Shown here: positions 1 to 64,000 of the stretch, in pieces
Position numbering within the stretch: the stretch's first letter is position 1
How the letters are laid out: each line of letters opens with the position of its first letter
Source of the DNA: Prescottella agglutinans
GTDB taxonomy: Bacteria > Actinomycetota > Actinomycetes > Mycobacteriales > Mycobacteriaceae
Direction: 5' to 3'
Length of the DNA stretch: 64,000 nt
Assembly (NCBI RefSeq): GCF_004011865.1
Contig: NZ_RKLP01000013.1
Location: 143,467-207,466, forward strand
Program-made: the position numbers and the translations under genes
Notes under the pieces: model-generated
Database searches by the model: none
What the model was told of the DNA's origin: nothing
What the model saw: only the letters and a program-made list of their open reading frames with translations

Positions 1-27
1 CACCGGTCCGCGCCTACAGTCGGGTAC

Positions 28-1173
28 GTGTCGGACGACCTGCCGCTACACGACGTGTACGCCGAGCCCGCGCTCGCCGACGTGCTGCCGTCGGCGCTCG
101 CGTCGTGCGGTGTCCCGGGCGAGCGCAACCGCCTCGGGCTGCCGGAGACCGATCGGACGGTGGTGCTGCTGATCGACGGTCTCGGTTGGAACCTGCTGCG
201 CCGCAACGTCGATGCCGCACCCTTCCTCAACGGCGTGGAGGGGCGTCCGATCCGGGCCGGATTCCCGACCACCACCGCGTCGTCGCTGGCGTCGTTCGGG
301 ACCGGTCTGCCACCGGGCCGGCACGGCGTCACCGGCTACGTCTCCGACGTCGCCGAGGCGGGCGGGCCGTTCAACTGGCTGCGCTGGCAGCGCGTGGGCG
401 ATCGGCGCGACGCGTCGGCGCGGGTGGTGCCGGAGCGGATCCAGCCGTACCCCACCGTCTTCGAGCGGGCCACGGCCGCGGGGGTGGTCGCGACGACGGT
501 GCTGCCGCGCGAGTTCGCGGGCAGTGGCCTCACCCGCGCCACGCTGCGCGGCGCCCGATTCGTCGGGACCGTCGCGTACGGCGACCTGTTGCACTCGACC
601 GTGCACGCCGCGACGGCCGGCGAGCGGACGCTCGTCTACTGCTACCTGAGCCAGATGGACACCCTCGGGCACGTGTACGGGCCCGGGACCGAGGGCTGGG
701 TGGCGCAGTTGACGATCGTCGACCGGTTCGTCGAGGACCTCGTCGCCCGACTCGGCCCCGACGTCGAACTGCTGGTGACCGCCGACCACGGCATGGCCGT
801 CGTCGACCCGTCGGACCGGATCGACTTCGACACCACGCCCGACCTGTCCGAGGGGGTCGCCGCGCTCACCGGCGAGGCCCGCTGCCGGTACGTCCACGCC
901 GAACCCGGTCGGGCCGTCGCGGTGCTGCGCCGCTGGCGCGAGGTGCTCGGAGAGCGAGCCTGGGTCGGGACCCGCGACGACGTCGTGGCGGCCGGGCTGA
1001 TCGGGCCGGACCCGACGCCGGCCGCGCTGCGCCGGATCGGTGACGTGGTGGCGATCGCCCGCGGCGGGACGGCCGTGGTGCGCACCGAGGTGGAGCCGAG
1101 GATGTCGATGCTCAGCGGTCAGCACGGTGCGCTCACCGACGACGAACTGCTGGTTCCGCTACTGCAGGTGTGA
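28..1173 (+). CDS. Alkaline phosphatase family / nucleotide pyrophosphatase-type phosphodiesterase
   Basis: A 381-residue protein of the type I phosphodiesterase/nucleotide pyrophosphatase superfamily, metal-dependent hydrolases of phosphodiester or pyrophosphate bonds. Visible family signatures are the N-terminal metal-binding LLIDGLGW (about residues 47-54), the nucleophile region FPTTTASSLASF (about 79-90, a Thr being the expected nucleophile) and TADHGM (about 250) supplying metal ligands. No signal peptide or membrane segment is seen, so it is probably cytoplasmic. The start is a GTG close to the window edge; upstream context is missing. It converges on the tyrosine phosphatase gene with a strong hairpin between them. 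The substrate is unknown. Confidence 0.8.
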   Translation: MSDDLPLHDVYAEPALADVLPSALASCGVPGERNRLGLPETDRTVVLLIDGLGWNLLRRNVDAAPFLNGVEGRPIRAGFPTTTASSLASFGTGLPPGRHGVTGYVSDVAEAGGPFNWLRWQRVGDRRDASARVVPERIQPYPTVFERATAAGVVATTVLPREFAGSGLTRATLRGARFVGTVAYGDLLHSTVHAATAGERTLVYCYLSQMDTLGHVYGPGTEGWVAQLTIVDRFVEDLVARLGPDVELLVTADHGMAVVDPSDRIDFDTTPDLSEGVAALTGEARCRYVHAEPGRAVAVLRRWREVLGERAWVGTRDDVVAAGLIGPDPTPAALRRIGDVVAIARGGTAVVRTEVEPRMSMLSGQHGALTDDELLVPLLQV

Positions 1174-1177
1174 CGAG

Positions 1178-1219
1178 CGTGGTTCGGACGGAAGATCGTT
1201 CGTGACCGTCCGAACCACG
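1178..1219. terminator. Bidirectional terminator-like hairpin
   Basis: A perfect 14-bp stem (CGTGGTTCGGACGG at 1178-1191 pairing with 1206-1219) with a 14-base loop lies between two convergent genes. There is no clear T-run, as is common for actinobacterial terminators. Confidence 0.55.
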
Positions 1220-1233
1220 GCCCGGTGGGTGAT

Positions 1234-2214
1234 CTACGCCGATAGCTTGTGCGTGAGCTTCGCGATGGTCGTGTCGTCGAGGCCGAGGCCCTTGGTGAGG
1301 TACCCGTTCACGTCGCCGTAGGTGGTGTGCATCTGCGCGAGTCCGGCTTCGAGGTAGCTCTTGTCGACGGCCAGGACGGGCGTGAGGTTGAGCGCGACCT
1401 GCTCACCAGCTGGCCCCATCGCCGCGCGGATCTGTGCGAGCGTGGCGGCAGTGGTCTCGGCCAGGTACTCGTTGCTGAGCAGGTAGTCGTCCATGACCGT
1501 CGCGGGCGCCGCCCCGGCCAGGCTCTGCAGGATCGCGGCGGTCCAGCCGGTGCGGTCCTTGCCGGCGCTGCAGTGGAAGATCACCGGCCCGTCGCTGTTC
1601 GCGATGTCGGTGAGCACCTGCTTGAAGCCCGCGCGCTTCGCCGGATCGGTGACGTAGCTGCGGTTGGCGTCGATCATGAACTGCCGGCCCTGCTCGGGCG
1701 ACTTGATCGTCGAAGCCAGCGTGACCAGGTCGCCGAACTCGATCGGGATGTTCTTGTAGATGGCGCCCGCCGGGACCTTGTCGGGACCACCTACGAGCGG
1801 ATTGCTGATCTCGGTGGGACCGCGCAGGTCGTAGATGTGCTTGATGTTCAGCGACGACAGTGTCGCCAGGTCGGCGTCACTGGCAGACGACAGTGCGTTC
1901 GAGCGGTAGATGACACCGCGCCTCAGGTGGTCACCGCCCGTGGCGGCGTACCCGGGACCGTCGTTCCCGGCGACGTCCCGGAAGTTGGCGATCGAGGTCA
2001 GCTTCGCAGTCGGATCCAGCGGTGTCTCAGCGGATCCCGTGCCGAGCGACCCGAGCGAACCGGTGCCGAGCGAGCCGAGCGAACCGGTGCCAGCCGAACC
2101 GAGATCGAGTGCTGAGGCGATCGTGTTGGCGGAGAGGAGCATTCCTCCGGCGAGGAGCAGGGCGGTGGCGGATCGCGTGGTCCGCACGTGTAACGGGCTG
2201 GAGCCTGCCTTCAT
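1234..2214 (-). CDS. Secreted tyrosine/serine protein phosphatase (PtpB-like)
   Basis: A 326-residue protein with the cysteine phosphatase signature HCSAGKDRTGW at residues 214-224, where Cys215 is the nucleophile and Arg221 binds phosphate. The conserved N-terminal block NFRDVAG (about 77-83) and RSNALSSAS (104-112) match the Tyr_phosphatase3 / mycobacterial PtpB type. Residues 1-35 form a basic then hydrophobic signal peptide ending near TIASA, so it is probably exported. After it comes a short Gly/Ser/Leu tandem repeat (about residues 44-61), likely a flexible linker. The ATG start follows a GGAAC-type weak ribosome site. Substrates may be phosphoproteins or phosphoinositides; this cannot be decided here. 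Confidence 0.85.
   Translation of the reverse strand: MKAGSSPLHVRTTRSATALLLAGGMLLSANTIASALDLGSAGTGSLGSLGTGSLGSLGTGSAETPLDPTAKLTSIANFRDVAGNDGPGYAATGGDHLRRGVIYRSNALSSASDADLATLSSLNIKHIYDLRGPTEISNPLVGGPDKVPAGAIYKNIPIEFGDLVTLASTIKSPEQGRQFMIDANRSYVTDPAKRAGFKQVLTDIANSDGPVIFHCSAGKDRTGWTAAILQSLAGAAPATVMDDYLLSNEYLAETTAATLAQIRAAMGPAGEQVALNLTPVLAVDKSYLEAGLAQMHTTYGDVNGYLTKGLGLDDTTIAKLTHKLSA
2039..2086. repeat. 24-bp tandem repeat inside the phosphatase gene
   Basis: Two consecutive 24-base units (2039-2062 and 2063-2086) differ at one position. They encode the repeated Gly-Thr-Gly-Ser-Leu-Gly-Ser-Leu linker just after the signal peptide. Confidence 0.85.
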
Positions 2215-2492
2215 TTCGGTTCCTTTCGTTGTGTGGAGCGGTGTGTGTTTCAGGGGGGTGACGTCGGCGGCGCCGGTGAATCCGTATCGGTCGCAGGGAC
2301 CGATGATTCCGACCTCGAGGGGCCGGAGCGGAGGCCGAGGTAGTGGGGGAGTGCCGGTTCGCGTGTGACGGTGAGGATCTCGTCGGGTTTGCCGTTGCCG
2401 CCGGGACGAACGTCAGGTCGTGCTCGGGCCGGCCGAGCCATTCCGGTTCGCGCGAGCGGTCGGTTCAGGCGCCGGTGGCGTGGGCGAGAGCA

Positions 2493-3683
2493 TCACGCGA
2501 CCTCCTGCCCGGCGACGCGGGCCCAGTACGAGCCGTCGAGCATCTCCTCGACCGTCTTGCGGTGCAGGATCATGTCGTCGGGGTCGGCGGGGGCTTCGGC
2601 CTGACCGAACGCGACGGCCCGGCTCTGGACGCGGAACATGATGATCGCGTGCCGCAGGGCGGCGTAGAGGGTGTAGAAGGCGAGATCGGTTGCACGATGG
2701 CCGGTGAGGTCGCGGTAGGTGCCCACGACGTCGTCGCGGCGCAGGAAGCCCGGGAGGCCGGGCAGCCCGGCGACACCGGCGAGGTCCTCGAAGAACCTGT
2801 GGATGAAGATCATCCAACCGAGATCCAGTTCGCGGGGGCCGAGGGTGGCCATCTCCCAGTCGAGGACCGCGACCGGTTCGAAGTCGCGGTAGATGATGTT
2901 CCCGATCCGCGAATCGCCCCAGCACAGCACGGCCGGCCCGGCGACGGTGGGCCAGTTGTTGTCGAGCCAGTCGAGCCCGCGTTCGATGAGCGGTGAACGC
3001 GGGCCGGTCTCGGTGGCCCATTCGTAGTAGCGGCGCTGGCCGTCCACATGCGCGCGCAGCGTGACGTCAGCGGTGACCTCGCCAGCGCCCTCCACCGGCG
3101 ACAGGCTCGGAAACACCTGGGCGGGTGCGGGTATCGCGTGCAGGTCGGCGAGCACCCGGACCGACGAATCCTGCAGGCGCCGGCGCTCCTCCGGCGAGCC
3201 CTCGGACAGCCAGGACCCGCCGAAGTTGTAGGGCATCACGTCGGGTGGGACCTGCCCGTCGAGTCGTTCCATGACGAAGAACTCGCCGCCGAGTGCGTCC
3301 GGGGAGGTTTCGGACCAGTACACGCGCGGCACCGGCACCGACGAGTGCGCGCCGACCGCCTTGATCACCTGGTACTGCTGGTCCAGGTCGTAGGTGGGGA
3401 AGATCGGCACCCCCGACGGCGCGGGCGCGATGCGGGCGACCAGGTAGTGGTGGCGTCGTTCGTCGTCCTCGTTCCACAGCGCGTCGAACAGGATCGTCTC
3501 GTTCGACATCCCGTTCGCGGCCGGGACCTGCACGTCGGTGACCTCGGGGTCCGCGCCGGCGGGGAGCTTGGTGCCCAGCCAGGTCTGCAGGCGGGCGGCG
3601 AGTTCGCCGGGGTCGGTGCGGGAGGCGACGGGTCGGGACATCTCGGAGAAGTCCTGATCGTCGGTCGTGTACTCGGAACTCAT
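2493..3683 (-). CDS. APH-family phosphotransferase (kinase-like, ACAD10/11 N-terminal type)
   Basis: A 396-residue aminoglycoside-phosphotransferase-fold protein. The catalytic loop reads CWGDSRIGNII, with Asp and Asn in the kinase positions but Trp in place of the usual His of HGD. The metal-binding VLDWEMATLGPRELDLGW follows. This group of actinobacterial proteins usually phosphorylates small hydroxylated or acyl substrates, and related domains precede acyl-CoA dehydrogenases in ACAD10/11. Drug resistance should not be inferred. It is divergent from the TetR gene across a 200-bp region containing two operator-like palindromes, so that regulator may control it. The start is an ATG; residues 1-20 are not conserved-looking. 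Confidence 0.8.
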   Translation of the reverse strand: MSSEYTTDDQDFSEMSRPVASRTDPGELAARLQTWLGTKLPAGADPEVTDVQVPAANGMSNETILFDALWNEDDERRHHYLVARIAPAPSGVPIFPTYDLDQQYQVIKAVGAHSSVPVPRVYWSETSPDALGGEFFVMERLDGQVPPDVMPYNFGGSWLSEGSPEERRRLQDSSVRVLADLHAIPAPAQVFPSLSPVEGAGEVTADVTLRAHVDGQRRYYEWATETGPRSPLIERGLDWLDNNWPTVAGPAVLCWGDSRIGNIIYRDFEPVAVLDWEMATLGPRELDLGWMIFIHRFFEDLAGVAGLPGLPGFLRRDDVVGTYRDLTGHRATDLAFYTLYAALRHAIIMFRVQSRAVAFGQAEAPADPDDMILHRKTVEEMLDGSYWARVAGQEVA

Positions 3684-3809
3684 AGCGCCCCTTGGACGGT
3701 CGGAGGAGCCCGCGGGCCCCTCAGGCGTTGAAAAGCGTTGCAGCAGAGCAGGTACAGAGGTCTTTCGTTCCGCTTTCCCGGAGTGTCGACGGGCGCGGTA
3801 GGCTCTAGT

Positions 3810-3826
3810 CGTTACAACCTGTAACG
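3810..3826. promoter_or_regulatory. Operator-like inverted repeat 1 (TetR site)
   Basis: CGTTACA-ACC-TGTAACG is a perfect 7-bp inverted repeat with a 3-base spacer, in the divergent region between the kinase-like gene and the tetR gene. The TGTAACGGC right half recurs in site 2. Confidence 0.55.
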
Positions 3827-3843
3827 GCTGGGTTGTTAAATAA

Positions 3844-3859
3844 TGTAACGGCCGTCACA
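3844..3859. promoter_or_regulatory. Operator-like palindrome 2 (TetR site)
   Basis: TGTAACGGCCGTCACA is a 16-base near-perfect palindrome (one mismatched pair) located 25 bases before the tetR start codon. It shares TGTAACGGC with site 1, as expected for two binding sites of one autoregulatory TetR protein. Confidence 0.55.
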
Positions 3860-3883
3860 ACGCGACGCAAGGGGTTCGGTGGA

Positions 3884-4525
3884 ATGTCCAGGAAGCGGCA
3901 GGCGCAGCATCGGCTTGGGCCGCAACGAGATCCTGCGATCGACGAGGCGGTGTTGCGGGCGACGCGGGAGCTGCTGATCGAGAACGGCTACGCCGGGACC
4001 ACGATCGACGCGATCTCCACACGCGCCGGTGCCGGGCGGCCCGCCATCTACCGGCGCTGGCCGTCGAAGGCGCACATCGTGCACGACGCGGTGTATCCGG
4101 TGATGGAGTCGGAGACCGTGTCCGACGACGTCGAGATCGCCGAGGAGATCGGCCGACTGACGTACGGCGCGGTCGCGCTGTTCGGCGATGCGGCGGCGCG
4201 GGAGGCCGTGCCGGGGCTGATGAGCGAGGGCCGCAGCGACCCGGAACTGCGCAAGGCACTGACCACGGACCAACTCGAGGTGGTCCGTGAGGAACTCGGC
4301 AACCGGATCGCCCGGGCGGTCGACGCCGGCGAAGTGCGCGAGGGCATCGACGCGGACACCCTCCTCGACGTCATCGCCGGCGCCGCGATCTTCGCGCAGT
4401 CGGCCCGGGATGTTCAGGACCAGGAGCGGCTCGCGTCGACGCTCGTCGACATCGTGCTGAACGGTGTCCTACCTGCGGCGGGGCCGACGACCTCGAGCGA
4501 GCGGGAACCGCTCCGCCAAGTGTGA
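3884..4525 (+). CDS. TetR/AcrR family transcriptional regulator
   Basis: A 213-residue regulator. Residues about 15-65 form the TetR helix-turn-helix (LIENGYAGTTIDAISTRAG, then RPAIYRRWPSKAHIV), and the C-terminal half is a helical ligand-binding domain of the TetR_C type. I chose the ATG at 3884 because the protein from there has normal TetR length; an upstream in-frame start at 3833 would lie inside the operator region. It is divergent from the kinase-like gene and 92 bases before the hydrolase start at 4618, so autoregulation and control of both neighbours is likely. The ligand is unknown. Confidence 0.85.
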   Translation: MSRKRQAQHRLGPQRDPAIDEAVLRATRELLIENGYAGTTIDAISTRAGAGRPAIYRRWPSKAHIVHDAVYPVMESETVSDDVEIAEEIGRLTYGAVALFGDAAAREAVPGLMSEGRSDPELRKALTTDQLEVVREELGNRIARAVDAGEVREGIDADTLLDVIAGAAIFAQSARDVQDQERLASTLVDIVLNGVLPAAGPTTSSEREPLRQV

Positions 4526-4617
4526 CGAGCGAGTCGCTGCGCCGGGAGGCGTCGGACTCTATCGTGGCGGACGGGGTGGACCAGGCCATCCCTGTGCGGA
4601 GGACGACTGGGGGCAGT

Positions 4618-5592
4618 ATGCGAACGCGCGAGACGACGATCATCCGGCACTGGAAGGTGAGCCTGCGGGCCTGGCTGGTGTTCTGGTTCGCCCGCATCTT
4701 CGTCAAACCCTTGTTTGCCACGTGGCCCATGACCGATCGCGGGCTCGCCGTGCTGGGACGGCTCGAGAAGGTGGTGGATCGGCTGCCGCGGCCGAATGGC
4801 GTCGTCGTCGAACCCATGACGCTGGGCGGGGTTCCGAGCGAGCGAATCACCCATCCCCGCAGGGCGGCGGACTCGCTGGCCGGTGCCACGATCCTCTACT
4901 TCCACGGCGGCGCCTTCGTGTTCTGCGGCTTGGCCAGTCACCGGAGCCTCTGCTCGGTGCTGGCCGCGCGGGCAGGGGTCCCCGTGGTCTCGGTCGAGTA
5001 CCGGCAGCTGCCGTACGGCGGCATCGGCACCTCGATCCACGACGCGATGGCCGCGTACACCGAGCTGCTCGGCAAGTGCGACGACCCGACGAAGATCATC
5101 CTGGCCGGGGACTCGGCCGGCGGGTACCTCGCGATGAAGGTCGCCGAGCTGGCCGCGACGCGCGGCATGGTGACGCCCGCCGCGGTGATCGGCTACTCGC
5201 CGCTGCTCAACCTGGCCCTCGAGAAGCACGATCCGGACTACATGCGTCGCGACGCGTACCTGCCGATGAGTCAGGTGGCGAACCTGAAGGATCTGTGGGC
5301 GGGCGGTCCGGAGCCGATCGCCGGGGCCGACTCGCCCATCGAGGCCGACCCGCACCTGTATCCGCCGGTGTTCTTCAGCGTCGCGCAGTACGAGCTGATG
5401 CGCCCCGACGTCGAGGCGATGACCGCCATGCTCGAGGACGCCGGGCAGGCCGTCGAGACCCACGTGTGGAGCGGGCAGATCCACGCCTACCCGGTGTTCG
5501 GCACGGTGCTGAACGAGGCGTCGATGACGATCGCGTTCAGCCTCGACTTCGTCCGCCGCTCACTGGGCTATCGCGGCCGGCACTCGGCGTGA
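4618..5592 (+). CDS. Alpha/beta hydrolase, hormone-sensitive-lipase (HSL) type esterase
   Basis: A 324-residue esterase/lipase. It has the oxyanion-hole motif HGGAF (residues 96-100) and the nucleophile elbow GDSAGG with Ser166. A catalytic Asp is expected near RPDVEAM, and a His near SGQIHAYPVF. An N-terminal hydrophobic stretch (about 17-35, WLVFWFARIFVKPLF) may anchor or signal membrane association. Start choice: ATG at 4618 preceded by GGGGGC; an alternative GTG at 4522 overlaps the tetR stop codon, but its extra 32 residues look non-conserved. It is probably co-transcribed with the TetR gene. The ester substrate is unknown. Confidence 0.8.
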   Translation: MRTRETTIIRHWKVSLRAWLVFWFARIFVKPLFATWPMTDRGLAVLGRLEKVVDRLPRPNGVVVEPMTLGGVPSERITHPRRAADSLAGATILYFHGGAFVFCGLASHRSLCSVLAARAGVPVVSVEYRQLPYGGIGTSIHDAMAAYTELLGKCDDPTKIILAGDSAGGYLAMKVAELAATRGMVTPAAVIGYSPLLNLALEKHDPDYMRRDAYLPMSQVANLKDLWAGGPEPIAGADSPIEADPHLYPPVFFSVAQYELMRPDVEAMTAMLEDAGQAVETHVWSGQIHAYPVFGTVLNEASMTIAFSLDFVRRSLGYRGRHSA

Positions 5593-5598
5593 GCGCCG

Positions 5599-6045
5599 CT
5601 ACGATCCCAGGGCCTCGATCCGGGCGCGCAGGCTCGCTTCGGTCTGCCGGATCGCGGTGACGACGAACGGCTCGATCAGCTTGCCGAGCGCGCGGCCCGC
5701 CAGCCCGCCGGGCAGCTCGTAGCCGAAATCGACGGACAGTTCGGTGCGGTCGTCGTCGACCGGGGCGAACATCCAGCTCGACCGGTTGCCGAAGCCGGCG
5801 ACCGACGTCAGTGTGATGAGCCGGTCCTGCTCCCACTCGGTGATCTCGACCGTCGACCTCAGCGCCTTGGGGCCGATCTGCATCGCGGCGTCGTAGCGCG
5901 CCCCCAACCCCTGGTCGAGATCGCCGATCGGGTCGAACCGGCTGATGCCGAACATCCAGTCGGGCACGTTCCGGTAGTCGTCGATGTGCGCGAACGCCAG
6001 ATCGACCGGAACGACCGCGACCGCCTTGTGTCGTACGTGGATCAT
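5599..6045 (-). CDS. SRPBCC-fold (polyketide cyclase/dehydrase-like) protein
   Basis: A 148-residue small START-like protein. The N-terminus IHVRHKAVAVVPVDLAFAHIDDYRNVPDWMFG and the late segment DRTELSVDFGYELPGGLAGRA... follow the SRPBCC pattern of a strand-helix start and a long C-terminal helix over a ligand cavity. Members bind hydrophobic ligands; no catalytic residues can be assigned. It converges on the hydrolase gene with only 6 bases between stop codons. Function is unknown. Confidence 0.7.
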   Translation of the reverse strand: MIHVRHKAVAVVPVDLAFAHIDDYRNVPDWMFGISRFDPIGDLDQGLGARYDAAMQIGPKALRSTVEITEWEQDRLITLTSVAGFGNRSSWMFAPVDDDRTELSVDFGYELPGGLAGRALGKLIEPFVVTAIRQTEASLRARIEALGS

Positions 6046-6109
6046 GAGTTCCTCCCTCCCGTGAACTCCCCGGAGATCGGACGTTAGTACACCCCGGATG
6101 TGACCCCCG

Positions 6110-6772
6110 TCACCGGCGTCCCGAAAGCCGGAATTCGGCGATCTCGCGGGCGTTGTCGATCGCGTCGGCCACGGCCCGGTGCCGGTCGTCCGCGGTCTCG
6201 GCGGCCAGCACCGCGAACTTGTCGGCCGCGCCCATCGGCACCCACGACGCGAGCGCGTACAGGTGGTCGCCGGGCTGCTCGAGCACGTCGAACATGCGCG
6301 GCGGCGCGGGCGGCGGCGTGTCCCGCAGCTCGCGGATGCGGGTCAGCACGATGTACAGCTCGGTGATCTTGTCGGTGAGGTGCTGGAGTTGGCCGTCGGA
6401 GACGCGTCCCGCGGCGCCCACCGGCCACGGCTCGACCACCGCCTGCGGGTACGGATCGTCGCCGAGCCAGTGCCGCACCCGGATCCGCTCCTCGCCGACG
6501 CAGTCCAGCGCCCACCGGCCGTCGCCGATGCCGACGTGGGAGACGATGCGCACCGCGGTGCCGATGTCGTGTCGGGCGTCGTGGCCGCCCACCTCGTGGC
6601 CGCGCGCGATGAGGACGGTGCCGAACCGCGGCCCCGCGGTCGCGGACAGGCAGTCGCGCACGAGCGCCTGGTAGCGGGGCTCGAACACGTGCAGCGGCAG
6701 CCGTTCCCCGGGCAGCAGTGCGGAACCGAGGGGAAACATCGGCATAACGGTCATTTGACCAGGATCGCTCAT
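6110..6772 (-). CDS. LON peptidase substrate-binding-domain protein
   Basis: A 220-residue stand-alone LON N-terminal domain without ATPase or protease parts. The hallmark MFPLGSALLPGERLPLHVFEPRYQALV lies at about residues 12-38. The start overlaps the stop of the upstream DUF309 gene by one base (TGATG arrangement), indicating translational coupling. I start at the ATG at 6772; much longer upstream extensions in this frame overlap the DUF309 gene and are not credible. The role of stand-alone LON domains is poorly known; substrate recognition or adaptor function is a guess. Confidence 0.8.
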   Translation of the reverse strand: MSDPGQMTVMPMFPLGSALLPGERLPLHVFEPRYQALVRDCLSATAGPRFGTVLIARGHEVGGHDARHDIGTAVRIVSHVGIGDGRWALDCVGEERIRVRHWLGDDPYPQAVVEPWPVGAAGRVSDGQLQHLTDKITELYIVLTRIRELRDTPPPAPPRMFDVLEQPGDHLYALASWVPMGAADKFAVLAAETADDRHRAVADAIDNAREIAEFRLSGRR

Positions 6773-7245
6773 CAGGGCATCCGGAGACGGGGAACCGGGA
6801 CCGTGTCGGGCGGGGTGTCTCGATCCAGTTCCACGATCAGGTGATCGGCCCACGCCACCAGGCCGGTGATGTCGAGGGCGTGCGGCGGGTCCACCTCGTA
6901 CGGGACGATGCGGTGCCGACCCTGGCGCAGCAGCGACACCGCGCCGGCCGGGTTGCCGCGCATCTGATGGGTCACCGCGACCGCCAACTGCGCCAGGCCC
7001 TGCCACAGCCCGCGCTCCTCCTGCGGCGCCTTCTTCCACGCGGACTCGAGCACCTCGTGGGCGTGGAACGGCAGGTCGTGGTCGAGCAGGCGCTGCGCCT
7101 CGGTGATCGCCTCGTTCGGATCCAGGTCCAGGTCGTCGGGCATCGTCGGAAACCCTTCCTCGCCCCACTCCAGCGGCCGGCCCAGACGGTCCCGGGGCCG
7201 GGCGTTGCGCGGCTTGCCGAGGGTGTCCCGATCGCGGTCGGCCAT
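6772..7245 (-). CDS. DUF309 domain protein
   Basis: A 157-residue protein whose central part (about residues 45-110) matches DUF309: EAQRLLDHDLPFHAHEVLESAWK followed by LWQGLAQLAVAVTHQMRGNPAGA. This is a helical bundle with conserved His/Glu residues that could bind metal. The N-terminal 35 residues are basic and low-complexity. It is the first gene of a two-gene operon with the LON-domain protein. Biochemical function is unknown. Confidence 0.75.
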   Translation of the reverse strand: MADRDRDTLGKPRNARPRDRLGRPLEWGEEGFPTMPDDLDLDPNEAITEAQRLLDHDLPFHAHEVLESAWKKAPQEERGLWQGLAQLAVAVTHQMRGNPAGAVSLLRQGRHRIVPYEVDPPHALDITGLVAWADHLIVELDRDTPPDTVPVPRLRMP

Positions 7246-7316
7246 AGAAGCAATCTAGTCGCCGACAGGGGTGTCGGGGGAGGGGCAGTGCGGCGCCCGC
7301 ATCGGGGCAAAGAAAA

Positions 7317-7346
7317 GACCCGGTATCGCTGGTGCGATACCGGGTC
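7317..7346 (-). terminator. Intrinsic terminator of the initiator tRNA
   Basis: A perfect 13-bp stem (GACCCGGTATCGC at 7317-7329 with 7334-7346) and 4-base loop are followed on the minus strand by TTTTCTTT. This is one of the few textbook Rho-independent terminators in the window; it sits 10 bases after the tRNA 3' end. Confidence 0.9.
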
Positions 7347-7355
7347 TCTCATTTG

Positions 7356-7429
7356 TAGCGGGGACAGGATTTGAACCTGCGACCTCTGGGTTATGAGCCC
7401 AGCGAGCTACCGAGCTGCTCCACCCCGCG
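7356..7429 (-). tRNA. Initiator tRNA-Met (anticodon CAU)
   Basis: A 74-nucleotide cloverleaf on the minus strand with anticodon CAU. Two initiator marks are visible: the first acceptor pair is a mismatch (C1 opposite U72), and the anticodon stem carries three consecutive G:C pairs (CTGGG/CCCAG). The 3' CCA is not encoded (the genome reads ACAAAT after the acceptor stem). A strong terminator follows. Confidence 0.95.
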
Positions 7430-7592
7430 TCGGTACGTTCAGCCTACACGACATTTCGGGGCGCCTTGACCACGTGCCCGTTCGGGGGTCGGATCGTCTG
7501 TGGTCCCGGTCACCGGAAAGCGCCCCGAACCGGCTCGATCACGGCCCTAATCTGCGGAGATACTGCACGACGAGGGATCCGGAGGGATTCGC

Positions 7593-8405
7593 ATGGCACT
7601 GCTCGAGAACAAGGTCGCCTTCATCACAGGCGCGGCACGCGGACAGGGGCGCAACCACGCGGTGCGCTTCGCACGCGAGGGCGCGGACATCATCGCGCTC
7701 GACATCTGCGCGTCCGTGTCCGACGACGTCGGCTACCCGGCGGCGACGCCCGAGGATCTCGAGGAGACCGCCCGCCTGGTGCGCGCCGAGGGCCGCGAGA
7801 TCGTCACCGCGATCGGCGACGTGCGCGACCAGGCGGCGCTGCAGGCCGCCGTCGACGCCGGTGTGGAGCGCTTCGGTCGTCTCGACATCGTGGTCGCCAA
7901 CGCCGGCATCTCGACGTGGAACCGCTTCTGGGAGATGCCCGAGGAGCAGTGGACCACGATGATCGACATCAACCTCAACGGTGTGTGGCGCACCCTCAAG
8001 GCGGCGGTGCCCGCGATGATCGACGGCGGCCGCGGCGGCTCGATCGTCGTCGTCAGTTCGGCGGCCGGCATCAAGGCCAGCCCGGGCACGTCGAACTACA
8101 CCTCCGCCAAGCACGGCCTGGTGGGCCTGACGAAGACCGCAGCGATCGAGTTGGGCGAGTTCGGTATTCGCGTCAACTCGATCCACCCGGGCGCGGTGGA
8201 CACCCCGATGGGCCAGGACGCCAACGTTGGCAAGATCCTCATGCAGTACCCGCGCTACCTCGACAACTACAAGTGGCCGCTCGCCGGGCTGGACAAGTGC
8301 AGCGTCGACGACGTCTCCGAGGCGGTGCTGTACCTCGCCAGCGACCGGTCGCGCACCGTCACCGGTTCCCAGATGTCGCTGGACCTGGGCATCACGTCCA
8401 TTTAG
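7593..8405 (+). CDS. Mycofactocin-type SDR family NAD(P)-dependent oxidoreductase
   Basis: A 270-residue short-chain dehydrogenase. It has the Rossmann motif TGAARGQGRNHA (about residues 12-23), the NAG motif (VVANAGIS), catalytic Ser in VVVSSAAG, and the YTSAKHG Tyr-Lys pair. The insertion after the second strand (ICASVSDDVGYPAATPEDLEET) and the GQGRNHAVRFA start are typical of the mycofactocin-coupled SDR subfamily, whose nicotinamide cofactor is tightly bound and recycled through mycofactocin. Its substrate is probably an alcohol. The ATG has a good ribosome site (GGAGGG, 9 bases upstream). It is monocistronic. Confidence 0.85.
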   Translation: MALLENKVAFITGAARGQGRNHAVRFAREGADIIALDICASVSDDVGYPAATPEDLEETARLVRAEGREIVTAIGDVRDQAALQAAVDAGVERFGRLDIVVANAGISTWNRFWEMPEEQWTTMIDINLNGVWRTLKAAVPAMIDGGRGGSIVVVSSAAGIKASPGTSNYTSAKHGLVGLTKTAAIELGEFGIRVNSIHPGAVDTPMGQDANVGKILMQYPRYLDNYKWPLAGLDKCSVDDVSEAVLYLASDRSRTVTGSQMSLDLGITSI

Positions 8406-8415
8406 GCGGCTGCGC

Positions 8416-8465
8416 CGCCCGTGCGCCCTTCTGGTAGTCCCAACTACCGAAAAGACGCACGGGCG
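8416..8465. terminator. Nested hairpin between convergent genes
   Basis: An outer stem (8416-8425 with 8456-8465; core CCCGTGCG/CGCACGGG) encloses an inner hairpin GGTAGT-CCCA-ACTACC (8433-8448). It lies between the SDR and hpd stop codons and probably terminates transcription in both directions. Confidence 0.5.
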
Positions 8466-8473
8466 CGGAGCGC

Positions 8474-10186
<1,713 letters not shown>

Positions 10187-10318
10187 ATGAGTGTGTCGTT
10201 TCTGAACGCAACAGCGACCATGCTGAACAGTCTCCTGACCGATGTGTGGAGCGGATCGTGGATGCCCGGAGTCGTAGGCCTCACCGGTTCCCTGGGTGGC
10301 CTGCTCGAAATGAGCTGA
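10187..10318 (+). CDS. Small hydrophobic peptide 1 of a five-peptide cluster (43 aa)
   Basis: An unrecognised 43-residue peptide. It has no Arg, Lys, His or Cys, one Asp and one Glu, two Trp and many Gly, Ser and Leu. It has no signal peptide with a basic start; the whole chain looks amphipathic-helical with a Gly-rich C-terminal part (VVGLTGSLGGLLE). The ATG is preceded by GAGGGTGGG. The ATG at 10151 would extend it, but its ribosome site directly abuts the start. It is the first member of a set with the same composition, so it is considered real despite its length. A PorA/PorH-like role is only inferred from character. Confidence 0.55.
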   Translation: MSVSFLNATATMLNSLLTDVWSGSWMPGVVGLTGSLGGLLEMS

Positions 10319-10365
10319 CCGCAGCGCGTGTCGTCGCACCAATCTCTGAGAATAGGAGTGGATGA

Positions 10366-10485
10366 ATGAAGCTGGGATCGCTTGCCCCCGTTCTGACGAA
10401 CGAACTCGTACAGATGATCACGGGCTATCTTGCTTTCATGCCATTGCAGCTGTCGGTCGACTTCGCCTGGAATATGCCCGGCTGA
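10366..10485 (+). CDS. Small hydrophobic peptide 2 (39 aa)
   Basis: An unrecognised 39-residue peptide with an AGGAG ribosome site 7 bases before its ATG. It contains no Arg, His or Cys, a single Lys at position 2, one Glu and one Asp. A hydrophobic helix (about residues 12-30, with ITGYLAFMPLQL) ends in an aromatic tail FAWNMPG. It lies 47 bases after peptide 1. A competing overlapping frame starting 4 bases upstream (10362) is Arg-rich and rejected. Confidence 0.6.
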   Translation: MKLGSLAPVLTNELVQMITGYLAFMPLQLSVDFAWNMPG

Positions 10486-10534
10486 GCCGGCTGACGACAG
10501 CAAATCGAAAAATTCGTAAGGAGAGTGAATCGTA

Positions 10535-10753
10535 GTGGATACCGGAAGTCTTGTTGACCTCGTCACGAGTGTTGACGTGGGTTCTCTGGCGGCGCCCATC
10601 GGTAATGGGCTCAACGGCATCGTCAATGCGATCTTCAATGTCGTCGGTGGCGTGATCGCCCTGTGGCCTGCGGGTTCGTCGGCTGTGGCCGGAAGCCTCG
10701 ACGCAGCCCTCGGCTCTGTCGGAACGGTCCTCGGCTCCATCGGCGGACAGTAA
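10535..10753 (+). CDS. Small hydrophobic peptide 3 (72 aa)
   Basis: The longest of the cluster, 72 residues from a GTG start with an AAGGAGA site 10 bases upstream. It is very rich in Gly, Ser, Val, Ala and Leu, with only three or four acidic residues and no Lys, Arg, His or Cys. A hydrophobic core (about 28-46, IVNAIFNVVGGVIALWPAG) could span a membrane, and its C-terminal part shows a Gly-Ser-Val/Leu periodicity (SLDAALGSVGTVLGSIGG). It has no cleavable signal peptide. No family is recognised; character is similar to the acidic helical corynebacterial porin subunits. Confidence 0.65.
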   Translation: MDTGSLVDLVTSVDVGSLAAPIGNGLNGIVNAIFNVVGGVIALWPAGSSAVAGSLDAALGSVGTVLGSIGGQ

Positions 10754-10768
10754 GAAGGAAGGGAAAAC

Positions 10769-10894
10769 ATGTTCGATCTATCTCTCACCTACAGTTCCGA
10801 TCTGGTCGGTTTCGGGTCCGTCGACCTCGTGGCCACGTTCGCTCAGTACCTGAATGCCCTGTCCCTGAACCCGTACCCGCCCCTCCCGATCTAG
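10769..10894 (+). CDS. Small hydrophobic peptide 4 (41 aa)
   Basis: An unrecognised 41-residue acidic peptide starting 15 bases after peptide 3, with an AGAAGGAAGGG ribosome site. It has three Asp and no Lys, Arg, His or Cys. An alternating hydrophobic pattern (DLVGFGSVDLVATFAQYL) is followed by a proline-rich end (NPYPPLPI). Confidence 0.6.
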   Translation: MFDLSLTYSSDLVGFGSVDLVATFAQYLNALSLNPYPPLPI

Positions 10895-10909
10895 CGAAAG
10901 GAATTCGAT

Positions 10910-11011
10910 ATGTTGCAGACGTATCTCAACGGGATGCTCAGCTACGTTGCCAACGCGCTGGGATTGGTCGGCATGGGAAGCAAGATTCTCAAGAATCCGC
11001 CCCAGAAGTAG
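10910..11011 (+). CDS. Small peptide 5 (33 aa)
   Basis: An unrecognised 33-residue peptide, 15 bases after peptide 4, with a GAAAGGA ribosome site. An N-terminal hydrophobic helix (LNGMLSYVANALGLVGMG) precedes a short basic tail with three Lys (KILKNPPQK). It is the only net-positive member; again no Arg, His or Cys. Regular spacing and individual ribosome sites suggest one polycistronic message for peptides 1-5. Confidence 0.6.
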   Translation: MLQTYLNGMLSYVANALGLVGMGSKILKNPPQK

Positions 11012-11080
11012 CCCGGATCGGCGTGAGTAGGAGACATAATGCCGCCATTGACGGTGGTGAGTGTCCTCGTGCTCGCTCTG

Positions 11081-11131
11081 CGAAACCGAGGCTCTCGCGC
11101 CCTATGGCGGGCGCGGGACGCCTCGGTTTCG
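11081..11131 (+). terminator. Terminator-like hairpin after the peptide cluster
   Basis: A perfect 12-bp outer stem CGAAACCGAGGC (11081-11092) / 11120-11131 encloses a smaller GCGCCC/GGGCGC hairpin and is followed by TGTTTG. It separates the peptide genes from the acyltransferase gene and could attenuate read-through. Confidence 0.6.
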
Positions 11132-11203
11132 TGTTTGTCGAACGAATGATTCTTCCGGGCGTGGGGGAAATCGGAAATTGCAGTCCAGCCGATGGGAGTG
11201 TCC

Positions 11204-12661
11204 ATGCCTTCGTCCGAACGGCCGGTCGCGGGGATCGAGCAGTTCAATCCACGCGACGCCGACTTCGTCTACAACGAGTCGGACGGACATCTCGGCCACC
11301 TGCTTGCCGTGTATCTCTTCGACACATCGCAGCAGCCGGCAGCCGAACTGTCACAGAACGACGCCGCCGATTGGGTGGCCGCGCGACTCGGTCACAACCG
11401 CATGTTCACGCACCGGATCCGCCGTGTGCCGTTGGGCCTCGCGCACCCCTACTGGGAGCCGATCGCGAACCTGGATCTGGACGAGCACGTCCGGGTACGA
11501 GTGATCACCGAATCCGGCTGGGCGCCAGTGCAACAGCATCTCGACACCCTGCTGACCTCGCGGATGGACCTCACCCGCCCGCCGTGGGAGCTGCACTTCC
11601 TCACCGGCATCACCGGGATCGACCGACACCCCGGTCGGCTGACCGCTGTGGTGCTCAAGGCCCACCACAGTGCGGGTGACGGGCTCGCGGTCTTGGAGCT
11701 GGCCGAGAAGATCTTCTCGGACGAGGTGTGTCCGGCGAGCCGTGTGCCGGCTACGCGTTTCCTGCGGGGACGCATGTTCGCCAGGTCGGTGCTGGGACTT
11801 CCCCGCCAGCTGTATCGCTTCGCCAAGGACGTTCCAGGCAACCGCGCCGCCGTCCATGCAGTGAACGACGCCGCGAAGTCCGGTCAGTGGATGGAGAACG
11901 TCGAACATCCCGCCATCCGGTTCAACGGCACGGTGAGCGGGTTCGGCTCCCTTGCGCCGATCACTCTGCCCGCGAGCGCGATTCGCCTTGTCAGGGAATC
12001 CGTTCCAGATGTCACCGCAAACGATGTTCTGCTTGCCGTAGTCGGGGGCGCTCTGGCGAGATACCTGGCCGAGAAGGGCGAGCCCCACGAGGGTTCGCTC
12101 GTCGCGATGGTCCCACGATCCATGCGCAAGGTGGAGGCGTGGGAGTCGGCAAACCAATTGGCCGTCATGGGCGTCGACATGCACACCGACATCACGGATC
12201 CCCTCGACCGGGTTGTCCGCGTTGCCCGGTCGTCCACGTCGGAGAAGATCCGCACCTCCAATATCGCAGTCCGACGACAGGCGGCCTCGATGGCGACCGC
12301 TCCGCCGCCGCTCCTGAGGCTGATGGCGTACTCGCGCAAGAAGATCACCCCGGACCTGACCCGCCCGCGTTATCAGCACACGATGGTGAGCAACATGCCC
12401 TTCTCGATCGAGGGCTTCACACTCAACGGCGCACCGGCCGCGGCGGTGATCGGTGCCCAACCGCCTGTCGACGGAGACGGCCTGCGTCACTTCGTCGTCA
12501 CGGCTGCCGGTGGCAACCTGATGCTCACCGTGGTCGCCGACTCGGCGACGATGCCCGACCTGGACCACTACCTGGACCTGGTTCGTACGAGTCTCGCCGA
12601 ACTCGAGGAGGCCGCGGCCGGTACGACGAAACCGAGTCGGTCCGAAGAGGTTGCCTCTTGA
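11204..12661 (+). CDS. Wax ester synthase / diacylglycerol acyltransferase (WS/DGAT) family protein
   Basis: A 485-residue acyltransferase. The catalytic HHxxxDG motif is present as HHSAGDG (residues 154-160), and PPWELHF (about 126-132) is a second family landmark. The C-terminal WES-acyltransferase domain contains the SNMPFS motif. Members transfer acyl groups from acyl-CoA to long-chain alcohols or diacylglycerol to make storage lipids; some paralogues act on other alcohols. Start: ATG at 11204 with GGGAGTG upstream; an ATG at 11192 is possible. It follows the peptide cluster with a hairpin between. A link to the peptides (for example lipid modification) is speculative. Confidence 0.85.
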   Translation: MPSSERPVAGIEQFNPRDADFVYNESDGHLGHLLAVYLFDTSQQPAAELSQNDAADWVAARLGHNRMFTHRIRRVPLGLAHPYWEPIANLDLDEHVRVRVITESGWAPVQQHLDTLLTSRMDLTRPPWELHFLTGITGIDRHPGRLTAVVLKAHHSAGDGLAVLELAEKIFSDEVCPASRVPATRFLRGRMFARSVLGLPRQLYRFAKDVPGNRAAVHAVNDAAKSGQWMENVEHPAIRFNGTVSGFGSLAPITLPASAIRLVRESVPDVTANDVLLAVVGGALARYLAEKGEPHEGSLVAMVPRSMRKVEAWESANQLAVMGVDMHTDITDPLDRVVRVARSSTSEKIRTSNIAVRRQAASMATAPPPLLRLMAYSRKKITPDLTRPRYQHTMVSNMPFSIEGFTLNGAPAAAVIGAQPPVDGDGLRHFVVTAAGGNLMLTVVADSATMPDLDHYLDLVRTSLAELEEAAAGTTKPSRSEEVAS

Positions 12662-12774
12662 CCGGATCTACCACAGGTGCACAACCTGCCTGCTCGAGCT
12701 CGCGCCGCCCGCGCGTCTTCGCCGCTAGTCTGATACCGAACGTGCCGCACCACACGAGCTGATCGGAGTGGACG

Positions 12775-13626
12775 ATGTCACCAGCTAACGAGACCAGGCC
12801 GGTGATCGTGGGCGTCGACGGATCCGACGCCGCGATCCATGCCGTGAAGTGGGCCGCCGTCGAGGCGCACGCCCGCAAGGTGCCGCTCAAACTGGTGCAC
12901 GTCATCGACACCGAGAACGACTTCCCGTTCGTCGCCGACGATCTCGAAGAGGAAGAGGCGTTCGGGCGCGACGCGCTGAAGTCGGCCCGGGAGGCGGCCA
13001 CCGTCGAGGACTACACCGTCGACGTCGAGGTCGAACTTCTCCGCGGCCGCGTCAACCGGGCGTTCGTCGATCTGTCCGAACACGCGAGCCTGCTCGTCGT
13101 CGGCTCCGTCGGCACCGGATTCTTCGCCCGCATGGTGCTCGGCTCGACCGCGCTGTCGCTCGCGCACCACGCCAAGTGCACGGTCGCGGTGGTCCGCGGC
13201 GCCGAGGGCAGCCCCGTACCGCCCACATCCGGCGCGGTCATCGCCGGCGTCGACCATTCCGACAGCGCCGACATCGTCGTCGGGACCGCGATGCAGGAGG
13301 CGTCCATTCGGCACGCCGAGATGATGGCGATCCACGCGCGCCGCCGCCGCGGCAGCAAGGAGGCCGACGAGGAGGCGCGCGGCCGAATCGACCGGTTGAT
13401 CGCCACGTGGGGAGCGAAGTTCCCGTCGGTGCAGGTCGAAACCGTCATCGCGGAGGCCGGGCCCACCAAGCACCTGGTGTCGCTCAGTGCGACCGCCCGG
13501 GTGATCGTCGTCGGCAGTCGCGGACTCGGCGGGTTCGAGGCGGCGGTGCTGGGGTCCACCAGCCAATCGCTGCTCTACCACGCACAGTGCCCGGTGATCA
13601 TCGCCCGCTCCCGCGTCGCACCCTGA
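12775..13626 (+). CDS. Universal stress protein with two USP domains
   Basis: A 283-residue tandem USP protein. Both halves carry the ATP-binding signature G-2x-G-9x-G-S/T: GSVGTGFFARMVLGST in domain 1 and GSRGLGGFEAAVLGSTS in domain 2. Each domain opens with the strand VIVGVDGSD / VIAGVDHSD. Length and organisation match mycobacterial two-domain USPs linked to stress and dormancy, which bind ATP or cAMP. The ATG follows a GGAGTGGACG site. It is followed after 11 bases by an Lrp-type regulator, so the two may be co-transcribed. Confidence 0.9.
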   Translation: MSPANETRPVIVGVDGSDAAIHAVKWAAVEAHARKVPLKLVHVIDTENDFPFVADDLEEEEAFGRDALKSAREAATVEDYTVDVEVELLRGRVNRAFVDLSEHASLLVVGSVGTGFFARMVLGSTALSLAHHAKCTVAVVRGAEGSPVPPTSGAVIAGVDHSDSADIVVGTAMQEASIRHAEMMAIHARRRRGSKEADEEARGRIDRLIATWGAKFPSVQVETVIAEAGPTKHLVSLSATARVIVVGSRGLGGFEAAVLGSTSQSLLYHAQCPVIIARSRVAP

Positions 13627-13637
13627 CCGGCAGTGTC

Positions 13638-14120
13638 ATGGACCGCGGTGGGCACCGACTCGACGCGCTCGACGTCGACCTGATCGCGCGGCTGCGCGCC
13701 GAACCGCGGATCGGGATGCTCGAACTGTCGCGGCAGGCCGGCATCGCGCGGGCCACGGTGCAGGCCCGGCTGCGCCGCCTCGAGGAGGCCGGTGTCGTCA
13801 CCGGGTACGGACCCGAGATCGATTTGCGCACAGCCGGATACCCCGTCCAGGCGTTCGTCACGCTGGAGATCGCGCAGGGCTCGCTGGGGCAGCTCACGAA
13901 GGAACTCGAGGAGTACCCGGAGGTGGTCCAGGCGTGGGCGACCACCGGCGTCGGCGACGTCCTGTGCCGGGTGGCCGCGGCGTCGCACGACGACCTGCAG
14001 GCCCTGCTGATCGAGCTGCACCACTCGGCGACGGTCGCGCGGTCGGTGTCGGTGGTGGTGCTGTCGGAGGTGGTGCCGTTCCGGGCGCTGCCGCTGCTCG
14101 CGAAGTCGGTCGAGCGCTAG
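13638..14120 (+). CDS. Lrp/AsnC family transcriptional regulator
   Basis: A 160-residue feast/famine regulator. The N-terminal winged helix-turn-helix is LDALDVDLIARLRAEPRIGMLELSR then ARATVQARLRRLEEAGVV. The C-terminal RAM (alpha/beta ligand-binding) domain follows, with the conserved effector-site region around VVQAWATTGVGDVLCRV. Start: ATG at 13638, 11 bases after the usp stop; this frame stays open far upstream inside usp, which is ignored. Its stop overlaps the stop of the convergent SRPBCC gene in a shared CTAG. The ligand is probably an amino acid. Confidence 0.85.
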   Translation: MDRGGHRLDALDVDLIARLRAEPRIGMLELSRQAGIARATVQARLRRLEEAGVVTGYGPEIDLRTAGYPVQAFVTLEIAQGSLGQLTKELEEYPEVVQAWATTGVGDVLCRVAAASHDDLQALLIELHHSATVARSVSVVVLSEVVPFRALPLLAKSVER

Positions 14121-14620
14121 CCGAGGTCGGCGGCCAGCGCCCGGTAGTACTCGCTCTGCGCTGGGAAGTAGTCCCCGAACTCGGGGAGCGCCCGCTCCTG
14201 CCGCGCCGCGACCAGCATGTCCAGGTAGTACTCCCATCCGGGCCCCACCTCGGCGACTGTGTCGACGGGGATGCCGTGGTGCGTGAGGCTCAGCTCGGTG
14301 GCCCCGTCCACCTCACGCAGATCGGCGGACAGGCGCCAGGACCCGCCCGGATCGGTCACGGACAGCGCGAGGTGCCGCGGCGGTTCGCATCCGTCGATGA
14401 GCATCTCACTCCACGGCTTGTCCTCCTCGAACGCCAACTGGACGCGGATGGTGTTGCCGGCGCCCGGCTCTCCCTCCCACGGGCCGAACCAGGTGGCGGT
14501 CCTCTCCGATTCGGTGATGCTGGCCCAGACGTCGGCGATCGGTGCGTCGAACGTACGCGTGATGCGCAGGTCGACCCCGTCGAGTGCGCGGTCGAGGGCG
14601 CCTTGCGGTTGTGGATCCAT
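14117..14620 (-). CDS. SRPBCC / AHSA1-family protein
   Basis: A 167-residue Aha1-C-terminal-like (SRPBCC) protein: LRITRTFDAPIADVWASITESERTATWFGPW is the typical opening, followed by a beta-sheet with TELSLTHHGIP and the closing helix GPGWEYYLDMLVAARQ. Proteins of this family bind lipophilic ligands; ArsR-linked members are common but no ArsR gene is adjacent. Start: ATG at 14620, no strong ribosome site. It is convergent with the Lrp gene with a 4-base overlap of stop codons. Confidence 0.8.
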   Translation of the reverse strand: MDPQPQGALDRALDGVDLRITRTFDAPIADVWASITESERTATWFGPWEGEPGAGNTIRVQLAFEEDKPWSEMLIDGCEPPRHLALSVTDPGGSWRLSADLREVDGATELSLTHHGIPVDTVAEVGPGWEYYLDMLVAARQERALPEFGDYFPAQSEYYRALAADLG

Positions 14621-14663
14621 CGGCTCTGCCTTCCCTACGTCGAGGCCGGGTGGGCGCGCCTTT

Positions 14664-14925
14664 TCACTCGCCCTCACCCAGCTTGTCCTCCCCGCGGCGG
14701 CGGAAGAAGCCGAATCCGGGAACTCCGATGATCGCCTGCCGCACGTCCTTGACCACTTCGAGCAGTTCGTCGGCGACGGCGGCCGACCGCGCCGCCGACC
14801 CGACGACCACCTCCGTCGACGAACTCGGCGGTGTCGACGGACCACCGCGCCGCCTTCCACACCTGGGTGAGCAACGACGACGGGGCGGGCACGCGCGGCA
14901 GCATCCGCACATCGTGCCCGAGCAT
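14664..14925 (-). pseudogene. Small unknown gene split by a one-base frameshift
   Basis: Two overlapping minus-strand frames together read as one protein of about 86 residues. The N-terminal part (MLPRVPAPSSLLTQVWKAAR, then WSVDTAEFVD) is in one frame. The C-terminal part (ADELLEVVKDVRQAIIGVPG, then FGFFRRRGEDKLGEGE) is in the next. Removing one base from the GG at about 14813-14814 joins them into a single helical, coiled-coil-like protein with a basic tail. Either the gene is broken or there is a sequencing error. No family name can be given. It sits between the SRPBCC gene and the divergent ogt. Confidence 0.45.
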
Positions 14926-14961
14926 CGCGGAGTGTCGGTGCCTGCTGGGAGGATCGGAATC

Positions 14962-15465
14962 GTGGATGCCGAACACACCGTCGTCGATTCGCCCGTCGGG
15001 CCGCTGACACTGGTCCGCAACCCCGAGGGCCTGTGCGGGCTGTACATGCACCTGCAGCGGCACCTGCCCGACAGCGGGCGGTTCGGCCCGCGCGTCGACA
15101 CCGGCTTCGACGACGTCACCGCGCAGTTGGCCGAGTACTTCGCGGGCAATCGGACCGAGTTCACGGTGCCGCTCGCGCCGCGGGGCACCGAGTTCCAGCA
15201 GCGGGTGTGGGCCGCGCTGCGGACCATTCCGTACGGCGAGACCTGGACGTATATGCAGCTCGCGGAGCATCTCGGCAACCCGGCAGCGATCCGCGCCGTC
15301 GCCGCCGCCAACGGCCGGAACCCGATCGGCATCATCGTCCCGTGCCACCGCGTGGTCGGCAGCGACGGCTCGCTCACCGGCTACGCCGGCGGGCTCGAGC
15401 GCAAGCAGTTCCTGCTGGATCTGGAGAGCCCGGCGTCCGTGGGAATCCAGGATGGACTGTTCTGA
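14962..15465 (+). CDS. ogt: Methylated-DNA--[protein]-cysteine S-methyltransferase
   Basis: A 167-residue O6-alkylguanine-DNA alkyltransferase. The acceptor motif IIVPCHRV has Cys128, preceded by the DNA-binding helix block (YGETWTYMQLAEHLGNPAAIRAVAAANGRNPI), and GYAGGLERKQFLL closes the domain. It removes methyl groups from O6-methylguanine by suicidal transfer. Start: GTG at 14962 with a GGGAGGA site 8 bases upstream. It is the first gene of a seven-gene alkylation-repair operon; its 3' end overlaps the sigma-factor gene by 14 bases. Confidence 0.9.
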   Translation: MDAEHTVVDSPVGPLTLVRNPEGLCGLYMHLQRHLPDSGRFGPRVDTGFDDVTAQLAEYFAGNRTEFTVPLAPRGTEFQQRVWAALRTIPYGETWTYMQLAEHLGNPAAIRAVAAANGRNPIGIIVPCHRVVGSDGSLTGYAGGLERKQFLLDLESPASVGIQDGLF

Positions 15466-16018
15466 CGCGGATCGAACCTCACGTTCCGGCGCCCCGGAGC
15501 GTCTACCCGGTGTGGGACTGAAACCGTTCGAGAACATCGTCACCGAGCACGGGCCGGTGGTGTTGCGGGTGTGCCGCGCACTGCTCGGTCCCGTCGACGC
15601 CGACGACGCCTGGTCCGAGACGTTCCTGGCGGCGCTGCGGGCGTACCCCGACCTGGCGCCGACCGCCAATGTCGAGGCGTGGCTGGTGACCATCGCGCAC
15701 CGTAAGGCCGTCGACGTGCACCGGGTGCGGCAGCGGACGCCCGTCCCGACCGACGACCTGCCGGACCGGGCGTCGCCGCGGGACCTGCCCGGCACGTGGA
15801 ACCACGAACTGTGGGACGCGCTGGCCGACCTGCCGTTCACGCAGCGGGCCGCCGTCGTCTACCACCACCTGGCCGGACTCCCGTACGCGGAGGTCGCGGC
15901 GATCCTCGGCAACAGCACCGACGCGGCCCGCCGCGCCGCTTCCGACGGCATCGCCCGGCTCCGCCGCACCTACCCGGCCGACACCGCACCATTCGCACAG
16001 GAAGGAGCCGTCCGATGA
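15452..16018 (+). CDS. ECF-type RNA polymerase sigma factor in the alkylation-repair operon
   Basis: A 188-residue sigma-70 family protein. Region 2 covers about residues 25-95 (ENIVTEHGPVVLRVCRALLG, then NVEAWLVTIAHRKAVDVHR). Region 4 covers about 125-178 (LADLPFTQRAAVVYHHLAGL then YAEVAAILGNSTDAARRAAS). It has the size of ECF sigma factors, with no anti-sigma gene next to it. It overlaps ogt by 14 bases upstream and the second methyltransferase by 4 downstream. ATG at 15452 is used; GTG at 15512 is an alternative that would avoid the overlap. It probably drives this operon and perhaps other repair genes, replacing the transcription-activating part of Ada. Confidence 0.8.
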   Translation: MDCSDADRTSRSGAPERLPGVGLKPFENIVTEHGPVVLRVCRALLGPVDADDAWSETFLAALRAYPDLAPTANVEAWLVTIAHRKAVDVHRVRQRTPVPTDDLPDRASPRDLPGTWNHELWDALADLPFTQRAAVVYHHLAGLPYAEVAAILGNSTDAARRAASDGIARLRRTYPADTAPFAQEGAVR

Positions 16019-16602
16019 GTGTCCTCCCCACCCCGAGCGTGGACCCTGCGGACCTGAGCCGCCTGCACGCCCGCCTCGCCGCCGCCGCCGACCGCGACGG
16101 CCTGCTCGACCTCGCCTACCGGTCCGTCGACACCCCCGTCGGACGGCTGCTGCTCGCCGCCACCGACGTCGGACTGGTCCGGGTCGCGTACCCGCGCGAG
16201 GACCACGACGCGGTACTGGCGATGCTGGCCGAGCGGGTGAGCCCGCGCATCCTCGAGGCCCCGGCCCGGCTGGACGCCGCCGCCCGGCAACTCGACGAGT
16301 ACTTCGAACACCGGCGCACCCGCTTCGACGTCCCGCTGGACCTGCGGCTGTCCAGCGGCTTCCGCCGTGCGGTGCTCACCCGACTGCCCGACATCGCGTA
16401 CGGCAGCACCGCCAGCTACGCGCAGGTGGCCGAGGCCGCCGGCAGCCCCCGCGCCGTCCGTGCCGTCGGCACGGCGTGCGCCACCAACCCGCTGCCGCTG
16501 TTCGTGCCGTGCCACCGGGTGGTGCGCAGCGACGGCAGCATGGGTCAGTACGCGGGCGGCGCCGACACCAAGCGCGCCCTGCTGACCCTGGAGGCGGCAT
16601 GA
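16015..16602 (+). CDS. Second methylated-DNA--cysteine S-methyltransferase, N-terminally extended
   Basis: A 195-residue methyltransferase with acceptor Cys166 in FVPCHRVV and the helix block YGSTASYAQVAEAAGSPRAVRAVGTACATNP. An N-terminal extension of about 30 residues (SRLHARLAAAADRDGLLDLA) before the AdaB-like domain is typical of an actinobacterial subgroup that accompanies ECF sigma factors. The start ATG overlaps the sigma stop (ATGA), with GGAAGGAG upstream. Two paralogous suicide methyltransferases in one operon suggest different substrates or regulatory sensing by one of them. Confidence 0.85.
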   Translation: MSVLPTPSVDPADLSRLHARLAAAADRDGLLDLAYRSVDTPVGRLLLAATDVGLVRVAYPREDHDAVLAMLAERVSPRILEAPARLDAAARQLDEYFEHRRTRFDVPLDLRLSSGFRRAVLTRLPDIAYGSTASYAQVAEAAGSPRAVRAVGTACATNPLPLFVPCHRVVRSDGSMGQYAGGADTKRALLTLEAA

Positions 16603-17312
16603 CCACGCTCACCGAGCGCGTCGAGGCGCTCGACTGGACACCCCTCCTCGACGAACTCGACCGGTCCGGGGGCGCGCAGAGCGTGCGTCCGGTCCTCACC
16701 GCCGCCGAGTGCCGCGCCGTCGCCGACCTCTACGACGACGCGGGCCTGTTCCGGTCGACGGTCGACATGGCGCAGCACCGCTACGGCTCCGGCCAGTACC
16801 GCTACTTCGACTACCCGCTGCCGGCGTCGATCGCGGAGCTGCGGTCGGTGTTCTACGTGAAACTGCTTCCGGTGGCGCGGGAGTGGGCGTGGCGCCTGGG
16901 TCGCCCGGCGCCGTGGCCCGACACTCTCGACGAGTGGCTCGTGATGTGTCACGCTGCCGGGCAGGTGCGGCCCACCCCGCTGATCCTGCGGTACGGACCG
17001 GGCGACTGGAACGCCCTGCACCGAGACCTGTACGGCGAGTTGGTGTTTCCGCTGCAGGTGGTGATCGGGCTCGACGAACCCGATGTCGACCACGAGGGCG
17101 GCGAGTTCCTGCTCGTCGAGCAGCGCGCCCGGGCGCAGTCCCGCGGCACCGCGACCGTGCTGCGGCAGGGGCACGCCTTCGCCTTCACCACCAACGACCG
17201 CCCGGTGCAGTCGACGCGAGGATGGTCCGCGGCCCCGATGCGGCATGGCGTAAGTACGGTGCGCAGCGGTGCCCGGCGCACCCTCGGCCTCGTCCTGCAC
17301 GACGCGGAGTGA
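16599..17312 (+). CDS. 2-oxoglutarate/Fe(II)-dependent oxygenase
   Basis: A 237-residue member of the 2OG-Fe(II) oxygenase superfamily. Candidate iron ligands are His141 and Asp143 (LHRDLYGE) and His216 (MRHGVST), and Arg227 is the likely 2OG-binding residue. It is not AlkB by sequence; it resembles proline-hydroxylase-type oxygenases of the COG3826 type often found beside alkylation-repair genes. Start ATG overlaps the previous stop by 4 bases. By context it may repair alkylated DNA or modify a protein; the substrate is unproven. Confidence 0.75.
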   Translation: MTTLTERVEALDWTPLLDELDRSGGAQSVRPVLTAAECRAVADLYDDAGLFRSTVDMAQHRYGSGQYRYFDYPLPASIAELRSVFYVKLLPVAREWAWRLGRPAPWPDTLDEWLVMCHAAGQVRPTPLILRYGPGDWNALHRDLYGELVFPLQVVIGLDEPDVDHEGGEFLLVEQRARAQSRGTATVLRQGHAFAFTTNDRPVQSTRGWSAAPMRHGVSTVRSGARRTLGLVLHDAE

Positions 17313-17318
17313 CCGGCC

Positions 17319-17582
17319 ATGTACACACTGATCGGTAGGGACGGGAAGCCGTACGAGAGCGCCACTCCCGGCACGCTCGGCGGTCACCGGAAGGATCGCA
17401 TCTACGGCACGCTGGACTGCCCCGGCGCGGCCCGTGCCATCGCCCGCGGTGGCTACGTGACGCAACGCGTCTTCTTCGCCGACGAGGACACCGCGATCGC
17501 CGCCGGCTACCGGCCGTGCGCGGTGTGCCTGCGTCGGAAGTACGACGTGTGGAAGGCCTACAGCCGGAAGGGAAGTCGGTAG
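17319..17582 (+). CDS. Free-standing Ada-type zinc-binding domain protein
   Basis: An 87-residue protein that is essentially only the metal-binding domain found at the N-terminus of Ada: VFFADEDTAIAAGYRPCAVC lies at about residues 51-70. Cys67 and Cys70 form the CxxC pair and Cys34 (LDCPGA) a third ligand; the fourth Ada cysteine is not evident, and His23 might replace it. In Ada this domain senses methylphosphotriesters by transferring the methyl group to a cysteine. Here it is a separate gene, 6 bases after the oxygenase and directly before alkB, so it may be the operon's methylation sensor. Confidence 0.75.
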   Translation: MYTLIGRDGKPYESATPGTLGGHRKDRIYGTLDCPGAARAIARGGYVTQRVFFADEDTAIAAGYRPCAVCLRRKYDVWKAYSRKGSR

Positions 17583-18248
17583 GTGTCGGCGCTCATTCCC
17601 CGGCCCCGTCGCGCGGTCGCCCCCGGTGCCGTGTTGGTTCCGGACTGGCTCGGTACCGACGAACAGCGCCACCTGGTCGGGGCGTGCCGCGAGTGGGCGC
17701 GCGGACCGGTGCCGATGCGGGCGGCCCGACTGCCGACCGGACACGCGATGTCGGTGCGGACGGTCTGCCTGGGCTGGCACTGGCAGCCGTACCGCTACAG
17801 CCGGATCGCCGACGACGCCGGCGGCGGACGGGTGCTGCCGGTACCGGAGTGGCTGGCGCAGTTGGGAAGACGCGCCGTCGCCGACGCCTACGGCGATCCC
17901 GCCGCCGGAGCGTCCTACGACCCCGACGCGGCGCTGATCAACTTCTACGACGACACCGCCCGCATGGGTATGCACCGCGACCAGGAGGAGCGGGCGGACG
18001 CCCCGGTGGTGTCGCTGAGCATCGGCGACACGTGCACGTTCCGGTTCGGCAACCCCGATACCCGGAACAAGCCGTACACGGACGTCGAACTGTGCTCGGG
18101 GGATCTGTTCGTGTTCGGTGGTCCGTCCCGCTTCGCGTACCACGGTGTGCCGAAGACGTTTCCGGGCACCGCGGATCCGGAGTGCGGGCTGACGCGCGGC
18201 CGCCTCAACATCACGCTGCGGGTCACCGGGTTGGAGGACACGCGATGA
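17583..18248 (+). CDS. alkB: AlkB family DNA/RNA demethylase
   Basis: A 221-residue Fe(II)/2OG dioxygenase that oxidatively removes methyl groups from 1-methyladenine and 3-methylcytosine. Iron ligands are His131, Asp133 (MHRDQEE) and His187 (AYHGVPK). 2OG-binding arginines are Arg207 and Arg213 in RLNITLRVTG, and the family landmark INFYDDTARMGMH precedes the HxD. The GTG start directly follows the stop of the zinc-domain gene and the stop overlaps the start of alkA (ATGA). Confidence 0.92.
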   Translation: MSALIPRPRRAVAPGAVLVPDWLGTDEQRHLVGACREWARGPVPMRAARLPTGHAMSVRTVCLGWHWQPYRYSRIADDAGGGRVLPVPEWLAQLGRRAVADAYGDPAAGASYDPDAALINFYDDTARMGMHRDQEERADAPVVSLSIGDTCTFRFGNPDTRNKPYTDVELCSGDLFVFGGPSRFAYHGVPKTFPGTADPECGLTRGRLNITLRVTGLEDTR

Positions 18249-19111
18249 GAGCCCATACCCTCAGCCTCCCCTTCCGCCCGCCCTTCACCACCGCCCCGAT
18301 GCTCGGCGCCCTGGCCGCGCACGCCGTCGACGGACTCGAGCGCCACGACCCGGAGAGCGGCACCCACACCCGCGTCGTCCCGGCCCCGCACGGGCCGGCG
18401 GTGGTGAGCGTGCGGTTCGACGGCACCGATCACGTCACGGCGACCGTGCGCGCGTCGCATCCGGACGATGTCTCGCATGTCGACGCGCTGGTGCGCGGGT
18501 GGCTGGATCTCGATGCCGACACCGAGACCGTCGATGCGGCGCTGGGGGCGCATCCGCTGCTCGCCGATCACGTCGCCGCGCGGCCCGGGCTGCGGATCCT
18601 CGGTTCGGTCGACGGCTTCGAGACGGCCGTGCTGACAGTCCTAGGCCAGCAGGTGTCGCTGTCGGCGGCAAGGACATTCGGATCGCGCTTCGTGACAGCG
18701 TTCGGTACCCCGACCGAGTTCGACGGGTTCGTGAGCTTCCCCGATCCGGAGCAACTCGCCCAACTCGATCCGCTGGTCGTCCAGAAGGCCGTCGGCCTCA
18801 CCGGGGCCCGCGCCCGCACCGTCCAGGCGCTCGCGGAGGCCGCGGCGGACGGGCTGCACCTCGGTCCCGACGCCGACCCGACCGAATTCCGCGCCCGCCT
18901 GCTGGCGTTGCCGGGGATCGGCCCGTGGACCGCCGACTATCTCGCGGTGCGGGTGCTCGGCGACCGTGACGCCTACCCGTCCGGCGACCTCGTGCTGCGG
19001 CGCGCGTTGGGGGTGAAGACTGCGCGCGAGGCCGCCGCGGCATCGGAGCCGTGGCGGCCGTGGCGGGCGTACGCCGTGTTCCATCTGTGGGCGAGTCAGG
19101 CGTTCCTGTAG
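18245..19111 (+). CDS. alkA: DNA-3-methyladenine glycosylase II (AlkA-type)
   Basis: A 288-residue HhH-GPD glycosylase that excises alkylated purines. An AlkA N-terminal domain (about 1-110) precedes the helix-hairpin-helix LPGIGPWTADYLAVRVLGD (about 222-240) and catalytic Asp248 (YPSGDLVLRR). A cofactor or Ada domain is absent, unlike Ada-AlkA fusions; the Ada zinc domain is encoded two genes upstream. Its last codons and the following bases are duplicated downstream at 23296-23343, next to katA. Confidence 0.9.
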   Translation: MRAHTLSLPFRPPFTTAPMLGALAAHAVDGLERHDPESGTHTRVVPAPHGPAVVSVRFDGTDHVTATVRASHPDDVSHVDALVRGWLDLDADTETVDAALGAHPLLADHVAARPGLRILGSVDGFETAVLTVLGQQVSLSAARTFGSRFVTAFGTPTEFDGFVSFPDPEQLAQLDPLVVQKAVGLTGARARTVQALAEAAADGLHLGPDADPTEFRARLLALPGIGPWTADYLAVRVLGDRDAYPSGDLVLRRALGVKTAREAAAASEPWRPWRAYAVFHLWASQAFL

Positions 19112-19126
19112 ATCAACCCTGCCCGG
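19079..19126. repeat. 48-bp direct repeat, left copy (alkA 3' end / katA-junction)
   Basis: The copy starts in the last codons of alkA (Phe-His-Leu-Trp-Ala-Ser) and runs past its stop. It matches 45 of 48 bases with 23296-23343. Bases after the alkA stop correspond to the 3' end of katA in the right copy, so this copy carries a remnant of an alkA/katA junction. The two copies bracket the conservon operon. Confidence 0.85.
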
Positions 19127-19159
19127 TACTGCCCGGTTGACTCGCGGGGTCGGGTGGGT

Positions 19160-19768
19160 TCAGGCCACCGAGGTGCTGACTTGGTAGATGAGGTGTTCGA
19201 GGAGCGTGATCAATACGGACTTGCACGATTCGCGGTCACGCGCGTCGCACAGCACGATGGGGGTCTTGGCATCGAGGTCGAGTGCGTCGCGAACCTCGTC
19301 GATCGTGTAGGCCTGGGAGCTGTCGAAGCAGTTCACCGCGATCGCGAACGAGACACCGCGCCGTTCGAAGTAGTCGATGGCAGCGAACGAGTTCTCGAGC
19401 CGGCGGGTATCTGCGAGAACAACGGCGCCGAGGGCCCCACGCACCAGTTCGTCCCAAAGGAACCAGAATCGGTCCTGTCCAGGCGTGCCGAACAGGTACA
19501 GCACGAGGCTGTCATCGATCGTGATACGACCGAAGTCCAGGGCCACGGTGGTCGTGGTCTTACCTTCTACGCCCGACAAATCGTCGATGCCGGTGGACAA
19601 TTCGGAAATCGTCTCTTCGGTGCGCAGTGGTGCGATCTCGCTGACGGAGGACACCATCGTGGTCTTACCGACTCCGAATCCGCCGGCTACGAGGATCTTG
19701 ACCGAAGCAGCCAGGTCGGCTGAGGACGCATTGTCATGCATGTGTTGTCTACAGCTTTCGGATTCCAT
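19160..19768 (-). CDS. cvnD: Conservon GTP-binding protein (CvnD type)
   Basis: A 202-residue small GTPase-like protein. It has the P-loop GGFGVGKTT (about residues 29-37), the switch-II-like LFGTPGQDRFW, and AVNCFD in place of a canonical NKxD. It is the last gene of a four-gene conservon (sensor ATPase - roadblock - DUF742 - GTPase), a membrane-associated signalling module of actinobacteria regulating development or secondary metabolism in Streptomyces. Start at 19768 overlaps the DUF742 gene by 20 bases; ATG at 19741 is an alternative that leaves a 7-base gap. Confidence 0.85.
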   Translation of the reverse strand: MESESCRQHMHDNASSADLAASVKILVAGGFGVGKTTMVSSVSEIAPLRTEETISELSTGIDDLSGVEGKTTTTVALDFGRITIDDSLVLYLFGTPGQDRFWFLWDELVRGALGAVVLADTRRLENSFAAIDYFERRGVSFAIAVNCFDSSQAYTIDEVRDALDLDAKTPIVLCDARDRESCKSVLITLLEHLIYQVSTSVA

Positions 19769-20138
19769 CGAGTACGGCTTGCAGAATTTTCACGTCGCCG
19801 ATCCCGCTAATGTCGTTGTAGGAGTCAGCGCTGGCGGGAGCCCGGAAGTTCAGTACTCCCTCGGCGATGAGATCGCCGACCAGGATCTTGGTCACCGCCA
19901 GAGGCAGATTCAGGTGCGCCGAGACTTCGGCCACCGACTGCGCGAGACGGCACAGCTGAACGATCTCCGCGTACTCCGATTCCATGTGCCGCAGTCGCGG
20001 AGTGGGGGACACGGTCACGACAAGCGTGAGCATGTCGAGATCGTGTCCCGCGCCCATCGTGCGGCCCCGCGTGACGGTGTACGGGCGGACCAGAGGTCCG
20101 GCCGCATCGTCGAACAACGGTTGACCAATACCTGTCAC
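19749..20138 (-). CDS. cvnC: DUF742 protein (CvnC type)
   Basis: A 129-residue DUF742 protein: the RPYTVTRGRT motif (about residues 18-27) and the winged-helix-like region EIVQLCRLAQSVAEVSAHLN, then LAVTKILVGDLIAEGVL. It probably binds DNA or partner proteins in the conservon complex. It begins 6 bases after the roadblock gene. Confidence 0.85.
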   Translation of the reverse strand: MTGIGQPLFDDAAGPLVRPYTVTRGRTMGAGHDLDMLTLVVTVSPTPRLRHMESEYAEIVQLCRLAQSVAEVSAHLNLPLAVTKILVGDLIAEGVLNFRAPASADSYNDISGIGDVKILQAVLDGIRKL

Positions 20139-20144
20139 GGCAAC

Positions 20145-20564
20145 CTATGCTCCCCGCTGCGTCGCGCTGTGGCGAGGATCGGTGGACAGATAGCTACCTA
20201 CACGCTGCACAGTCATGTTCATTTCGTACGCGACCATACCCAGATTTGCGGTGTCGTTGGCCTGCAATGCGATACATGCGTTGCGTCCGGCCGCCGTCAC
20301 GAACAGCACCGCCTTCTCGAGTTCGATGACGGCCTGGCGAACGCTGCCGCCTTGAAAGCGATGTCCCGCGCTGCGTGCCAGCCCGTACAGAGTGGCCGAC
20401 ATGGCACCGAAGTGCTCGGCATCCTCACGGCTCATGGTCGTGCATCGGCCCAGCAGCAGCCCGTCGGTGGAAAGCACGACTGCATAGCGCACCCCGGCGA
20501 GACGATTGACTAGATCGTCGAGAAGCCAGTTCAGATCAGCTGAGTTCGAAGTCGTCACGTTCAC
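20145..20564 (-). CDS. cvnB: Roadblock/LC7 domain protein (CvnB type)
   Basis: A 139-residue roadblock/LC7 protein (DLVNRLAGVRYAVVLSTDGL at about residues 13-32), expected to dimerise and act with the CvnD GTPase, for instance as an activating or scaffold partner. Its ATG overlaps the sensor gene stop by 4 bases. Confidence 0.88.
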   Translation of the reverse strand: MNVTTSNSADLNWLLDDLVNRLAGVRYAVVLSTDGLLLGRCTTMSREDAEHFGAMSATLYGLARSAGHRFQGGSVRQAVIELEKAVLFVTAAGRNACIALQANDTANLGMVAYEMNMTVQRVGSYLSTDPRHSATQRGA

Positions 20565-23038
20565 CTTCCATCACCTTTCATTTCGTCCCAGATTGCATAC
20601 TCGGGCGGGGGTGCCGAGTGTCGAGCCTGCTGGGTACCGTACGTGATGGCGGACATCAGATCTCGTGCTTGCTCCGCCGATCGTTGCAGCTGCAGCGCTT
20701 GCGTCTCGGTCTCGGGCTCGGGCTCGGGTTGAGGATCATGCGCCAACTCCGGTGCCAGACTGGCCTGCCGGCGACGGCGAGGCAGGTTCGGGCGACCGTC
20801 ACCGCCGTTGTCGAGCAACGGTTGCGGGGTGGAGGCCGCCGGTTCGGCAGCCGGGGTCGGCACCTCGTCCCATGCGGTTGTCGCGGAATATTCCGTGTAC
20901 TCGGCCTGTGGCGAGCTGTCGACGCGGTCGAGGTGTGACCACGCCCGCTCCGGGGCAACCGACTGCACTGGCTGTTCGATGGGAGGCGCCGGGGTGGTGG
21001 GTGCCAGTGTTGCGACACCCACCGCAGTCGAAGCTGATTCGGCAGAGTCGAGATCCGGCAGCACGCCGGCAGTCCGCACCTCTGGCCGATGGTCGGCGAA
21101 CCGATCCGGCACATCGCCGACCACAGGTGTCGTATCGGAGGCGACCACCGAGTTCGGCACCAGCACGATGGCGCGAATGCCGCCGTACTCGGATTCGCTC
21201 AGCTGCACACTGATTCCGTGCCGCACCCCCAGCTGCGAAACGATGAACAAGCCCAGGCGTGACGTTTCCGAAAGTGTTTCGACTCCGAAATCCGGTGGAT
21301 TGCGCAGCATCTCGTTGACGCGGTCGAGTTCCTCGGCGGGCATTCCCATGCCCTGATCGCTGATCTCGATCACGACACCCTTGCCGACCACGTTGCCGCT
21401 CACTTCGACGCGCGACTGCGGCGGGGAGAACGCCGTTGCGTTGTCGAGCAGTTCGGCGAGCAGGTGGATGAGGTCGGCAACCACGTTGCCGACGATGAAC
21501 ACCTGAGGCATGCGGCGGTTGTGCACCCGCTTGTAGTCGAGGCTCTCGCCGATCGCGCTACGCACCAGATCGACCAGCGGCACCGGACTCCGCCACTGGC
21601 GGCCGGGCTGGCTGCCACCGAGGATGACGAGGTTCTCGGCGTTGCGGCGTTGACGGGTCGCCAGGTGGTCGAGTCGGAAGAATGCGTCGAGCATGGCGGG
21701 ATCCTCCTGGCGTTGTTCCGCCTCGTCGAGGACCTCGAGTTGCTGATGCACCACCATCTGGCTGCGGTGGGCGAGATTGAGGAACACCGCGCGCACACCC
21801 TCGCGGGTGCGGGCCTCGGTGACCGCGGCAGACACGGCGGCCGTGTGTGCGCGGTTGAATGCGTTCGCCACCGAGCCGATCTCGTCGTCACCGAAGTCCA
21901 GGTGCGCAGCCTGGGGATCGATCTGCTCGCCCGCGGCCAGCTTGCGCATGGTCTCGGGCAGTTCGACCTCCGCCAGGTCCAGCGTTTCCGTGCGTAGGCG
22001 CTTGAGCCGCCCGATCAGCCGGTTGGCCAGCCACAGCGAGAGTAGGAAGGCCACGAGCGCAAGGGCGAGCACAGCCGCACCCGCCCACAGTGAGTTCTCC
22101 GCCGTGCGTTCGCCCTCGTCGGCAGCGATCTGGTTCGCATGGTCGTTCAGGCTCTTCCATGCGTCGATCACGGGCGCGGACAACTGTTCCTGCGCGGAAC
22201 TCCACTCGGCGAAGGTCATTGGCGGTGGCGGGACGTCACCGTTTTTGTCCAGCTCCGGCGGATTGATGAGGTAGTCCTCCATCGCGGCCACCTGCTGCCA
22301 GCCGGGAGATTCGAGTGCTGCCCGGATCTTCTCAGCTGCTGGATCGGCGCCCAGATCGGCGACGAGCTGCGGAAGTGCGGTCCGATAGGACCCGACCAGA
22401 TTTCGATAGTCGTTACGCAGTGGACCGCCGCTGAGCCGTCCGTTCAGTTCGGCAGCGGTGAGCGCGGCGGACCGTGACATATCCTCCATCGCGTGGAGGG
22501 TGCGCACGGCATTGAGGAGTGCGACGCCGACCTGGGCGGTGGGCGCGTTGGAGGTGATCTGGTTGCTGCCGAGCGCAACCGCATCGAGAATTTGGTTGTA
22601 GATGCCGTATGTTTGCTCGATCGGCATTCGTCCTGCGTCGATCTGACCGCGAATCTGAGGCATGCTGGCGCTCAAGGTGTCGAACCCACCCGTGTCGGCA
22701 CCCATGGCGCCCTTCGACCGGGTCTGCAGCTCCGATGAGTAGCGAGCCAGCTCGACAAACGCGGCGTCGAGTTTCTTCCGTGTTGCGTCGAGCGCGGCCG
22801 GATCGCTCTGTTCACCGGACAGCTGCCACAGCGACAGCATCCGCTCCTGTTCTACCAAGGCAACCACATCGCGAGCGTGGCTCACCGCTTCTTGGTTCAC
22901 TTCCGCCCATTGCTTGGACTCGCGACCCTCACGAATCAGGTAACCCGCGGTTCCTACACCGATTCCGAGCAATGCCACGCTAGGCACCAATGCGATGGCC
23001 AGGATCCGGGCTCGGATGCCGAGGCGCACTTTCAACAT
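20561..23038 (-). CDS. cvnA: Conservon sensor-kinase-like ATPase (CvnA type)
   Basis: An 825-residue membrane sensor. Order: TM1 (about 9-33, ILAIALVPSVALLGIGVG); an extracellular nitrate/nitrite-sensor-like helical domain; TM2 (about 316-340, AAVLALALVAFLLSLWLANR); a HAMP-like linker; a HATPase_c domain with LLDNATAFSPP and ISDQGMGMP; then a long Pro/Ala/Glu-rich cytoplasmic tail. No phospho-acceptor histidine box of classical kinases is evident, as in other CvnA proteins. Start: ATG at 23038 just before the conserved LGIRARI; a GTG at 23131 would add 31 poorly conserved residues. TATATT ends 6 bases before this ATG, consistent with a leaderless mRNA. Confidence 0.85.
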   Translation of the reverse strand: MLKVRLGIRARILAIALVPSVALLGIGVGTAGYLIREGRESKQWAEVNQEAVSHARDVVALVEQERMLSLWQLSGEQSDPAALDATRKKLDAAFVELARYSSELQTRSKGAMGADTGGFDTLSASMPQIRGQIDAGRMPIEQTYGIYNQILDAVALGSNQITSNAPTAQVGVALLNAVRTLHAMEDMSRSAALTAAELNGRLSGGPLRNDYRNLVGSYRTALPQLVADLGADPAAEKIRAALESPGWQQVAAMEDYLINPPELDKNGDVPPPPMTFAEWSSAQEQLSAPVIDAWKSLNDHANQIAADEGERTAENSLWAGAAVLALALVAFLLSLWLANRLIGRLKRLRTETLDLAEVELPETMRKLAAGEQIDPQAAHLDFGDDEIGSVANAFNRAHTAAVSAAVTEARTREGVRAVFLNLAHRSQMVVHQQLEVLDEAEQRQEDPAMLDAFFRLDHLATRQRRNAENLVILGGSQPGRQWRSPVPLVDLVRSAIGESLDYKRVHNRRMPQVFIVGNVVADLIHLLAELLDNATAFSPPQSRVEVSGNVVGKGVVIEISDQGMGMPAEELDRVNEMLRNPPDFGVETLSETSRLGLFIVSQLGVRHGISVQLSESEYGGIRAIVLVPNSVVASDTTPVVGDVPDRFADHRPEVRTAGVLPDLDSAESASTAVGVATLAPTTPAPPIEQPVQSVAPERAWSHLDRVDSSPQAEYTEYSATTAWDEVPTPAAEPAASTPQPLLDNGGDGRPNLPRRRRQASLAPELAHDPQPEPEPETETQALQLQRSAEQARDLMSAITYGTQQARHSAPPPEYAIWDEMKGDGR

Positions 23039-23044
23039 CGGGGC

Positions 23045-23066
23045 AATATAGCTGACCGAATTTCGG
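23045..23066 (-). promoter_or_regulatory. Candidate leaderless promoter and operator of the conservon
   Basis: On the minus strand TATATT (23050-23045) is a good -10 hexamer placing transcription start at the A of the cvnA ATG at 23038. No clear -35 is seen. A palindrome CCGAA-T-TTCGG (23056-23066) lies in the spacer region and could be an operator. Confidence 0.4.
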
Positions 23067-23177
23067 ATGTATACCTCGGCCTCACCGCCCCGATTTTCGC
23101 TCGATCCGGTCGGCCCCTTGGTTTTTGACACCTAGGGGTGGTGGTGTCGACTCGCAGCCCCTCGCCCAGGAACTCGC

Positions 23178-23210
23178 AGCGCCGACATCCCTGTTCGGGA
23201 CATCGGCGCT
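23178..23210 (-). terminator. Hairpin between katA and the conservon
   Basis: AGCGCCGA (23178-23185) pairs with TCGGCGCT (23203-23210); two mismatches follow and then a TCCC/GGGA inner stem. It probably stops katA transcription before cvnA. Confidence 0.5.
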
Positions 23211-23295
23211 CTGTTGGGAACTACCACAAGATGGATCTCGGGAGGGGCGGAACGGCGAAATCGGTGACGCGACGTCTGCTGTTCCGTCCGCCCTC

Positions 23296-23343
23296 TTCCA
23301 TCTGTGGGCGAGTCCGGCGTTCCTGTAGATCACTCCTGCCCGG
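23296..23343. repeat. 48-bp direct repeat, right copy (alkA remnant fused to katA 3' end)
   Basis: 45 of 48 bases match 19079-19126. The copy encodes Phe-His-Leu-Trp-Ala-Ser-Pro-Ala-Phe-Leu-stop on the plus strand, a relic of the alkA C-terminus. It runs directly into the last codons of the convergent katA gene. Weaker similarity to alkA continues about 11 bases further upstream. The two copies frame the cvn operon. Confidence 0.85.
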
Positions 23344-24781
23344 CGCGCACCCCCTCCTCGACCCGGTCGCCGAGGTCCTTGTCGACGTTGCGCCAGTAGT
23401 CGAACGCCCGCACCAGCACCGGTTCGGTGACGCCGTCGAGCAGATGCCCGACGATGTTGGACACCAACCGGTCCCGGGCCGCGTCGTCGAGCACCTTGCG
23501 CACCATCGTGCCGGCCTGCCCCCAGTCGTCGTCGTCCTTGCGGAGCGTGTACGCCTGGTGCACCATCTCGCCGTCGCTGTACCAGCCCGCGGACTCGCCG
23601 GACACCGCGACGTCGGCGTGAGGCCCGCCCTTCGAGTTCGGCACGTACACCGGATCGCCGCGGTTGTGGTGCCGCAACTGACCGTCCTTGGTGTACGACG
23701 CCAGCGGCGCCGCATGCGGCGAATTGACCGGCAGCTCCTTGTAATTGGAGCCGATACGGTACCGGTGCGCGTCCGGGTACGAGAACCACCGGCCCAGCAG
23801 CATCTTGTCCGGGCTCGGCCCGGTGCCGGGCACCGAGTTGCTGGGCTCGAACGCGGCCTGCTCGATCTCGCAGTGGTAGTCGGTGGGGTTGCGATCGAGT
23901 TTCATGGTGCCGACATCGATCAGCGGGTAGTCGCCGTGCGGCCACACCTTCGTCAGGTCGAACGGGTTGAACCGGTAGGTCTTCGCCTCCTCGTACGGCA
24001 TGATCTGCATCTTCAGCGTCCACGTCGGGTACTCGCCCCGCTCGATCGACTGCCACAGGTCGCGCATGTGGAAGTCGGCGTCCGTCGCCGCGATCCGGTC
24101 GGCCTCCTCCTGGGTGAGGAAATCGACGCCCTGGTCGGTCTTGAAGTGGTACTTCACCCAGAATCGTTCACCCGCGGCGTTGACCCACATGTACGTGTGG
24201 CTCGAGTAGCCGTTCATGTGCCTCCAGGAGCGGGGGATGCCGCGATCACCCATCAGCCACGTCACCTGGTGCGCCGACTCGGGGGAGAGCGTCCAGAAGT
24301 CCCACTGCATGTCGTGGTCGCGCAGGTTGTTGTCGGCCCGCCGTTTCTGGGACCGGATGAAGTCCTGGAACTTCATCGGGTCGCGGACGAAGAAGATCGG
24401 GGTGTTGTTGCCGACCATGTCGAAGTTGCCCTGCTCGGTGTAGAACTTCAGCGCGAAGCCCCGGGGGTCGCGCCACGTGTCCGGGCTGCCCCGCTCGCCG
24501 GCGACCGTGGAGAAGCGCGCCAGCATCTCGACCTTCTTGCCGGGCTGGAACAGGTCGGCCTTGGTGTAGGCGCTCACGTCGTTCGTCACCTCGAAGGTGC
24601 CGAACGCGCCGCCGCCCTTGGCGTGTGGCTGACGCTCGGGCACGCGCTCGCGGTTGAACTGGGCCATCTTCTCGATCAGGTAGTAGTCCTGGAGCAGGAT
24701 CGGCCCGTCGGGTCCGACGGTCAGCGAATGTTGGTCGCTGGGTACCGGGATTCCGGAGTCGTCGGTTGTGTAGTTCGCCAT
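23330..24781 (-). CDS. katA: Monofunctional heme catalase (clade 3 type)
   Basis: A 483-residue small-subunit catalase. The catalytic His53 is in [14 protein letters not shown], the distal Asn in [15 protein letters not shown], and the proximal heme-ligand Tyr in [17 protein letters not shown]. Length and absence of a C-terminal flavodoxin-like domain fit the small-subunit NADPH-binding group. It degrades hydrogen peroxide in the cytoplasm. ATG start with GGAAGGAATG upstream. No fur or oxyR gene is adjacent. Its 3' end lies inside the right copy of the conservon-flanking repeat. Confidence 0.95.
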
Positions 24782-25023
24782 CTCATTCCTTCCCTACGAG
24801 TCACGGTGTCCGTGCAGTAGAGACGACGCTCCGAAAGTGTTGGGCTGCAGAGCATCATCGGTGGAGTGCCCGCCCGGGGGTGCGACGCGCAACCCTCCTG
24901 GTGCGGTGTCTTCGTCCCTTCACCGCACTCCGGCGCGGCGCGTACCGAGCGCCATCCATCACTTACCAGCCGACCACTTCCCGGCCGATCCGTCAACCGA
25001 TGTGCGACCCCGGAATCGCTCGC

Positions 25024-27252
25024 TCAGTCCCGCGCCTTCGACAGCTTCGACGGCCACCAGATCGGCTTGCCGATGTCGTGCGAGAGCGCCGGCACGAGCA
25101 CGCTGCGGACGATGATCGTGTCGAGCAGGACGCCGAACGCGACCGCGAAGCCCACCTCGGCGAGGAACACCAGCGGCAGCACGCCCAGCACCGCGAACGT
25201 GCCGGCCAGCACGATGCCGGCGGACGTGATCACCCCTCCGGTGACGGCGAGCCCGCGGAGCACCCCGGTGCGGGTGCCGTGCGTCAGCGCCTCCTCCCGC
25301 ACCCGGGTCATGAGGAAGATGTTGTAGTCGATCCCGAGCGCGACGAGGAACACGAACGCGAACAACGGGAACGCCTGATCCGCGCCCGCGAAGTGGAAGA
25401 CGTGCGTGAAGAAGAACCCGCACACGCCCAGCGTCGCGGCGAAACTCAACACGACCGTCCCGATCAGGATCAGCGGCGTCAGCAGCGCCCGCAGCAGCAC
25501 CGCGAGCACCACGAAGATCACCACGAGGACGATCGGGATGATCAGGTTCCGGTCGTGCACGGACGCGGTCTGCAGGTCGAGGGTCGCGGCGGAGCTGCCC
25601 CCGACGAGCGCGTCCGCGCCGGGCAGCGCGTGCAGGGTGTCCCGCAGGCGTTCCACGGTCTGCAGCGCCTCGGGCGAGTCGTACGAATCGGCAAGTGCCG
25701 CATTGATCACCGTCCGTCCGTCGATCGGCGCGACGTTCAGCAGCGCCGGCGCGCAGCCGGGCGGCAACTGCTGCGGGGTGGCACCGCCGGAGTTCTGCAG
25801 CAACGCCTTGACCTTCTCGATGTCGACCTGCACGCACACCGAACCCGGTCCCTGGCGCACCCCCTCGACGCCGCCGGCCGCCGCGATCACGGCGTCGGCG
25901 CTCGACGCCTTCGCGGTGATGACGGCCGGCGCCCCGGCGCCCTGGTCGAAGTTGGCGTCGTACAGTTCCTGGCCGCGGATCGCGGCGGGCTCGTTGGTGA
26001 AGTTCTCGGTCGCGGTCAGCCCGTCCGTCTGCAAGCTGCCGATGCCGACCGCGAACAGCACCACCAGCAGGGCGGTGGCACCGATCCACGCGGGACGGTC
26101 CCGGCGGCCCACGACGTCGGCGATCCGCCCCCACAGTCCGTGTGTAGCAATGTCTGTCGCGCCGTCGACCTGCGGCCTGCGGGGCCAGAACACCCACCGG
26201 CCGACCGCCGACAGCGCGACGGGCAGGAACGTCATCATCACCAGGTAGGTGCACGCGATCCCGATCGCGGCCACCGGGCCGAGGCTCTTGTTCGAGTTCA
26301 GTTCCGAGAAGCCCAGGCACAGCAACCCGAGGATGACGGTCACCGCCGACGCGGTGATGGCGGGCGCGGATTCCTTCCAGGCCTTGATCATCGCGTCGAA
26401 GCGGTTGTCGTGGAAGTGCAGTTCCTCGCGGTAGCGGGAGATCAACAGCAGCGCGTAGTCGGTGCCCGCGCCGATCACGAGGACGAACAGGATGCCCTGA
26501 CTCTGACCGGTGAGCGTGAGGATCTCGTGGTCGGCGAGCAGGTAGATGATCATCGACGACAGCCCCAGCGCCAGCAGCGCCGAGAACAGCGGGAAGAACC
26601 ACAGCACCGGCGAGCGGTACACCACCAGCAGGATCAGGATCACCACGAGCAGCGCGACCGCGAGCAGCGTGGAGTCGAGTCCCTCGAACGCGTCGATGAA
26701 CGCGACCAGCAGGCCACCCGGACCGGCGGGCAGCACCTCGAGATCGGGACTCACCGCTTTGGTCGCGGCGTCGAGGACGTCCTGTTCGGCGGCGGCGAGG
26801 TCGGGGCCGACGACGGTGGTGCCGTTCTCCTTGGCGATCAACGGCACGAACACCGAGGCGGTGGTGCCGTCGGCCGAGTACTGGGTGGGGGTGACGCCGT
26901 CCGCGTCGACGCCCTCGGCCGAGGCCATCGAGACGCGGGCGCGGTCGATCGCCGACTTGTCCTCGTCCGTCAGGCCGCTGTCGCGGTGGAACACGACCGC
27001 ACCCGGAATGGTCTCCACCTTCACGAACTTCGCGGTCTCGTTCGCGACGATCGTCGATTCCGCCGACGACGACAGGTAGGACGCGTTGTCGTTCTTCTGG
27101 ACGTCGGTGAGCTTGCTCTGGAACGACCCTCCGAGTCCGCCGAGGAGGAACGCGACGACCGCCAGCGCGACGACGGTGAACACCGGCCAGCCGCGGCGGG
27201 CGTGGGTGGTGGTGCCCGGCGGCGTCCCGCCGGTGGACTCCACTCGTGTCAT
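25024..27252 (-). CDS. MMPL family RND-type transporter
   Basis: A 742-residue membrane protein of the mycobacterial MmpL/YdfJ type. TM1 is near residues 20-42. A large extracytoplasmic domain follows, then a five-TM block with a GAGTDYALLLISRYREEL motif, a second extracytoplasmic loop and a second TM block with FLVALGIDYNIFLMTRVREE. The paired GxxxDY motifs carry the proton-relay residues. It exports lipids or hydrophobic compounds across the inner membrane. Start: ATG at 27252 with a GAGGAG site; no partner lipid-synthesis gene is adjacent, so the cargo is unknown. Confidence 0.88.
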   Translation of the reverse strand: MTRVESTGGTPPGTTTHARRGWPVFTVVALAVVAFLLGGLGGSFQSKLTDVQKNDNASYLSSSAESTIVANETAKFVKVETIPGAVVFHRDSGLTDEDKSAIDRARVSMASAEGVDADGVTPTQYSADGTTASVFVPLIAKENGTTVVGPDLAAAEQDVLDAATKAVSPDLEVLPAGPGGLLVAFIDAFEGLDSTLLAVALLVVILILLVVYRSPVLWFFPLFSALLALGLSSMIIYLLADHEILTLTGQSQGILFVLVIGAGTDYALLLISRYREELHFHDNRFDAMIKAWKESAPAITASAVTVILGLLCLGFSELNSNKSLGPVAAIGIACTYLVMMTFLPVALSAVGRWVFWPRRPQVDGATDIATHGLWGRIADVVGRRDRPAWIGATALLVVLFAVGIGSLQTDGLTATENFTNEPAAIRGQELYDANFDQGAGAPAVITAKASSADAVIAAAGGVEGVRQGPGSVCVQVDIEKVKALLQNSGGATPQQLPPGCAPALLNVAPIDGRTVINAALADSYDSPEALQTVERLRDTLHALPGADALVGGSSAATLDLQTASVHDRNLIIPIVLVVIFVVLAVLLRALLTPLILIGTVVLSFAATLGVCGFFFTHVFHFAGADQAFPLFAFVFLVALGIDYNIFLMTRVREEALTHGTRTGVLRGLAVTGGVITSAGIVLAGTFAVLGVLPLVFLAEVGFAVAFGVLLDTIIVRSVLVPALSHDIGKPIWWPSKLSKARD

Positions 27253-27353
27253 TGGTGCTCCTCTGACGCAGTCGTGGTCCGCAACCAATGCAGACCAGTA
27301 CAGCACGGGAGCGCGGCACAGGTAAGGCGATCAGGGCCGCCACGGCCCGCTTG

Positions 27354-28049
27354 CTACGTCCGCTCGAGCAGGGCCAGATAGGCGTCGAGTCGGGCCGCGC
27401 CGGCGAGCAGGTTGCGGCTGCGCACGGTCAGCCGGGTTTGCCAGGAGTCGAGGAAGGCGCCCAACGCGTCCGCCCCGCCGGCCTCGCGCAGCGACTCGAG
27501 GAACTGCGCGACCTGGCGCAGCCGGTACCCGCCGCGGCGGAGTTGTCGTGCGATCTCGGCGTCGCGCACGCAGTCCGGTCCGTATTCGCGGTAGCCCGTG
27601 GCCCGGTCGCGTTCGGGGCGCAGAATGCCCTCGGTCTCCCAGGTGCGCAGCGTCGCCGGGTGCACGCCGAGCCGGCGCGCGAGTTCGCCCACGGTCAGCG
27701 GCGGACCGTGGACCGGCGCGGCAGCGGCGGTGGACAGGACGTCGAGGGCGGTGGCGACCTCGGTGCGGGTATTACGTTCGGTGAGCAGGGCGACGTGCGC
27801 GGCGTCGATGAGCCGGTAGGCGGACTCGGTGTCGCCCCGATGCGTCGCACGCATGATCTCCGTCGCCTGCTGGTGCCCGTGGCCGCCGCGCAACGCGAGG
27901 AAGGCGCGCAGGGCCTGCGCGTGCAGGGGCGTATACCTCCGGTAGCCGGTCTCGCTGCGTTCGGTCGGCGGGAGGATCCCGGCGTCGTCGTAGTTGCGGA
28001 TCGCCTGGGCGGACAGTCCGTGTTCCCGGGCGAGGTCGATGGGGCGCAG
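27354..28049 (-). CDS. MerR/TioE-family regulator with two HTH motifs and an apparent CTG start
   Basis: A 231-residue regulator with two MerR-like DNA-binding segments: residues 1-40 (RPIDLAREHGLSAQAIRNYD) and about 118-165 (VGELARRLGVHPATLRTWET). This is the architecture of TioE-family regulators. No ATG, GTG or TTG precedes the first HTH in frame. A CTG at 28049 sits 6 bases after a perfect GGAGG, exactly where homologues begin with Met-Arg-Pro, so CTG is taken as the start. The first ordinary start (TTG near 27893) would delete the first HTH. It is divergent from an erythromycin-esterase-like gene with an operator between them. Confidence 0.75.
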   Translation of the reverse strand: MRPIDLAREHGLSAQAIRNYDDAGILPPTERSETGYRRYTPLHAQALRAFLALRGGHGHQQATEIMRATHRGDTESAYRLIDAAHVALLTERNTRTEVATALDVLSTAAAAPVHGPPLTVGELARRLGVHPATLRTWETEGILRPERDRATGYREYGPDCVRDAEIARQLRRGGYRLRQVAQFLESLREAGGADALGAFLDSWQTRLTVRSRNLLAGAARLDAYLALLERT

Positions 28050-28088
28050 CTTGTACCTCCGATTGAGGCTTCGATCTCCGAATGCCAG

Positions 28089-28110
28089 GTAAAGCTTCGA
28101 AAAGTTTCAC
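28089..28110. promoter_or_regulatory. MerR-type operator dyad
   Basis: A 22-base imperfect dyad with half-sites GT-N-AA-N-CTT and AAG-N-TT-N-AC lies midway between the divergent regulator and esterase-like genes, where MerR-type proteins bind their long-spacer promoters. Confidence 0.5.
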
Positions 28111-28162
28111 TCCAATCTTCAACGATAGCGTCGAGGGTAGTTCCTTCCGGAAGGGGTGTTTC

Positions 28163-29389
28163 ATGTCCACCGCCACATCGCTGGGTGCCCTCGGCCGTCA
28201 ACTCGACGACCCGGCAAGCCTGGGCCGTGCCGTCGACGACCTGCTCGCCGACCGGGCCGAGCCGCCCGCCCTGCTCGCCCTCGGCGAGCCGACGCACGGG
28301 ATCGAGGCGTTCCCGTTGCTGCGCAACGACCTTCTCGCCCACCTGGTCGGGCGGGGATACCGGTCGATCGCGCTGGAGACCGATGCCTTCGCGGCGTCCG
28401 TGGTCGACGCCTACGTGAACGGTGCCGACGCGGAGATCGACGAGGTGCTCGCGGCCGGGTTCAGCCACGGGTTCGGGGCCGTACCGGGCAACCGGGAACT
28501 CGTCGAGTGGCTGCGCGCCCTCAACGCCGGCCGCGCACCGCAGGACCGGGTCCGCTTCCACGGCTTCGACGCACCGTTGGAGTTCGCCGGTGCGCCGAGC
28601 CCTCGCCGCGCCCTGTGCTCGGTCGCCGCCTTCCTGCCCGAGGCACTGCGGCCCGCGTCGGCCCGCGGCCTCGACGCGCTGCTCGGCGACGACTGCGAGG
28701 ACCGGGCCTGGACGAACCAGGCGGCCATGTTCGACCCGGCAGCGTCCATCGGCGACTCCGAGCGGGCTCGCGCCCTGCGCATCGTCGCCGACGACCTCGC
28801 CAGCGCGCTGCGGCGCGCGGCACCCGGCCTGCGCGCCGCCGACCCGGCCGGCTACGACCACGCCGTCGCGCACGCGCGCACCGCCCAGGGCCTGCTGCGC
28901 TATCACGCGGCCATGGCGAGTCCCGGGCCCGACCGCATCGCCACCCTGCTCAGCCTGCGCGCCGAGATGATGGCCCAGAACCTGCTCGCCGTCGTGGCGG
29001 AGGAGCAGGGACGCGGGCCGACCCTGGTGTTCGCTCACAACGTGCACCTGCAGCGTGCACGGTCCCACCTGTCGGTCGACGACGGCGACGTGAACTGGTG
29101 CAGCGCAGGCGCGCTCGTCGGGCACACCCTCGGTGACCGTTACATGTTCCTGGCAACGGACGCGAGCCTCCACCAGGGTCCGGGCACCCTGCAGGGTGAG
29201 CTCGCCGGGGCGACCGGCCGCCGCGCCCTGTTCCCCGTGCCTGCCCTGCGCGGCGCGCTTCCCCCGTCGATCGGCACCGGCGAACCGATCGTGCGCGGGC
29301 ACATCCCGCTGAACCCGGCAGAGTTGGACGGCGCCGACGCGGTCGTCTTCATCACCGACACCGACGGAAGACAGCATCGGTATTGGTAG
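28163..29389 (+). CDS. Erythromycin esterase-family protein
   Basis: A 408-residue protein of the Ere/succinoglycan-biosynthesis hydrolase family. It has the start block LLALGEPTHGIEAFPLLRN with the catalytic His-type motif GEPTHG, SIALETDAF, and later VFAHNVHLQ with a conserved His. True EreA/EreB hydrolyse macrolide lactones; many actinobacterial homologues do not confer resistance, so this is only a family assignment. Start: ATG at 28163 after AAGGGG. It is paired with the divergent MerR-type regulator, suggesting ligand-induced expression. Confidence 0.8.
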   Translation: MSTATSLGALGRQLDDPASLGRAVDDLLADRAEPPALLALGEPTHGIEAFPLLRNDLLAHLVGRGYRSIALETDAFAASVVDAYVNGADAEIDEVLAAGFSHGFGAVPGNRELVEWLRALNAGRAPQDRVRFHGFDAPLEFAGAPSPRRALCSVAAFLPEALRPASARGLDALLGDDCEDRAWTNQAAMFDPAASIGDSERARALRIVADDLASALRRAAPGLRAADPAGYDHAVAHARTAQGLLRYHAAMASPGPDRIATLLSLRAEMMAQNLLAVVAEEQGRGPTLVFAHNVHLQRARSHLSVDDGDVNWCSAGALVGHTLGDRYMFLATDASLHQGPGTLQGELAGATGRRALFPVPALRGALPPSIGTGEPIVRGHIPLNPAELDGADAVVFITDTDGRQHRYW

Positions 29390-29503
29390 CCGCACCCGAG
29401 GGCGGGTGATCCTGCGGGTCGGGGATAGTCTCGAAGTGTGGGCGCGCCCGCGTCCCCGGTGAGGTGAAAGGACGATGGACCGCCACCGACCAACCGATCG
29501 GCG

Positions 29504-30814
29504 GTGTCGGCCGTGAACGGCGGCACGCTGCTCAGCGCCGTTCTCGTCGTGGTGTTCATCCTGATCGGTGGTGTGTTCGCCGCGACCGAGATCGCGCTCG
29601 TGTCGCTGCGGGAAGGTCAGATCCGGGCGCTCGAACAGCGCAGCCGGCGGGGAGCGCGCGCCGCCGGCCTGGCCCGGAATCCCAACCGCTTCCTCTCCTC
29701 GGTCCAGATCGGGGTCACCGTGGCCGGCTTCTTCTCCGCCGCGTACGGTGCGTCGACCCTCGCCCCGAGTTTCGCTCCGACGCTGCAGGATTGGGGTCTG
29801 TCGGCGGGCGCTGCGGATGCCGTGGCGCTCATCTGCACGACCCTGGTGATCTCGTACCTGTCGTTGGTGCTCGGGGAGCTCGTTCCGAAACGCATTGCGT
29901 TGCAGAACGCCACCGGTGTCGCGTTGACCACGGCGCCGCCACTGGACCGCTTCGCGACCCTCGTCCGTCCGGTGATCTGGTTCCTGTCGGTCTCGACCGA
30001 CGGGCTCGTCCGCATTCTCGGCGGGGATCCGTCCCGCAAGAGCGAGGAGATCACGCCCGGGGAGTTACGCGAACTGGTCCTGGGGCACGGCGGCATCGCG
30101 GACGAGGAGCGGCGCGTGCTCTCCGAGGTGTTCGACGTGGGGCAGCGGACCCTGACCGAGGTGATGCGGCCGCGGACCGAGGTGGATTTCCTGGCCGCGG
30201 ACATCCCGGTTCGCAAGGCGCGCGGTGAGGCCCTGGCGCTGGGCCACAGCCGGTACCCGGTCGTGGGCACCTCGCTCGACGACATCGTGGGGTTCGTCCA
30301 CGTTCGGGATCTCCTGCTCGCCGATCCGGAACGGACGCCCGCCGTCGGTCAGCTGTGCCGACCGATCCTGCGGTTGCCCGGATCCAAGCCCGCGTTGGCG
30401 GCTCTGTCGTTGATGCGACGCGGCAACGAACAGATCCTCCTCGTCGTCGACGAGTACGGGGGCACGGCCGGCATCGCGACCCTCGAGGACATCGTCGAGG
30501 AAGTCGTCGGAGAGATCCGTGACGAGTTCGACCCGCTGCCGTCCGAGTCCGTCGACGCCGGGGACGCGGGTCGGGAGATCGACGGGTTGCTGTTGGTCGA
30601 GGACTTCGAGAAGGAAGCCGGCGCAACGGTTCCCGTGGGGCCGTACGAGACCGTCGCGGGTTACGTACTGCACCGCCTGCAGCGGCTTCCCCGGCTCGGA
30701 GACCGTGTCGACGTCGACGGGTACCGGTTGACGGTCAGCGAGCTGGACGGTCGCCGGATCGCGGCGTTGCGGCTCTCGGGGCGGGGTCCCGCGGTCGAGG
30801 ACCGGCCTCGATGA
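29504..30814 (+). CDS. Hemolysin-family / CNNM-CorC-type membrane protein
   Basis: A 436-residue protein with an N-terminal DUF21/CNNM domain (three or four TM segments, about 1-190), a CBS-domain pair (about 205-330, with HSRYPVVGTSLDDIVGFVHV then LVVDEYGGTAGIATLEDIVE) and a C-terminal CorC_HlyC domain. Such proteins are linked to magnesium or cobalt efflux; the hemolysin name is historical. The GTG at 29504 is used; GTG at 29513 is also possible. Confidence 0.88.
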   Translation: MSAVNGGTLLSAVLVVVFILIGGVFAATEIALVSLREGQIRALEQRSRRGARAAGLARNPNRFLSSVQIGVTVAGFFSAAYGASTLAPSFAPTLQDWGLSAGAADAVALICTTLVISYLSLVLGELVPKRIALQNATGVALTTAPPLDRFATLVRPVIWFLSVSTDGLVRILGGDPSRKSEEITPGELRELVLGHGGIADEERRVLSEVFDVGQRTLTEVMRPRTEVDFLAADIPVRKARGEALALGHSRYPVVGTSLDDIVGFVHVRDLLLADPERTPAVGQLCRPILRLPGSKPALAALSLMRRGNEQILLVVDEYGGTAGIATLEDIVEEVVGEIRDEFDPLPSESVDAGDAGREIDGLLLVEDFEKEAGATVPVGPYETVAGYVLHRLQRLPRLGDRVDVDGYRLTVSELDGRRIAALRLSGRGPAVEDRPR

Positions 30815-30899
30815 CCCGAACGCGATCGGGGCGCGGGCCGCGAGGCATAGAATCGACGGGCGGGTTCGAGGCATCGAGACGGCGAGGCCGGGGGATTCG

Positions 30900-31643
30900 A
30901 TGGATGACGAGAGAGCGGTTTCGGACGAGCAGTCGGAGCTGAAGGACAGCGTCGACGAGCTCACGTCCTCCCTGCAGGAACTGTCGGGCCTGCTCGACGA
31001 CGTCGGCGAGTTGGAACGGGTCCTGCAGAGTCTCGTCGAGAGTGCCGTCCGAATAGTTCCGGACGCCGACATGGGTGGTGTCACGATTCTTCGTGACGGC
31101 GAAGCGGAGACGGTGGCGGCCACGGATGCCCGGGTTCGCGAAATCGACAGCACACAATACGATCTCGACGACGGACCGTGCCTGCGTTCCGCGCGCGAGC
31201 AAGCCTCCCAGAACGTCAGCAGGGACGAGGTTCGCCGCCGTTGGCCCGAACTCGCCGAAGCGGCCGAGGGTCACGGGGTCGGCAGCTTCATCGCGTCGCC
31301 GTTGACGTTCGACGACCGCGTCAGCGGCTCGTTCAATCTGTACAGCGCCGACGACGACGGCTTCCGGATGTTGGACGAGTCGCTCCTCGAGGCATTCACG
31401 ACAGCCGCGATGGTCGCTCTCCATCAAGCGCAGCGCTACGACGGGGCCCGACGGTCGGTGCAGCAATTGGAGGCCGCGCTGAATTCGCGGGCATCGATCG
31501 ACCACGCGATCGGTGCGGTCATGGCGCTGCACGGCGTCGGCCCGCAGGCCGCGTTCGATCTCATCGTCAAGACCTCCCAGCAGCGCAACACCAAGCTTCG
31601 TGACGTCGCGCAACAACTCCTCTCCAAGATCGATCGGTCGTAG
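30900..31643 (+). CDS. GAF and ANTAR domain protein (RNA-binding antiterminator type)
   Basis: A 247-residue protein. The N-terminal coiled segment (about 8-35) leads to a GAF domain (about 35-170, VRIVPDADMGGVTI then LDDGPCLRSAREQ). A C-terminal ANTAR domain (about 187-245) has the segment SRASIDHAIGAVMALHGVGP. ANTAR domains bind paired hexanucleotide hairpins in mRNA leaders and prevent termination. The GAF domain should sense a signal, for example redox or a small molecule. Its target RNA is not identified here. Confidence 0.88.
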   Translation: MDDERAVSDEQSELKDSVDELTSSLQELSGLLDDVGELERVLQSLVESAVRIVPDADMGGVTILRDGEAETVAATDARVREIDSTQYDLDDGPCLRSAREQASQNVSRDEVRRRWPELAEAAEGHGVGSFIASPLTFDDRVSGSFNLYSADDDGFRMLDESLLEAFTTAAMVALHQAQRYDGARRSVQQLEAALNSRASIDHAIGAVMALHGVGPQAAFDLIVKTSQQRNTKLRDVAQQLLSKIDRS

Positions 31644-31656
31644 CGGCGCCGACACC

Positions 31657-31896
31657 TCAGATGAGAAGCTTGGCGACCACGACGCTGAACAGGATCAGCG
31701 CTGCGGCGGTTGCGACGAGCAGGACCGAGCCGCCGAACACCAGCGTCGTCGCGGTGACGGAACCGGCAGACAGCGCTGCGACGCGGACTGTGCAGCACCG
31801 TTCGCGGCCCTCTGTAACGGACAGATCGTCACCATCGGCGGCACGGAGGCTGCCGACGGGTTCGAGATGATGACGAGGAGGAGAAAGAAGAGTCAC
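31657..31896 (-). CDS. Small membrane protein of unknown function
   Basis: A possible 79-residue protein with a C-terminal hydrophobic segment (TLVFGGSVLLVATAAALILF, about residues 51-70). The start is unsure (GTG at 31896 used). It converges on the GAF-ANTAR gene with 13 bases between. It shows no recognisable family and may not be real. Confidence 0.35.
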   Translation of the reverse strand: MTLLSPPRHHLEPVGSLRAADGDDLSVTEGRERCCTVRVAALSAGSVTATTLVFGGSVLLVATAAALILFSVVVAKLLI

Positions 31897-32047
31897 GGGT
31901 GCCCTCACGGTGAAACTGCACGGAGGGGAACACATGGCGGCGGCCAGTGCGACGGTTCGTGTTCCCCCGACGCCGGCTGACTGCCCAACCTTGCGTTCCA
32001 AGGTAACGGTCCGACGACAGGGTGTGCAATGCCCAGGTGTCGAATCG

Positions 32048-33595
32048 TTACCGGGCGTTCGAAGGGGCCGGTTCGGCGTAGCAGTCACGGATCTCCACAT
32101 CCATCGGAAACCGTACGGGCGTATCGCCGAACAGGAGTCGGGTCGCGGCACCGGCGGCCGCGAGGACGTGCACCGCCGCGGCGTCGGGGCGACGGGTGTG
32201 GACCACCACCTCGTCGTGCTGGAAGAACACCAGTTCGCCGTCGTCGGGCGAATCGGCCAGCCGACGGCGCAGATCTGCGAGCAGGCACAGGGCCCACTCC
32301 GAGGCGGTGGCCTGCACGACGAAGTTGCGGGTGAAGCGCCCGCGGGCGTGCGCGTCCCCGTTCGACCACCACGAATCCGACGGCGGCGGGCAGGCCCGGC
32401 CCAGCAGCGAGTGCACCACCTCGCCCCGCTCGCCGGCCCGGGCGGCGTCCTCGACGAGTTGCACCGCCACCGGAAAACGCCTGCGCAGCATGGTCAGAAG
32501 GGCGCGGGCCTCGCCTGCGGTGGCGCCGTACAGGACGCCGAGGATCGCGATCTTGGCCTTGGCGCGATCGCCGCCGAACGCCTCCGCGGCGACGAGGGCG
32601 TACAGGTCGTCGGCCCCCGCGGCGGCCATCATGCGAGCGTCGGCGGACATCGCGGCGAGGATGCGAGGCTCGAGCTGGCCGGCGTCGGCGATCACGAACG
32701 TGTGCCCGCGTTCGGCGATCACGCTCGTGCGCAACGCTTTCGGGATCTGCAGTGCGCCACCGCCGCGGCTGGCCCAGCGGCCCGACACCACCCCACCGGG
32801 CACGTACACCGGGCGGAACCGATTGCCGCGCACCCACGCGTCGAGCCACGTCCAGCCGTTGGTGCTGTGCAGCTTCGCCAGATCGCGGTAGCGCAGCAGC
32901 GGTTCGACGGCGGGGTGCTCGATCTCGCGCAGCAGGTACTTGCGGGTGGAGCCCAGTTCGATGCCCTCCCGCGCGAACGCCGCCACCACCTCGGGCTGCG
33001 ACGCCGGGTTGACCGGGCGCCCGAACGCGGCCGAGACCTCGTCGGCTACCTCGCGCAGGCGCGCGGGCGGCGTGTGGTCGGGGGTGCGCGGGCCCAATGC
33101 ATCGGCGAGCAGTGCCAGGTGTGCCTCGGTGGAGAACGGCAGGCCGTCGTGGCTCATCTCGGCGGCCGCGAGCCCACCCGCGGACTCGGCGGCCACCAAC
33201 AGGCGCAGTCGTCGATCACTCCCGATCGCCGCGACCTGGGCGCGGTGCCGCTCGAGCACCACGTCGGGTGCCGTCCACGGGACCGCGTCGAACAATCCGA
33301 TCCGATCGTCGACGGGCGCCTCGGCCACCGGAACGAACCGTCCGGCGCGCGTGTCCAGCAGCGCCCCGGTGAGCGTCAGGTCGTGGCTTCGCTGCACCCG
33401 GACCCCGGCGGCCAACAGCAGCGGATACGCCCGGGCGGTGTCCTCGAACACCCAGCGGGGATGCTCGGCCTCCTCGATCTCCCGGACCGTCGCGGCGACA
33501 TCTTCCGTGCGCTGCGGCACGCCCGCGGGATCTCCCGACTCGTCGGTCCGGATCAGCGTGGCACCGCCGCCGTCGGGTACCAGCACCGTTCTCAC
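32048..33595 (-). CDS. Family-A DNA polymerase-like protein (bifunctional exonuclease/polymerase type)
   Basis: A 515-residue protein with the polymerase motifs of Pol I. Motif A is DAGQLEPRILAAMSADARM, motif B is RAKAKIAILGVLYGATAG (degenerate NFG), and motif C is FFQHDEVVVH with the catalytic Asp-Glu. It has a shortened N-terminal exonuclease-like region and no 5' nuclease. Actinobacteria often carry this accessory polymerase beside the main PolA; its role in repair is unproven. The GTG at 33595 is chosen because conserved sequence begins there (RTVLVPDGGG). Confidence 0.78.
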   Translation of the reverse strand: MRTVLVPDGGGATLIRTDESGDPAGVPQRTEDVAATVREIEEAEHPRWVFEDTARAYPLLLAAGVRVQRSHDLTLTGALLDTRAGRFVPVAEAPVDDRIGLFDAVPWTAPDVVLERHRAQVAAIGSDRRLRLLVAAESAGGLAAAEMSHDGLPFSTEAHLALLADALGPRTPDHTPPARLREVADEVSAAFGRPVNPASQPEVVAAFAREGIELGSTRKYLLREIEHPAVEPLLRYRDLAKLHSTNGWTWLDAWVRGNRFRPVYVPGGVVSGRWASRGGGALQIPKALRTSVIAERGHTFVIADAGQLEPRILAAMSADARMMAAAGADDLYALVAAEAFGGDRAKAKIAILGVLYGATAGEARALLTMLRRRFPVAVQLVEDAARAGERGEVVHSLLGRACPPPSDSWWSNGDAHARGRFTRNFVVQATASEWALCLLADLRRRLADSPDDGELVFFQHDEVVVHTRRPDAAAVHVLAAAGAATRLLFGDTPVRFPMDVEIRDCYAEPAPSNAR

Positions 33596-33801
33596 GCCGA
33601 CCAGTGTGCGCTTCGGTACCGACACGACGGTGTCGGACCGACGGGCCGGCCTCGGCCGGACCGACCGGCTGTGTCGGTTCCTCAAATCGCTCCCTCCCGC
33701 GCGCGGGACTACGGGGCGGGACTACGGGTTGGTACCGTTTCGTGCCGGGCCGCGACCTCACGTCGTTCGACCGGCTCAGCACATCCGAAAGTGGAGGTTC
33801 C

Positions 33802-34752
33802 GTGGCTGGTGGTCTTGTCGCCCTCTTGGACGACGTCGCAGCGATCGCGAAAGCGGCCGCGGCATCCATCGACGACGTCGGCGCTGCGGCCGGCAAGGCA
33901 AGCATCAAGGCGGCTGGGGTGGTCGTGGACGACACCGCCGTCACGCCCCGCTACGTGCACGGCTTCTCGCCGAAGCGGGAGCTGCCGATCATCCGCAAGA
34001 TCGCGATCGGGTCGATCCGTAACAAGCTCCTGATCATCCTGCCGGTGGCGATGATCCTCAGCCAGTTCCTGCCGCAGGCGCTGCCCTATCTGCTGATCGC
34101 CGGCGGTCTGTTCCTTTGCTACGAGGGCGCCGAGAAGGTCTACGAGGCGCTCACCGGCGGTCACCAGGAGGACGAGGACACGACGGCCGATCAGGACGCG
34201 CCCGAGCGCGAGAAGGCCATGGTCAGCAGTGCGATCCGCACCGACCTGATCCTGTCCGCCGAGATCATGGTGATCTCCCTGTCGTCGGTCGAGGACGAAC
34301 CGTTCTTCACCCGACTGATGGTCCTCATCGTCGTCGCGATCCTCATCACCATCCTCGTGTACGGCGTCGTCGCCCTCATCGTGAAGATGGACGACGTGGG
34401 CCTCGCGCTCGCCCAGCGCAAGTCGACGGCCAGCCAGCGGATCGGCCGCGGCCTCGTGGCTGCCATGCCGAAGGTGATGGCGGTGCTCACGGTCGTCGGC
34501 ATCGCCGCCATGCTGTGGGTCGGCGGCCACATCCTCCTCGTCAACGTCGGCGAAGCCGGATTCCACTGGCCGGCGGATCGTCTGCACGACCTCGAACACT
34601 GGTCCGGTGAACTCGTGCACGGCGGCTTCGGTGGCGTCCTGTCGTGGACCGCGGGCACCGTGGCGTCCGCCGTCGTCGGACTCATCGTCGGCGCGATCGC
34701 CGTGCTGATCGCGCACCTGATTCCGACGCGGAAGAAGAGCGCAGCGCACTGA
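33802..34752 (+). CDS. DUF808 family membrane protein
   Basis: A 316-residue integral membrane protein. The opening AGGLVALLDDVAAIAKAAAA then DDTAVTPRYVHGFSPKRELP is diagnostic for DUF808 (YedI-like). About five TM helices follow. GTG start with GGAGG 5 bases upstream. No function is known. Confidence 0.85.
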   Translation: MAGGLVALLDDVAAIAKAAAASIDDVGAAAGKASIKAAGVVVDDTAVTPRYVHGFSPKRELPIIRKIAIGSIRNKLLIILPVAMILSQFLPQALPYLLIAGGLFLCYEGAEKVYEALTGGHQEDEDTTADQDAPEREKAMVSSAIRTDLILSAEIMVISLSSVEDEPFFTRLMVLIVVAILITILVYGVVALIVKMDDVGLALAQRKSTASQRIGRGLVAAMPKVMAVLTVVGIAAMLWVGGHILLVNVGEAGFHWPADRLHDLEHWSGELVHGGFGGVLSWTAGTVASAVVGLIVGAIAVLIAHLIPTRKKSAAH

Positions 34753-34800
34753 CGGCCCGAGAATCACCTGGATGTCGGGGCTGCGCTGGATGAGCGCTCG

Positions 34801-36750
34801 CTAGGTCGTAGCTTCCTCCACGGTCGTGGTGGGGAACCGGCGCGCGACGTTCTCCGCGGTGGACGGGCCGGGAGCCCAGGCGGCGATCCACGGTCCCGTG
34901 CCCTCGGACTGGTCGAGGACGCCGGACTCGAGCCAGGTGTAGTCGCCGCCGAGCACGCTGCCGGCGATGCGATGGTCGGTCTCGTCGGTGTTCTCCCACA
35001 GCGCGGCGAACAGTCGGTCGATGCGCAGCCGGGACTGCTGACAGAAGGCGTCGGCCAGATCGGTGGCGGCCGCGCCCCTGGCCGGATCCTCGGTGCGTTC
35101 CATCTCGGCGCGCACGCAGGCCGCCGACATGGCGAACAGTTCGGCGCCGATGTCGACGATGCGGCCGAGGAAGGACTGGTGCTTCTCCATGCCGGCCTGC
35201 CAGCGTGCCATGCCGTAGAACGTGGACCGTGCCAGCTTGCGCGCATTGCGCTCGACGAACCGCAGATGTGTTGCCAGCGAATTGAATTCACCGTAGGAGT
35301 TGGGCAGTTGCCCCTTCCCGGAGACCAGGTGCGGCAGCCACTTGGCGTAGAATCCGCTGGCCCCGAGCGCGGCCTTGGCCTTGTGCTGCATGTCCGCCTT
35401 GGGGTCGGCCAGGTCGCCGGCGGCGGTCAGGTGCGCGTCGACGGCTTCGCGGGCGATGAGCAGTCGCATGATCTCGCTCGACCCCTCGAAGATCCGGTTG
35501 ATACGCAGGTCCCGCACCAGTTGTTCGGCCGGCACCGCGCGTTCACCGCGGGCGGCCAGCGACTCGGCCGTCTCGTAGCCGCGCCCGCCGCGGATCTGGA
35601 TGAGTTCGTCGGCGATCCGGCAGGCCATCTCGCTGGCCCACAACTTGGCGAGCGCGGCCTCGATGCGGATGTCGTTGCGGCCCTCGTCGGCCATCTGGCC
35701 GGACAGATCCAGCACGGCTTCCAGCGCGAACGTGGTGGCCGCGATGAACGAGATCTTCGCCTCCACGGCGCCGTGACCGCCGATCGGCTTGCCCCACTGC
35801 ACCCGCTCGGCGGACCACTCGCGGGCGATCTTGAGGGACCACTTGCCGGCCGCGGTACACATCGCGGGCAGCGCCAGCCTGCCGGTGTTCAGCGTGGTCA
35901 ACGCGATTTTCAGGCCGTCGCCCTCGCGCCCGATGAGGTTCTCGGCGGGGACACGCACCCGGTGCAGTCGGGTGACGCCGTTCTCGATTCCCCGCAGACC
36001 CATGAAGGCGTTGCGGCGTTCGACGGTGATGCCGGGCGAGTCCGCCTCGACCACGAACGCGCTGATTCCGCCGCGGTGGTCCCCTTCGCGTGGCACCCGC
36101 GCCATCACCACCAGTAGTTCGGCGACGACGCCGTTGGTGGTCCACAGCTTGACGCCGTCGAGCAGGTAGGCCGAACCGTCCTCGGTCGGGGTCGCGGTAC
36201 AGGCCATCCGCGCCGGGTCCGAGCCCACGTCGGGTTCGGTCAGCAGGAACGCCGAAACAGCGCCTCTCGCGCAGCGCGGCAGGAACTTTCGCTTCTGTTC
36301 GTCGGTGCCGGCCAGCTTCAGCGGCTCCGGCACGCCGATCGACTGGTGCGCCGACAACAGTGCCGCGATGCTCGGGTGCACCGACGACACCACCATCAGC
36401 GCGCGGTTGTAGGCGACCTGCGACAGGCCGAGTCCGCCGTACTCGGTGGGCACCTTGAACCCGAAGCAGCCTCGTTCGGCCAGACCGGCGACGTACTCGT
36501 CGGGGATGCGGGCGTCCCGCTCGATCACCGACCCGTCGAGGCCGCGGCAGTACTCCTCCAGTTCGGCGATGAACGCCTCGGTCCGTGCCTCCTCGGCGGC
36601 CGTGGGCCGGGGAAAGGGGTGTACCAGGTCGAGCCGGAACCGGCCGAGAAACAACTCCTTGGCGAACGAGGGCTTGTCCCAGCCACCCTCGCGCGCTTCC
36701 TCGGCGACCGCTCTCGCCTGTTCTTCCGTCACCTCGGTGGGTGCAACCAT
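34801..36750 (-). CDS. Acyl-CoA dehydrogenase (long form)
   Basis: A 649-residue FAD enzyme. The N-terminal helical domain (about 70-160) leads to the beta domain (LTEPDVGSDPARMACTATPT and LWTTNG). The C-terminal helical domain (FIAATTFALEAVLDLSGQMA, then QIRGGRGYETAESLAARGER) covers about 310-430. About 200 extra C-terminal residues mark the long-chain or FadE-type group. It catalyses the first beta-oxidation step on an unidentified acyl-CoA. It is divergent from a LysR gene across 112 bases, so LysR control is likely. Confidence 0.85.
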   Translation of the reverse strand: MVAPTEVTEEQARAVAEEAREGGWDKPSFAKELFLGRFRLDLVHPFPRPTAAEEARTEAFIAELEEYCRGLDGSVIERDARIPDEYVAGLAERGCFGFKVPTEYGGLGLSQVAYNRALMVVSSVHPSIAALLSAHQSIGVPEPLKLAGTDEQKRKFLPRCARGAVSAFLLTEPDVGSDPARMACTATPTEDGSAYLLDGVKLWTTNGVVAELLVVMARVPREGDHRGGISAFVVEADSPGITVERRNAFMGLRGIENGVTRLHRVRVPAENLIGREGDGLKIALTTLNTGRLALPAMCTAAGKWSLKIAREWSAERVQWGKPIGGHGAVEAKISFIAATTFALEAVLDLSGQMADEGRNDIRIEAALAKLWASEMACRIADELIQIRGGRGYETAESLAARGERAVPAEQLVRDLRINRIFEGSSEIMRLLIAREAVDAHLTAAGDLADPKADMQHKAKAALGASGFYAKWLPHLVSGKGQLPNSYGEFNSLATHLRFVERNARKLARSTFYGMARWQAGMEKHQSFLGRIVDIGAELFAMSAACVRAEMERTEDPARGAAATDLADAFCQQSRLRIDRLFAALWENTDETDHRIAGSVLGGDYTWLESGVLDQSEGTGPWIAAWAPGPSTAENVARRFPTTTVEEATT

Positions 36751-36862
36751 GATCCGCCTCCTCGAAGAGCGCGATCGAAGAACCTATCCGCAAAGCTACT
36801 GGCGAGTATTCCCCTCGATTCGGGTTTGCGAAACCCGTGCCAGAATCGATGCGGAGGTAACG

Positions 36863-37789
36863 ATGGTCAGCTCGGCAAGGCCCCCGGCGTACACGATGCG
36901 CCAATTGTTCGTTTTCGTCGCGGTGGCCGAGACCGGCACCATCCGCGCCGCGGCCGACCGGCTCCACGTCTCCCAGTCCGCGGTGTCGCTCGCGATCACC
37001 GAACTCGAACGCGGACTGAAGTCGCAGCTGTGCGTGCGCCGCCGCGCCCACGGCGTCCAGCTGACGCCGACCGGCGAGCGGGTGCTGACGCGGGCGAAGG
37101 CCCTGCTCGAGCAGGCCGGGGACCTCGCGGCGGAGGCGTCGGGCACCGCGGGCGTCCTCACCGGCCCACTCGCGATCGGTTGCTACTCCTCGCTCGGCCC
37201 GACCCTGCTGCCCCGGCTGCTCTACGAGTTCAACCAGCTGCATCCACAGGTGACGGTCGACTTCGTCGAGGACACCCAGGACCGGCTCGAGCAGCGCCTG
37301 ATGACGGGCGAACTGGACCTCGCCATCGTCTACGACCTCGACCTGTCGCCCGAGCTGCGGCGAACCCGCATGGATACCCGCCAGCCGGCGATCCTGCTGC
37401 CCGCCGATCACCGGCTGGCCGGCGCCCCCGTCGTCGAACTGGCCGAACTCGCCGACGAGCCGATGGTGCTGCTCGACGCGCCACCGAGTTCGTTCCACGC
37501 GCTGCAGATGTGCAGCCGGGCCGGGTTCACGCCGCAGATCAGATTCCGCCCGAAGAATTTCGAGACCGCCCGCGCACTGGTGGGCCGCGGTTTCGGCTGG
37601 ACCCTGCTGATCCAGCGCCCCCAGCTCGACGTCACCTACGAGGGGCTCGACGTCGTCGTCCGGCCTGAGGTGGAGCCTCCGGTGCCGGAGGTCGACATCC
37701 TGCTGGTGTGGTCGCAGGATGCGCTCCTCAGCCGGGCGGCGCGGGCGTTCGTGGAGTTCGCGGCGGACGGCGACGGCAGCCCGTTCTGA
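36863..37789 (+). CDS. LysR family transcriptional regulator
   Basis: A 308-residue LTTR with an N-terminal HTH (AVAETGTIRAAADRLHVSQS then AVSLAITELERGLKSQLCVR) and a periplasmic-binding-protein-like effector domain (about 95-300). ATG start with GGAGG 5 bases upstream. The divergent acyl-CoA dehydrogenase or the downstream transporter/monooxygenase operon is the likely target. Confidence 0.88.
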   Translation: MVSSARPPAYTMRQLFVFVAVAETGTIRAAADRLHVSQSAVSLAITELERGLKSQLCVRRRAHGVQLTPTGERVLTRAKALLEQAGDLAAEASGTAGVLTGPLAIGCYSSLGPTLLPRLLYEFNQLHPQVTVDFVEDTQDRLEQRLMTGELDLAIVYDLDLSPELRRTRMDTRQPAILLPADHRLAGAPVVELAELADEPMVLLDAPPSSFHALQMCSRAGFTPQIRFRPKNFETARALVGRGFGWTLLIQRPQLDVTYEGLDVVVRPEVEPPVPEVDILLVWSQDALLSRAARAFVEFAADGDGSPF

Positions 37790-37802
37790 CCGGTGTCGGG
37801 GT

Positions 37803-37816
37803 CGTCACATGTGACG
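37803..37816. promoter_or_regulatory. 14-bp perfect palindrome
   Basis: CGTCACATGTGACG lies 13 bases after the lysR stop and 234 bases before the transporter gene. It could be an operator (GntR- or CRP-like spacing) for the downstream operon. Confidence 0.3.
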
Positions 37817-38050
37817 AGCTTCCGCGCGACATCGGAGACCCGTCGGGGCAGGATTCGCTGTGGCGGTCCGCCTCTCCGGCCGATACCGCACCGGGTGTTG
37901 CCATCCCCAGGATTCCTGTGCAAGCACCCCGTTTTCTTGCGCTTTTCACGCGATGTGATCCAGGTCAAGATGTCCTGCAGGCCGCTTTGTCGGCACGCGC
38001 GCAGGTGGGTTCTTCCCGGCGCGCTTCCAGAGTTGAAAGGCACCCGAACC

Positions 38051-39376
38051 ATGACGGCAACCATGGCTGCGGCTCCGCCGCAGGAGTTGCACCGCAGGGC
38101 CCGCAAGGCCGCGCTCGGCAGCTTCGTCGGCACCGCGATCGAGTGGTACGACTTCTTCATCTACGGCACGGCTGCCGCGCTGGTGCTCGGTCACCAGTTC
38201 TTCCCGAACTCCTCGGACCTGGCCGGCACCCTGGCCTCGTTCGCGACCCTGGCCGTCGGCTTCGTCGCGCGCCCCATCGGTGGCGTCGTCATGGGTCACT
38301 TCGGTGACCGCGTCGGCCGCAAGTCGATGCTCGTCATCTCGCTGCTGCTCATGGGCTTCGCGACCGTCGGCATCGGCGTGCTGCCGAACTACGACGCGAT
38401 CGGCGTGTTCGCCCCGATCCTGCTGGTGACGCTGCGCTTCATCCAGGGCCTCGGCGTGGGCGGCGAGTGGGGCGGCGCGGTGCTCGTCGCCACCGAGAAC
38501 GCCCCCGCGGGCCGCAAGGGCCTCTACGGCGCGGCCCCGCAGATCGGCGTCCCGGCCGGTGTCCTCGTCGCGAACCTCGTCTACCTGCCGCTGACCGCCT
38601 TCATGAGCGACGAGACGTTCAAGGCGTGGGGCTGGCGCATCCCGTTCCTGCTCAGCGCCGTCCTGGTCCTGGTCGCGATGTGGATCCGTCTCGGTCTCGA
38701 GGAGAGCAACGAGTTCCAGGAGACCAGGGACCAGGCGCAGCCGGACAAGCTGCCGATCGTCGAGGTCCTCACCAAGCACTGGAAGACGGTTCTGCTGGCG
38801 GGCGGCACGTTCATCGCCACCAACGGCATTGCGTACGCCTACATGGTCTACGTCCTCAAGTACGGCGAGACCGAACTGGGCTTCAGCAAGACCACGATGC
38901 TGTTCCTGCTGATCGGCTCGTGCCCGTTCTGGATGGGCGGCATGGCGTACAGCGCGTGGAAGTCCGACACCCTGGGCCGCCGCACCGTCTACGTCCGCAG
39001 TTCGATCGCGCTCGTCGTCGTGGCCGCCGCGTTCTTCCCGCTCATGGACACCGCGGTGCTGCCGCTCATGGCCGTCACGATGATCGCGATGGGCTTCGTC
39101 CTCGGCTGCTGCGCCGGCCCACAGTCCGCGCTGTTCGCGGAGCTGTTCCCGCCGGCGATCCGCTACTCGGGTGCCTCCCTCGGCTACCAGATCGGCGCCA
39201 TCCTCGGTGGCGGCCTCGCCCCGATCATCGCCACCGCGCTGTACGCGAGCTTCGACACGTCGCTCGCGATCACCGGCTACTTCGTGCTGATCGCGCTGAT
39301 CAGCCTCGCCAGCATTCTCGTGCTGAAGGTTCCCGGTACCAAGTCCTCCCGTCCGATCGAGCAGGAAGCGGAGTAA
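38051..39376 (+). CDS. MFS transporter, metabolite:H+ symporter (MHS) type
   Basis: A 441-residue, 12-TM transporter. It opens with the MHS signature GSFVGTAIEWYDFFIYGTAA and has the loop 2-3 motif GHFGDRVGRKSML and RFIQGLGVGGEWGGAVLVATENAP. Relatives import aromatic or dicarboxylic acids with protons. The FAD-dependent hydroxylase starts 4 bases after its stop, so it probably imports that enzyme's substrate. Confidence 0.88.
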   Translation: MTATMAAAPPQELHRRARKAALGSFVGTAIEWYDFFIYGTAAALVLGHQFFPNSSDLAGTLASFATLAVGFVARPIGGVVMGHFGDRVGRKSMLVISLLLMGFATVGIGVLPNYDAIGVFAPILLVTLRFIQGLGVGGEWGGAVLVATENAPAGRKGLYGAAPQIGVPAGVLVANLVYLPLTAFMSDETFKAWGWRIPFLLSAVLVLVAMWIRLGLEESNEFQETRDQAQPDKLPIVEVLTKHWKTVLLAGGTFIATNGIAYAYMVYVLKYGETELGFSKTTMLFLLIGSCPFWMGGMAYSAWKSDTLGRRTVYVRSSIALVVVAAAFFPLMDTAVLPLMAVTMIAMGFVLGCCAGPQSALFAELFPPAIRYSGASLGYQIGAILGGGLAPIIATALYASFDTSLAITGYFVLIALISLASILVLKVPGTKSSRPIEQEAE

Positions 39377-39380
39377 GTCA

Positions 39381-41297
39381 GTGTCGACCTACTACCAGCC
39401 CAAGAAGTACCCGGCCTCGACCTTCGATTCGATGGCGGCCACCGACGAGACGCTGCCCGTCGTCATCGTCGGCGCCGGCCCCGTCGGCATGGCCGTCGCG
39501 CTCGGCCTCGCACAGCGCGGCATCCCCGTCACGATCCTCGAGGCCGCCGACCAGGTGTCGTTCGGCAGCCGCGCCATCTGCATCTCCCGCCACAGCCTCG
39601 AGGCCGCCGCGCGCCTCGGCTTCGGCGTCGAGCTCGAGAAGGTCGTCCTGCCGTGGGTCGGCGGCCGCAGCTTCTACCGTGACCAGCAGGTGCTGCACTT
39701 CCAGATGCGCAACGCCGACCACGACGTGCGCCCGCCCATGATCAACGTCTCCCAGTCGGAGTTCGAGCAGATCATGGTCGACACGATCGAGGCGCATCCG
39801 CTCATCACGCTGCACTGGTCGGCGAGCATCGCCGGCGTGCTGCGCGCCGACGACGAGGTCACCCTCGAGATCGACACGGCCGACGGCAAGCGCCACCTGC
39901 GCGCCCGCTGGGTCGTGGCTGCCGACGGTGGCCGCAGCCGCATGCGCGAGCTGGCCGGACTTCGGCTGCAGGGCAACAACTACGACGGCCGCTACGTCAT
40001 CGCCGACATCCACTGGGAGTCGGAGCTGCCCGCCGAGCGCATGGTCTGGTTCGATCCGCCGAGCAACCCCGGCTCGACGATCATCATGCACAAGCAGCCC
40101 AAGAACATCTGGCGTATCGACTACCAGCTGGATCCGTCCGAGGACGCCGAGATCGAGACCCAGGAGGACCGCATCCGGGACCGCATCACGCGGCACCTGG
40201 AGTGGCTGCAGAACGATCTGCCCTGGACGCTCGAGTGGCACGGCTTCTACAGCGCCCGCGCCCTCGCGCTCGAGGACTTCACCCACGGCCGCCTCCTGTT
40301 CGCCGGCGACGCCGCCCACCTGGTGCCGATCTTCGGTGTCCGAGGCCTCAACTCGGGCATGGAGGACGCCGAGACCCTCGCGTGGCAGCTGGCCGCGGTG
40401 ATCCAGGGCAACGCCGGCACCGAACTGCTGCAGGCGTACTCGGTGGAGCGTCACGACGCGTGGCGGCAGAACGTGGCGAACGCCGGCAAGAGCACGCTCA
40501 TCATGTCGCCCGGCAGCCACGGCTACCTGACGACGCGCGACGCGATCCTCGCGCTGGCCGTCAACCGCCCCGAGTTCAGCCACCTCATCAACCCGCGTCA
40601 GTCCAGCGCCACCAACGCGCGGATCTCGCCGCTCACGTGGCCCACCCCGGCCGACGTCGCGGGCGTCGCCGCAGGCGACCCGGTCGACGACCGTCGTGTG
40701 GTCACCGTCGACGGCACCGAGACGTCGCTCAACAAGTTGCGCGGCACCGGTTTCGCTGTGCTCGGCGTGAACGTCGACGCCCCCGCGCTGGCCGGCGCGG
40801 CCGCGACCCTCGCCGGCGCCCTCGCGCCGGAGTCGGTGCGCGCCATCCTGATCGGCTCGGACACGTCCGACGCCAGCGTCTCCGTGATTCCCGACGCCGA
40901 CGGCGGGATCGTGGCCGCCCTCGGCGCCCGCGACGGCGAGGTGTTCGTGATCCGCCCCGACGGCCTGCTGCTGTGCCGCATCGACGGTGTCGGCCGCATC
41001 GAGGACGTCGCCCGCCACCTGAGCCTGGGCGACGCCCCGGCCGGTGCCAGCGCCGCCGTCGACAGCGGACCGGCGATCGACCCGGCCGAACTCCGCCGCG
41101 AGAACGTGTGGATGGGCCTGTCCGACGCCCTCGACCAGGTCGGCGAGAACGATCGCGAGGGGTTCCTCGCCCGCCTCGCTCTCGTGCTCGGTTCGCAGGT
41201 GGGACAGCGTGAGTTCGAGGAGGCCATCGCGGCCGCCGCCGATCCGTCGCTCACCGTTCCGGCCGACCAGGACGCGGACGCCACCATCGGTGGCTGA
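39381..41297 (+). CDS. FAD-dependent aromatic hydroxylase (MhpA / phenol-hydroxylase type)
   Basis: A 638-residue class-A flavoprotein monooxygenase. Features are the dinucleotide-binding GAGPVGMAVALGLA (about residues 31-44), the DG motif AADGGRSRMRELAG and GDAAHLVPIFGVRGLNSGM (about 311-329). A C-terminal thioredoxin-like domain and an unusual extra tail of about 80 residues follow. Closest in pattern to 3-(3-hydroxyphenyl)propionate hydroxylases, which add a hydroxyl ortho or para to a phenol. GTG start, coupled to the upstream transporter. The exact phenolic substrate is unknown. Confidence 0.8.
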   Translation: MSTYYQPKKYPASTFDSMAATDETLPVVIVGAGPVGMAVALGLAQRGIPVTILEAADQVSFGSRAICISRHSLEAAARLGFGVELEKVVLPWVGGRSFYRDQQVLHFQMRNADHDVRPPMINVSQSEFEQIMVDTIEAHPLITLHWSASIAGVLRADDEVTLEIDTADGKRHLRARWVVAADGGRSRMRELAGLRLQGNNYDGRYVIADIHWESELPAERMVWFDPPSNPGSTIIMHKQPKNIWRIDYQLDPSEDAEIETQEDRIRDRITRHLEWLQNDLPWTLEWHGFYSARALALEDFTHGRLLFAGDAAHLVPIFGVRGLNSGMEDAETLAWQLAAVIQGNAGTELLQAYSVERHDAWRQNVANAGKSTLIMSPGSHGYLTTRDAILALAVNRPEFSHLINPRQSSATNARISPLTWPTPADVAGVAAGDPVDDRRVVTVDGTETSLNKLRGTGFAVLGVNVDAPALAGAAATLAGALAPESVRAILIGSDTSDASVSVIPDADGGIVAALGARDGEVFVIRPDGLLLCRIDGVGRIEDVARHLSLGDAPAGASAAVDSGPAIDPAELRRENVWMGLSDALDQVGENDREGFLARLALVLGSQVGQREFEEAIAAAADPSLTVPADQDADATIGG

Positions 41298-41307
41298 GCA
41301 GATCTCC

Positions 41308-41348
41308 GCGACCGGGGCCGCACGGCACACGCCGGCGGCCCCGGTCGC
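41308..41348. terminator. Strong hairpin after the hydroxylase gene
   Basis: A perfect 13-bp GC-rich stem (GCGACCGGGGCCG at 41308-41320 with 41336-41348) begins 10 bases after the hydroxylase stop and has no T-tract. It directly precedes the truncated MFS coding sequence. Confidence 0.6.
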
Positions 41349-41371
41349 GTCTGTGTGGGGACGACCTCGGG

Positions 41372-42427
41372 ATGAGCCTGACCGCGTCCGGCGTGCTTCT
41401 CTCGTCGTACACGTTCGTGGGCGCGCTGCTGGGCAGTGCCGCAGGCGGATTCGTGGACAGGTGGGGTCGGCGCCGGATGCTGGCGCTCGCGCTGGCCGTC
41501 CTCGCGGCCGGCGCCGGGCTGGGTGCGGTCGGTCCCGGCATCCCGGCCCTGCTGTTCTCCCGGGTCCTCGAGGGGCTCGGCTTCATGGGCGTCGCGGTGT
41601 CCGCGCCCGCGATCATCACCGCGGTCGCGGGGGACCGGCATCGCCGGTTCGCGCTCGGCATGTGGGGGATCTACATGCCGCTCGGGCAGTTCCTCGCGAT
41701 CCTGCTGGGGCCGTGGGTGATCGGTGCGATCGGCTGGCGCGGGCTGTGGGCGGTCAACGCTGGGTTGCTGCTCGCGTGCGCGGCCCTGGTGGTGGCGGTG
41801 GTGCCTGTGGTGACGGCTGTCCCCCCGGTAACGCCCGATGGCGCGACACCAGCACCCGTGTGGCGCAATTCGGCCGCGGTGCTGCTGGCCGTCGCGTTCG
41901 GCACCTACTCGCTGCAGTACCTCGCGGTGATCGGGTTCCTGCCCACGATGTACGCCGCGGGCGGGTGGGCGGACACCTCCGCCGCGGTGCTCACGGCCCT
42001 CGTCGTCTTCGGCAACATAGTCGGCAACGTCAGTGCCGGTGTGCTGCTGCACCGGGGCGTGCGGCCCGGCACGCTCGTCGCGGTCGCCGCGACGTCCATG
42101 GGCCTGGCCGCCGTCGCCGTGTACGCCGGCTGGGCGCCGTTCGGCCTGTCCTACTCCGCCGCAGTCGCTTTCGCGCTGCTCGGCGGTCACCTGCCGGCCG
42201 CGGTGTTCGCGGCCGTTCCCACCGCCGCCCGGGGGCCGCGCGAGATCGGCCCGGTCAACGGGCTGGTGGTGCAGATGTCGAACGTCGGCTCGATCGTGGG
42301 ACCGCCGGCGGTCGCGTTCGTCGTCACCCACGTCGGCGGCTGGTCGCTGAGCCCGCTGGTGCTGACGACCGCCGCTGTGGCCTCCCTCGCCGCCGGGCTC
42401 GCCTTGCGGGCCCGGGAGTCTCGCTGA
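41372..42427 (+). pseudogene. MFS transporter lacking TM1 (5'-truncated)
   Basis: A 351-residue frame that begins inside an MFS protein. MSLTASGVLLSSYTFVGALL is the usual end of loop 1 and TM2, and GGFVDRWGRRRML is the loop 2-3 motif. TM1 and its periplasmic start are missing. Homology-like residues (Gly-Asp-Asp-Leu-Gly) extend only about 15 bases before the ATG, after which the sequence becomes the terminator hairpin of the previous gene. About 11 TM segments remain. It is either a decayed importer or a functional short form; no ribosome site is evident at 41372. Confidence 0.55.
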
Positions 42428-42547
42428 CGAGGTTTCACTCTCCATGGATGAGGCGCGTTCGCGTCGTGGCGGCTTAACCTGCTGTCCGGCGCCCCGCAGC
42501 CACGACGGACGGTCAGGCGTCGAACTGTCCCGCACTGAGGAGGTCTC

Positions 42548-43939
42548 GTGACAGAAGACGATTCGGCCTACGAGTTCGACGGGGGCTATCCGACGCCCGA
42601 GACGGTCGCGCGAGTGTACGACGAGGTGGACCTGCAACGAGCGGTGTCGGCCTATCGGCTCTTCTTCCCGACCGTGTCCGGACTGGCGATCTTCAAGGGG
42701 AACAACGCCGTCGGGGTGTTCGAGAACAGAGTCTTCGGAACCCTGGAGACGAAGCCGAAGCACGTCGGGTTCACCCTCAACTCGGACACACCGTATGCGC
42801 CGGTCCTACTTGATCTCAGGGACGGGCCGCTGGTGATCGAGCTGCCCCCGGGCCCGCTGATCTGCGTCGCGATGGACCTCAACCAGCGCTGGGTGCTGGA
42901 CATGGGCCTTCCGGGGCCCGATGCCGGACACGGCGGACAGCACCTGCTGGTCCCGCCGGACTACGACCAGGAGATCCCGGACGGCTACTACGTCGGTAGG
43001 TCCACGACGTACCGGGTGCTCGGTGGAATCCGGTCGCTGCCGGTGGGCGGCGACGTGAAGGGTGCGACCGAGCGGTTGCGGACGGTGAATGTCCGTCCGC
43101 TCGACCCGACACGGGAGTGGGCCGCGCCGACATGGCTGGACCTGACGCAGGCTCCGCAGGACACCACGCCGCTCCGGTGGGAGAACGGCATCGGCTACTG
43201 GCAGGCGCTGCACGAGGTCGTCGACACCGAGCCCGCCCTGCCGGAGTTCCACATCGCCTACGGCGACCTGGCCGCGCTCGGCATCGCCAAGGGGCAACCG
43301 TTCGCGCCCGACGCGCGGATGACGGAGATCCTCGAGCGCGCGGCTCGCATCGGTAGTGCGCAGATGCGGGTTCAGTCATTCGCCGATCGTCGCCCCGATC
43401 GCGTCGTGTGGTCGGATAGGCGCTGGGAGTGGGCTGCGCTGCGGTTCGAGAACGGCGACTTCGAGCGGCCCGACTCGCTTGACGTCGAGGCGCGCGAGAA
43501 GTGGTTCTATCAGGCGATCGGCGCCTCACCCGCCATGTTCCGCCGGGACCCGGCCGCGGGCTCGCTGTACTGGCTGGGGGTCCGCGACAGCACCGGCGCG
43601 TACCTCGACGGGGGACGCACCTATCGGCTCACCGTTCCCCAGCCGGTTCCCGGCAAACTCTTCTGGTCCGTCTCGGTCTACGACGCCCGGACCCGCAGTC
43701 AGATCCAGACGGAGCAGACCGAGGCGGTGCTGAGTTCGCTGTTCGACTTCGGTGACGTCGAGGGTTCGGACTCGATCGACCTGTGGTTCGGACCCACGGC
43801 CCCCGCCGATCACGCGGGCCGGTGGATCCAGACCCTTCCCGGCTCGGGCTGGTTCGTGTACTTCCGCGTGTACGGCCCCGAGGCGCACGCCTTCGACGGC
43901 AGTTGGAAGCCCGGCGACTTCGAGCAGGTCGGCACCTGA
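42548..43939 (+). CDS. DUF1254/DUF1214 domain protein
   Basis: A 463-residue protein. The N-terminal DUF1254 includes GYPTPETVARVYDEVDLQRA and GFTLNSDTPYAPVLLDLRDG. The C-terminal DUF1214 part includes FWSVSVYDARTRSQIQTEQT and GRWIQTLPGSGWFVYFRVYG. It has no signal peptide here. GTG start with GAGGAGG upstream. The family is widespread in mycobacteria and proteobacteria without a proven activity. It converges on the IclR gene. Confidence 0.8.
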   Translation: MTEDDSAYEFDGGYPTPETVARVYDEVDLQRAVSAYRLFFPTVSGLAIFKGNNAVGVFENRVFGTLETKPKHVGFTLNSDTPYAPVLLDLRDGPLVIELPPGPLICVAMDLNQRWVLDMGLPGPDAGHGGQHLLVPPDYDQEIPDGYYVGRSTTYRVLGGIRSLPVGGDVKGATERLRTVNVRPLDPTREWAAPTWLDLTQAPQDTTPLRWENGIGYWQALHEVVDTEPALPEFHIAYGDLAALGIAKGQPFAPDARMTEILERAARIGSAQMRVQSFADRRPDRVVWSDRRWEWAALRFENGDFERPDSLDVEAREKWFYQAIGASPAMFRRDPAAGSLYWLGVRDSTGAYLDGGRTYRLTVPQPVPGKLFWSVSVYDARTRSQIQTEQTEAVLSSLFDFGDVEGSDSIDLWFGPTAPADHAGRWIQTLPGSGWFVYFRVYGPEAHAFDGSWKPGDFEQVGT

Positions 43940-43965
43940 GGGTCGCCGACCGGCCGCCGCGGCGA

Positions 43966-44706
43966 TCAGCGGAGCAGTAGCGCTCCCAGCCGCCGGGCGG
44001 CGGCCATGACGGCCTCGCCCAGCTTCTGCTCCTCCGACGAGTCGAATACCGAGACGCCGATGCTGACGAGGTCGGCCGGCCTCCGGTTCGGCAGTGCGGC
44101 CGAGATTCCGGTGACCGAGTGAGTCACCTCCCCCGAGGTCACCGCGAACCCGCGTTCGCGGGCGCGGGTGACCTCGGGGCGTTCGCCCTCCCGCGGCGGT
44201 AGCGACGCGAGCATCGCCAGCCCCGCCGATCCGCGGTTGATCGGGTCGATCTGACCGGCGTCGAAGCCGACATGCGCCCGCGAATTCCGCGGCTCGATGA
44301 CCATGAGCGCGCGGACCGCGTCCTCACCCTCTCGGACCGCGAGGTGCGCCGTAGCCTCCACGGCATCCGCCAGTTCCTCGAGAATTGGACGCGCGAGTTC
44401 GCGCAGATCCTGCTCCACCGAGCCTGCGAGCGTGACGAGTCCCGCGCCCAGCAGGATGCGCTTGTTCTCGGTGCGCCGGCACAGGCGGTGGGCCTCGAGT
44501 GTGCGCACGAGCCGATCCGCGACCGTCCGGTGCACGCCGATGCCCTCGCCGATCTCCGTGATCGTCAGTCCGTACTTGTGGTGCGTCAGCAACTCGAGGA
44601 TCTCGAGGCCGTTGTGCAGCGTCTTCGACATTCGCGAATCCAGCTGGACGCCGCCCGTTCTCCCAGGACTTTCGTTCGTTTGTTCATCGGAACCGACCGA
44701 TGCCAT
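43966..44706 (-). CDS. IclR family transcriptional regulator (upstream of NTF2/SDR operon)
   Basis: A 246-residue regulator. The winged HTH is GLTITEIGEGIGVHRTVADR (about residues 48-67), followed by an IclR effector domain with REGEDAVRALMVIEPRNSRA and INRGSAGLAMLAS. Start: ATG at 44706 with GGGAGGG upstream; the longer frame to 44889 would overlap the divergent promoter. It is divergent from the NTF2/SDR operon with promoter and inverted repeat in between, so it is the likely repressor or activator of that operon. Confidence 0.85.
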   Translation of the reverse strand: MASVGSDEQTNESPGRTGGVQLDSRMSKTLHNGLEILELLTHHKYGLTITEIGEGIGVHRTVADRLVRTLEAHRLCRRTENKRILLGAGLVTLAGSVEQDLRELARPILEELADAVEATAHLAVREGEDAVRALMVIEPRNSRAHVGFDAGQIDPINRGSAGLAMLASLPPREGERPEVTRARERGFAVTSGEVTHSVTGISAALPNRRPADLVSIGVSVFDSSEEQKLGEAVMAAARRLGALLLR

Positions 44707-44717
44707 GGATCCCTCCC

Positions 44718-44747
44718 TTGACTCGTGTGAGGCGAGACACCTACTCT
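44718..44747 (+). promoter_or_regulatory. Candidate promoter of the NTF2/SDR operon
   Basis: TTGACT (44718-44723), an 18-base spacer and TACTCT (44742-44747) fit a housekeeping sigma promoter. The predicted start is near 44754, where the inverted repeat begins. The same -10 hexamer TACTCT is found at the P450 promoter. Confidence 0.45.
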
Positions 44748-44753
44748 TCTTCT

Positions 44754-44776
44754 TAATCGCACTATGCGTTCGATTA
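44754..44776. promoter_or_regulatory. Operator-like inverted repeat (IclR site)
   Basis: TAATCG (44754-44759) and CGATTA (44771-44776) form a perfect 6-bp inverted repeat with an 11-base spacer just after the predicted transcription start. ATCGCAC also occurs twice as a direct repeat here. Confidence 0.45.
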
Positions 44777-44845
44777 TCGCACACATGGCGGGTGCGGTGC
44801 AATCCCGATCGGGATGCGCCGGAGAGTGACCGAGGAGTTCGTTTC

Positions 44846-45310
44846 ATGACCGCAACCGGTACCGAGGGCGCAGTGGGCGCCACCGACATCGACGCGCTGT
44901 CGTTCGTGGAGATCCATCAGCTCTACGGCCGGCAGAGCCACCTCATCGACGAGGGGCACGCGGTCGAGTGGGCGGCCACCTTCACGGCCGACGGCGAGTT
45001 CCACTCGCCGAGCTACCCGGCTCCGGTCGTCGGAGCGGCAGCGCTCGCCGACTTCGCGCGCGGGTTCTTCACCAACGCGTCCGTCGTCGGCGAGGTGCAC
45101 CGGCACGTGCTCACCAACATCGTCGCCCGGCCCGCCGGTACGGACGAACTCGAGGTCCACGCCTACCTGCAGATCGTCGCGACCCGGATCGGCGGGGATT
45201 CCCGCCTCGTGCGGTTCACCACCGTCACCGACCGGGTGGTGCGAGAGGACGGTCAGTGGCGCATCGCGCGGCGCACCGTCCGTCGGGACGATCAGGCCCC
45301 GCAGTCCTGA
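44846..45310 (+). CDS. NTF2-like (SnoaL-type) small protein, first copy
   Basis: A 154-residue cone-fold protein: IHQLYGRQSHLIDEGHAVEW then AATFTADGEFHSPSYPAPVV at the front, and DRVVREDGQWRIARRTVRRD at the end. These act as isomerases, cyclases, dehydratases or dioxygenase beta subunits; no active-site role can be assigned. ATG with GAGGAG 8 bases upstream; first gene of an operon with two SDRs and a flavoprotein. Confidence 0.75.
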   Translation: MTATGTEGAVGATDIDALSFVEIHQLYGRQSHLIDEGHAVEWAATFTADGEFHSPSYPAPVVGAAALADFARGFFTNASVVGEVHRHVLTNIVARPAGTDELEVHAYLQIVATRIGGDSRLVRFTTVTDRVVREDGQWRIARRTVRRDDQAPQS

Positions 45311-45380
45311 CAGCTCGGGGCTCGGCAGACGAGTATCCCGAATCTTTTGCAGAACATTGTTTTTGGAGGAACACCCGATC

Positions 45381-46217
45381 ATGACCGAAACCGCTGACAC
45401 CCAGAACCCCGGCCGCACCGACGCGTCGCTGATGACCGTGCTGTACCCGGAGATGGCCGGCAAGGTCGCCGTCGTCACCGGCGCCGCCCGCGGCATGGGC
45501 GCAGCTTTCGCGGCCGGTCTCGCCACCCGCGGCGTCAACGTCGTCGGTGCCGACATCAACGAAGATCAGATGACGGCCACCGCGGACGAGATCAACGCCG
45601 CGCTCGCCGCGAACTCGCTCGCCGAGACCCCCGGTCGCGTCGTCGGCGCCCGCATCGACGTCACCAAGGCCGACGAGCACGAGGCACTCGCGCAGACCGC
45701 GCTGAAGGAATTCGGCCGCATCGACTTCTGGATCAACAACGCGGGCATCTTCCCCTTCGCGCTCGTCGACGAGATCTCGCCCGAGCAGATCGCCGCGGTC
45801 CTCGACGTCAACGTCGAGGGTGTGCTGTTCGGCGCGCAGGCCGCGTCCCGTCACATGGTCGCGGGTGGTGCGATCGTGAACATGTCGTCGGTGTCGGCCC
45901 TGCGCATCCGCCGCGGCCGTGGCGCGTACTGCACGTCCAAGGCCGCCGTCGCGCACCTCACCGAGTCGCTCGCGGTCGAACTGGGCGACAAGGGGATCCG
46001 CGTCAACGCGATCGCCCCCGGCTACATCGACACCGAGATGACCCGCTGGGTCCGCGAGGATCCCGCCGCGCTCGAGCACGCGCTGAACGTGGTGCCGCTG
46101 CACCGCCTCGGCTCGCCCGAGGAGGTCTTCGGGCCGCTGCTGTTCCTGCTCTCGGACAGCGCCCGCTACGTCACCGGCCACTCCATCGCCGTCGACGGTG
46201 GGTCGCGCCATGTCTGA
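45381..46217 (+). CDS. SDR family oxidoreductase (first of pair)
   Basis: A 278-residue classical SDR. Features: TGAARGMGAAFAAGLA, NNAGIF, catalytic Ser in VNMSSVSA, and YCTSKAA giving Tyr and Lys. C-terminal VTGHSIAVDGGSRHV. ATG with TTGGAGGA upstream. Its 3' end overlaps the next SDR by 8 bases, so they are translationally coupled. It oxidises or reduces an alcohol/ketone of the unidentified substrate. Confidence 0.85.
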   Translation: MTETADTQNPGRTDASLMTVLYPEMAGKVAVVTGAARGMGAAFAAGLATRGVNVVGADINEDQMTATADEINAALAANSLAETPGRVVGARIDVTKADEHEALAQTALKEFGRIDFWINNAGIFPFALVDEISPEQIAAVLDVNVEGVLFGAQAASRHMVAGGAIVNMSSVSALRIRRGRGAYCTSKAAVAHLTESLAVELGDKGIRVNAIAPGYIDTEMTRWVREDPAALEHALNVVPLHRLGSPEEVFGPLLFLLSDSARYVTGHSIAVDGGSRHV

Positions 46218-46995
46218 TTCTGTCTCATACCCGGGAGTCGTCCTGGTCACCGGCGCCGCCGGCGGCATGGGCGCCAATCACGCGAAGGCGCTCGCCGCGC
46301 GCGGCGTGCACGTGTGCGTCGCGGACGTCGCGGACACGTCCGCGGTGATCGCCGAGATCGAGGCCGCCGGGGGCAGCGCGTCGGCGCACCACCTCGACGT
46401 CGCCGACTCCGCAGCCTGGACGCGCGTGATCGACGAGATCCGTTCCACCAAGGGTGAACTCGGAGGTCTGGTCAACAACGCCGGCATCAGCCGCCGACGC
46501 GAGTTCATGGACACGCCGGACGATGTCTGGGAGCTGACCATGCGGATCAACCTGTTCGGACCGTTCTACGGGATGAAGGCCGCCGCTCCGTTGATGAGGG
46601 AGAGCGGGGGCGGATCGATCGTGAACATCTCGTCGATCTCCGGCCAGGTCGGGTACTTCTCGCCGGCGTACGCGTCGAGCAAGTGGGGCCTGACCGGGCT
46701 GTCGAAGTCGGCGGCCGGACAGTTCGCGCAGTGGGGCATCCGGGTGAACTCCGTGCACCCCGGACTGGTGGGCACCGCTCTCGTCGGGGGAGCGGACGCC
46801 TTCGTCAAGGCCTCGCTGGAGAGCATTCCGGCCGGACGCATGGGCACCGTCGACGAGATCACGAACGCGGTGCTGTTCCTGCTGTCCGACCGGTCCACGT
46901 ACATGAACGGCAGTGAGGTGACGGTGGACGGCGGCCTGGTGTCCAACGGGCTGTACCACCGCATCCTCGCCGAGACGGGAGGAGTCCTCTCATGA
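46210..46995 (+). CDS. SDR family oxidoreductase (second of pair)
   Basis: A 261-residue classical SDR with TGAAGGMGANHAKALA, NNAGIS, VNISSISG and YASSKWG (Tyr-Lys), ending MNGSEVTVDGGLVSNGLYH. It is only distantly similar to the preceding SDR. The start overlaps the upstream gene by 8 bases, and the stop overlaps the flavoprotein gene by 4. Confidence 0.85.
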   Translation: MSDSVSYPGVVLVTGAAGGMGANHAKALAARGVHVCVADVADTSAVIAEIEAAGGSASAHHLDVADSAAWTRVIDEIRSTKGELGGLVNNAGISRRREFMDTPDDVWELTMRINLFGPFYGMKAAAPLMRESGGGSIVNISSISGQVGYFSPAYASSKWGLTGLSKSAAGQFAQWGIRVNSVHPGLVGTALVGGADAFVKASLESIPAGRMGTVDEITNAVLFLLSDRSTYMNGSEVTVDGGLVSNGLYHRILAETGGVLS

Positions 46996-48452
46996 GTGAA
47001 GACAACTGGGACGTCGTCGTCATCGGTGGCGGCGGAGCGGGACTCGCGGCCGCGGTGTCCGCGGCCGAGCAGGGCGCGTCGGTGCTGCTGTTCGAGTCGC
47101 AGACCGAACTGGGCGGTTCGACGCAGCTGTCGGCGGGTCTGTTCACCGCCGCCGGCACCAGCGTCCAGCGCGGACTCGGCATCGAGGACTCGGCCGAGAA
47201 GTTCTTCCAGCACTACATGGACCTCAATCACTGGATGCTCAAGCCGGGCCTGATCCGGGCGTTCTGCGAGAACGCCGGTCCGACGCTGGAATGGCTCATC
47301 GGCCTGGGCGTGGAGATCCCCGCCCGGGAGTCGGCCAACGCGCACATGCCGGGCCTGGCCCAGGCGGGCGTCGAGGACGTCTGGCGCGGTCACGTCCCCA
47401 AGGATCAGGGCTACGGGTTGGTCCAGGTGCTCGACAAGGCGCGCCGCGACCGGGGCGTCGAGGTGGTCATGAACACCCGCGTGCAGTCGCTGCTCGTCGA
47501 GGACGGCCGCGTCGTCGGTGTGGTCGCCGACGACATCGAGGTCCGCGCGTCGGCGGTGGTGATCGCCAGCGGCGGCTTCGCGCAGAACAGGGAACTCGTC
47601 GACCGGCTGTACCCGTTCGCGAACCGGGGCGGCGATTCCCTGTTCGTCGTGGCCGCCGAGGGCAGCCAGGGCGATCACCTGGCGTTCGGTGAGCAGGTCG
47701 ACGCCGCCGTCACCGGCGAGGGGTGGGGCCTGATGCTCCCCACCGCGTACTTCCAGCGCTTCCATCACTGGCAGTCGGGTTTCCCGCCCAAGTCGCGGAT
47801 CTACGTCAACGGCGACGGCCGGCGGTTCATGGACGAGGACGCGTCGTACGCGGTCTCCACCGGGATCATCGACGCGCAGCAGGGCGGCGCCTGGGTCGTG
47901 TTCGATGAAAAGGCTCGACTGAATCTCCCTGTGGGATATACTGATTGGGCTCCCGAACGGATTCTCGACGAGGCCGACTCCGGGCGCACTCTCCGGGCCG
48001 ACTCCCTCGCGGAACTGGCCGGTGCCATGGGCGTGCCGGCCGATGCGCTCGAGGCGGCCGTCACGCGGTGGAACGATCAACTTCCGAACGGTGTCGACGA
48101 CGACTTCCTGCGCCATCGCACCCTCGCGAACAAGGGATCGACCGCCAACCCGGATCCGATCGACCAGGGCCCGTTCTACGCGGCCCGGTTGCTGCCCGCC
48201 GAACTCGTGTGCACCCACGCGGGCGTCGAGATCGACAGCAACGCATCAGTACTGGATCGAACCGGTCGTCCGCTCGACGGACTCTTCGCGGCCGGCGAGG
48301 CCGGAGCCGGCATCCTCGGCCTCCGGTACGTAGGCGGCGGCAACGCCGTGGCGAACGCCCTCACGATGGGCCGGATCGCCGGAATCAACGCCGCGCGCAC
48401 CGCGCGCGGCGAGTCGATGACATCGACGGCACTGACAACTGCAGGAATCTGA
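46992..48452 (+). CDS. FAD-dependent oxidoreductase, fumarate reductase / ketosteroid-dehydrogenase type
   Basis: A 486-residue flavoprotein of the FAD_binding_2 family: WDVVVIGGGGAGLAAAVSAA at the N-terminus, GGSTQLSAGLF, and the closing FAD motif LDGLFAAGEAGAGILGLRYV. Members desaturate or reduce C=C bonds (succinate, 3-ketosteroids, urocanate). By operon context it probably acts on the same compound as the two SDRs. Coupled to the second SDR by ATGA. Confidence 0.82.
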   Translation: MSEDNWDVVVIGGGGAGLAAAVSAAEQGASVLLFESQTELGGSTQLSAGLFTAAGTSVQRGLGIEDSAEKFFQHYMDLNHWMLKPGLIRAFCENAGPTLEWLIGLGVEIPARESANAHMPGLAQAGVEDVWRGHVPKDQGYGLVQVLDKARRDRGVEVVMNTRVQSLLVEDGRVVGVVADDIEVRASAVVIASGGFAQNRELVDRLYPFANRGGDSLFVVAAEGSQGDHLAFGEQVDAAVTGEGWGLMLPTAYFQRFHHWQSGFPPKSRIYVNGDGRRFMDEDASYAVSTGIIDAQQGGAWVVFDEKARLNLPVGYTDWAPERILDEADSGRTLRADSLAELAGAMGVPADALEAAVTRWNDQLPNGVDDDFLRHRTLANKGSTANPDPIDQGPFYAARLLPAELVCTHAGVEIDSNASVLDRTGRPLDGLFAAGEAGAGILGLRYVGGGNAVANALTMGRIAGINAARTARGESMTSTALTTAGI

Positions 48453-48494
48453 CACCGAGCGTGTTGCGTACCAGACACTTACAAAGGACCATCC

Positions 48495-49850
48495 ATGCCA
48501 ATGAACGACATTGTGGAGCCCGCGGTTCGTAACCCCGAGCCCGCCCGAGGACCGGATTCCGTGCAGACCGAGACGCCGCAGAAGCAATCCACCGTCAAGG
48601 TGGTGCGTGCCGCCATCGTCGGTACCGTCGTCGAGTACTACGACTTCGGCATCTACGGCTACATGGCGACCATCATCGCGTCGCTGTTCTTCGTCTCGGA
48701 GAACGACACCGCCGCCCTGCTCGGTACGTTCGCGACGTTCGCGGTCGCGTTCTTCCTCCGAGTGCCCGGCGGCATCTTCTTCGGCCACATCGGCGACAAG
48801 TACGGCCGCAAGAACGCCCTGTCCTGGACGATCCTGCTGATGGTCGTCGCGACGGCGGCGATGGGCATGATGCCCACCTACGTCACGCTCGGTGTGTGGG
48901 CGACCGCGATCCTGGTCCTGGCCCGCTGCCTCCAGGGCTTCGCCGCCGGTGGCGAGCTGGGTGGCGCCAACGCGTTCGTGTCGGAGTCGGCGCCCGCGAA
49001 GTGGCGCGCCTTCCAGACCTCGATGGTCAACTCCGGTACCTACATCGGTTCGCTCGTCGCGTCCCTGACCGCGCTCGCACTCACCTCCGTGTTCACCCAC
49101 GACCAGATCATGTCGTGGGCGTGGCGAATTCCGTTCCTGCTCAGTGTCGTCATCGGTGTGGTCGGTATCTGGATCCGTAACCACATGGAGGACACCCCTC
49201 AGTTCAAGGAGCTCGAGGACAAGGGTGAGACGGCGAAGGTCCCCGTCAAGGAGCTGCTCACCACCTCCGGTTCGTCGCTCGTGAAGATCATCTTCCTCGG
49301 TGCGCTCATCACCGGTGGCTACTACATCGCCTCGGTGTACGCCGCGACCTACCTGCAGAAGGCCGGCGGACAGTCGTCCACCGTCGCGTTCCTGTCCACG
49401 TCGCTCGCGTTGGTCCTCGGTGTCATCACGCTCCCGATCGCGGGCTACCTGGCCGATCGCTACGGCCGCAAGCCCGTGCTGTTCATCGGCAGCGTCGCCG
49501 CCGTGGTCCTGGGCATCCCGATGTTCATGCTCATGGCGGGCGGCAGCGTCTGGCAGGCGATGGTCGGCCAGTCGGTCCTGTTCATCGCGGTGTCGGTGGT
49601 CAACGGCGCGTCCTACGTGACGTACGTCGAGATGCTCAAGGCGTCGGTCCGCTACAGCGGTCTGGCCCTGGGCAACAACATCACCAACATGGCCCTCGGT
49701 GGTACCGCCCCGTTCATCGCGACGTGGCTGATCGACGTCACCGACAACAACCTCGCGCCGGCGTTCTACTTCGTGTTCTGTGCGCTGCTCACCCTCGGCG
49801 CCGTCTTCTTCGTCAAGGAGACCAAGGGCATCGAACTCCGCGTCGACTAG
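48495..49850 (+). CDS. MFS transporter, MHS type
   Basis: A 451-residue, 12-TM transporter with AAIVGTVVEYYDFGIYGYMA, GHIGDKYGRKNAL and RCLQGFAAGGELGGANAFVS. It closes the NTF2-SDR-SDR-flavoprotein series and likely brings in its substrate. AAAGGA ribosome site; ATG at 48501 is an alternative start. A strong hairpin follows the gene. Confidence 0.87.
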   Translation: MPMNDIVEPAVRNPEPARGPDSVQTETPQKQSTVKVVRAAIVGTVVEYYDFGIYGYMATIIASLFFVSENDTAALLGTFATFAVAFFLRVPGGIFFGHIGDKYGRKNALSWTILLMVVATAAMGMMPTYVTLGVWATAILVLARCLQGFAAGGELGGANAFVSESAPAKWRAFQTSMVNSGTYIGSLVASLTALALTSVFTHDQIMSWAWRIPFLLSVVIGVVGIWIRNHMEDTPQFKELEDKGETAKVPVKELLTTSGSSLVKIIFLGALITGGYYIASVYAATYLQKAGGQSSTVAFLSTSLALVLGVITLPIAGYLADRYGRKPVLFIGSVAAVVLGIPMFMLMAGGSVWQAMVGQSVLFIAVSVVNGASYVTYVEMLKASVRYSGLALGNNITNMALGGTAPFIATWLIDVTDNNLAPAFYFVFCALLTLGAVFFVKETKGIELRVD

Positions 49851-49862
49851 TCCGACCCCGTC

Positions 49863-49894
49863 GGGCCCTGCCGGTGGCGACACCGGCAGGGCCC
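49863..49894 (+). terminator. Hairpin with GNRA-type tetraloop
   Basis: A perfect 14-bp stem GGGCCCTGCCGGTG (49863-49876) / 49881-49894 closed by GCGA, 12 bases after the transporter stop. It would terminate or stabilise the upstream message. Confidence 0.65.
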
Positions 49895-49919
49895 CGTTCG
49901 TACGAGAGGAGATGCGCAC

Positions 49920-50408
49920 ATGTCGCTCATCGACAAGCAGGAGATCACCGAGGTCCTCTACCGCTACGCACGGGCGGTGGACCGCAAGGACTTCGACAGC
50001 GTGGCCGACTGCTACTTCCCGGACGCCATCGACAACCACGGCGGCTACATCGGCACCGTGGACGGCCTGATCGCGGACATGAAGTCGCGGCACGCCACGA
50101 TCGATTCGTCGCTGCACTACATCACCAACGTGCTGATCGACCTCGACGGCGACACGGCGAACGTGGAGTCGTACTGCCTGTGCTATCTGCGGCAGGCCCC
50201 GGCGCGGCCGGGGGAGTCGCAGTCGCGCGCCACCGTCAAGTGCCGCTACGTCGACCGCTTCGCACGACGCGACGGCGAGTGGCGCATCGCGGACCGCATC
50301 GTCGTGTTCGACGAGTCCGTGACCGACGAGATCGAGGACGGCCTGGTCCCCTCCTGGGTCCGATCCCGCCGGTCCTTCGAGGATCCGGTATTCACCGGGA
50401 AGCCCTGA
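49920..50408 (+). CDS. NTF2-like (SnoaL-type) small protein, second copy
   Basis: A 162-residue cone-fold protein: VLYRYARAVDRKDFDSVADC then YFPDAIDNHGGYIG, and CRYVDRFARRDGEWRIADR. It has the same fold as the NTF2-like protein at 44846 but low sequence identity. ATG with GAGAGGAG upstream; lies between two hairpins, so it may be transcribed by read-through or its own promoter. Confidence 0.75.
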   Translation: MSLIDKQEITEVLYRYARAVDRKDFDSVADCYFPDAIDNHGGYIGTVDGLIADMKSRHATIDSSLHYITNVLIDLDGDTANVESYCLCYLRQAPARPGESQSRATVKCRYVDRFARRDGEWRIADRIVVFDESVTDEIEDGLVPSWVRSRRSFEDPVFTGKP

Positions 50409-50438
50409 CCGGCAACACTTCCGGATTTCGCGAAGACG

Positions 50439-50476
50439 ACAGCGCCGGCACCCCTTCCGTGGGGTGCCGGCGCTGT
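50439..50476. terminator. Bidirectional hairpin
   Basis: A perfect 16-bp stem ACAGCGCCGGCACCCC (50439-50454) / 50461-50476 with a 6-base loop, between the convergent NTF2-like and lepB genes. Confidence 0.7.
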
Positions 50477-50487
50477 CCAACTCACAC

Positions 50488-51258
50488 CTATTGCTGCGGG
50501 TCGACGGCGTGCACGACTCCCCACCGTGACGGTGGAAGCACGATCAACCGCACCTTGCCGACGATGTTCGACACGGGAACCGCGCCGTGGAGGTCGTCGC
50601 TCATGTGGAATCGCGAGTCCTTGGAGTGGGCCCGGTTGTCGCCCATTACCCACACGCTGCCCGCGGGCACCACCACCGGACCGAAGAACACCCCCTGGCA
50701 CGGGACGGCGTTGCGCGGTGATGTCCGACTGTCGATGTACGGCTCGACCAGTGCCCTGCCGTCGACCTTCACCCCGTCGTCGCCGGGCAGGCACTGCACC
50801 GTCTGGCCGGCCACCGCGACAACACGTTTGACGAGATCGTTCTCGTCCGGTGGCACGAGACCCACTGCCGAGCCGACATTCTGGATCGCCCGCAGAACGG
50901 GGTTCTCCGATCGCCGTGACCGATAGTCGTCGTTCCACGACGGGGGCCCCTCGAAGACCACGACGTCTCCTGGCTCCGGATCGCCGAAACGGTATGTGAT
51001 CTTGTCCACCGCGATCCGATCTCCGGTGCACCCCGCGCAGCCGTGCAACGTCGGTTCCATCGATTCCGAGGGAATCAGGTAGACCCGGCCCACGAACATT
51101 TGAAGCAGGAAGCTCAGAACCAGCGCGACCGCGACGAGAACCGGAAGTTCGCGCCACATCGAGCGGCGCCGCGGTTTCGGCGTCCCGCGCAGATCATCTT
51201 CGACTCGGCCACCCGTTTCGCATTCGGATTCAGGATCGGTCCCCCCGGATTCCACCAT
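50488..51258 (-). CDS. lepB: Signal peptidase I
   Basis: A 256-residue type I signal peptidase. One N-terminal TM (about 37-55, ELPVLVAVALVLSFLLQMFV) is followed by catalytic Ser66 in IPSESMEPT and general base Lys144 in NDLVKRVVAVAG; GDNRAHSKDSR is the box E motif. It cleaves Sec and Tat signal peptides outside the membrane. It is not in the usual rplS-rnhB neighbourhood, so it may be an additional copy. Confidence 0.92.
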   Translation of the reverse strand: MVESGGTDPESECETGGRVEDDLRGTPKPRRRSMWRELPVLVAVALVLSFLLQMFVGRVYLIPSESMEPTLHGCAGCTGDRIAVDKITYRFGDPEPGDVVVFEGPPSWNDDYRSRRSENPVLRAIQNVGSAVGLVPPDENDLVKRVVAVAGQTVQCLPGDDGVKVDGRALVEPYIDSRTSPRNAVPCQGVFFGPVVVPAGSVWVMGDNRAHSKDSRFHMSDDLHGAVPVSNIVGKVRLIVLPPSRWGVVHAVDPQQ

Positions 51259-51392
51259 CCTTCAAACCTATTCGAGGTGTGGATCTGCGGCGGCAGTTTC
51301 GGCGCGATGCGCCGCTGCGCCACCGCCGGACAGTCGCTGCAGCGCCTGCGCTATGGTCGGTGGCGAATCTACTGTCCGGGGGAGGGGCGCTA

Positions 51393-51911
51393 GTGACGAT
51401 CTTCTTTCTTGCCTGTCTTGCAATGGGTCTCGTGGGCCTCGTCGGGACCGTCGTCGTCGGCGAGGCCGGGGTCGGCGGACCGGACGGCGGCGATGCGGCG
51501 TCGGGGCTGCCGTTCCTGAGTCTGACCACCCTCGCCACGGCACTGTTCGGTGTCGGCCTCGGCGGGAGCGCCGCACTCCTGGCGGGCGGCACGGGCGTGG
51601 TCGCGGCGATCGCGGCCGCCGGGTGCGCGGTCGTCCTGGTATTCCTCACCCGCGGCGTCCTTCTTCCCTATCTGCTGCGACAGCAGTCCAATTCCCATCT
51701 CGGACGGCGCAGCTACATCGGCCTGACCGGCACCGTCACCATCGCCATCGAACCCGGTCAGTGGGGAGAGATCTCCTTCACCGACGTCGAGGGGAGCCGG
51801 GTCCGTGCGCGCGCCGTCTCCGCCGAACCGGCACCGCTGCCCGTGAACACCCCCGTCTACATCGGCGACGTCGACGACGTCGACGTTCACGTGGTCACGA
51901 TCCCCGACTGA
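51393..51911 (+). CDS. NfeD-like membrane protein
   Basis: A 172-residue protein with three hydrophobic segments (about 2-20, 47-65, 72-92) and a C-terminal OB-fold-like domain (YIGLTGTVTIAIEPGQWGEI then SFTDVEGSRVRARAV). NfeD proteins partner with flotillins; the flotillin gene follows after 41 bases. GTG start with GGGGGAGGGG upstream is preferred over upstream starts that lack membrane-protein character. Confidence 0.75.
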   Translation: MTIFFLACLAMGLVGLVGTVVVGEAGVGGPDGGDAASGLPFLSLTTLATALFGVGLGGSAALLAGGTGVVAAIAAAGCAVVLVFLTRGVLLPYLLRQQSNSHLGRRSYIGLTGTVTIAIEPGQWGEISFTDVEGSRVRARAVSAEPAPLPVNTPVYIGDVDDVDVHVVTIPD

Positions 51912-51952
51912 CATCGGATTCTTCACTGCCCGAATCGAACTGAGGAACTCTC

Positions 51953-53548
51953 ATGGTCGCAATCGTGGGCGCCGTCGTGGCCGCCCTGGTGGTCTTCATC
52001 GGACTGCCGTTCATCTACGTCCGCAACTACGTCAAGGTGCCCCCGAACGAGGTTGCCGTCTTCACCGGCCGGGGCACCCCGAAGGTCGTGCGCGGCGGCG
52101 CCCGCTTCAAGATCCCCGGCATCGAGCGCGTCGACATCATGTCGCTCGAGCCGTTCAACGTGAAGATCGATCTGCAGAACGCTCTCTCCAACGACGGTGT
52201 CCCGGTGAACGTCGAGGCCGTCGGCCTGGTCCGGATCGGCTCGGCCGACGAGGCCGTCCAGACGGCGGTCCAGCGCTTCCTCACCTCCGACCTCGACGAA
52301 CTGCGTCGACAGATAAACGACATCCTCGCCGGATCGCTCCGCGGCATCACCGCCACCATGACCGTCGAGGATCTGAACTCGAACCGCGAGACCCTCGCGC
52401 GCAGCGTGGTCGAGGAGGCCGGCGGCGACCTGGCCCGCATCGGCATGGAGGTCGACGTCCTCAAGATCGCCGGGATCAGCGACCACAACGGCTACCTCGA
52501 GTCGCTCGGCCAGCGCCGGATCGCCGAGGTCAAGCGGGACGCGGCCATCGGTACCGCGAACGCCGACCGCGACGCCCAGATCCAGTCCGCGAAGGCCCGG
52601 CAGGAGGGCGCCGTCGCGCAGGCCGAGGCCGACACCGCCATCGCCACCGCCAACCAGGCCCGCGACGTCGAGCTGGCGAAGCTGCGCGCCCGCACCGAGG
52701 CGGAGAACGCCGAGGCGGACCAGGCCGGCCCGCTCGCGCGGGCGACCTCGGAGAAGGCGGTCAGGATCGCGCAGGAGCAGGCCGAGGCCGCGCAGGTCGA
52801 GGCCCGGATCGAGGTCGATCAGCGACGCGCCGAACAGGCCAAGGCGGCGCTCCAGGCGGACGTCATCGCCCCCGCCGAGGCCGAGCGCCAGGCCGCCATC
52901 GCCCGCGCCGAAGGTGAGAAGCGGGCCGCGATCCTCCGCGCCGAGGCCGCCGCCGAGTCCGCGCGACGCTCGGGTGAAGCCGCGGCCGATGCCCGCAAGC
53001 TCGCCGCCGACGCTGTGCGCACCGAACAGCAGGCCGAGGCCGACGGCATCAAGGCCCGACTGGCCGCCGAGGCGGAGGGCCGCACGGTCGCGGCCGAGGC
53101 GCTGCGCGCCGAGCAGCAGGCCGAGGCGGACGGTCTGCGCGCCCGGCTGGAGGCGGAAGCCGACGGCAAGCGGAAGGTCGCGGAGGCGCTCAATGCGTAC
53201 ACGCCGGCCGCTGCCCAGATGCTGATGCTTCCCGACGTGCTCAAGGCACTCGTCGAGGCGACCGACGCGGCAGCGAAGCCGGTGGGCGAGATCGATCGGA
53301 TCTCGATCGTCGGCGGCGCGGACGGCATCTCCGGCAGCGTCGGCTCGATCCTGGGCATCAGCCCGTCGACGATCGCGGGAGTGATCGAGACCCTCGAATC
53401 CTCCGGCGTCGACATCACCGGCATGCTCAATTCCGTTGGGAAGCAGACGGAGCAGGCTGCGCCGGCGACCACGGCCGCCCGCGCGGAGCCGGCCTTGGCA
53501 TCGGCCGGGATCCGCAGCAACGGAGCGGGTGACCCGACCCGCGAGTGA
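51953..53548 (+). CDS. Flotillin / SPFH-domain protein
   Basis: A 531-residue membrane-microdomain scaffold. An N-terminal hairpin or TM (about 3-22) is followed by the SPFH domain (about 30-190, VKVPPNEVAVFTGRGTPKVV) and a long Ala/Glu/Arg coiled-coil (about 200-415). The coiled-coil contains an internal duplicate (AEQ/TEQ-QAEADG-I/L-ARL). A glycine-rich tail ends the protein. It organises lipid rafts and membrane proteases; paired with NfeD in one operon. Confidence 0.9.
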   Translation: MVAIVGAVVAALVVFIGLPFIYVRNYVKVPPNEVAVFTGRGTPKVVRGGARFKIPGIERVDIMSLEPFNVKIDLQNALSNDGVPVNVEAVGLVRIGSADEAVQTAVQRFLTSDLDELRRQINDILAGSLRGITATMTVEDLNSNRETLARSVVEEAGGDLARIGMEVDVLKIAGISDHNGYLESLGQRRIAEVKRDAAIGTANADRDAQIQSAKARQEGAVAQAEADTAIATANQARDVELAKLRARTEAENAEADQAGPLARATSEKAVRIAQEQAEAAQVEARIEVDQRRAEQAKAALQADVIAPAEAERQAAIARAEGEKRAAILRAEAAAESARRSGEAAADARKLAADAVRTEQQAEADGIKARLAAEAEGRTVAAEALRAEQQAEADGLRARLEAEADGKRKVAEALNAYTPAAAQMLMLPDVLKALVEATDAAAKPVGEIDRISIVGGADGISGSVGSILGISPSTIAGVIETLESSGVDITGMLNSVGKQTEQAAPATTAARAEPALASAGIRSNGAGDPTRE

Positions 53549-53562
53549 CCGGTCGCACCGCC

Positions 53563-53599
53563 AGCGGCCCGCCCCACCGAACCGGAGGGGCGGGCCGCT
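53563..53599. terminator. Bidirectional hairpin
   Basis: A perfect 13-bp stem AGCGGCCCGCCCC (53563-53575) / 53587-53599 between the convergent flotillin and hydrolase genes. Confidence 0.65.
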
Positions 53600-53609
53600 C
53601 GGCTGTGCG

Positions 53610-54371
53610 TCACTGCAGCGGGGACAGTGCCTTCTCGATGCTCGTGACGAGAGCGACCGGGGCCTCGAACATCGCGTAGTGCCCGGCGTTGGCCAGGACG
53701 TCCAGCCGGCACTGCGGCAGCTGCTCCATCCACGTGGCCTTCATCGTCTCGGCGCCGAGCGCCGGGTCGTGCTCGCCGACGATCGTCGTGACCGGGATCG
53801 TCGTCTGCGGCAGGTCGGCGACGAAATCGGCTCCGGCCCACGAGCGCAGGTAGGCGCCGAACGCGGGACGGGTCGTGAAGTCCACCGAGAACTGCGTCAT
53901 CTGTCGCAGCCAGTACGCCGACTGCCGGTTCCCGGTCGTGAAGTCCAGGATCGCGTAGCGGTTGCCGTCCTCGTTCTCGGCGCCCGTGAACAGCGCCTCG
54001 CTGTCCGCGTCGAACGGGACACCCGACGCCGGCACCGGGCTGATGCCGATCACCGCGGTGACCCGCTCGGGAGCGTCGGCGAGCACCCGCAGCGCCGCGG
54101 CACCACCCATCGAGTGGCCGATCACGGCGAAGCGGTCCCAGCCCAGCTCGTCGGCGAGGGCGAGGGTGTCCGCCGAGATCTCCTCGAGCGTGTACTCGCC
54201 GGCCTCGTCCTGACGGGCCCCGTAGCCCCGGTAGTCGATCAGTGCGTACGTGTAGGCCTCGGGGTCGACGAGTTCGGGTAGCATGCCCCAGCCCTCCGAC
54301 GTGCCGAACCAGCCGTGCAGTGCGATCACCTTGATGGGACCGCGACCGACGATCTTGTGCGCGATGGTCAT
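53610..54371 (-). CDS. Alpha/beta-fold hydrolase
   Basis: A 253-residue hydrolase with the nucleophile elbow GHSMGG (Ser87), the oxyanion segment ALHGWFG, Asp in GEHDPAL and catalytic His in NAGHYAMFE. It is of the esterase / C-C hydrolase group of small aromatic or lactone substrates. It lies 128 bases downstream of the MHS transporter gene with a hairpin between, in the P450 gene group. Confidence 0.82.
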   Translation of the reverse strand: MTIAHKIVGRGPIKVIALHGWFGTSEGWGMLPELVDPEAYTYALIDYRGYGARQDEAGEYTLEEISADTLALADELGWDRFAVIGHSMGGAAALRVLADAPERVTAVIGISPVPASGVPFDADSEALFTGAENEDGNRYAILDFTTGNRQSAYWLRQMTQFSVDFTTRPAFGAYLRSWAGADFVADLPQTTIPVTTIVGEHDPALGAETMKATWMEQLPQCRLDVLANAGHYAMFEAPVALVTSIEKALSPLQ

Positions 54372-54421
54372 TCGAGTACTCCTGTCTGTAGCGCCCTCTG
54401 TGTGAACCGATGTGGAACGAG

Positions 54422-54464
54422 CCGGGCCCCGGTCCCACCCGCGACGGGTGGGACCGAGGCCCGG
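54422..54464. terminator. Hairpin after the transporter gene
   Basis: An 18-bp stem with one mismatch (54422-54440 with 54446-54464; core CGGTCCCACCC/GGGTGGGACCG) and a 5-base loop, 35 bases past the minus-strand transporter stop and before the hydrolase gene. Confidence 0.6.
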
Positions 54465-54499
54465 ATGTCAGGTCGTGTCGGCCGACCGAACGGTCTCGG

Positions 54500-55846
54500 T
54501 CATGCGACGTCGTCGAGATCCACGCCCTTGGTTTCCCGGCTGAGCGCGAGGGCGATCACCGTGATCGCCATCGTGACCACCAGATAGCCGACAACCATAC
54601 CGACACCGAAGTTCTCGATGAGCCAGACCGCGATGAACGGGGCCGGCGCACCGGCGATGATCGACGATCCCTGGAACACCAGCGACGAACCCGCGTAGCG
54701 GTAGCGGGTGGGGAACAGTTCGGTGATCCACGCCGCCTCCGGGCCGGCGAGCATGCCGTGGAAGAAGGCACCCACGCACACGCCGAGCCACAGCATCGGC
54801 AGGCTCTCGAGCTGGACCAGCCAGAAGAACACCGGCGCCCACACCACGAGGATGATCGCGGGCACGAGCATCGCCGTCTTTCGGCCCACACGGTCGGACC
54901 ACGCGCCGCCGCCGATCATGCCGACGAACTGGAACAGCGACGCGAACGTCACGGCCAGGATGACGTCGCCGCGGTGGAAACCGTGGTACGTCGTGGCGTA
55001 CGCGATGACGAAGACCGTGTAGACGTAGAACGCGATGTTCTCGCCCAGGCGCATGCCCAGGCCGGTCAGCACCGCGCGCGGGCGGGACAGCGCCTCGAGG
55101 ATGCTCGAACGCTCCTGTGCCGCCGGAGCCTTCGCGGCCTGCTCCTGCGCCGCCTTGAAGACGGGGGACTCCTCGACACCGCGGCGCACCCAGAAGCCGA
55201 CGATCAGCAGCGGGATCGCGAACAGGAAGGCCACACGCCAGCCCCACTGGTCGAACGCGTCGTCCGTGAGGAAGAGGCCGAGCACCGAGACGACCACGGT
55301 CGCGAGGACGGTGCCCATCGGGGCGCCCGCCTGCGGCCAGGACGCCCAGAAGCCGCGCTTCTTGGGTTCGCCGTACTCGCTGACCAGCAGCACCGCGGCA
55401 CCGAACTCGCCGCCCAGCGCGAAGCCCTGGATCATGCGCAGCACCACCAGCAGGACCGTCGCCCAGATACCGATCTGGTCGTACGTCGGCAGCAGGCCGA
55501 TCGCTGCGGTCGCGCTGCCGAGCATGATGAAGGTGGCCACCAGCATCGGCTTGCGGCCGAACTTGTCGCCCAGGTGGCCGAAGACGATGCCGCCCAACGG
55601 GCGGGCGACGAAGCCGAGACCCTGCGTCGCGAGCGCGAGCAGCAGCTTCGCGACGCCGTCGTCACCGGGGAAGAACAGCGGACCCAGGACGGTGGCGGCC
55701 AGGATGCCGTAGATCGCGAAGTCGTACCACTCGAGGACCGCGCCGGCCATGCTGCCGGTGAGGACGCGCTTGAAGCTGGACTTGGGCGGCTGCTCGCCCG
55801 CGGACGAGCCGGGCACGGCGGGCCCGGTGACGGTCGGAGATCCCAT
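54500..55846 (-). CDS. MFS transporter, MHS type (P450 operon)
   Basis: A 448-residue, 12-TM MHS transporter: GSMAGAVLEWYDFAIYGILA, GHLGDKFGRKPML and RMIQGFALGGEFGAAVLLVS. It starts 42 bases after the P450 gene, so the two are probably one transcript, and it likely takes up the P450 substrate. Confidence 0.87.
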   Translation of the reverse strand: MGSPTVTGPAVPGSSAGEQPPKSSFKRVLTGSMAGAVLEWYDFAIYGILAATVLGPLFFPGDDGVAKLLLALATQGLGFVARPLGGIVFGHLGDKFGRKPMLVATFIMLGSATAAIGLLPTYDQIGIWATVLLVVLRMIQGFALGGEFGAAVLLVSEYGEPKKRGFWASWPQAGAPMGTVLATVVVSVLGLFLTDDAFDQWGWRVAFLFAIPLLIVGFWVRRGVEESPVFKAAQEQAAKAPAAQERSSILEALSRPRAVLTGLGMRLGENIAFYVYTVFVIAYATTYHGFHRGDVILAVTFASLFQFVGMIGGGAWSDRVGRKTAMLVPAIILVVWAPVFFWLVQLESLPMLWLGVCVGAFFHGMLAGPEAAWITELFPTRYRYAGSSLVFQGSSIIAGAPAPFIAVWLIENFGVGMVVGYLVVTMAITVIALALSRETKGVDLDDVA

Positions 55847-55888
55847 GACGGATCCTTTCGGGTGCTGGAGAGATTCTGGAGAGGTGGG

Positions 55889-58195
55889 TCAGAGCGCGAG
55901 GGTGACCTTGGTGCCGCACGCACGCGAGCAGCAGGTCATCATCGACTTGTTCTGGGCCCGTTCGGTTTTGGTGAGCACCATGTCGCGGTGATCCACCTCG
56001 CCGTCGAGGACGGGGGCTTCGCACGATCCGCACAGCCCCTCCTCGCAGTCGCTCTGGATGTCGATGTTCGACGCGCGCAGGGCGTCGAGCACCGTCTGGT
56101 CGGCGGCGACCTGGATCGTCAGACCGGAGTCACGCAGTTCGACCTCGAACGCGTGCTCGTTGGCCGGGTCGAGCTTGGCCAGGTTCGACGTGAAGTGTTC
56201 GACGTGCAGCGCGTCCTCGGGCCAGTGCGCGGTGGCCTCGTCGAGGGCGGTGAGCAGACGCTCCGGGCCGCACGAGTAGATCTGGGTCCCGTCGACGGGC
56301 GTGGCGAGCAGGGCCGGGATGTCGAGGCGGTTGCCCGCCGCGCTCGAGTGCACCTCGACCTTGTCGCCGTGGTCGGCCGTCAGCCGGTCGAGCAGCGCCA
56401 TCGTCGCGACATCGCGCCCGCAGTAATGGATCTCGTAGTCCTTGCCGGACGCCTTCGCGTGGTCGGCCATCGCGATGATCGGCGTGATGCCGATGCCGCC
56501 CGCGACGAAGATGTAGCGCTCGGCGTCCGGGTCGAGCTTGAAGTGGTTGCGCGGTCCGCGCATCTTCAGGGTGTCGCCGGCCTGCAGGGTGCGGTGCACG
56601 TAGCGCGACCCGCCGCGGCTCTCGGGTTCCTCGAGCACCGCGATCTCGTAGTGCGACAGGTCGTTCGGGTCGCCGCACAGCGAGTACTGGCGGGAGAGGT
56701 CACCGAGGTCGACGTCGACGTGCGATCCCGGGGTCCACTTGGGCAGCGGCTTGCCCGTCGGATCGGACAGCGTCACGCGGACGACACCGTCGGCGGCCGC
56801 GGTGATGGCGTCGACCGAGACGGTCCGGGAGATGTTGGTCTTGGACGGCTCGCCGATCTTGACCGGCTGCCGGTCGTCGAGGATCGACGGGTCGGCGCGC
56901 TCCGGGTTCTTCTCGGGATCCCACTGCACCAGAACGTGATCCGGTCCGCGGAACGACGTGTTGGGCAGGTAGGTGAACTCCTGGTCCGGCACCAGTTCCA
57001 TGTGCGGCAGGCGCTTGGTGAACTCCTCGAGGAAGATCTGCATCTCCATGCGGGCGAGGTTCTTGCCCATGCACTGGTGGCTGCCGTAGCCGAACGTCAG
57101 ATGATCGCTCGAGTTCTCGCGGCGGATGTCGAAGTCGTCGGCGTTGTCGAAGTGCCGTTCGTCGTGGTTGGCCGACGACGTGACGATCAGCAGCTTCGAG
57201 CCCTTCGGGATGTCGATGCCGCCGATGGTGGTGTCGTCGGTGACCAGGCGGCGCCACGCGGCGACCGAACCGGAGTGGCGCAGGCACTCCTCGACGGCGT
57301 TGGGGATCAGGCTCGGGTCGGCGCAGATCTCCTCCCACACGCTGCGGTTCTCGAGCAGCAGGCGGAAGGCGTTCGCGGAGGCGTTGGCCGTGGTCTCGTG
57401 TGCCGCAACGATTCCCGCCATCATCATCGAGTGCAGGTACGAGTCGGTGACGACGTCGGGCTGCTCCTGCTGCATGCGGATGCCGAACGGCATCCAGCCG
57501 TGCCCGGACGGGTCCTTGCGCATCTTCTCGAGCACCTGGCCGGCGTACTGCCAGAACTTGCCGACCGCCTCCGCGACCGCGACCTGCTCCTCGACCGCGG
57601 GGCGACCCCACGTGTTCACGGTGTGCGCGATCGAGTAGCTGCGCAGTTCGTCCATGTCCTCCTCAGGCACGCCGAGGAAGTGCAGGGCGACGGTGAGTGG
57701 GACCTCCCACAGCATCTCGTCGACGAGGTCGGCCCGGCCGGTCTCGACGAAGCGGTCGACGTACTCGCGGGTGAGGCGGCGGACCATCGGCTCGTGGTGG
57801 ACGAGTTCCTGTGGGGTGAACGGGTCCATCAGCACGCGGCGGCGCGGCATGTGCGCGGGCTCGTCCTCGTTCACGAGGGTGCGCGACATCGCGTAGTCGT
57901 ACTTCGCGAGCGTCGCCGTCGCCTCGTCCGACACCGGGGTGATCTTCTCCAGCGCGATCGACGGCGAGAAGAGGATGTTGTCGCGGAAGACGGCCTTGAC
58001 GTCCTCGTACCGGGTGACCACCCAGTATCCGAGTTCGGGGCTGAAGAACACCGGCTCCTCGTCGCGCGACCAGCGCAGCGACTCCGCCGGGTTCACCTGG
58101 TACGGACCGGTGAAGGGATCGAAGGCGGCGGCATTCGCGGAAACCGGGCAGCCCGCGTTCTGCAGGGCCGTGTGGTCGATCGGGCACACGCTCAT
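55889..58195 (-). CDS. Self-sufficient cytochrome P450 (CYP116B, P450RhF-like)
   Basis: A 768-residue fusion of a P450, an FMN/NADPH reductase and a 2Fe-2S ferredoxin. The heme thiolate is Cys375 in FGYGSHQCMGK, and the I-helix is AGIVAAHETTA with Thr268. The phthalate-dioxygenase-reductase part has RQYSLCGDP (FMN) and FVAGGIGITP (nicotinamide). The cluster ligands are Cys717, Cys722, Cys725 and a Cys near 755 (CEEGLCGSC). By memory it closely resembles P450RhF from Rhodococcus, which oxidises aromatics and ethers; the native substrate is unknown. Start: ATG at 58195 with a GGAG site; ATGs at 58204 and 58228 are less good. A promoter with an overlapping operator lies upstream. Confidence 0.93.
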   Translation of the reverse strand: MSVCPIDHTALQNAGCPVSANAAAFDPFTGPYQVNPAESLRWSRDEEPVFFSPELGYWVVTRYEDVKAVFRDNILFSPSIALEKITPVSDEATATLAKYDYAMSRTLVNEDEPAHMPRRRVLMDPFTPQELVHHEPMVRRLTREYVDRFVETGRADLVDEMLWEVPLTVALHFLGVPEEDMDELRSYSIAHTVNTWGRPAVEEQVAVAEAVGKFWQYAGQVLEKMRKDPSGHGWMPFGIRMQQEQPDVVTDSYLHSMMMAGIVAAHETTANASANAFRLLLENRSVWEEICADPSLIPNAVEECLRHSGSVAAWRRLVTDDTTIGGIDIPKGSKLLIVTSSANHDERHFDNADDFDIRRENSSDHLTFGYGSHQCMGKNLARMEMQIFLEEFTKRLPHMELVPDQEFTYLPNTSFRGPDHVLVQWDPEKNPERADPSILDDRQPVKIGEPSKTNISRTVSVDAITAAADGVVRVTLSDPTGKPLPKWTPGSHVDVDLGDLSRQYSLCGDPNDLSHYEIAVLEEPESRGGSRYVHRTLQAGDTLKMRGPRNHFKLDPDAERYIFVAGGIGITPIIAMADHAKASGKDYEIHYCGRDVATMALLDRLTADHGDKVEVHSSAAGNRLDIPALLATPVDGTQIYSCGPERLLTALDEATAHWPEDALHVEHFTSNLAKLDPANEHAFEVELRDSGLTIQVAADQTVLDALRASNIDIQSDCEEGLCGSCEAPVLDGEVDHRDMVLTKTERAQNKSMMTCCSRACGTKVTLAL

Positions 58196-58277
58196 GACTT
58201 GCATCTCCGTTTGTCTCAAAACTCGCACTGAGCTGCGAAGTTACTAATAACGCACATCGTGTATCGGTGAGCGAACT

Positions 58278-58296
58278 CCGCACAGAGTAAGTGCGG
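58278..58296. promoter_or_regulatory. Operator-like inverted repeat over the P450 -10 element
   Basis: CCGCAC (58278-58283) and GTGCGG (58291-58296), a perfect 6-bp inverted repeat with 7-base spacer, cover the TACTCT hexamer. A repressor here, plausibly the neighbouring IclR protein, would block transcription. Confidence 0.45.
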
Positions 58297-58312
58297 TCAC
58301 ATTCGAGGTCAA
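58284..58312 (-). promoter_or_regulatory. Candidate promoter of the P450 operon
   Basis: On the minus strand TTGACC (58312-58307), a 17-base spacer and TACTCT (58289-58284) form a good housekeeping promoter about 90 bases before the P450 start. Confidence 0.5.
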
Positions 58313-58418
58313 GCGAGCTCCGCATAACGACGCAGGTGGTCTGTTACAGAAGGCGTGGAGTCGGCCGAATGCGCGCGCGGGCATCGGGATTCGCCGAGAT
58401 TCGCGTGCCGTCGCCCGT

Positions 58419-58475
58419 GTTTTGCGCACTTGTCGCGCACCGGCGGCCCGATTCGGCGCGATAGGTGCGCGAAAC
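58419..58475. repeat. Dispersed palindromic element, copy 1
   Basis: Two 20-base arms (58419-58438 and 58456-58475; left arm begins GTTTTGCGCACTTGTCGCGC) pair fully in RNA with three G-U pairs. The core TTTGCGCACTT is shared with copy 2 at 60061. It lies 68 bases after the iclR stop codon. Confidence 0.6.
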
Positions 58476-58520
58476 GCGAGAAGCGGCAGCCGCGGGTGAT
58501 GTGCGGTGCCGTACGCGGCG

Positions 58521-58553
58521 TCAGGCGGTGGTCAGGCGGTGGTCAGGCGGTGA
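58521..58553. repeat. Three-fold 11-bp tandem repeat at the iclR 3' end
   Basis: TCAGGCGGTGG occurs as 58521-58531 and 58532-58542, and as TCAGGCGGTGA at 58543-58553. The third unit contains the iclR stop codon (TCA on this strand). Confidence 0.75.
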
Positions 58554-59226
58554 TGACGCGTTCGATGCCGCGGGCGGTGCTCATCACCGCGGCCGCGGCC
58601 CGGTCGGTGTCGAGTCCGTCGATGGCGACGACGCCGACACTGCGCTCGCGTCCGGCGTTGGAGCCGAACCCCTCGGGCAGGGCGATGCCCGACGCGATAC
58701 CGACCGCGCCGTGCTCGAGCTGTCCGCGGGTGAGGCTGTAGCCGTCGGCGCGGGCCTGCCGGACCTCGTCGGAATCGCCCGGCGACTCCGGTCGCGAGGC
58801 CAGGATCGCGATGCCGGCCGCGCCGCGGTCCAGGGGATGGCTGCTGCCCACGCGGTAGCCGACCCGCAGCAGCGTGCCCTCCGGTTCGGCCACCATGATG
58901 ACGACGCAGTTCTGCCCCTGGGCGGCGGAGACGAAGGCCGTCGCGCGGGTCTCGTCGGCGAGTGCGTGGAGCAGTGGCTCGACATCCTTGGAGAACTGCG
59001 GTTCGAACCGGGAGGACAGGACCGCCGCGGCGATGCCCAGTCGGACGAGGCCGTCGCCGGTGCGCGCGACCAGCGCGTGCGCCTCGAGTGTCGCGACGAT
59101 CCGGTAGCAGATGGCCCGGTGGACGTCGAGTTCCTTGGCCAGGTCCGCCACCGAGATTCCGGTCGGGGACTGCGCGACGATGTCGAGCGCGCGCAGACCA
59201 CGGTCGAGGGTCTGGAGCGTGCTCAT
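58543..59226 (-). CDS. IclR family transcriptional regulator (next to P450)
   Basis: A 227-residue regulator: N-terminal winged HTH (LDIVAQSPTGISVADLAKEL then DVHRAICYRIVATLEAHALV) and an IclR effector domain (YRVGSSHPLDRGAAGIAILA). Start: ATG at 59226 with AGGAC upstream; the longer frame to 59382 runs into the divergent region. It sits upstream of the P450 gene in the same orientation and is divergent from the marR gene. It probably controls the P450 operon through the dyad at 58278. Confidence 0.85.
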   Translation of the reverse strand: MSTLQTLDRGLRALDIVAQSPTGISVADLAKELDVHRAICYRIVATLEAHALVARTGDGLVRLGIAAAVLSSRFEPQFSKDVEPLLHALADETRATAFVSAAQGQNCVVIMVAEPEGTLLRVGYRVGSSHPLDRGAAGIAILASRPESPGDSDEVRQARADGYSLTRGQLEHGAVGIASGIALPEGFGSNAGRERSVGVVAIDGLDTDRAAAAVMSTARGIERVITA

Positions 59227-59385
59227 GTCGGGTCCTGTCCGGGTGTCGTCCGGCCGCGGGGGCTGACGAGATTCTGTGGTTTCGAATCTCTTTGTACAGA
59301 CTATTTCGCCCGGGGCGGTAACCCGTTGCGGCACAGCGCCCGACGTGGCCGGTGGGGGCGCCGGTCGCCGCGCACCGCTCATCGA

Positions 59386-59409
59386 GAAACTAGTTCATAG
59401 ATATACTAA
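59386..59409 (+). promoter_or_regulatory. MarR operator, copy at the marR gene
   Basis: GAAACTAGTT-N8-TACTAA, identical in its two blocks and spacing to 60185-60208 before hmgA. It overlaps the -10-like TATACT (59402-59407) and contains the palindrome AACTAGTT. Autoregulation is implied. Confidence 0.7.
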
Positions 59410-59475
59410 TTAGGTGAGCTATCCAGGACGATCTGCGCCGCGCGCGCCCGGCACCTGCCGCGATAGGGTGGCCGC

Positions 59476-60045
59476 ATGAGCGGGGACGAAGGGCGCAATG
59501 CGCAGGTGGCGCAGGACGCGATCGCGCCCGGATCGCTCGACTTCTGGTCCTTCATCGACCTCGCCAACCGCCGGCTCAGCACTGAGTTCGGATCCACGCA
59601 CCAGCTGGCCACGCAGGTTTTACTGACCCTCAACCGGGCCGCGAACGTGGTCACCTACGACCTGGAGTCGTCCGTGCACCGGCCCCGCGGGCTGTCGTGG
59701 TCGGCGTTCCGTCTGCTGTTCGTGACCTGGCTCGCGGGACCGATCGAACCCAAGAGCGCGGCGAAGTTGACCGGCATGAGCCGGGCGGCCGTGTCGAACC
59801 TGACGAAGACGCTGGAGGCGGCCGGCCTGCTCGAGCGGACGCCGGACGCGCACGACGGGCGTTCGGTGCAGTTGTCGCTCACCGAGAAGGGGCGCGCCGA
59901 GATGGCCGCCACGTACCGCGAGCACAACGAGCGCGAGTACGCGTGGGCGAGCGTCCTCACCGAGGCTGAGCAGCACGTTCTCGTCATGCTGCTCGACAAG
60001 CTCATCACCAACCGCAGCCAGTTCGACGTCCGCGGCCGCAACTGA
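59476..60045 (+). CDS. MarR family transcriptional regulator (homogentisate operon)
   Basis: A 189-residue winged-helix regulator. The DNA-binding part is KSAAKLTGMSRAAVSNLTKT then the wing DAHDGRSVQLSLTEKGRAEM (about 85-140). It has a longer N-terminal extension than usual. The gene and hmgA share a 24-bp operator, so this protein most likely represses both and is released by homogentisate or a related aromatic acid. Confidence 0.85.
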   Translation: MSGDEGRNAQVAQDAIAPGSLDFWSFIDLANRRLSTEFGSTHQLATQVLLTLNRAANVVTYDLESSVHRPRGLSWSAFRLLFVTWLAGPIEPKSAAKLTGMSRAAVSNLTKTLEAAGLLERTPDAHDGRSVQLSLTEKGRAEMAATYREHNEREYAWASVLTEAEQHVLVMLLDKLITNRSQFDVRGRN

Positions 60046-60060
60046 CCCTCCTCCTCGCGA

Positions 60061-60114
60061 TTTGCGCACTTATCGGTGCCGCGGGCGCCTCTGCGGGGTC
60101 GATAAGTGCGCAAA
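60061..60114. repeat. Dispersed palindromic element, copy 2
   Basis: A perfect 15-bp inverted repeat (TTTGCGCACTTATCG at 60061-60075 with 60100-60114), starting 15 bases after the marR stop. The outer core is the same as in copy 1 but the loop is unrelated. It may double as a terminator. Confidence 0.65.
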
Positions 60115-60169
60115 ACGCGGGGGCGGCGAGCGGGCAGGGCGGGTGCGGATTACGAGACCGTTCGTGTGG

Positions 60170-60208
60170 TTGCGCTCACGCACCGAAACTAGTTAATCTG
60201 TTTACTAA
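60170..60208 (+). promoter_or_regulatory. hmgA promoter with MarR operator
   Basis: TTGCGC (60170-60175), an 18-base spacer and TAATCT (60194-60199) form a candidate promoter. The operator GAAACTAGTT-N8-TACTAA (60185-60208) covers the -10 element and start site, the expected arrangement for MarR repression. Confidence 0.6.
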
Positions 60209-60315
60209 CCTCGGAGGGGAACCGGCGGCCGCGACGACCGCAGCCGCGCTGCTGTTCCGCCGACGGTGACGACCACAGCCCGAGATCGGGCGCGAGTACA
60301 CCAGGAGGGCCGGTC

Positions 60316-61515
60316 ATGGCGTTCTACCGACAGCTCGGCAATATCCCGCCGAAGCGTCACACCCAGCACCGGGACGAGGATGGCCAGCTCTACTTCGAGG
60401 AGCTGATGGGCGAGGAGGGCTTCTCCTCCGACTCGTCGCTGCTGTACCACCGCCACATCCCGTCGGCCATCGTCGACGCGACCGTGTGGGAACTGCGCGA
60501 CCAGACCACCACCCCGAACCACCCGCTCAAGCCGCGGCACCTCAAGCTGCACGACCTCTTCCCGGAGGAGTCGTGGGCCGAGACCGACGTGGTCACCGGG
60601 CGCCGGCTCATCCTCGGCAACGCCGACGTGCGCATCTCGTACGTGGTGTCCGCCAAGGAGTCGCCGCTGTACCGCAACTCGCTCGGTGACGAGATGGTCT
60701 ACGTCGAGTCCGGCGAGGCGATCGTCGAGACCGTGTTCGGCGCGCTGCACGCCCGCCAGGGCGACTACGTCCTGATTCCGATGTCGACCACCCACCGCTG
60801 GGTACCGCAGGGTTCGGAGCCGTTGCGCGCGTACGCAATCGAGGCGAACAGCCACATCGTTCCGCCCAAGCGCTACCTGTCGAAGTTCGGCCAGTTCCTC
60901 GAGCACGCGCCGTTCTGCGAGCGCGACCTGCACGGCCCCGCCGAACCGCTCGTGGCCGAGGGCACCGACGTCGAGGTGCTGGTCAAGCACCGCGCCGGCG
61001 GAGAGATCGTCGGCACCCGGATGGTGTACCCGAACCACCCGTTCGACGTTGTCGGCTGGGACGGCTGCCTGTACCCGTACACCTTCAACATTTCCGACTA
61101 CGAGCCCATCACGGGCCGCGTGCACCAGCCGCCGCCGGCGCACCAGGCGTTCGAGGGCAACAACTTCGTCATCTGCAACTTCGTGCCCCGCAAGGTCGAC
61201 TACCACCCGCTGTCGATCCCGGTGCCGTACTACCACTCGAACGTGGACTCCGACGAGATCATGTTCTACTGCGGCGGCGACTACGAGGCCCGCAAGGGCT
61301 CGGGCATCGGCCAGGGCTCGATCTCGGTCCACCCCGGTGGTCACGCGCACGGCCCACAGCCGGGAGCGTACGAGCGCAGCATCGGCGTCGAGTTCTTCGA
61401 CGAGCTGGCCGTCATGGTCGACACCTTCCGCCCGCTCGAGCTCGGTGAGGGCGCGCTGGCGTGCGAGGACGAGGCCTACCCGTGGTCCTGGTCCGGGCGG
61501 GGGCCGAACAAGTGA
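60316..61515 (+). CDS. hmgA: Homogentisate 1,2-dioxygenase
   Basis: A 399-residue cupin-type Fe(II) enzyme that opens the ring of homogentisate to maleylacetoacetate. Landmarks: LGNIPPKRHTQHRDEDGQLY at the start, VYVESGEAIVETVFGALHAR in the N-terminal cupin, and HPGGHAHGPQPGAYERSIGV followed by FFDELAVMVDTFRPLELGEG near the C-terminus, with iron ligands in the His/Glu-rich core. ATG with AGGAGGGCC upstream. First gene of an operon in which every junction overlaps by 4 bases. Confidence 0.95.
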   Translation: MAFYRQLGNIPPKRHTQHRDEDGQLYFEELMGEEGFSSDSSLLYHRHIPSAIVDATVWELRDQTTTPNHPLKPRHLKLHDLFPEESWAETDVVTGRRLILGNADVRISYVVSAKESPLYRNSLGDEMVYVESGEAIVETVFGALHARQGDYVLIPMSTTHRWVPQGSEPLRAYAIEANSHIVPPKRYLSKFGQFLEHAPFCERDLHGPAEPLVAEGTDVEVLVKHRAGGEIVGTRMVYPNHPFDVVGWDGCLYPYTFNISDYEPITGRVHQPPPAHQAFEGNNFVICNFVPRKVDYHPLSIPVPYYHSNVDSDEIMFYCGGDYEARKGSGIGQGSISVHPGGHAHGPQPGAYERSIGVEFFDELAVMVDTFRPLELGEGALACEDEAYPWSWSGRGPNK

Positions 61516-62423
61516 CCATCTCGCCGCTGCTGACGGGTCTGTGCGACGACGCGGCGCTGTTTCCCCCGGGGAACGCGCCGATGGACGCCGCGGTGCCCGC
61601 GCACCTCGCCCACGAGCGCAGTGACCATGCGGCGCTCGTCGGCCCGTTCGTGTTCCCCGCGCCGCGTCTCGGTGAGCTGCCCGCCATCGTCGCGGAGCAG
61701 GACGGCGAGCTCGAACTGAGCCTGACCGTGCCGGCCGGCACCGCGGCCGTCCCGGCGGCGCTCGAGCAGCTGCGCTCCATCGACGGCGCGAAGCTCGTCG
61801 CGATGGAGATCGGCGTTCCCGAGGGGCAGACGGTGGAGGAGCTGTTCGCCGCCCTCGGTGAGATCGCCTCGGCCGCACCGGGTGTCGACATCTTCGTCGA
61901 GGTCCCGCGCGACGACCGGCGTCCCGAGATCCTCGCCCGACTGGCCGGAACGGCGTACGCGGCGAAGTTCCGTACCGGTGGCATCGTCGCCGCCGCGTAC
62001 CCGGACGAGGCCGAACTGGCCGCCGCGATCCACACTGTGGTCGGCGCGGGTGTGCGGTTCAAGGCGACCGCCGGCCTGCACCATGCGGTGCGGAACACGG
62101 ACCCGGACACGGGATTCGAACAGCACGGCTTCCTCAACGTCATGCTTGCCGCCCACCGGGCAGCGAGCGGCGCGAGCGTCGACGAGATCGTCACGACGCT
62201 GGCGGATCGTGACGGGAAGCATCTGGCAGCCGAACTGGACGGGCTGTCGGCCGAGGCGGTGGACGCGCTGCGCGCGAACTTCCTGTCCTTCGGCACCTGC
62301 AGCATCACCGACCCGCTGACCGAACTGGTCGGCCTCGGACTGGTGCCCTCAGCATCCACCGAACTCTCCGCGCCTACGGGTTCGGTGGATTTCAACTCGA
62401 TCGACGAAGGACCCCGCGCATGA
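61512..62423 (+). CDS. Conserved unknown protein of the homogentisate operon
   Basis: A 303-residue soluble protein with no named domain recognised. It has an alpha/beta character: repeated strand-helix units such as KLVAMEIGVPEGQTVEELFA, VDIFVEVPRDDRRPEILARL and FKATAGLHHAVRNTDPDTGF, the last with two His. A TIM-barrel fold is possible. GTG start overlaps the hmgA stop (GTGA) and its stop overlaps fahA (ATGA). In that position the missing maleylacetoacetate isomerase step would fit, but there is no sequence evidence for it. Confidence 0.8.
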   Translation: MTISPLLTGLCDDAALFPPGNAPMDAAVPAHLAHERSDHAALVGPFVFPAPRLGELPAIVAEQDGELELSLTVPAGTAAVPAALEQLRSIDGAKLVAMEIGVPEGQTVEELFAALGEIASAAPGVDIFVEVPRDDRRPEILARLAGTAYAAKFRTGGIVAAAYPDEAELAAAIHTVVGAGVRFKATAGLHHAVRNTDPDTGFEQHGFLNVMLAAHRAASGASVDEIVTTLADRDGKHLAAELDGLSAEAVDALRANFLSFGTCSITDPLTELVGLGLVPSASTELSAPTGSVDFNSIDEGPRA

Positions 62424-63604
62424 CCGTCATCTCGATTCCTGCCGATTCCCTGTTCGGTATCGACAACCTGCCCTACGGCGTGTTCTCGACGTCCGACGCG
62501 GGCCCGCGGGTCGGCGTGCGCGTCGGCGACAGCGTCGTCGATCTCGCGAAGGTGCTCGGCGACGACATCTTCGCCCAGCCGACGCTCAACGCGTTCATGG
62601 CCGAGGGCCGTGACCGTTGGATCGAGGTTCGCGCGCAGATCACCGAACTGGTCTCCGGCGAGATCGCCGACGACGCGGTGTTCTCCGTCGACGACGTCAC
62701 GATGCACCTGCCGATCGCGGTCGCGGACTACGTCGACTTCTACGCGTCGGAGAACCACGCCACCAACCTCGGCCGGCTGTTCCGTCCGGATTCGGCTGCG
62801 CTGATGCCGAACTGGAAGCACCTGCCGGTCGGCTACCACGGTCGCTCGAGCACCGTGGTGGTGTCGGGCACCGACATCGTCCGGCCGTGCGGACAGCGCA
62901 AGGCGCCGGCCGACGCGGCCCCCACGTTCGGTCCGTCGACCCGTCTCGACATCGAGGCCGAGATGGGCTTCATCGTCGGCGTGGGTTCGCCGATGGGTTC
63001 CTCGATCACCCCGGACCAGTTCGCCGAGCACTGCTTCGGCGCCGTGATCCTCAACGACTGGTCGGCCCGCGACATCCAGGCGTGGGAGTACGTCCCGCTG
63101 GGCCCGAACCTCGGCAAGAGCTTCGCGACGTCCATCTCCGCGTGGGTCGTTCCGCTGCTGGCGCTCGAGGCGGCCCGCGTCGACACCCCGGTGCAGGATC
63201 CGACCCCGCTGCCGTACCTGCAGGGCGAGGAGAAGTGGGGCCTGGACATCGATCTCGCGGTCGAGTGGAACGGCGACATCGTCTCCCGTCCGCCCTACGC
63301 GCAGATGTACTGGTCGCCGGCGCAGATGCTGGCGCACACCACCGTCAACGGTGCGGCGGCCAGCACGGGTGACCTGTTCGGTTCCGGCACCATCTCGGGT
63401 CCGGAGAAGGCTCAACGAGGTGCCTTCATCGAACTGACCTGGGGTGGAGCCGAACCCGTCGAGGTCGCCGGCGAGCAGCGCACGTTCATCCAGGACGGCG
63501 ACGAGGTCTCGATCTCCGCGACCGCGCCCGGCGCGAACGGCGGACGCATCGGCTTCGGCGAGGTCCGCGGCCGCATCCTGCCCGCCACCGGTGATGTCCG
63601 ATGA
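62420..63604 (+). CDS. fahA: Fumarylacetoacetase
   Basis: A 394-residue FAH-superfamily hydrolase that splits fumarylacetoacetate into fumarate and acetoacetate. It has an N-terminal SH3-like domain (to about 110) and a C-terminal FAH domain. The metal site is seen in [26 protein letters not shown] and [38 protein letters not shown] is a late family motif. Length fits fungal/bacterial fumarylacetoacetases rather than short FAH isomerases. Confidence 0.93.
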
Positions 63605-64000
63605 GCAAGGTCTTCGCGACCGCGGCGGACGCCGTCGCGGACATCGCCGACGGGTCGTCGCTGGCGGTCGGTGGTTTCGGGTTGTGCGGGATCCCGACCG
63701 AGTTGATCGGTGCGTTGGCGGCGCGGGGTGTGTCGGGTCTCGAGGTGTTCTCGAACAACTGTGGTGTCGACGAGTGGGGTCTGGGGATCTTGTTGTCGGC
63801 CGGGCAGATCCGTCGGGTGACGGCGTCGTATGTGGGTGAGAACAAGGAGTTCGCGCGGCAGTACCTGTCGGGTGAGCTCGAGGTGGAGCTGACCCCGCAG
63901 GGCACGTTGGCGGAGCGGATGCGGGCGGGTGGTGCGGGTATCCCGGCGTTCTACACGCCGGCCGGTGTCGGCACCCCGGTGTCGGAGGGTGGTCTGCCGT
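63601..64000 (+). CDS. scoA: 3-oxoacid CoA-transferase subunit A (partial, runs off window)
   Basis: The first 133 residues of a CoA-transferase family I alpha subunit: [20 protein letters not shown] and [20 protein letters not shown], then [20 protein letters not shown] and [11 protein letters not shown]. It moves CoA from succinyl-CoA to an oxoacid; after FahA the obvious substrate is acetoacetate. A 4-base overlap with fahA. A paralogous use with 3-oxoadipate (PcaI) cannot be excluded. From about codon 24 the codon choice changes to GGT, TTG, GTG and TCG, unlike its neighbours. Confidence 0.85.

Follow-up and report, generated by a model that had tools for sequence, protein, structure and literature searches.

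The closest described systems are channel proteins of the mycomembrane. PorA, PorH, and ProtX are made without signal sequences, whereas MspA porins are beta barrels of about 200 aa that carry a signal peptide. Riess, in 2003, and Lichtinger, in 2000, are said to have described channel-forming proteins of R. equi and R. erythropolis, respectively, in which low-mass polypeptides are involved. In the excerpted literature, mycomembrane channels built from helical micro-proteins are reported for Corynebacterium, and Rhodococcus is credited with MspA-type porins. One such excerpt names MspA porins as known mycomembrane channels of Rhodococcus and reports both cation- and anion-selective channels in R. 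equi (PMC9233653). Another places porH of Corynebacterium in a slot between groEL2 and ppk2, and it was through this slot that the 40-aa pore protein of C. jeikeium was located after BLAST had failed (PMC3792995). According to the same excerpt, the C. jeikeium pore gene has an AGGAG site and a terminator behind it, and its protein lacks a Sec or Tat signal (PMC3792995).

The window, meaning the whole 64-kb stretch of DNA analyzed here, is part of contig C5 of a 5.43-Mb genome. It holds a row of five consecutive forward-strand ORFs: A (10187–10318, 43 aa, MSVSFL...PG...GSL...S), B (10366–10485, 39 aa), C (10535–10753, 72 aa, GTG start), D (10769–10894, 41 aa), and E (10910–11011, 33 aa). The gaps between them measure 47, 49, 15, and 15 bases, and a purine-rich Shine–Dalgarno (SD) site stands ahead of each, confirming the sizes, ribosome sites, and 15–49-base spacings of an earlier, sequence-only reading of this DNA. 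Together the peptides contain 228 residues, with 0 Arg, 0 His, 0 Cys, 4 Lys, 9 Asp, and 2 Glu. The complete lack of Arg, His, and Cys had been called remarkable for high-GC DNA, and it is: these residues make up 23.3% across the six frames of the window, giving a probability of 5.8e-27 for none in 228, and ~11% in its 27 long high-GC3 ORF segments, giving 4.5e-12. The description of the peptides as mostly acidic applied to A–D (charge −1 to −4) but not to E, which is basic (+3, pI 9.8). Judged by eye, no signal peptide was recognized in any of the five. A row scan for at least two SD-preceded ORFs, each of at most 100 aa and at most 3% Arg/His/Cys, flagged A–E as the sole row in the 64-kb window and returned no row from 1.28 Mb of Markov-3 random sequence.

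Six loci related to the window carry organism names: two are from P. defluvii and one each from Prescottella equi, P. subtropica, Rhodococcus hoagii, and Rhodococcus sp.; we term the genus Prescottella. Gene C, present in 12 of 14 Prescottella genomes, starts with GTG in every one of these loci, and all 12 keep the order A, B, C, D, E and the reading frames. A C profile, with up to 20 candidates scored per genome, matched 22 of 301 family genomes: the 12 Prescottella, 9 of genus g11, and 1 of g95. All five genes were present in the 10 further genomes, and a D profile recovered the same 9 among 28 g11 genomes. The row is thus found well beyond one strain, with its order kept in 22 genomes. By profile search, two of the 14 Prescottella genomes and 19 of the 28 g11 genomes lacked it, and g11 genomes of 8–10 Mb gave no row. 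We take g11 for Rhodococcus because the database relatives of D are hypothetical proteins named for P. equi, R. qingshengii, and others. An order-wide search with a Prescottella D profile returned the window's own genome alone among 397; this is no gauge of spread, because the later C and D searches found Rhodococcus.

Genes A and E occurred in all 12 Prescottella and all 10 further loci. Twelve sequences of A share invariant S2, G23-S24, P27-G28, S35, and S43, while G23-S24 is invariant in E and S5 and S30 in B. The B ORF is in place in 12/12 Prescottella loci and listed in 10/10 further ones; tblastn at E < 1 detected it in 10 of the 12, missing L020 and L023, where the ORF is nonetheless in place. 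D and E were found by tblastn in all 12 Prescottella loci. Our start rule overlooked three peptides that are in frame on inspection, namely D of both L019 and L021 and E of L019; leaving these out, 57 Prescottella peptides with 2559 residues contain 9 Arg plus His and 0 Cys. Over three close genomes, dN/dS was 0.08–0.25 for A, 0.17–0.21 for C, 0.12–0.21 for D, 0.16–0.56 for E, and 0.21–0.24 for the neighboring WS/DGAT gene. For B, the values were 0.30, 0.38, and 1.12, the last from 15 changes, so that rate evidence is weak for this gene. Neutral evolution, named beforehand as an outcome that would speak against the cluster, was therefore departed from by A, C, and D, with one of three B comparisons at neutrality or above. 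These results demonstrate that A, C, and D are under purifying selection. Because the order is kept in 22 genomes and dN/dS is 0.08–0.25 for these three, A–E are genes, forming one conserved unit. Among database entries for P. equi, gene C comes in three or more markedly distinct sequences, with 86, 54, and 58% identity to the C of the window. The entries concerned are P0001, P0017, and P0029 for gene C, with P0060 for gene D, and P. equi genome G003 gave one C match only. The differing C entries may be alleles, extra copies, or strains under a wrong label.

The likeness to PorA/PorH put forward in the sequence-only reading was partly supported, by gene position but not by sequence homology to PorH. 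In all eight g11 loci, groEL2 is close by, with its nearer edge 1.9–3.7 kb from the start of C. Four of these (L100, L101, L103, and L104) show the order groEL2, A–E, WS/DGAT, second WS/DGAT, ppk2, and in L106 groEL2 and ppk2 stand on opposite sides of the row. A ppk2 gene was found within 18 kb in five of the eight, with none in L102, L105, and L108; Pfam confirmed Cpn60 and PPK2 for L103 and L137. By arithmetic, a random position in 6.3 Mb has a ~0.15% chance of lying no more than 4 kb from a given gene, and the groEL2 proximity counts about once because the g11 genomes are kin. Five Corynebacterium-like g7 loci, located with the porH_2 model, carry, in 5/5 cases and in this order, groEL2, porH, a second micro-ORF as its partner, and ppk2, with three of the five PorH matches above the curated porH_2 cut-off. 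The likeness of A–E to PorA/PorH gains independent support because in Rhodococcus the row lies by groEL2 and, in 4 of 8 loci, shares the position between groEL2 and ppk2. In Prescottella, the row lies away from groEL2 in 9 of 12 loci, and in the window's genome groEL2 is on another contig. Nine of the 12 have a dioxygenase gene close to the row; in the window, this upstream landmark is a VOC/HPPD-like gene (8474–9652, reverse strand) matching Pfam glyoxalase/dioxygenase families. In G006 and G009, the row follows groEL2 by 6.3–7.4 kb, ahead of a dihydrolipoamide-dehydrogenase-like gene. The row of G011 is at a third place, and that of G434 is 0.5 Mb from groEL2.

A–E and the proteins of the Corynebacterium PorH–PorA channel look alike: both are ~35–80 aa long, poor in Arg, His, and Cys, apparently leaderless, and equipped with SD sites of their own, in one row with a hairpin behind it, which for A–E lies near groEL2/ppk2 in Rhodococcus. 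They differ in gene number, which is one or two for PorH–PorA and the single-peptide PorACj and PorACur and five for A–E. Unlike PorH–PorA, A–E have a WS/DGAT gene attached, show no detectable PorH homology, occupy another site in most Prescottella, and belong to hosts that also carry MspA porins. An NCBIfam scan of A–E gave nothing at E ≤ 1, the porH_2 model had no match at the row, and the best of seven hhalign comparisons with PorH reached p 0.017 and a probability of 2.7%. C. glutamicum PorH as a single query matched 0 of 301 genomes, a search run without a positive control and given no weight. Because homology to PorH was not found, A–E cannot, on sequence comparison that covered PorH, be filed as PorA/PorH. 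The absent similarity says little about descent, because PorH itself drops to 17–28% identity among the Corynebacterium-like loci. Among other collections, PHROGs gave nothing but one match at E 0.96, and PADLOC gave none. Against solved structures, C alone and the D profile had no match, and the C profile had seven weak ones (E 0.17 or worse). Plasmids searched with C and phages searched with D yielded no match. A literature search that covered few subscription journals found no paper on these peptides.

Single-chain structure prediction gave low-confidence models, with helices at 3–11 and 26–70 in C (AlphaFold2, pLDDT 60) and a single helix at 2–33 in D (pLDDT 70). Helix amphipathicity, a check suggested at the outset, was beyond shuffles for A (mean z 2.1) and C (2.9), weakly so for B (1.3) and E (1.5), and no greater than shuffles for D (0.15). 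Gly-Ser steps occur in 57/57 counted Prescottella peptides, 7-fold above large ORFs, and each of the five families has an invariant serine among Prescottella rows. Mycoloylation sites are described as Ser/Gly-rich in the excerpted PMC11066868, and the conserved Gly-Ser serines would fit, without proving, acylation.

By analogy with the Corynebacterium channels, our leading explanation, to which we give about an even chance, is that A–E make up a five-part, leaderless, helical mycomembrane pore that would resemble PorA/PorH in its working, the families being unrelated or diverged beyond recognition. Every step after translation we infer. The five genes would be co-transcribed as one unit, and the peptides would leave the cell without a signal peptide by whatever route PorA and PorH take. 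Acylation (mycoloylation) of the conserved Gly-Ser serines may then anchor them in the membrane, where the amphipathic helices of several of the five could assemble into a water-filled channel. WS/DGAT would be a co-inherited lipid enzyme, dispensable to the peptides. In its favor count the kept order and frames, the groEL2/ppk2 slot in Rhodococcus, the Gly-Ser steps, the amphipathic segments of A and C, the helices predicted for C and D, and the further Arg/His/Cys-poor rows near groEL2 or ppk2 described below. Counting against a pore are the missing sequence link to PorH, the low-confidence models, the nonamphipathic D and weakly amphipathic B and E, the basic E, the presence of MspA, the location of the row away from groEL2 in most Prescottella, and the Prescottella and g11 genomes that have no row.

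The MspA porins also bear on the strongest rival, in which A–E are mycomembrane proteins that form no pore and act as acylated, wall-linked structural or surface-coat micro-proteins, tying the mycomembrane to the wall or shaping the surface. MspA-family porins share host organisms with A–E: PF09203 was found in 14/14 Prescottella and 4/4 g11 genomes checked, and was not found in G434, G411, G502, and G231. They are of a different build from A–E, which match no Pfam family at E ≤ 1. The row is thus an addition to MspA in most hosts, and a second channel is not demanded because these porins already supply one. A coat would also suit the lack of an amphipathic face in D and the fast divergence expected of surface proteins, the mean distance over 10 genomes being 0.46 for the peptides and 0.38 for WS/DGAT, against 0.10 for the dioxygenase. 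However, the proteins that Corynebacterium encodes in the groEL2–ppk2 slot form channels, and five different small helices exceed the needs of an anchor, so we regard this rival as unlikely, if still worth serious thought.

The row adjoins a WS/DGAT gene, as the sequence-only reading had stated. This gene (11192–12661, forward strand) encodes a WS/DGAT family acyltransferase with an HHSAGDG motif that matches PF03007 and PF06974 above cut-off; NCBIfam TIGR02946 scored 282 bits, below its 310-bit cut-off. Ten of 12 Prescottella loci have an intact copy 3′ of the row, and 8 of 8 g11 loci (8 of the 9 were fetched) have one with the HHxxxDG motif. Across the 10 genomes with intact copies, distances of the peptides correlated with those of WS/DGAT (Mantel r 0.79) and with those of the dioxygenase (r 0.38), and the peptide–WS/DGAT partial r was 0.75. 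Both this co-variation beyond the dioxygenase and the frequent adjacency would be expected if A–E coat or organize intracellular neutral-lipid bodies made by the neighboring enzyme. Yet WS/DGAT is broken in L024 and reduced to a C-terminal scrap in L020, with intact peptides in both, and G434 has none within 18 kb of the row. Conversely, in G006 and G009 about 0.3 kb separates a WS/DGAT from the dioxygenase gene, too little to hold the peptides, and the row sits elsewhere beside another WS/DGAT copy. Peptides and WS/DGAT therefore move or diverge jointly and fast, and the peptides can outlive the enzyme. The large-genome g11 species without a row also speak against a lipid-body coat, as does a hairpin that separates E from WS/DGAT, and we consider this role quite improbable.

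That hairpin, with 23 pairs by RNA fold (11080–11132, forward strand, 3′ of E), probably marks the end of the peptide transcript. The segment 11070–11150 folds at −48.8 kcal/mol, with z −6.38 vs 200 shuffles. In 17 of 20 loci, E is followed by a simple stem of at least 13 pairs; the exceptions are L015, L023, and L026, the last being the window's own copy, with a long stem and a bulge. The hairpin at 11080–11132 was not among the hits of a consensus terminator scan, and a sigma-70 promoter scan found no promoter. Two side observations concern this neighborhood. In G006 and G009, the WS/DGAT at the dioxygenase represents the site without peptides, a site that the row occupies in the window's genome. 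A secreted-looking protein of ~230–250 aa, with an N-terminal signal-like stretch judged by eye, recurs near the row in L022, L024, L100, L101, L102, L105, and L108, and its copies in L022 and L024 matched no Pfam family.

A many-peptide leaderless bacteriocin or other secreted signal, already rated the weaker alternative in the sequence-only reading, keeps that rank and appears very improbable. Such systems would likewise be small, hydrophobic, leaderless, and encoded by several genes in a row, but four of the five peptides here are acidic, no exporter or immunity gene was recognized by eye in the ORF lists, phage and defense families gave no match, and 12 of the 14 species in the genus retain the row. 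Chance open frames, which would be short and unannotated like these, can be dismissed, because order and frames agree across 22 genomes, dN/dS for A, C, and D is well below 1, and 1.28 Mb of random sequence held no such row.

We extended the row scan to 30 loci (536 kb) and to 30 stretches downstream of groEL2 (422 kb; one of 2 kb). It returned A–E rows, PorH/PorA rows, and three further sets, with incomplete sensitivity: the L108 row went unflagged and several others were flagged in part. The first set, a 27/27/50-aa group, sits between groEL2 and a dehydrogenase gene in Prescottella. In the window's own genome (L144:7885–8423, contig C16), it comprises three 27-mers, the first two identical, and a 50-mer with one Arg, between groEL2 and a dihydrolipoamide-dehydrogenase-like gene, and each micro-peptide ends near GSVT-IS or GSTIS-S. 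The 50-mer is present in 13 of 14 Prescottella genomes and in no other genus among 31; the scan did not flag the group in L145 and L148. A second set, an Arg/His/Cys-poor pair of 61–63 and 47 aa, lies near ppk2 in L101, L103, and L104 and occurs twice in L106 (Rhodococcus). The third set consists of two tandem 47/52–53-aa pairs directly after groEL2 in L172, laid out like porH–porA, in G411, a genome of another genus that gave no MspA match. The remaining 24 of 30 groEL2 stretches, including those of Mycobacterium-, Nocardia-, and Gordonia-sized genomes, gave no flagged row in a scan that misses some true rows.

These sets allow a broader and more tentative proposal, one we would still call somewhat doubtful. 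The groEL2 region of mycolic-acid bacteria may be a hot spot for a large and hitherto unrecognized class of leaderless, Arg/His/Cys-poor, Gly-Ser-anchored outer-membrane micro-proteins, with PorA/PorH as just the corynebacterial case and A–E as a five-subunit pore of this kind, passed between species with its own lipid enzyme. Should A–E belong with PorA/PorH in kind, Rhodococcus and the foal pathogen Prescottella equi would possess a second class of channel. A–E would then also offer a new system for a question that the excerpted PMC12632848 presents as open, namely how proteins that lack a signal pass the plasma membrane and become fixed in the mycomembrane. Composition combined with the slot provides a way to find such genes that sequence search misses. 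A further 50/34-aa pair in L172 looks like noise. A 55-aa ORF considered as a PorH relative was set aside, with a weak match to PorH positions 1–33 (~16 bits), as a single ORF with no groEL nearby in three loci. This solitary, Arg/His/Cys-poor ORF is conserved in L134–L136, from g11 genomes of 8–10 Mb.
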